A stretch of 16,111 nucleotides of DNA from Nanoarchaeota archaeon (GTDB taxonomy: Archaea > EX4484-52 > LFW-46), in NCBI GenBank assembly GCA_018897155.1, contig JAHILE010000006.1:1-16111 (forward strand), written 5' to 3'. The position numbers and the translations under genes are program-made. Positions within the stretch are counted from its first letter, which is position 1; every line of letters starts with the position of its first letter. Positions 1 to 16,111 of this stretch are shown in pieces. The notes under the pieces were generated by a model that worked only from the letters and a program-made list of their open reading frames with translations, was not told the origin of the DNA and ran no database searches.

Positions 1-108
1 AAGCAATTTATCGAAGAAGTTTACAACTCAAAAAGGCTGCACTCATCCATAGGATATGTGCCGCCCAACGAGTTTGAAGCGGCGGTTTTAAATAATTGCG
101 AAGCTTAA
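1..108 (+). CDS. IS3-family transposase (OrfB), C-terminal fragment
   Basis: The window opens inside a reading frame whose last 35 residues include YNSKRLHSSIGYVPPNEFE. This is the typical end of the DDE integrase domain of IS3-family OrfB transposases (the Y-N-x-x-R-x-H-S-x-x-x-x-x-P-x-x-F block just after the catalytic Glu). The protein would cut and join DNA during transposition of its own element. Only the tail is visible, so the DDE residues, the OrfA/OrfB frameshift and the intactness of the copy cannot be judged. The stop codon at 106-108 lies about 30 bp before the presumed right terminal repeat, the usual arrangement in this family. IS481-like elements have a similar tail, but SSIGYVPPNEFE fits IS3 (IS150/IS2-like) better. 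Confidence 0.75.
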   Translation, partial: KQFIEEVYNSKRLHSSIGYVPPNEFEAAVLNNCEA

Positions 109-138
109 CTGAGTGTGTACAAATAGGGGTTCACTCCA
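1..138 (+). mobile_element. right end of an IS3-family insertion sequence
   Basis: After the transposase stop there is a short tail, gtgtacaaataggggttcac followed by tcca. It resembles the right inverted repeats of IS150-type elements (…AAA-x-GGGGT-x-AC… ending in CA). I place the end of the element at about position 138 from this resemblance. The left end and the target-site duplication are outside the window, so the exact boundary is an estimate. Confidence 0.5.
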
Positions 139-409
139 TGGTGTTCCGAGCAAATATTCAACTGCTGATAAATTATATTTTCGTGCGATAATTTCAGGCG
201 AGGATGAAAAAACAGCAGGATATATGAGAGACATTTACTCGTCAGTGCATAATCATCTTTTAGTTAATTTACCCGAATCTTTGCCTAAGGATGAATTAGA
301 GCAAGCCAGATTTATTAAAAACGTTATTTTAAAGGCTTTTGAAATTAACGAAGCGATTCACGGTATGGAGAGCATTCTACGCGCTTCCCCCGAAAAGTAT
401 GGCAAATAG
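139..409 (+). pseudogene. hypothetical protein truncated by the IS insertion
   Basis: An open frame of about 90 codons runs from the IS end to a TAG at 407-409. The only possible early start in this frame (GTG at 113) lies inside the IS terminal sequence and has no ribosome binding site; the first in-frame Met is at about 224. The visible part (from HGVPSKYSTADK to SPEKYGK) is soluble, charged and predicted mostly helical; I do not recognise the family. The simplest reading is that the element landed in or just before the 5' part of a small gene, leaving a decapitated remnant. A short native gene that starts at the internal ATG is the alternative. Confidence 0.4.
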
Positions 410-463
410 TATCCGAGACACAGCACTCATAAAAAAAAACTCATTCTTTGAAAATAGGTGCTG

Positions 464-480
464 TTAACGCATTTAAATTA
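464..480 (+). promoter_or_regulatory. TATA/BRE promoter of the SBDS gene
   Basis: The sequence ttaacgc-atttaaatta has an archaeal TATA box (471-480) centred about 27 bp before the ATG at 502. That spacing predicts transcription starting at or next to the start codon, i.e. a leaderless mRNA, and agrees with the lack of a Shine-Dalgarno sequence there. Confidence 0.5.
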
Positions 481-501
481 TCATATTCCTATAGGTATTT
501 C

Positions 502-1233
502 ATGTCCAAAGAAATCATCGCGCGCTATTTTTCGCACGGCAAAAGGTATGAGGTACTTCTTGATTCTGAAAAATATATTGATTGCCGTGAGGGGAAGCTC
601 CAGAATTTGAAAGACGCGCTTATTTCCGACGGAGTATTCCGCGACATCGGCAAAATCAGGACAAAAGAGCGCGCGCTTATGGCTGAAAATACAGGCGTTG
701 TTGAGCGCATTCCTGATGAGGAGCTCCAGCGCGTTTTCGGAACAACAGACTTCTTGAAAATTGCAGAAATTATAGCAGATAACGGTGAAGTACAGATTAC
801 AGTTGAGCAGCGCCATGAGCTTCTTGAAAAGAAGCGGCGTCAGATTGTTGCGTTTATCAGTGCACAAGCGATTGATCCAAAAACAAAATTGCCGCATCCG
901 CCGCAGAGAATTGAAAATGCGATGGAGCAGGCAAGCGTAAGGATAGATCCTTTCAAGAAAGCAGAAGAGCAGATGGCAGATATTATCAGGCAGCTTCAGC
1001 CATTTTTGCCCATAAAGCTTGAAAAGCGCTATGTTGCATTCAAAATTGGTGTGGAATATGCTTCAAATTGCAGGCGCGTGATAGCAATGCTCGGGATAAT
1101 CCTGCGCGAAAAATGGGTTGGTGGTGAATGGTTCTGTGAGGTTGAGGTGCCTGCAGGCCTTCAGGACAAAATGTTCGCACAGGTCAACGCAATAACACAT
1201 GGCAATGCAGAGAGCAGAGTGATTAAACATTAA
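502..1233 (+). CDS. sbds: SBDS/SDO1 ribosome maturation protein
   Basis: A 243-aa homologue of the Shwachman-Bodian-Diamond syndrome protein. In archaea and eukaryotes this family binds the 60S/50S subunit at the P site and helps release the anti-association factor aIF6 late in subunit maturation. All three domains are visible: the N-terminal FYSH domain (about 1-90, [17 protein letters not shown]), the central helical domain with the family signature [14 protein letters not shown] (about 130-143), and the C-terminal ferredoxin-like domain ending in [20 protein letters not shown]. Total length matches archaeal SBDS. I chose ATG 502 over the TTG at 448: the extra 18 residues look untranslated, and a TATA box sits at leaderless spacing. 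In many archaea SBDS lies in an exosome/proteasome cluster; here none of those partners is adjacent downstream, and an IS lies just upstream. Confidence 0.95.
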
Positions 1234-1311
1234 CTTGATGGTGTGCGGATATCTCATGCACCTTTGTTCTTGTCATCAACATAGTCGAGGTCGCTGGTTT
1301 CTTTTTCTCTA

Positions 1312-1479
1312 CCCGGATTTTGAGGTTTGGAATCCGTTCGTTTCACTCTAGGCTTTTTCAGCTTTGCTGAAAAATCCTCAAAAGCTTGACACGAAGTCAT
1401 CTCGCTTTGCTCGAAGCTTTTCAGCATGGCTGAAAATGTCATGATTTGTCTCTTTTTCTTTCCCAAAGAAAAAGAGACA
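1312..1479. repeat. hairpin-dense dispersed repeat patch
   Basis: The gap between SBDS and the next gene is packed with inverted repeats: cggatt/aatccg (1314-1319 with 1331-1336), tttttcagc/gctgaaaaa with a 3-nt loop (1354-1374), aaaagctt/aagctttt (1380-1387 with 1414-1421), ttttcagc/gctgaaaa with a 3-nt loop (1418-1436), and a 15-bp stem at the right edge. Two hairpins share the same stem. The block ttcgtttcactctaggcttt (1337-1356) recurs almost unchanged next to the 5S gene (15699-15718), so this is a dispersed family. A minus-strand frame of 70 codons (1254-1466) crosses the patch and probably owes its openness to it. A small REP- or MITE-like element or a structured RNA are the two readings. 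Confidence 0.55.
1447..1479. repeat. perfect 15-bp hairpin between convergent genes
   Basis: Arms tgtctctttttcttt and aaagaaaaagagaca pair perfectly over 15 bp around a 3-nt loop (ccc). The hairpin lies 5 bp beyond the stop of the minus-strand surface-protein gene and could end or protect that transcript. There is no T-run after the stem on either strand, so it is not a classical intrinsic terminator. Confidence 0.6.
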
Positions 1480-1484
1480 CCGAA

Positions 1485-3731
1485 TTACACATTGTCTACT
1501 ATGTCCTGAAATTCCTTTTTTGATGCCTTTTTCTTGACTTTTTTTGCTGGCACAGGCTTCTTTTTTTTCACGGTTTTTTCATTATCTTTTTCTTCTTCCG
1601 GAACTTCTTTTTCTTCCTCTATTTTTTCCTCTGATATCTCCATAGTAACTGTTTTGTCAGCGCCTATAATATCTTCTGGAAATTCGGGCTTCATTTCAGC
1701 TTCTTCCTCTTCTTTCTTTTTACCAAATAGCCTCGGGCCGAAAATGATTATCGCAATTACGATTATTCCAAGCACTATTACATAAAGCGATTTTGGCGAA
1801 GCCGTAGTTTTTACAACAGCTCCTGTAGGTGCGCCTCTCAGCTTGCTTAAGTCAAGCGGTGTCGCGTTTCCCAAAACGAGCTGGACAAATTCGTTTTTCG
1901 AGAATCCGGCATCATTTTTGATCGTGATTTTCATGAGGTATGCGTCATCCTTTGTGCCATATGATGGCGCAGCATATACGTATATTGTCGCATTCTTTCC
2001 TTTTTGCAGCACGAATTCTTTCGGGCTTATGTAAGCCCATAGCGGAGCTTCAAGCTTTGCGTTGAAGTTGGTGCTACCCTTTCCGGTATTGTTTATATTT
2101 ATTTCAAAAAGCTTTCCAATGCTGTCGTTTGTGAATTGGATGTCTTTTTTCGCAAATAGTTCGAATCCGTAGCAGGATTCTGCAGGCTCTATTTCAATTC
2201 CGAAATTTTGTGTTAGGTTTGTATTTTTCGAAGCTATCGAAAGAGTAAGATTCCGCTTTCCATATTGATTGAATTCTGTCGGAACGGTTACTGATATGGT
2301 TGTTCTGTCTTCCGGAGACAATATGACGCGGTTTCTTGAAACGTTGCCAAATGTTGCGAATATTTCAAATACGTCTTCAAGCTTTCCGGTATTCTGTATG
2401 TCAAAAGCTAATGTGGCTTTTTCTCCCGCACATATTTTTTCCTCAATACTTTTTGCAGTTCCGTTGAGCTTGAAGCAGTTTTCTGTGTTTAATATTGCGT
2501 TTCCTGTCGAAGTAACGCCGTAATCTCCTGTGGATATTGTTTTGATGATAATATCGTTTCTATCACTAAGCGCGTTAGCAGGAATAGAAAGGGACACTAT
2601 TTTTGATTCGCCTTTCGGGACAGTTATTTTTTCGTTTTCAAGTGTTCCCACGCTGCTTGTAATTGTATATGCATCATCAAGAACACCAATATTTTTTATG
2701 CGGACAGAATAATTTACGGGAAATCCCTTGCATATTGTTTGTTCGCCGGGTGCAACCATTGCTTCTACGCCTCTGCATTGTTCTGCCGTAAATGTACCGC
2801 TGGTTTCTGCTTTGACATACCTTGATATTGCAGTTATTGAAAATGGATAATTTCCCGCAGCGCCTGATTTTGCAGAAAGTGAGATTTGCTTTGATTCACC
2901 TGCTTCAAGAGAGATGTATTTTTCTGAAAGTGCGCCAAAAGAAGAGTTTATCTGGAATTCGTCTTTTCGCGTTCCGGTGTTTTTAAGGGTGATGGAATAA
3001 TTTGCAGAATCTCCAAGGCAGGCGGTTTTTTCATTAGGCGTAATTTCAAAAAATGCGGAATGGCAGTTTATTCCATTCACTTTGATTGTTTTTGAATCGG
3101 CTGCATAAGTGGCTGCCGAGCGGACAAGAACTGTAACGTCTTTTTGCGTGTCGTTTGCAGAAACCTCCAGACCTACTTTCTTTGTCTCATTGCGAAGAAG
3201 CGTTATTTTTTCTCTTTCAAGAATGCCTTCGCTTGCAGAAATAATGAAATCCTCATCAGCCTTGCCGTTGTTTGTTATGTCTAATGAGAAATGCGCGCTT
3301 TCTTCAAGGCATGCGCTTGATGCGGAAGGCGATATGCCAAGAGCAACAATGTGGCACGGCAATACTGTTGCGACAATCTGCCTTGTTTCGCTTAATCCGG
3401 CATCTGATCTCGCGGTTATTTCAATCGGATAATCTTTTGGCGGCGATGTGCAGTCCGTAGTAAGATAAATATATACTTGCGTGCTTTCGTCAGGGCCAAG
3501 CGATATCGTGTCCGGGGCAATAGTCACCCATCTGCTGTCTGATTTCAGCGAATATGCGCCGTATCCGCCGCTTGTAAGCGTTCCCGTAATCTGCGTTGTA
3601 GAGCACGAACAGAGTTTTGCCTCTGCAGTGTTAAGGGTAAAGCCCATACCAGCGCTTGCGCTTGCAAAAACAGGCATAAAAGCCACAATCACAATGGCGA
3701 ATGAAACAAATGCTGCATTTTTAATTTTCAT
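1485..3731 (-). CDS. secreted multi-Ig-like-repeat membrane protein with charged cytoplasmic tail
   Basis: This 748-aa protein begins with a signal peptide (about 1-26, ending FASASA), followed by about six tandem Ig-like beta-sandwich repeats of 95-101 residues (about 28-620) of the NPCBM/CARDB-like type with x-N-x-G motifs such as ITNNGKADEDF, LKNTGTRKDEF and IQNTGKLEDVF. One transmembrane helix (about 647-669, VIVLGIIVIAIIIFG) leads to a 78-residue Lys/Glu-rich cytoplasmic tail. Cysteines recur as C-x14-C at 126/141, 223/238, 319/334 and 419/434, suggesting a disulfide at each domain junction. Many N-x-S/T sequons fit a glycosylated surface protein. It is the second gene of a pair: 20 bp after the upstream gene, with an SD-like AAAGG 8-9 nt before its ATG. 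The role is unknown; surface scaffold or adhesin is an inference. Confidence 0.85.
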   Translation of the reverse strand: MKIKNAAFVSFAIVIVAFMPVFASASAGMGFTLNTAEAKLCSCSTTQITGTLTSGGYGAYSLKSDSRWVTIAPDTISLGPDESTQVYIYLTTDCTSPPKDYPIEITARSDAGLSETRQIVATVLPCHIVALGISPSASSACLEESAHFSLDITNNGKADEDFIISASEGILEREKITLLRNETKKVGLEVSANDTQKDVTVLVRSAATYAADSKTIKVNGINCHSAFFEITPNEKTACLGDSANYSITLKNTGTRKDEFQINSSFGALSEKYISLEAGESKQISLSAKSGAAGNYPFSITAISRYVKAETSGTFTAEQCRGVEAMVAPGEQTICKGFPVNYSVRIKNIGVLDDAYTITSSVGTLENEKITVPKGESKIVSLSIPANALSDRNDIIIKTISTGDYGVTSTGNAILNTENCFKLNGTAKSIEEKICAGEKATLAFDIQNTGKLEDVFEIFATFGNVSRNRVILSPEDRTTISVTVPTEFNQYGKRNLTLSIASKNTNLTQNFGIEIEPAESCYGFELFAKKDIQFTNDSIGKLFEININNTGKGSTNFNAKLEAPLWAYISPKEFVLQKGKNATIYVYAAPSYGTKDDAYLMKITIKNDAGFSKNEFVQLVLGNATPLDLSKLRGAPTGAVVKTTASPKSLYVIVLGIIVIAIIIFGPRLFGKKKEEEEAEMKPEFPEDIIGADKTVTMEISEEKIEEEKEVPEEEKDNEKTVKKKKPVPAKKVKKKASKKEFQDIVDNV

Positions 3732-3751
3732 GTAGATTACCTTTTAGATTA

Positions 3752-5566
3752 TCACATTATTACTTTTTCTCTTGGGACGAAAAAAATATTGCCGTTATTA
3801 GCCGGTTTGTCGTTTTTTGTTTCTTTTATATGTGTTCCGTTGTTATCTTTTTCTTCCTTTTTTTGTTCTTCGCCATCAGTCTTTTTTATTTTTTCCGAAA
3901 ACGGCGACGCCATTGCCCGCAGTATTTCCGAAACATCTTGCGATGGCGGAATTATTTTTGGCTCAAGAGCTTTGTGTTTTTTTAAGCCCGCATATCCGAG
4001 CGCGAAAATCACAAAAATCAGCGCTGCTGAAAGCATTACAATGCTTTGCATATTCAGAGAAAAGCCAATTGCACCAGGCTCTTTTATTTCTCCATCGACT
4101 CGCGGCGCGACAAAAAGCGAAATCGGGATTGTTTTTATTATCCTGTCTTTTTCAAAAACAAAGACATTTCCAGGGAATGTTCCGGTTTTGTCAGGGGTGA
4201 AATATGCTTCAAAAATCTTTGAATCGCCGTTCAAAATAACATCAGTTCCTGGCAGGTATGTCCAGGCTTTGTCAAAATCTGTTGAGATCGAGAACTCTTC
4301 GCGTCTTCCAAGATGGTTTGTTATAGTTATCTTGAGCAGATTTCCCGAATTCTGCACTGCATCAAGCTCGTTTGCGCTGATGTCTATATTGACAAAACTG
4401 GTATTTTCATATTTATCTTTTTTTGGTTCTATGATTTTGCTTGCATTAATCGGAGCTTCCGGCTCTTTTGGCGCTTCGGGATAAACTACATACTGGCTTT
4501 CACCGGTGATGATTATTATTGCGCTATAGTTTCCGGCAGGAATTACTATTTGCCGTGGTTCAGGCTGTGCCGCTGGAGTTCCAGGATATGTTTGCTGCGC
4601 GTTTACATAAACTATCTGGCTAGTTGTAAGGCTGCCAGACATAACAGTTATGCGGTGGCTTCCCGGATTATCGAACTTTATTTTTGTTGAATAATATCCG
4701 TTTTCACGTGTTTGAAGCGTACCTGAGTAAGTATTATCAAGATAAAGGCTTACCACGCTTTCAGAAGCATAAAGGCCTCTTGTTGCGTATCCATAAATAT
4801 CAATCCATTCACCTGCATTTGCAGAGGTTTTCTTTAATGTTAGCGATATGGACGTTGTTTGTACCTCAATGCTGGTTTTGCCCGTAACCGATATATCTGT
4901 ATTATAAGCCCTTACTAGCAGTTCATAGGTTCCTGATTGATCCGGAGCAGATACATAGATAGTTTTTTTTTCGCTTTTTCCAGGATATATTGAGAATGTT
5001 GGGTTTGTGTATGTTCGGCTTCCTATTTTTGCAGAAATGGTTATGTATTCTATAGAATCTCCAGTATTTCTTACCTCAACATCAACAGGAAATCTCTCAG
5101 AAGGGCTTGTAAGTTTTTTGCTCGTGATTGACGAAATTTCAAGCCCGTGGTCGTTTCCAAGCGCATTTATATTGATTGTTTTTGTGACTAAATCTTCATC
5201 CCTCAATATCGTCCCATCATATATTCGAGCCCGGATTCCAATATTTCGGCCACCTGTTGTCGAGCTTGAAGGCGTGTATGTGAATTCGATATTGTAATTT
5301 CCTGTTGAGCGGTATTCTGTAATGCTGTCAACGACGTTTCCGTCGAAAAGCAGCTCTAGTCGGACTTTTGCAGAGCTTGTAGAGCTTACAGAGTAATCTG
5401 CTTTAATCGTTATTCCGCTACCTGCATAGATTGTTGAAGGGTTTGTTGTTAAATCGGATAGTCCAATTACGAATTCTGCTGCGCTTGCAGGCGGGCTTTG
5501 TAAAACTAGAAAGAATAGTATTGACATAATTGATACGAATATATTTTTGGATTTTTTTTGAAACAT
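3752..5566 (-). CDS. secreted Ig-like/CARDB-type membrane protein
   Basis: A 604-aa protein with a signal peptide (about 8-30, ending PPASA), beta-rich Ig-like domains (about 32-135, 140-236 and 237-325; the motif VRNTGDSIEYITI is CARDB-like), a Pro/Glu-rich linker (about 327-385), another beta domain (about 390-490), one transmembrane helix (about 505-527, IVMLSAALIFVIFALGYAG) and a charged cytoplasmic tail of about 75 residues ending VPREKVIM. The start at 5566 has AAGGTGA 5 nt upstream; the longer frame from 5614 adds an unlikely stretch before the signal peptide. Same design as the downstream 748-aa protein (outside beta domains, one helix, charged tail), so the two probably work together at the cell surface. 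No enzymatic motif is visible. The family is not identified more closely. Confidence 0.85.
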   Translation of the reverse strand: MFQKKSKNIFVSIMSILFFLVLQSPPASAAEFVIGLSDLTTNPSTIYAGSGITIKADYSVSSTSSAKVRLELLFDGNVVDSITEYRSTGNYNIEFTYTPSSSTTGGRNIGIRARIYDGTILRDEDLVTKTININALGNDHGLEISSITSKKLTSPSERFPVDVEVRNTGDSIEYITISAKIGSRTYTNPTFSIYPGKSEKKTIYVSAPDQSGTYELLVRAYNTDISVTGKTSIEVQTTSISLTLKKTSANAGEWIDIYGYATRGLYASESVVSLYLDNTYSGTLQTRENGYYSTKIKFDNPGSHRITVMSGSLTTSQIVYVNAQQTYPGTPAAQPEPRQIVIPAGNYSAIIIITGESQYVVYPEAPKEPEAPINASKIIEPKKDKYENTSFVNIDISANELDAVQNSGNLLKITITNHLGRREEFSISTDFDKAWTYLPGTDVILNGDSKIFEAYFTPDKTGTFPGNVFVFEKDRIIKTIPISLFVAPRVDGEIKEPGAIGFSLNMQSIVMLSAALIFVIFALGYAGLKKHKALEPKIIPPSQDVSEILRAMASPFSEKIKKTDGEEQKKEEKDNNGTHIKETKNDKPANNGNIFFVPREKVIM

Positions 5567-5617
5567 ATATTCACCTTGCAATAATGCTAAATATTCGTAA
5601 CTGCAATGTAACACTTG

Positions 5618-5636
5618 ATATAAAGATTTTTAAATG
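5618..5636 (-). promoter_or_regulatory. TATA-type promoter of the Ig-repeat gene pair
   Basis: On the minus strand atttaaaaatctttatatc offers one or two overlapping TATA boxes. A start site about 25 bp downstream (near 5595-5600) leaves a leader of about 30 nt that contains the AAGGTGA ribosome binding site. The two Ig-repeat genes are 20 bp apart and probably share this promoter. Confidence 0.4.
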
Positions 5637-5800
5637 TATGTTTCAAATATTTATAAACTTCGACAAGCGTATACTATGTAGGCGGTGAGATATTTCACTG
5701 TTCTTATTGCCATTGTTCCAAAAGGAAAATTATGCCGTTTAATTGTTTAATGTGGCAAAAAATGATTTATTTTCGTTAAAAAGACAATTTTTTGATTTTT

Positions 5801-6247
5801 ATGGTAAAGATAAGCGAAGAAGAACAAAAGCTTCTTGAAAATGGTTGGATAAAAACATGGCTCCTTTTTGAAGTGGTCGCGGTTAAAAAAGAAGTTGCTG
5901 AAAGCGCTTTAAAAGAGCATATCGGAAAACTGAAAAAAGAAGCTGCAATAAAGGTCATTGATGAGAATTTCACATCAATAGACCTTGTTGAACCCGCGGA
6001 GCATCTCAAGGCTCAGGGAATAACGGAAACCTGGAGCCAGATAGTGGAAATTATTGTTTGCGCAAAGGATTTTGAAGCGCTTATGAACATGGTTGTAACT
6101 TACGCGCCGACTGCTGTGGAAATAATGGCGCCGGCAAAAATAACTTTAGATATGAGAAGTGCGCAGAACGCCCTTGCAACAGTTGCCGATATGATTCATA
6201 AATTCGCTGCTGCCGGAATCGGCGGAATGCTCATAAGCGGAAAATAA
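5801..6247 (+). CDS. conserved small archaeal protein of unknown function
   Basis: A 148-aa soluble protein beginning MVKISEEEQKLLENGWIKTW. The layout, a short N-terminal helix, a WIKTWLLFEVVAV strand, a KEHIGKLKKE helix, a TWSQIVEIIVCAKDF strand and a TYAPTAVEIMAP segment, resembles a family of short alpha/beta proteins I associate with DPANN and related archaea; no function is known to me. ATG 5801 is preferred to TTG 5792 because the conserved part starts there. There is no good Shine-Dalgarno sequence, so it may be leaderless, but I cannot fix a TATA box with confidence. The downstream receptor-like winged-helix gene starts 41 bp after its stop, which suggests co-transcription. Confidence 0.75.
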   Translation: MVKISEEEQKLLENGWIKTWLLFEVVAVKKEVAESALKEHIGKLKKEAAIKVIDENFTSIDLVEPAEHLKAQGITETWSQIVEIIVCAKDFEALMNMVVTYAPTAVEIMAPAKITLDMRSAQNALATVADMIHKFAAAGIGGMLISGK

Positions 6248-6288
6248 TGGGCTTGCGTGTATTCAAAAACACATTGATCGGTGGTTGC

Positions 6289-7254
6289 ATGAATAAAGCA
6301 CTTTTTTTTCTAATTACGGTATTTTTACTTTTTCCGGCAGTTGCCAGCGCATCATATATTGATCTTCAGAAGACTACAATAGACCTTAAAGACACCAGCG
6401 AAGCGCATATTGTTTCTTCAATTACCTATAATGAGCTCACATCTATAGAATTTCCATATACTGTTTTTGGCAAAATTACGGGATTTTCCGCAAGGGATTC
6501 CGAAGGCCTTATTAATTGTTCTTTTGTATCGCAGCCTTATGGCGGAACCTACTCATGCAAGCCCAATTCAAAGAGAACCGCTAACTATACTGTAGTTTTT
6601 GAGTTTGATGCGACTAATCTCGTAGTTACGACAGCGGATGCATACACTTTTTCATATGTTGGTGGCGTCAGCGAGCCAATGAAGCGATTTGAAATGATTC
6701 TTACGCTTCCTGAAGGAACCGGCCTTGTGCAGGATCCTGTTTTCAAGCCATATCCAGAGGCGACTGTAGGAAGCACCGGCCGCAGAATGACGCTTTTTTG
6801 GGTTTTGAACTCTCCCGAACTTGGAAAAACATACACATTTACTGCAACTTTTGAGCAGATTGGCCAGGTGGTTAATTATTACGGCAGTTATTCAAAATAT
6901 CTCGCCATATTTTTTGCAATTGCTTTTGCAGTTGTCCTTTGGAGATATTGGGTTTATCGCAAGACAAATCTAGGAGCTGTTATATCTGTTTTGAAAGATG
7001 ATGAAAAAAAAGTATTTGACATAATTCTTCAGAGCAAAGGCAAGTGCAAGCAGAACACAATAGTCCAGGAAACTAATTTTTCAAAGGCAAAGGTTTCGCG
7101 CATTTTGATGGATCTTGAAGCAAGAGGGCTTGTGGAGAAAGTGAGGGTTGGCAGGACTAATCGTATTACAATTTCAAGCAAAAAGAGGCCTGAGCTAGAA
7201 GCTGAGGGGGTGTCTGTTTCAGATACGTCCGGCGCTTCTTCTGTGCCAAAATAG
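6289..7254 (+). CDS. membrane-anchored winged-helix regulator (COG2512-like)
   Basis: A 321-aa one-component-receptor-like protein. It has a signal peptide (1-21, LLFPAVASA), a beta-rich extracellular domain (about 22-195) with two cysteines (77 and 90) that may form a disulfide and several N-glycosylation sequons, one transmembrane helix (about 203-223), and a cytoplasmic winged-helix domain (about 232-297) with the helix-turn-helix QNTIVQETNFSKAKVSRILM and a wing ending VGRTNRITIS. This architecture is known in archaea as membrane-associated MarR-like/COG2512 proteins, thought to read an outside signal and act on DNA. Start: ATG 6289 with GGTGG 4-5 nt upstream gives a clean signal peptide; the ATG at 6247 overlaps the previous stop but adds 14 awkward residues. 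Targets are unknown; the divergent Ig-repeat genes are plausible ones. Confidence 0.85.
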   Translation: MNKALFFLITVFLLFPAVASASYIDLQKTTIDLKDTSEAHIVSSITYNELTSIEFPYTVFGKITGFSARDSEGLINCSFVSQPYGGTYSCKPNSKRTANYTVVFEFDATNLVVTTADAYTFSYVGGVSEPMKRFEMILTLPEGTGLVQDPVFKPYPEATVGSTGRRMTLFWVLNSPELGKTYTFTATFEQIGQVVNYYGSYSKYLAIFFAIAFAVVLWRYWVYRKTNLGAVISVLKDDEKKVFDIILQSKGKCKQNTIVQETNFSKAKVSRILMDLEARGLVEKVRVGRTNRITISSKKRPELEAEGVSVSDTSGASSVPK

Positions 7255-7257
7255 CGC

Positions 7258-7674
7258 TCATTGCTTTTTCGGCTCAACTCTTGGCAAAGCTATGATTGGT
7301 GGTAGAGCGAGAAGATCTGCAAGATATAATCCTACCACAGAAATCCTTGCAAATATGTGGTTGAGTATTAGTGCGCCATCATTTATTGGCATTGATTTTG
7401 ATTTTTTCCATTCTTTCATTACCGTTTCCTGGTTATCCGGCCTGTAGAGCACGACGCCTTCTATAGATATGTTTCCCATATCCGGACTGAATGTCGAGGC
7501 CATTTTGAATGATACTGAAAGTATGATGATGTCCTCATTTGCAAGTCCCTTGATTTTTGTTTCTTTTACATCAAGTATCTGGGGCTGTGTTTTTATCTCA
7601 AGCCCGGTTGCATTGAAGCTATCTTTTTTCTCAGCAGATATTTTGTTTATATTCATTCCAAGTATAGATGGCAT
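7258..7674 (-). CDS. conserved small archaeal protein, function unknown
   Basis: A 138-aa protein starting MPSILGMNINKISAEK. Alternating beta strands (KTQPQILDVKETKI, EDIIILSVSFKMASTF, GNISIEGVVLY) are followed by a helix (TVMKEWKKSK) and a hydrophobic C-terminal helix ending LPPIIALPRVEPKK. I associate this pattern with a conserved archaeal family; a SecB-like fold is possible but not shown. Start: ATG 7674 preceded by AAAGGTGA with 5-nt spacing; the GTG at 7683 is part of that ribosome binding site. The gene is tail-to-tail with the membrane winged-helix gene, 3 bp between stops, so read-through would make antisense RNA. Confidence 0.75.
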   Translation of the reverse strand: MPSILGMNINKISAEKKDSFNATGLEIKTQPQILDVKETKIKGLANEDIIILSVSFKMASTFSPDMGNISIEGVVLYRPDNQETVMKEWKKSKSMPINDGALILNHIFARISVVGLYLADLLALPPIIALPRVEPKKQ

Positions 7675-7708
7675 GTTTTTCACCTTTTAATGAGTTTATC
7701 GCGCAACG

Positions 7709-7721
7709 AAAATATTTAAAG
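7709..7721 (-). promoter_or_regulatory. TATA box of the 138-aa gene
   Basis: On the minus strand ctttaaatatttt is a good archaeal TATA box. A start site about 25 bp downstream (near 7690) leaves a leader of about 15 nt holding the AAAGGTGA ribosome binding site. Confidence 0.5.
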
Positions 7722-7928
7722 TGATGTTTTATTTTTTTAACGCTGGAGACTGATACATATTTTCAGATGGGCTGCAGCTTAAGCCCGGCATCAATAGTAG
7801 AATTTGTTGAACTTTCATTAGTTTCTACAATTGCAGAGAGTAAACAGCATTCTGAAGGGGTTAAAAATAGTTAATATCTGTTAGAAAAAAATCATGCAAT
7901 TTAGCAGCAAGCTTTTTTTAGATGCGCT
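7722..7928. other. non-coding gap between two minus-strand genes
   Basis: No credible gene is seen. A small hairpin (gggct/agccc, 8-nt loop) lies near 7768-7785 and the rest is plain AT-rich sequence. It should hold the upstream control region of the 138-aa gene. No tRNA or other RNA signature was recognised. Confidence 0.4.
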
Positions 7929-7964
7929 AAAAAAATAAAAAGAGAGGGGGTTTGGCCCCCTCTC
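7929..7964 (-). terminator. intrinsic-type terminator of the S-layer gene
   Basis: Read on the minus strand, 18 bp after the S-layer stop codon, a 9-bp G/C stem (gagaggggg/ccccctctc, 5-nt loop) is followed directly by a TTTTTATTTTTTT run. This is the best terminator in the window and fits a very highly transcribed gene. Confidence 0.8.
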
Positions 7965-7982
7965 GTTTAGAGTTTAATTTAT

Positions 7983-10541
7983 TTAGTCGGTCGAGTTTGT
8001 TGTTACCGGAGCTTCTACCGGGAATGGATATGCTCCTGCTGACCACACGCCGCCCATTTGCTGTTGTATTGTTCCCTTGAATGTCTTTAAATCAGCTGTT
8101 GCGAGTTTCAAGGTTGCGATTCTTGTGTCGTCTGCAGTCCATCCTGCCACAACAATTGCTGTTTTTGCAGGATCAAATGCGCCGCCAATTGCCTGGATGA
8201 TTGCTTTGCCCTGCAGTTTTGCGCTCCACTCAGCCTTTGTCGGAGTCTTGCCTTGTTCAGCAAGTTCATTGACAAGTGCGTTTGCGTAAGGACCGCCAAC
8301 CAAAATAAGGTTTTTGGATGTCCTTTCAGCGGAGATTTCTGTGTCGAGCTTTGATATTCCGCTTCCAAGCGAAGGCAATACAACGTTTCCTGTTCCTGCT
8401 GCTGTTGTCGGAGCTGTTGCCGATGCAGCCAATAGGTATACGTTGGATGTCATCTGTGTGTCAGGGTAGTACAGAGTCACAATTGCGTGGTTGTCAGAGC
8501 TTGTGTCCAATTCAGCGTATGTTCCGTATAGGTCGAGGTATGCGGTGACCTTGTCGCTTGCTGATGAAGAGCTCTTATATGAGCCATTCATTGTCGGTGC
8601 GTTGTATGCGACATAGGAGTTACCTGATGTAATACCGTTGCCGTCCTTTACAGACACAACTACTGCATTTTGTGCAGAGTCTTTGTCTTTTTCCTCAACA
8701 ATGAGGATTGCCGGAGTGGTTACGTCTTTTATTGAGATGCCTGTAAGCACACTATTCGTAGCACTAGTTAAGGTGTATGTCACCGCCGTATTTGTTCCTG
8801 CAGTTATATTTTTCTGAAGACCAACAGTTTCATTTAGGTATGTGTAATCTCCTGTGGGCAATGTTATTACAGTATTGTTCGGAATAGTCAGACTCGACAG
8901 TGGTGCAGTTATTGCAAGCTCTTCGCCGTTAGCCAGCCTTATTGTTGGATAGACAACTGTTTTTGAGTCTGCATAGGTTACATTCACGCTTGTTGAACTA
9001 ACTGGTGTTACAACATAGTTTTTTCCGTCAACAGTTAAAGTAATTCCAGTTCCTATTGCTAATCCAGTTGAACTTTCCTGTGTTGTGTACGTGGCACCAG
9101 AAATCACATCTGTGAACTCTACATAACCCTTTGACGTGGTGTTGTATATTTTATTTACTTTCACCATGTGGGTGTATCTGGAGTCTCCAGGAGCAAGGAA
9201 TAATGTTTCCTTGTGGGTGTCATTTTTTACTGCTGTGGCGCCTTCTACAAGAAGGATTTTGTTGTTGTCTGTGTCATCCTGCAGAGCGAATGTGTTTTCT
9301 GAAGTTTCACTGCCCCTTACAAAGTACACTGTAGCGTCTTTGCCGTTAGCGTCCTTGAAGGTTACGTATCCTTTGTAGTCGCCGCTGTTTCTTAGTTTGA
9401 TTTGGTCGCGGTTATCTGCTTTTACAGCGGATGAAACGCCCGTGTAAGATATTTTTATAGTTCCTGTGAACGGATCGACAAATTCTTTTCCCGAGATGAT
9501 TTCATCACTGTCGCTGTCTTTTGCAGCTACTTTTATTTCAAGGCTGGTTAGTGCACTGATACCGCCAGTAACAGTCACCAATGTTCCATCGATTGCAGTT
9601 TCGCTGTCACCAGTTGTTACTGCCTGTCCAGTTTCAAGTGTTATTTTTTCACTACCTACTTGAAGAACTGCAAGTCCTTTGTTTCCGTTGTCCCATGAAG
9701 ATACGGTTTTTGCATATACGCTTACGCCGCCAATCTTTTTGGAAACACCTTCTTTCACGCTGTTGGTTACGCCGCCGATTTCTAATATTACTGCGTCGTT
9801 TGTGGTGTCAAATCCTCTTACAGTAATTGTATATTCTGTTGCTCCGACAGTTACTGTGGCCTGCTCTCCGTTTCCGACAGATACGTCGCTTGCGGATTTA
9901 TAAAGGACTAATGTGTCTCCATCTGTTTCAGAGCCGACTGTGAATGGCATTCCGAAAAGAGTTATGCTTTGGCCCTTTGATGCAGTTGCATTGAACGGAA
10001 CTGCTTTTGTGAAGTCTGCCTTTAATGTGTATATCGGACTGCTTGTAGATGTTGACAGCTTTATGTGCATTACAGGATCTGTTCCCGAGGCGGTCTGTCC
10101 AAATAACACATATGGATAGCTGCCCACCACTATTGACTGCGAGTAATCGTAGTTTGTTCCGTCTTCATTTGTGAATGTTGATTTTTTCAGAAGAACCGGA
10201 AGCTCATTTGCTGTTACTGTGTCTTTAGCCACGTTCATTTTGCTGTTAAGCAATAGTTGGTTGGTTGAGTCGAACAAAGCAACTCCGCCATCAACTACTG
10301 TGGTTGCTGCACCAGCGCCTGATGTAGCTGTTACGCCATGTCCGTATAGTGTTGCTCCGACGTTTATTGCACCAACAACGTCTGCCGTTGCTGCTGAAGC
10401 GCCTACAACGACTACTGTGTCACTCGGACCCATTTTCTGGAAGTCCGAAATGTCTGCTGCAAGAGCTCCGCCAAGAAGCGTTGCTCCTGTCATGACCGCA
10501 CCCATTAGGGTGGATCCTATTTGTTTTATTTTTAGTTGCAT
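7983..10541 (-). CDS. S-layer protein (Methanococcus-type)
   Basis: An 852-aa main cell-wall protein that would assemble into the paracrystalline surface lattice. It has a signal peptide (1-29, ending GGALAA), then the N-terminal family block with SDTVVVVGASAATADVVGA (about 40-58), a long Thr/Ser/Val-rich beta middle part, and a C-terminal domain from about 742 (LILVGGPYANALVNELAEQG … ALVVAG-like IVVAGWTADD) that pairs with the N-terminal block in S_layer_N/S_layer_C families of Methanococcales. There are no cysteines and several N-glycosylation sequons. No transmembrane anchor is seen, so it must be held by other proteins. ATG 10541 has AAAGGTG 6 nt upstream. A terminator, a long leader and paired upstream repeats mark it as strongly expressed and probably regulated. 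Confidence 0.92.
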   Translation of the reverse strand: MQLKIKQIGSTLMGAVMTGATLLGGALAADISDFQKMGPSDTVVVVGASAATADVVGAINVGATLYGHGVTATSGAGAATTVVDGGVALFDSTNQLLLNSKMNVAKDTVTANELPVLLKKSTFTNEDGTNYDYSQSIVVGSYPYVLFGQTASGTDPVMHIKLSTSTSSPIYTLKADFTKAVPFNATASKGQSITLFGMPFTVGSETDGDTLVLYKSASDVSVGNGEQATVTVGATEYTITVRGFDTTNDAVILEIGGVTNSVKEGVSKKIGGVSVYAKTVSSWDNGNKGLAVLQVGSEKITLETGQAVTTGDSETAIDGTLVTVTGGISALTSLEIKVAAKDSDSDEIISGKEFVDPFTGTIKISYTGVSSAVKADNRDQIKLRNSGDYKGYVTFKDANGKDATVYFVRGSETSENTFALQDDTDNNKILLVEGATAVKNDTHKETLFLAPGDSRYTHMVKVNKIYNTTSKGYVEFTDVISGATYTTQESSTGLAIGTGITLTVDGKNYVVTPVSSTSVNVTYADSKTVVYPTIRLANGEELAITAPLSSLTIPNNTVITLPTGDYTYLNETVGLQKNITAGTNTAVTYTLTSATNSVLTGISIKDVTTPAILIVEEKDKDSAQNAVVVSVKDGNGITSGNSYVAYNAPTMNGSYKSSSSASDKVTAYLDLYGTYAELDTSSDNHAIVTLYYPDTQMTSNVYLLAASATAPTTAAGTGNVVLPSLGSGISKLDTEISAERTSKNLILVGGPYANALVNELAEQGKTPTKAEWSAKLQGKAIIQAIGGAFDPAKTAIVVAGWTADDTRIATLKLATADLKTFKGTIQQQMGGVWSAGAYPFPVEAPVTTNSTD

Positions 10542-10591
10542 TTTTTACACCTTTAGTTTTTCTTTGTTTTGAGGTTCAACATGAGCTGTTT

Positions 10592-10632
10592 GTTTTCAAA
10601 ATTTTTGAAAACTTGAAACCATAGGGGTTTCA
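10592..10632 (-). promoter_or_regulatory. two hairpins in the S-layer mRNA leader
   Basis: A 21-nt odd palindrome (gttttcaaaa-t-ttttgaaaac, 10592-10612) is followed by a 7-bp stem tgaaacc/ggtttca with a 5-nt loop (10614-10632). Both lie in the predicted 5' leader, 50-90 nt before the start codon. They may protect a long-lived mRNA or influence its translation. Confidence 0.5.
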
Positions 10633-10716
10633 GATAAACAACCTCTTCGTTTTACCTCCCTTTTTTGCGAGTCATAGACCTATCGGTCCTTAACTTGCAC
10701 CTTTACTATGTTTGGG

Positions 10717-10730
10717 GATATATATATATC
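10717..10730 (-). promoter_or_regulatory. TATA box of the S-layer gene
   Basis: The sequence gatatatatatatc is the only strong TATA-like element between the S-layer gene and its divergent neighbour on this strand. Transcription from about 10698 would give an unusually long leader of about 155 nt for an archaeal mRNA. Confidence 0.5.
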
Positions 10731-10762
10731 TATCGTGCAACTGTTTCAGCACGAGTTTATGT

Positions 10763-10811
10763 CACTAAATATGGTTTATTTTTATTTAATAAGCAGTAAA
10801 TATGGTTTATT
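10763..10811. promoter_or_regulatory. paired 18-bp direct repeats upstream of the S-layer promoter
   Basis: The sequence ca(c/g)taaatatggtttatt occurs at 10763-10780 and 10794-10811 with 17 of 18 bases identical (15 consecutive), start to start 31 bp, about three helical turns. The pair begins about 33 bp upstream of the S-layer TATA box. This is the layout expected for a regulator binding twice on one face of the DNA. It also lies 200 bp before the divergent DUF373 gene. Confidence 0.55.
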
Positions 10812-11009
10812 ATTGTTCCAAAGTCTTTTTTTTAACTTATTTTTGATAATGGAGTTAAATATTTTCTTTTTATTAAGCGGTTGAATTCAGACAATTTTGC
10901 TGCAAACTTCTTTCATTTTTAATACAGGGGTTTATAAAACTCTACTTTCTTAACAGTCTCATTTTGTAAGAAAAATTTGTTTATTAACTTTAAATACGAT
11001 ATTAAATAT

Positions 11010-12074
11010 ATGTCTGATAAAAAACAGAAACCAAAAAATAAAGACGTTCTTGTAATATGTATTGATCGAGATGATGATTTTGGCAGAAAAGCAGGCATAA
11101 AAGGGCCGATTGTTGGCAGGCAAGCAAATATAGACGCCGCAGTTGCGCTCGGAATAAAAGACCCTTCTGAATCAGATGTTAACGCGGTTTTTCAGGCGAT
11201 AAAGGTTTATGATGATTTAAAAAGCGAAAATAAGACTGAGATTGCAACCTTAATTGGCGACGAACATGTCGGGATTGATTCGGACCGTAAGATACTTGCA
11301 CAATTGGATGAGGTTTTGAAAATCTTTTCTTTCAAAGAAGCTGTTTTAATATCCGATGGCGCTGAAGATGAGCATGTTATACCAACGTTAAAATCAAAGC
11401 TCGATATAATATATACTCAAAGAGTCATTGTGAAACAGTCCGAACAGCTTGAAACTACATATTATATGATAAATGATTTCATAAAAGACACACTTTCAGA
11501 CCGTAAAACTGCGCATATTTTCTTTGGAGTTCCTGCGTTTGCTCTTTTATTATATTCTATATTTGGCGCTCCCGCATGGCGGTTGATTTTCGGCGTTATC
11601 GGGGCGTATTTATTCATAAAAGGGTTTTTCCTTGAAACCTACATATACACCGCAATAAATGAAGCGAAGGCGGCATCTTTGCAAGAAAAAAGGGCGTTTT
11701 TTCTTTATATTTCCGCAATTGCTGCAGGGATTGTTGCGATTTTTATGGGGTATTCACAGGCAACTCTTATGTATTCAATTCTTGATAAGGTGCTCGTTTT
11801 TGCCAAAGAATCCTCTTTTGCATGGTTCGTATCAATATCCTTAGCCCTTTTTGGGCGTTTGTTAAGAGTTGGAAAAGAGGCATTTCCTAGATACATTACA
11901 TACATAATCTTGGCTTTTTCAGGAGCTTGGATAGTATTCGAAGTCTCTCGTTTTGGCCTGGGATTAGCCACAGAATATGATGGGATCGTTACTGCGGCTA
12001 TGCTCTCCGGCTCTATGGTTGTGATTTCAACAGCAGTGGAGCATTATGTTTCGTTTAAGAAAAAGCGTAAGTAA
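11010..12074 (+). CDS. DUF373 family integral membrane protein
   Basis: A 354-aa member of the archaeal DUF373 family. The cytosolic N-terminal half (about 1-160) shows the family blocks VICIDRDDDFGRKAGIKGP, IGDEHVGIDSDRKI, VLISDGAEDEHVIPTL and VIVKQSEQLETTYY, a conserved Asp-rich alpha/beta domain. It is followed by about six transmembrane helices (near 171-187, 190-211, 229-249, 269-287, 296-315, 328-348) and a KKKRK end. The function of the family is not known to me. ATG 11010 is chosen over the TTG at 10977, since family members begin shortly before the CIDRDDD motif. A candidate TATA box (tttataaaac, 10931-10940) would give a leader of about 50 nt; a second AT box (tttaaata, 10989-10996) is too close to the ATG. 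It is divergent from the S-layer gene. Confidence 0.92.
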   Translation: MSDKKQKPKNKDVLVICIDRDDDFGRKAGIKGPIVGRQANIDAAVALGIKDPSESDVNAVFQAIKVYDDLKSENKTEIATLIGDEHVGIDSDRKILAQLDEVLKIFSFKEAVLISDGAEDEHVIPTLKSKLDIIYTQRVIVKQSEQLETTYYMINDFIKDTLSDRKTAHIFFGVPAFALLLYSIFGAPAWRLIFGVIGAYLFIKGFFLETYIYTAINEAKAASLQEKRAFFLYISAIAAGIVAIFMGYSQATLMYSILDKVLVFAKESSFAWFVSISLALFGRLLRVGKEAFPRYITYIILAFSGAWIVFEVSRFGLGLATEYDGIVTAAMLSGSMVVISTAVEHYVSFKKKRK

Positions 12075-12674
12075 GACACTACCTATTTTTGAATAATTAC
12101 GTAATAACTCAATCTGCGCATGTATTCATTATCATTATTTAGAGCCCTTAACTAATGTTCTTGGATGCTCTTGAATGTATTGACTATCCATTTCTTAATC
12201 AATAGACACTTTTCAGAGATATCTCTCACAAATAGCCGTGTTTTGAGTAGTATTTGCCGTCGTGATTAAACGTTTTCAAACCGTAACTAACATCTTCCGT
12301 AACTATGTAATAAAATACTTCAAAATCGGATTCTAAGAATTTATTATACTTTCTTTTTCACAAATAAGTTTTCATAAAAAACAAATGTCTATATTTTTTT
12401 GTCAATTATTTTAATCGATTAATCGATTAAAATTTATTTCGAATGTGTTTTTTATGCCTTCGATTGCTATCGATTAATTTCAATTAAGCCGATTAATCGA
12501 TTAAGCCCATCGATTAATCGATTATTTTTCGACTTAAGACAGTTTGAAATGTTTTTGACGCAAGACAAAAACACACAAGTTGCTCAAAAATATTCTGAAT
12601 GAGTTTAACTTTGAGTGGTTGATAAAAATCGTTTAGAAAACGTAACTAATTCTTTCAGATGGGGTCGTACGCCA
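12075..12674. other. 600-bp AT-rich gene-free region with repeats
   Basis: No credible gene was found on either strand between the DUF373 gene and the convergent coiled-coil HTH gene. It contains an attacgtaat palindrome near 12096-12105, two imperfect direct repeats (about 12243-12297 and 12611-12656, both starting ttgagt and sharing cgttt-(6)-cgtaactaa-(1-2)-tctt), and between them a dense palindrome cluster listed separately. The repeat-bounded block could be a control or maintenance site or a small non-coding mobile element. Confidence 0.5.
12408..12524. repeat. cluster of CGATTAATCG palindromes
   Basis: Three perfect copies of the 10-bp palindrome CGATTAATCG start at 12416, 12490 and 12511, the last two 21 bp (two helical turns) apart, with a partial copy at 12471. 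The first lies in a 26-bp perfect palindrome (12408-12433) and the last in ATCGATTAATCGAT (12509-12522). CGATTA occurs seven times on the plus strand within about 110 bp. It looks like a multi-site binding platform for a dimeric DNA-binding protein; origin, partition site and operator are the options. Confidence 0.7.
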
Positions 12675-13355
12675 TTATTTGCCGCTTAGGACTTTGATTC
12701 GGTATTCGGATTTTATAGAATATGCTTTTCGTCCACGACCCTTTATGTTTTCAAGAATGATCGCGGAATTTGCCTTTTTTATTGAATTAATATAGCCTTT
12801 TACCGTTATGGGAGAAATATTTACCTGGGTGGCAATTTCCTCGTATGTGAGCGGTATTTCAGAGTTCAATAGTGCGTTTAAAACAAGGCTTTCTTTTGAA
12901 GAAAGTTCGGTATTTTTACGGATTTCACTATTTATAAGCTCTTTTTTTGGATCCTCTTTTTCAATCGAAAACATCTGGCGTTTTATTTCATTTATTGCAT
13001 CATGATTTTGTATTGCTAGGCGCGAGATGCGCATAATTTCTTTCATTTTCTTATTTGTTTCAAGTATTTCGGCACCTATTGTCGAAAGCTGTGATTTCAA
13101 AAGCAGGATGTCCTGATTCAAGCCTTGATCTGTATTTGATGCTGCTGATTTTGAAATGGTTGTAATATTTCTTGAATTTATTTCAACATCTCTTAGAATT
13201 TCACCCATTGCATCGTATATTGTTTCTATGTTTTTATCGCCAACTCTCACTTTTTCGCTTAGATTCGCGATGCTTGCTTTCATTTCTGTGATATCCTGCT
13301 TTACGGAATCATTGTCTTGAGCATTTTTTCTTGAGAAAAAGTCCAAAAGGCCCAT
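12675..13355 (-). CDS. coiled-coil protein with C-terminal helix-turn-helix domain
   Basis: A 226-aa protein with three visible parts: a short MGLLDFFSRK N-terminus, a long helical, heptad-like region (about 15-135) rich in Ile/Leu/Lys/Glu that is probably a coiled coil, and a winged-helix/LuxR-like HTH (about 150-214) with TYEEIATQVNISPITVKGYI and a wing-like GRGRKAYSIK. Similar small HTH proteins are frequent in DPANN-type archaea; the targets are unknown. The MGL-x-DFF-x-RK start could lie against the membrane or another protein. A TATA box centred 27 bp before the ATG indicates a leaderless mRNA. The palindrome cluster lies 150-270 bp beyond its stop and is a candidate binding site, but nothing in the sequence proves the pairing. 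Confidence 0.75.
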   Translation of the reverse strand: MGLLDFFSRKNAQDNDSVKQDITEMKASIANLSEKVRVGDKNIETIYDAMGEILRDVEINSRNITTISKSAASNTDQGLNQDILLLKSQLSTIGAEILETNKKMKEIMRISRLAIQNHDAINEIKRQMFSIEKEDPKKELINSEIRKNTELSSKESLVLNALLNSEIPLTYEEIATQVNISPITVKGYINSIKKANSAIILENIKGRGRKAYSIKSEYRIKVLSGK

Positions 13356-13374
13356 ATCATAGATTGTAGCGTCT

Positions 13375-13390
13375 CTTTATTATATATCTT
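13375..13390 (-). promoter_or_regulatory. TATA box of the coiled-coil HTH gene
   Basis: On the minus strand aagatatataataaag is centred about 27 bp before the ATG at 13355, the spacing expected for a leaderless archaeal transcript. No Shine-Dalgarno sequence precedes this start, in agreement. Confidence 0.6.
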
Positions 13391-14057
13391 TCTGTTGCGG
13401 CATTTAACGATTCTCTTATTTTCTATTTAATCATGTAAATTTTAGTCGTTGTGATTGCATTTATTCAAACGTGCCACATTCTTGTTGATTTTATGGCTAA
13501 AATAGCGGTTTTTGTTTCATTTTTTAGTTTTTCACCATATTTTGTTCGCATACCCCATATTTTTCGAAAAAAGACGGCAAAAATCGCAAAATTAATTCAA
13601 TTACGCTTAAAGCATGCTCTTTTTAGCCGGTTGTCAGCCATTCAACATCACAAACTCTCACAAATCTCACATTCTGCGCTGAATTTCTTTCAATTTTTTG
13701 TTTTCGCGCTCAAAATCCTATTTTTCAAAAACTCACAAATTTTTGTAAAACTTTCTAACTCTCACATTTGAGCGCAAGAGTTATAAAAAATATAGTTTCT
13801 AAAAAATATTTTATATCCTATATTTAGTAATACTTCTTTATTCGTATGTATTTTAAAAAATAGTGTTACAGATATATTTATTTGATTATTATATGATGAA
13901 TAATTTATTATTGATGATGCATTTACTTTTTTCCATCGTTTCGGCCCGAGGGGTATATTCTTTTAGAAAAACATGCCAAAAATCGAGAAAATCAAGAGAA
14001 TGAGGTCAAAATAGGCGTTTTTTGGCGCGGTGGCAGTCCGGATGAAATCACTAAGTC
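13391..14057. other. AT-rich gene-free region with a recurring TCTCACATT motif
   Basis: No convincing gene was found. The longest open frame (13451-13771, plus) has low-complexity Phe/Lys/Ile/Ser content and no ribosome binding site. The motif tctcacattntgcgc or a close variant occurs at 13665-13679 (exact), 13760-13775 (tctcacatttgagcgc) and 14056-14070 (exact), the last overlapping the end of the acetyltransferase gene. The stretch 13790-13930 is extremely AT-rich. No tRNA, SRP RNA or RNase P RNA signature was recognised. Confidence 0.45.
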
Positions 14058-14519
14058 TCACATTTTGCGCGCATACAACAATTCAACATCCTTATCAGAA
14101 AACAAACATCCGGTTTCGCAAATGCACTTAAAGCCGTGCTTTTCGTATAATCCGCGCGCATCGGCATTGTTTTTCGAGACAAAAAGAAATATTTTTCGCG
14201 GCGCGACTTTGATTTTCTTGAATTCTTCCGCAACCCGCCGTATTGCAAATTTCAGCAGCTGCGAGCAGATTCCTTTATTTCGATATTCTTGGCGAACAGA
14301 AACTTCCTCGAATTCGGCAACTCCGGCGCGCGGATCTTCTTTTATCAGCCATTGCAGCATGCCGACAATCTTGTTGCCTTCTTTTGCAAGTAGTGTATGA
14401 TTATGCATTATGTAGCATTCTGCCCGTTTTTCTGCTATTTTTGGCGCGCCGTAATGCTTCAGGTACTCTATTATGGCTATTTTATCATTTTGGGTTGCCG
14501 GAGATATACTAATTGCCAT
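14058..14519 (-). CDS. GNAT-family N-acetyltransferase
   Basis: A 153-aa GCN5-related acetyltransferase that would move an acetyl group from acetyl-CoA to an amine; the substrate cannot be told. Motif A is seen at about 70-95 (FEEVSVRQEYRNKGICSQLL), where Q77-x-x-R80-x-x-G83-I-C85 matches the CoA-pyrophosphate loop Q/R-x-x-G-x-G/A except for Cys at the last place. Motif B is at about 114-130 (VSKNNADARGLYEKHGF), with the usual N, Y and GF. The N-terminal ISPATQNDKIAIIEYL strand-helix is typical too. Length is normal. The gene stands alone, with a TATA box at leaderless spacing. Confidence 0.9.
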   Translation of the reverse strand: MAISISPATQNDKIAIIEYLKHYGAPKIAEKRAECYIMHNHTLLAKEGNKIVGMLQWLIKEDPRAGVAEFEEVSVRQEYRNKGICSQLLKFAIRRVAEEFKKIKVAPRKIFLFVSKNNADARGLYEKHGFKCICETGCLFSDKDVELLYARKM

Positions 14520-14533
14520 ATTTTTAATGGTTT

Positions 14534-14547
14534 TCGCGGCTTAAATA
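14534..14547 (-). promoter_or_regulatory. TATA box of the GNAT gene
   Basis: On the minus strand ctatttaagccgcg holds a TATTTAAG box centred about 25 bp before the ATG at 14519, consistent with a leaderless mRNA; there is no Shine-Dalgarno sequence before the start. Confidence 0.5.
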
Positions 14548-14604
14548 GAAATTTTCGAGTACATTTCCTCATAAAGTGCGTATAACAACTATTATATGTA
14601 CTTT

Positions 14605-14961
14605 TTATTCGTGTTCTTTAAGAAATATTCCTATTATTTTTAGTCTGTTTTCCTCATCGTCTTTTGTACCATCCACTATCTGTTTTGCGCGCAGATATTT
14701 AATTTGAGTCATTCCTGCATCAAGTATTTCTTCTATTTCTGGGTGCTCATCTTCAGGAAAATAAGGAAGTGCGGCTCTGAGCATATCCGCTTTGTTCTCA
14801 AATACGATAGGTATTTCGCCATTCATTAACTCTTCTAGAGATTCAGCATATTGTCCTAAAAGACCGTATTTTGAATTATCAAGCATTACAGGATTATAGT
14901 CGTTCATATATTTTCTGTGTTTGCAAATATTTTTAAAGAAGTTGTCAATAACTTCGAGCAT
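14605..14961 (-). CDS. hypothetical acidic protein, 118 aa
   Basis: I do not recognise this protein. It is soluble, predicted mainly helical and acidic (for example YFPEDEHPEIEEILDAG), with no signal peptide, transmembrane segment or metal motif. Its start ATGCTCGAAG has no clear ribosome binding site. A TTTATAAAG box on the minus strand (15014-15022) would start transcription about 30 nt before it, and tctcacattc lies directly upstream of the ATG (14963-14972), a variant of the motif repeated in the gene-free region. It is divergent from the zinc-ribbon gene. Codon use looks like that of its neighbours. Confidence 0.6.
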   Translation of the reverse strand: MLEVIDNFFKNICKHRKYMNDYNPVMLDNSKYGLLGQYAESLEELMNGEIPIVFENKADMLRAALPYFPEDEHPEIEEILDAGMTQIKYLRAKQIVDGTKDDEENRLKIIGIFLKEHE

Positions 14962-15070
14962 AGAATGTGAGAGTTAATACTTCTTAAGAAATGCGTTATT
15001 TCGCGTTTTATGTCTTTATAAATCTGAATGTCCAACTAAAAGACAGTATATAGAGGAGTCTGCTTCTAAC

Positions 15071-15090
15071 TTTAGAGTGATTTAGAGTGA
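15071..15090. repeat. perfect tandem pair of TTTAGAGTGA
   Basis: Two adjacent copies of a 10-bp unit lie between the divergent 118-aa and zinc-ribbon genes, near the predicted start site of the latter (TATA-like agtatatag at 15045-15053). The position is suited to a regulator binding site on one helical face. The pair is short enough to be chance. Confidence 0.35.
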
Positions 15091-15132
15091 AAGCAAGTGC
15101 CTCGTATAACTATCGTAATATGAGGTGAATAC

Positions 15133-15297
15133 ATGGCATTCGGAAACAGAGGAGGTCCTAGAGATTTTGGAGCACCAAGGGAAATGCATAAAGCAACCTG
15201 CGCTGACTGTGGTAAAGAAACAGAAGTTCCTTTCAAACCAGCAGAGGGCAGACCAGTTTATTGCAGGGACTGTTATCAAAAACATAAGAAGTTCTAG
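15133..15297 (+). CDS. 54-aa zinc-ribbon protein
   Basis: A small gene, well supported by a strong ribosome binding site (gaggtga, 5 nt before ATG), typical codon use and a terminator 38 bp later. After a Gly/Arg-rich N-terminus (MAFGNRGGPRDFGAPREMHK) comes one zinc-binding unit: CADC (res 23-26), then FKPAEGRPVYCRDCY. This C-x2-C…F-x-P…RPVYC-x2-C-Y pattern is common in small archaeal and CPR bacterial proteins (a CxxC-x(n)-CxxC zinc domain, also seen at the ends of some RNA helicases and ribosome-linked proteins). The RGG-like head and the zinc unit suggest RNA or nucleic-acid binding, an inference. Confidence 0.85.
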   Translation: MAFGNRGGPRDFGAPREMHKATCADCGKETEVPFKPAEGRPVYCRDCYQKHKKF

Positions 15298-15335
15298 ATT
15301 AGATGATATTTCTAAGTAGACTTTATTAAATTAAA

Positions 15336-15370
15336 CGCGGATTTTTTTTGAATCCGCGGTTTTTATTTTT
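15336..15370 (+). terminator. terminator of the zinc-ribbon gene
   Basis: An 8-bp stem (cgcggatt/aatccgcg, 7-nt loop) is followed by gtttttattttt on the plus strand, 38 bp after the stop codon. It also lies between convergent genes and may serve the DUF5661 gene from the other side. Confidence 0.7.
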
Positions 15371-15390
15371 CTGATTTATTTATTTTAATT

Positions 15391-15657
15391 CTATTCCCAA
15401 AACACATCCGCTTCTTTTTCCATTTTTGCCAAGCGCGTGTAATAGTCCGGGAACTCATTCAGATGTGCAAGTGCTATCTTTCCAGTCATTATTGGATCAT
15501 CGTTTGTGACATTTGTTGCAGGGCTTATAAGGCCATGTTCAAGCTCGACATCAAGACCTATGCGAAACTGCTCGACATCGAATTTGTCCCATTTCAGTCC
15601 CAATATTTCGCCGATTTTTTTCGCTTCTTCAGAAGTGAAGTGTTTTGTGGATGACAT
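15391..15657 (-). CDS. DUF5661 family protein
   Basis: An 88-aa protein with the full pattern of the DUF5661 family: FTSEEAKKIGEILGLKWDKF, then VEQFRIGLDVELEHG, the block TNVTNDDPIMTGKIALAHLN and FPDYYTRLAKMEKEA. Small, soluble and helical, known from bacteria and archaea, with no function known to me. Start: ATG 15657 rather than the TTG at 15669, since ATTGGTAATCT before the ATG resembles the leader of the 748-aa gene and the family begins with the FTSEEA helix. The 5S gene and its two hairpins lie upstream on the same strand, so read-through from the 5S promoter is possible. Confidence 0.88.
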   Translation of the reverse strand: MSSTKHFTSEEAKKIGEILGLKWDKFDVEQFRIGLDVELEHGLISPATNVTNDDPIMTGKIALAHLNEFPDYYTRLAKMEKEADVFWE

Positions 15658-15695
15658 ATAGATTACCAATACGATTTAAGAATGATGAAATAGAG

Positions 15696-15808
15696 CCTTT
15701 CGTTTCACTTAAGGCTTTTTATCCCAAAGAAGCTTGTGAATGGATAAAAATCATTTCGCTTACGCTCAAGGCTTTATGTCCCAAAACAATTGGCGAATGG
15801 ACATAAAT
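15696..15808 (-). repeat. tandem pair of covarying hairpin units beside 5S
   Basis: Two imperfect copies of a 56-57-bp unit (15696-15751 and 15752-15808) lie head to tail. Each holds a perfect 9-bp stem around a 17-nt loop: tttttatcc/ggataaaaa (15716-15750) and tttatgtcc/ggacataaa (15773-15807). The two stems differ at two base pairs and both are compensated (T-A to A-T, A-T to G-C), so structure is kept. The second hairpin touches the 3' end of 5S rRNA, so the pair may act in 5S processing or termination, or be a structured repeat family. Confidence 0.75.
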
Positions 15809-15925
15809 ACTGGCAGCGCCGCGACCTTCCCACCCTGGGGCAGTACAAGCCGCATCGTTGGAGGTCTTAACTTCCGAGTTCGGAATGGGATCGGGTGTTT
15901 CCCCCCCGCTATGACCGCCAGCACC
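15806..15925 (-). rRNA. rrf: 5S ribosomal RNA
   Basis: Read on the minus strand, the sequence shows the conserved 5S core: TGCTGGCGGTCATAGCG at the 5' end, CACCCGATCCCATTCCGAAC, CTCGGAAGTTAAGACCTCC, then GATGCGGCTTGTACTG and GGTGGGAAGGTCGCGGCGC. The ends pair (GCTGGC with GCCAGT, extended by G-U pairs), giving about 120 nt as in other 5S RNAs. Both ends are good to within a few bases. It stands apart: no 16S, 23S or tRNA is in the window. A TATA box sits at correct spacing upstream and a hairpin pair abuts the 3' end. Confidence 0.95.
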
Positions 15926-15941
15926 ATTTAATTATCTCAAA

Positions 15942-15953
15942 GGTTTATAAAGT
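15942..15953 (-). promoter_or_regulatory. TATA box of the 5S rRNA gene
   Basis: On the minus strand actttataaacc is centred 23-25 bp before the first base of 5S rRNA. With the preceding aataa it forms a good archaeal BRE/TATA promoter and shows that 5S is transcribed on its own. Confidence 0.65.
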
Positions 15954-16009
15954 TATTCTTCTTCTCGCGTGTATTATCCCGAATTAATTTCCACCCCATT
16001 ATAGAATAC

Positions 16010-16111
16010 ATGAAAAAGCTGAATAACGAGAAGATTCGTTGGATCATAAGGCAGAAAGACAAACGTGCCATAAAAAACGCAGATATTTCATTTTCGCAGA
16101 AAGTAACTGTG
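16010..16111 (+). CDS. N-terminal start of a transposase/integrase-like protein, cut by the window edge
   Basis: Only 34 residues are seen: MKKLNNEKIRWIIRQKDKR, then AIKNADISFSQKVTV. The charged EKIRWIIRQ helix followed by an I-S-x-x-Q-K-V-T turn resembles the helix-turn-helix head of archaeal IS481-like or integrase-core transposases, which bind their element ends before the DDE domain cuts. An attaattt box (15983-15990) about 24 bp before the ATG suggests a leaderless start. The catalytic part is outside the window, so a plain HTH regulator remains possible. Confidence 0.5.
   Translation, partial: MKKLNNEKIRWIIRQKDKRAIKNADISFSQKVTV

Follow-up and report, generated by a model that had tools for sequence, protein, structure and literature searches.

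A palindrome array and a neighbouring HTH protein gene form a candidate centromere-like module in archaea of p__EX4484-52

A palindrome cluster between two convergent genes

The window, by which we mean the whole stretch of 16,111 nucleotides analysed here, is contig C6 of its own genome. Within it, a gap of exactly 600 bp separates the end of a DUF373 protein gene (12074, + strand) from the end of a gene for a helix-turn-helix (HTH) protein (12675, − strand). The original prediction had described this gap as gene-free, with both flanking genes pointing inwards, and this holds, since no ORF in it reaches 60 aa. The features on which the following analysis is based are:

10977 to 12074, + strand: DUF373 protein gene, the convergent neighbour, which in G001 and G005, too, adjoins the HTH gene
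12075 to 12674, no strand: convergent intergenic region holding the array
12402 to 12523, no strand: island conserved in the congener LFW-46, with 78% identity and all site spacings identical
12408 to 12433, no strand: site 1, a 26-bp perfect palindrome, ATTTTAATCGATT/AATCGATTAAAAT
12469 to 12478, + strand: partial site ATCGATTAAT, whose core GCTATCGATTA is kept in the congener
12488 to 12504, no strand: site 2, GCCGATTAATCGATTAA, with 74 bp, or 7.05 helical turns, from site 1 to its centre
12509 to 12524, no strand: site 3, ATCGATTAATCGATTA, 21 bp or 2.0 turns beyond site 2
12531 to 12541, + strand: GACTTAAGACA element, also with a copy in the congener
12557 to 12567, + strand: GACGCAAGACA, a second copy of the same type as GACTTAAGACA, likewise with a copy in the congener
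12675 to 13355, − strand: HTH protein gene (226 aa), the proposed binder of the array, with a hydrophobic N-terminus, a coiled coil and a C-terminal (w)HTH
13757 to 13769, − strand: AAATGTGAGAGTT, a sparse 13-mer common across the phylum and often near the module

The window also carries an S-layer type protein gene (852 aa, 7983-10541, − strand) and an isolated 5S rRNA gene (15808-15922, − strand).

The cluster itself is much as had been predicted. Three full CGATTAATCG palindromes lie at 12416, 12490 and 12511, the first of them at the centre of the 26-bp perfect palindrome; all seven of the claimed CGATTA units were located on the + strand (12416, 12424, 12471, 12490, 12498, 12511 and 12519); and the two sites said to lie 21 bp apart are sites 2 and 3. 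Only the predicted extent, 12408-12524, needs adjusting: the cluster is there, but the feature is slightly longer, given the limits of the conserved island and two copies of GAC(TT/GC)AAGACA beyond the cluster, at 12531 and 12557, both common to window and congener. Among 200 dinucleotide-shuffled versions of the window, none had four or more CGATTAATCG matches with at most one mismatch, and the 450 bp past the HTH stop codon have a repeated-8-mer score above all 300 shuffles and above every other window of the contig. The genome-wide count that had been proposed as a check revealed a strong local concentration, with three of the four CGATTAATCG copies of the whole 1.43-Mb genome in 12416-12520 and the other one on contig C40; within this genome the cluster is thus not scattered over unrelated loci. 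No Rfam family matched at the cluster, and no parS-like site of the ParABS type (TGTTTCACGTGAAACA) was found in the window.

The sole congener compared was MAG LFW-46 (G001, contig CABMCT010000053.1), assigned by its authors to p__EX4484-52, a DPANN sister lineage of Nanohaloarchaeota (PMC8561730). Here the cluster sits between the same two genes, so that absence from a relative with kept synteny, which would have spoken against the prediction, is not observed. At 78% identity over 12405-12523 the cluster is more similar than either flanking gene (65-70%), and both the 74- and the 21-bp spacings are the same. Outside the island, the 600-bp gap can hardly be aligned between the two genomes.

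Homologous genes keep arrays of their own

A profile of the HTH protein (A4) finds relatives in 27 of the 34 genomes of the phylum, covering all 12 genera, although several scores are weak and some homologue assignments rest on these; all genomes compared are draft assemblies. Profile matches outside the phylum include generic HTH proteins, and only three, from G336, G253 and G236, were kept on inspection. Arrays of differing, lineage-specific repeats lie just past the stop codon of the homologous gene in G336 and in five or more families of the phylum. The array repeat is CGATTAATCG in family f1. In f3 it is TTCGACA, with 14 copies in G003 and 11 in G014, mostly 11 bp apart and starting about 12 bp past the stop codon; in G009 the same array begins, and then the contig ends. 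Family f4 (G010) has five copies of TGTTATAACA in about 125 bp and none elsewhere on its 287-kb contig; f5 (G005) has five copies of ACATAACTA; and f7 (G023, G017, G027 and G033) has CGATACTATC and GGTTACT elements. TGTT(G/A)TAAC elements, related to TGTTATAACA, were found in G004, G015 and G024. Spacing close to whole helical turns recurs in several of these arrays.

In two further lineages the repeats are found within the ORF, separating the parts that encode the coiled coil and the HTH. These are TTTACTAAAC and GTTAAC repeats in genus g11 (G025 and G031) and GTCGACCA in G236, the latter with four copies and none elsewhere in 159 kb. At L166:7601-8593, at L165 and near 7450 of L213, such in-ORF repeats code for the segment that links coiled coil to HTH; the constraint on the DNA site and the protein linker therefore overlap. 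In G336, from another archaeal lineage, the protein shares the architecture of the family (starting MGLFDLFRKK..., then coiled coil and HTH), and the four copies of the TAGTCGACTA palindrome on its 188-kb contig all lie directly past the HTH gene. In G253 the architecture is present and a clear downstream array is absent. When the 450 bp downstream were scored for repeats at 14 loci, no shuffle of 300 (dinucleotide) reached the score in ten of them; in the remaining four (G024, G015, G236 and G253) the signal was weak or absent.

The genes around the module vary, namely, DUF373 in f1 and f5, serS/tyrS in f3, serS in f7 and xerA in f4. Orc-A, considered as a constant neighbour, was rejected as such, having been seen in that position in f1 only. 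No NTPase gene adjoins the HTH gene in the window, G001, G003, G014 or G005, and an ExeA-like AAA gene lies near it in G253/G236. In f4 (L163:11096-11950, L162, L164 and L229), the gene directly past the array region encodes a XerA-type tyrosine recombinase. At L170 (G033:C33) a second, truncated end of an HTH gene lies near the full copy, likely by local duplication.

Since arrays are kept beside homologous genes across families, gene and array stay linked while the neighbours and the repeat sequence change. We therefore hold with high confidence, from these sequence comparisons, that they form one self-linked module in which the array is the predicted binding site of the HTH protein. The suggestion that the adjacent HTH protein is the partner of the cluster thereby gains strong support.

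The 13-mer AAATGTGAGAGTT has a second match in the window near 14964 (+ strand, 12 of 13 bases), and it occurs in 26 of the 34 genomes of the phylum, at 0-8 copies per genome, the reversed control being almost always 0. Often it lies beside the HTH module; in f7 it adjoins Orc-A, within the coding region alongside, in f3 it adjoins DUF373 and in f4 it stands at the xerA end. An A-tract precedes many copies.

Architecture of the HTH protein

The HTH protein consists of a short hydrophobic start (MGLLDFFSRK), a helical hairpin or coiled coil and a C-terminal (w)HTH, for which Pfam matches are weak. An AlphaFold2 model built from two sequences (mean pLDDT 67) has helices at residues 3-71 and 77-132 and HTH helices at 153-204. 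A fold search with this model returned nothing significant, only generic helical hairpins (Rad50 coils, Vipp1), and a profile search against the PDB gave mostly matches to coiled coils and generic HTHs. At least two F or W in residues 2-9, a feature picked post hoc, occur in 15 of 15 family N-termini versus 9.7% of 516 controls; the hydrophobic segment is short, and its hydrophobic moments and amphipathicity are modest. No relatives were found in plasmid and viral collections.

Position relative to the replication origin

Four HTH-bearing contigs exceed 100 kb, and Orc-B is on every one of them, at a distance of 21 kb in G003, 93 kb in G010, 31 kb in G336 and 17 kb in G236. For random positions, the chance of four such shared contigs is about 7e-4, as the product of the contig/genome fractions (0.11, 0.26, 0.125 and 0.20), and a Fisher combination of the distances gives 0.003; proximity to the origin thus refers to these four genomes. 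Bacterial parS sites, for comparison, are mostly near the origin (PMC7333895). In the genome of the window, Orc-B is on contig C40 and Orc-A on contig C54. In LFW-46 an Orc1/Cdc6 gene (Orc-A) is 5 kb from the cluster, and by synteny C54 probably follows the window contig.

Nucleotide skew is clean in G010 only, that of G003 being uninformative, as is the simple cumulative skew of the window. On contig C11 of G010, transcription-corrected third-codon skews change sign where the Orc-B gene lies (108-110 kb), and their sign is the same on both sides of the array at 202 kb; no switch accompanies Orc-A, on contig C8. T-A skew is of one sign across the array of G336, and in G236 it is near Orc-B (134 kb), and not at the HTH gene (151 kb), that a weak G-C skew changes. 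One ORB-core pattern, from which the ORBs of this lineage may differ, had no match in the array, and its count in the window is at or below chance.

Some observations around the origin genes stand by themselves. The sharp corrected-skew switch at Orc-B (G010:C11, 108 kb, L150) is, for that archaeon, a good replication-origin candidate. A second coiled-coil protein, without an HTH, is encoded within about 4 kb of Orc-B at L028 (G031), G032:C129 and G009:C14:4294-4710; in G031, its gene adjoins genes that by eye are those for DNA polymerase D subunits. The end of the Orc-A contig (L034:1-497, G000:C54) holds what by eye is a transposase-like fragment, perhaps the cause of the assembly break that follows the window.

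Comparison with known systems

RocS of Streptococcus pneumoniae is one protein with a (w)HTH, a coiled coil and a short membrane-binding helix, and links chromosome and membrane (PMC11500499). It resembles the HTH protein as a single protein with (w)HTH and coiled coil, the membrane segment of the latter being predicted. However, it is bacterial, and its HTH is N-terminal and its helix C-terminal, i.e. the opposite domain order. In the text consulted (PMC11500499) no array of its own is described beside the RocS gene; the same paper presents pSK1 Par as a single-gene plasmid partition protein, likewise with an HTH and a coiled coil. The HTH protein, with its C-terminal HTH, matched neither Pfam nor NCBIfam models of the RocS/pSK1 Par family (DUF536), and because of this and of the reversed domain order we do not count it as a member. 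pSK1 Par binds repeats next to its own gene, upstream of that gene; its HTH is N-terminal and it belongs to a plasmid, whereas here the HTH is C-terminal and the repeats are downstream or in the ORF. By analogy, our best reading is that the module would work like RocS or pSK1 Par, outside their family.

In SopB-sopC of the F plasmid and ParB-parS of P1, the centromere repeats lie directly past the gene of the centromere-binding protein, a layout like the one seen here. Both systems need a ParA-type ATPase in the operon together with a ParB-type protein, whereas no gene of either type adjoins the HTH gene of the window, and the HTH protein itself has no ParB match that would place it in ParABS. 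SegAB is an archaeal segregation system of Sulfolobales whose palindromic sites cluster by its own gene and an origin (PMC12284271). The module, as proposed, would share these points, but SegB belongs to the ribbon-helix-helix proteins and has a ParA-like partner, and its sites are also scattered genome-wide. The window encodes an HTH protein flanked by DUF373 and other genes, with no SegA next to it, and we do not assign it to SegAB.

With regard to the membrane, Noc acts through an N-terminal amphipathic helix; it differs from the HTH protein in being a ParB-family protein with sites scattered over the chromosome. Noc of Bacillus subtilis brings DNA to the membrane (PMC4331003), and TubY is another protein with a membrane-binding segment (PMC7762940). 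It is plausible, judging from its residues, that the N-terminal segment of the HTH protein binds the membrane as in RocS, Noc or TubY.

Proposed function and alternatives

We propose that the cluster is the cognate array of the neighbouring HTH protein, which would probably bind as a dimer or oligomer on palindromic sites spaced by whole helical turns. A nucleoprotein complex could then be assembled through the coiled coil, and the short hydrophobic N-terminus may touch the membrane. Because gene and array stay together near a replication origin, this complex would most likely act as a centromere or anchor formed by one protein, keeping the origin region in place or sorting it. Repeats beside the gene of a presumed binder, near an origin, characterize the centromere-like class, and this arrangement, with sites recognized by sequence, is what we find. 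On the combined basis of origin proximity, the multiplicity and phasing of the sites, their non-promoter position, the coiled coil, the N-terminus and the analogies above, we assign a probability of roughly 0.5 to an origin-proximal centromere-like site, served by a single, possibly membrane-tethered protein with a role in segregation or anchoring.

In the main rival reading the array serves gene regulation and not segregation, the HTH protein binding it for autoregulation, as a roadblock, or for control of the convergent neighbour. Such a role would suit an HTH that is ordinary and transcription-factor-like, and sites that lie inside or just past the HTH gene itself. Yet in the lineages examined these sites lie past the 3' end of the gene or within its ORF rather than at its promoter, their phased copies number up to 14, and the array persists beside neighbours as different as DUF373, serS/tyrS and xerA; we regard regulation alone as unlikely, at perhaps half the weight of the centromere-like reading.

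That the array is a replication origin or an initiator binding site is distinctly improbable, despite its A+T-rich repeats, the closeness of Orc-A in LFW-46 and the Orc-A contig that probably abuts the window contig. The skew in G010, which switches at Orc-B and neither at the array nor at Orc-A, together with the lack of a switch at the array of G336, led us to reject it, and the array holds no ORB-like sequence by the one core pattern used. Hence, of the three roles originally offered for the cluster, namely partition site, binding platform for a chromosomal protein and origin, the last is disfavoured by skew, and partition or anchoring near the origin fits best.

A remnant of a selfish or mobile element, e.g. 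a partition cassette captured from a plasmid and now functionless, could account for the differing gene neighbourhoods and for the likeness to single-gene plasmid par systems. It is, however, very improbable for a module that is kept across the phylum, whose cluster is better conserved than its coding flanks in LFW-46 and which lacks relatives in the plasmid and viral collections. A replication fork barrier or terminus site akin to Tus-Ter would likewise have the gene of its binding protein beside the sites, and xerA adjoins in f4, but the array, at 17-93 kb from Orc-B, lies near the origin side and no skew switch coincides with it, which leaves this option highly improbable. Equally poor is the case for an RNA hairpin or bidirectional terminator, as palindromes between convergent genes would suggest, when the f3 and f5 arrays are mainly direct repeats, no Rfam family is matched, and conservation covers the sequence and spacing of the sites but not the DNA between them.

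Implications for chromosome sorting in DPANN archaea

Beyond the single locus, the centromere-like reading could extend to an archaeal centromere system not described before, in which a membrane-tethered coiled-coil wHTH protein would act on a fast-evolving centromere, 3' of its gene or in the ORF, for anchoring and segregation of the origin throughout p__EX4484-52 and in other archaea. We put this broader proposal forward tentatively, at somewhat less than even odds. From one centromere system to another, the repeats are typically not conserved (PMC7762940). In the module, as in plasmid centromeres, presumed binder and DNA site stay linked while the site sequence changes by family, only that here this occurs on what look like chromosomes, not plasmids. 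We know of no description of chromosome sorting in DPANN archaea, nor did we find one in the literature; for these organisms, the module supplies a candidate segregation protein, together with its sites, in several lineages.
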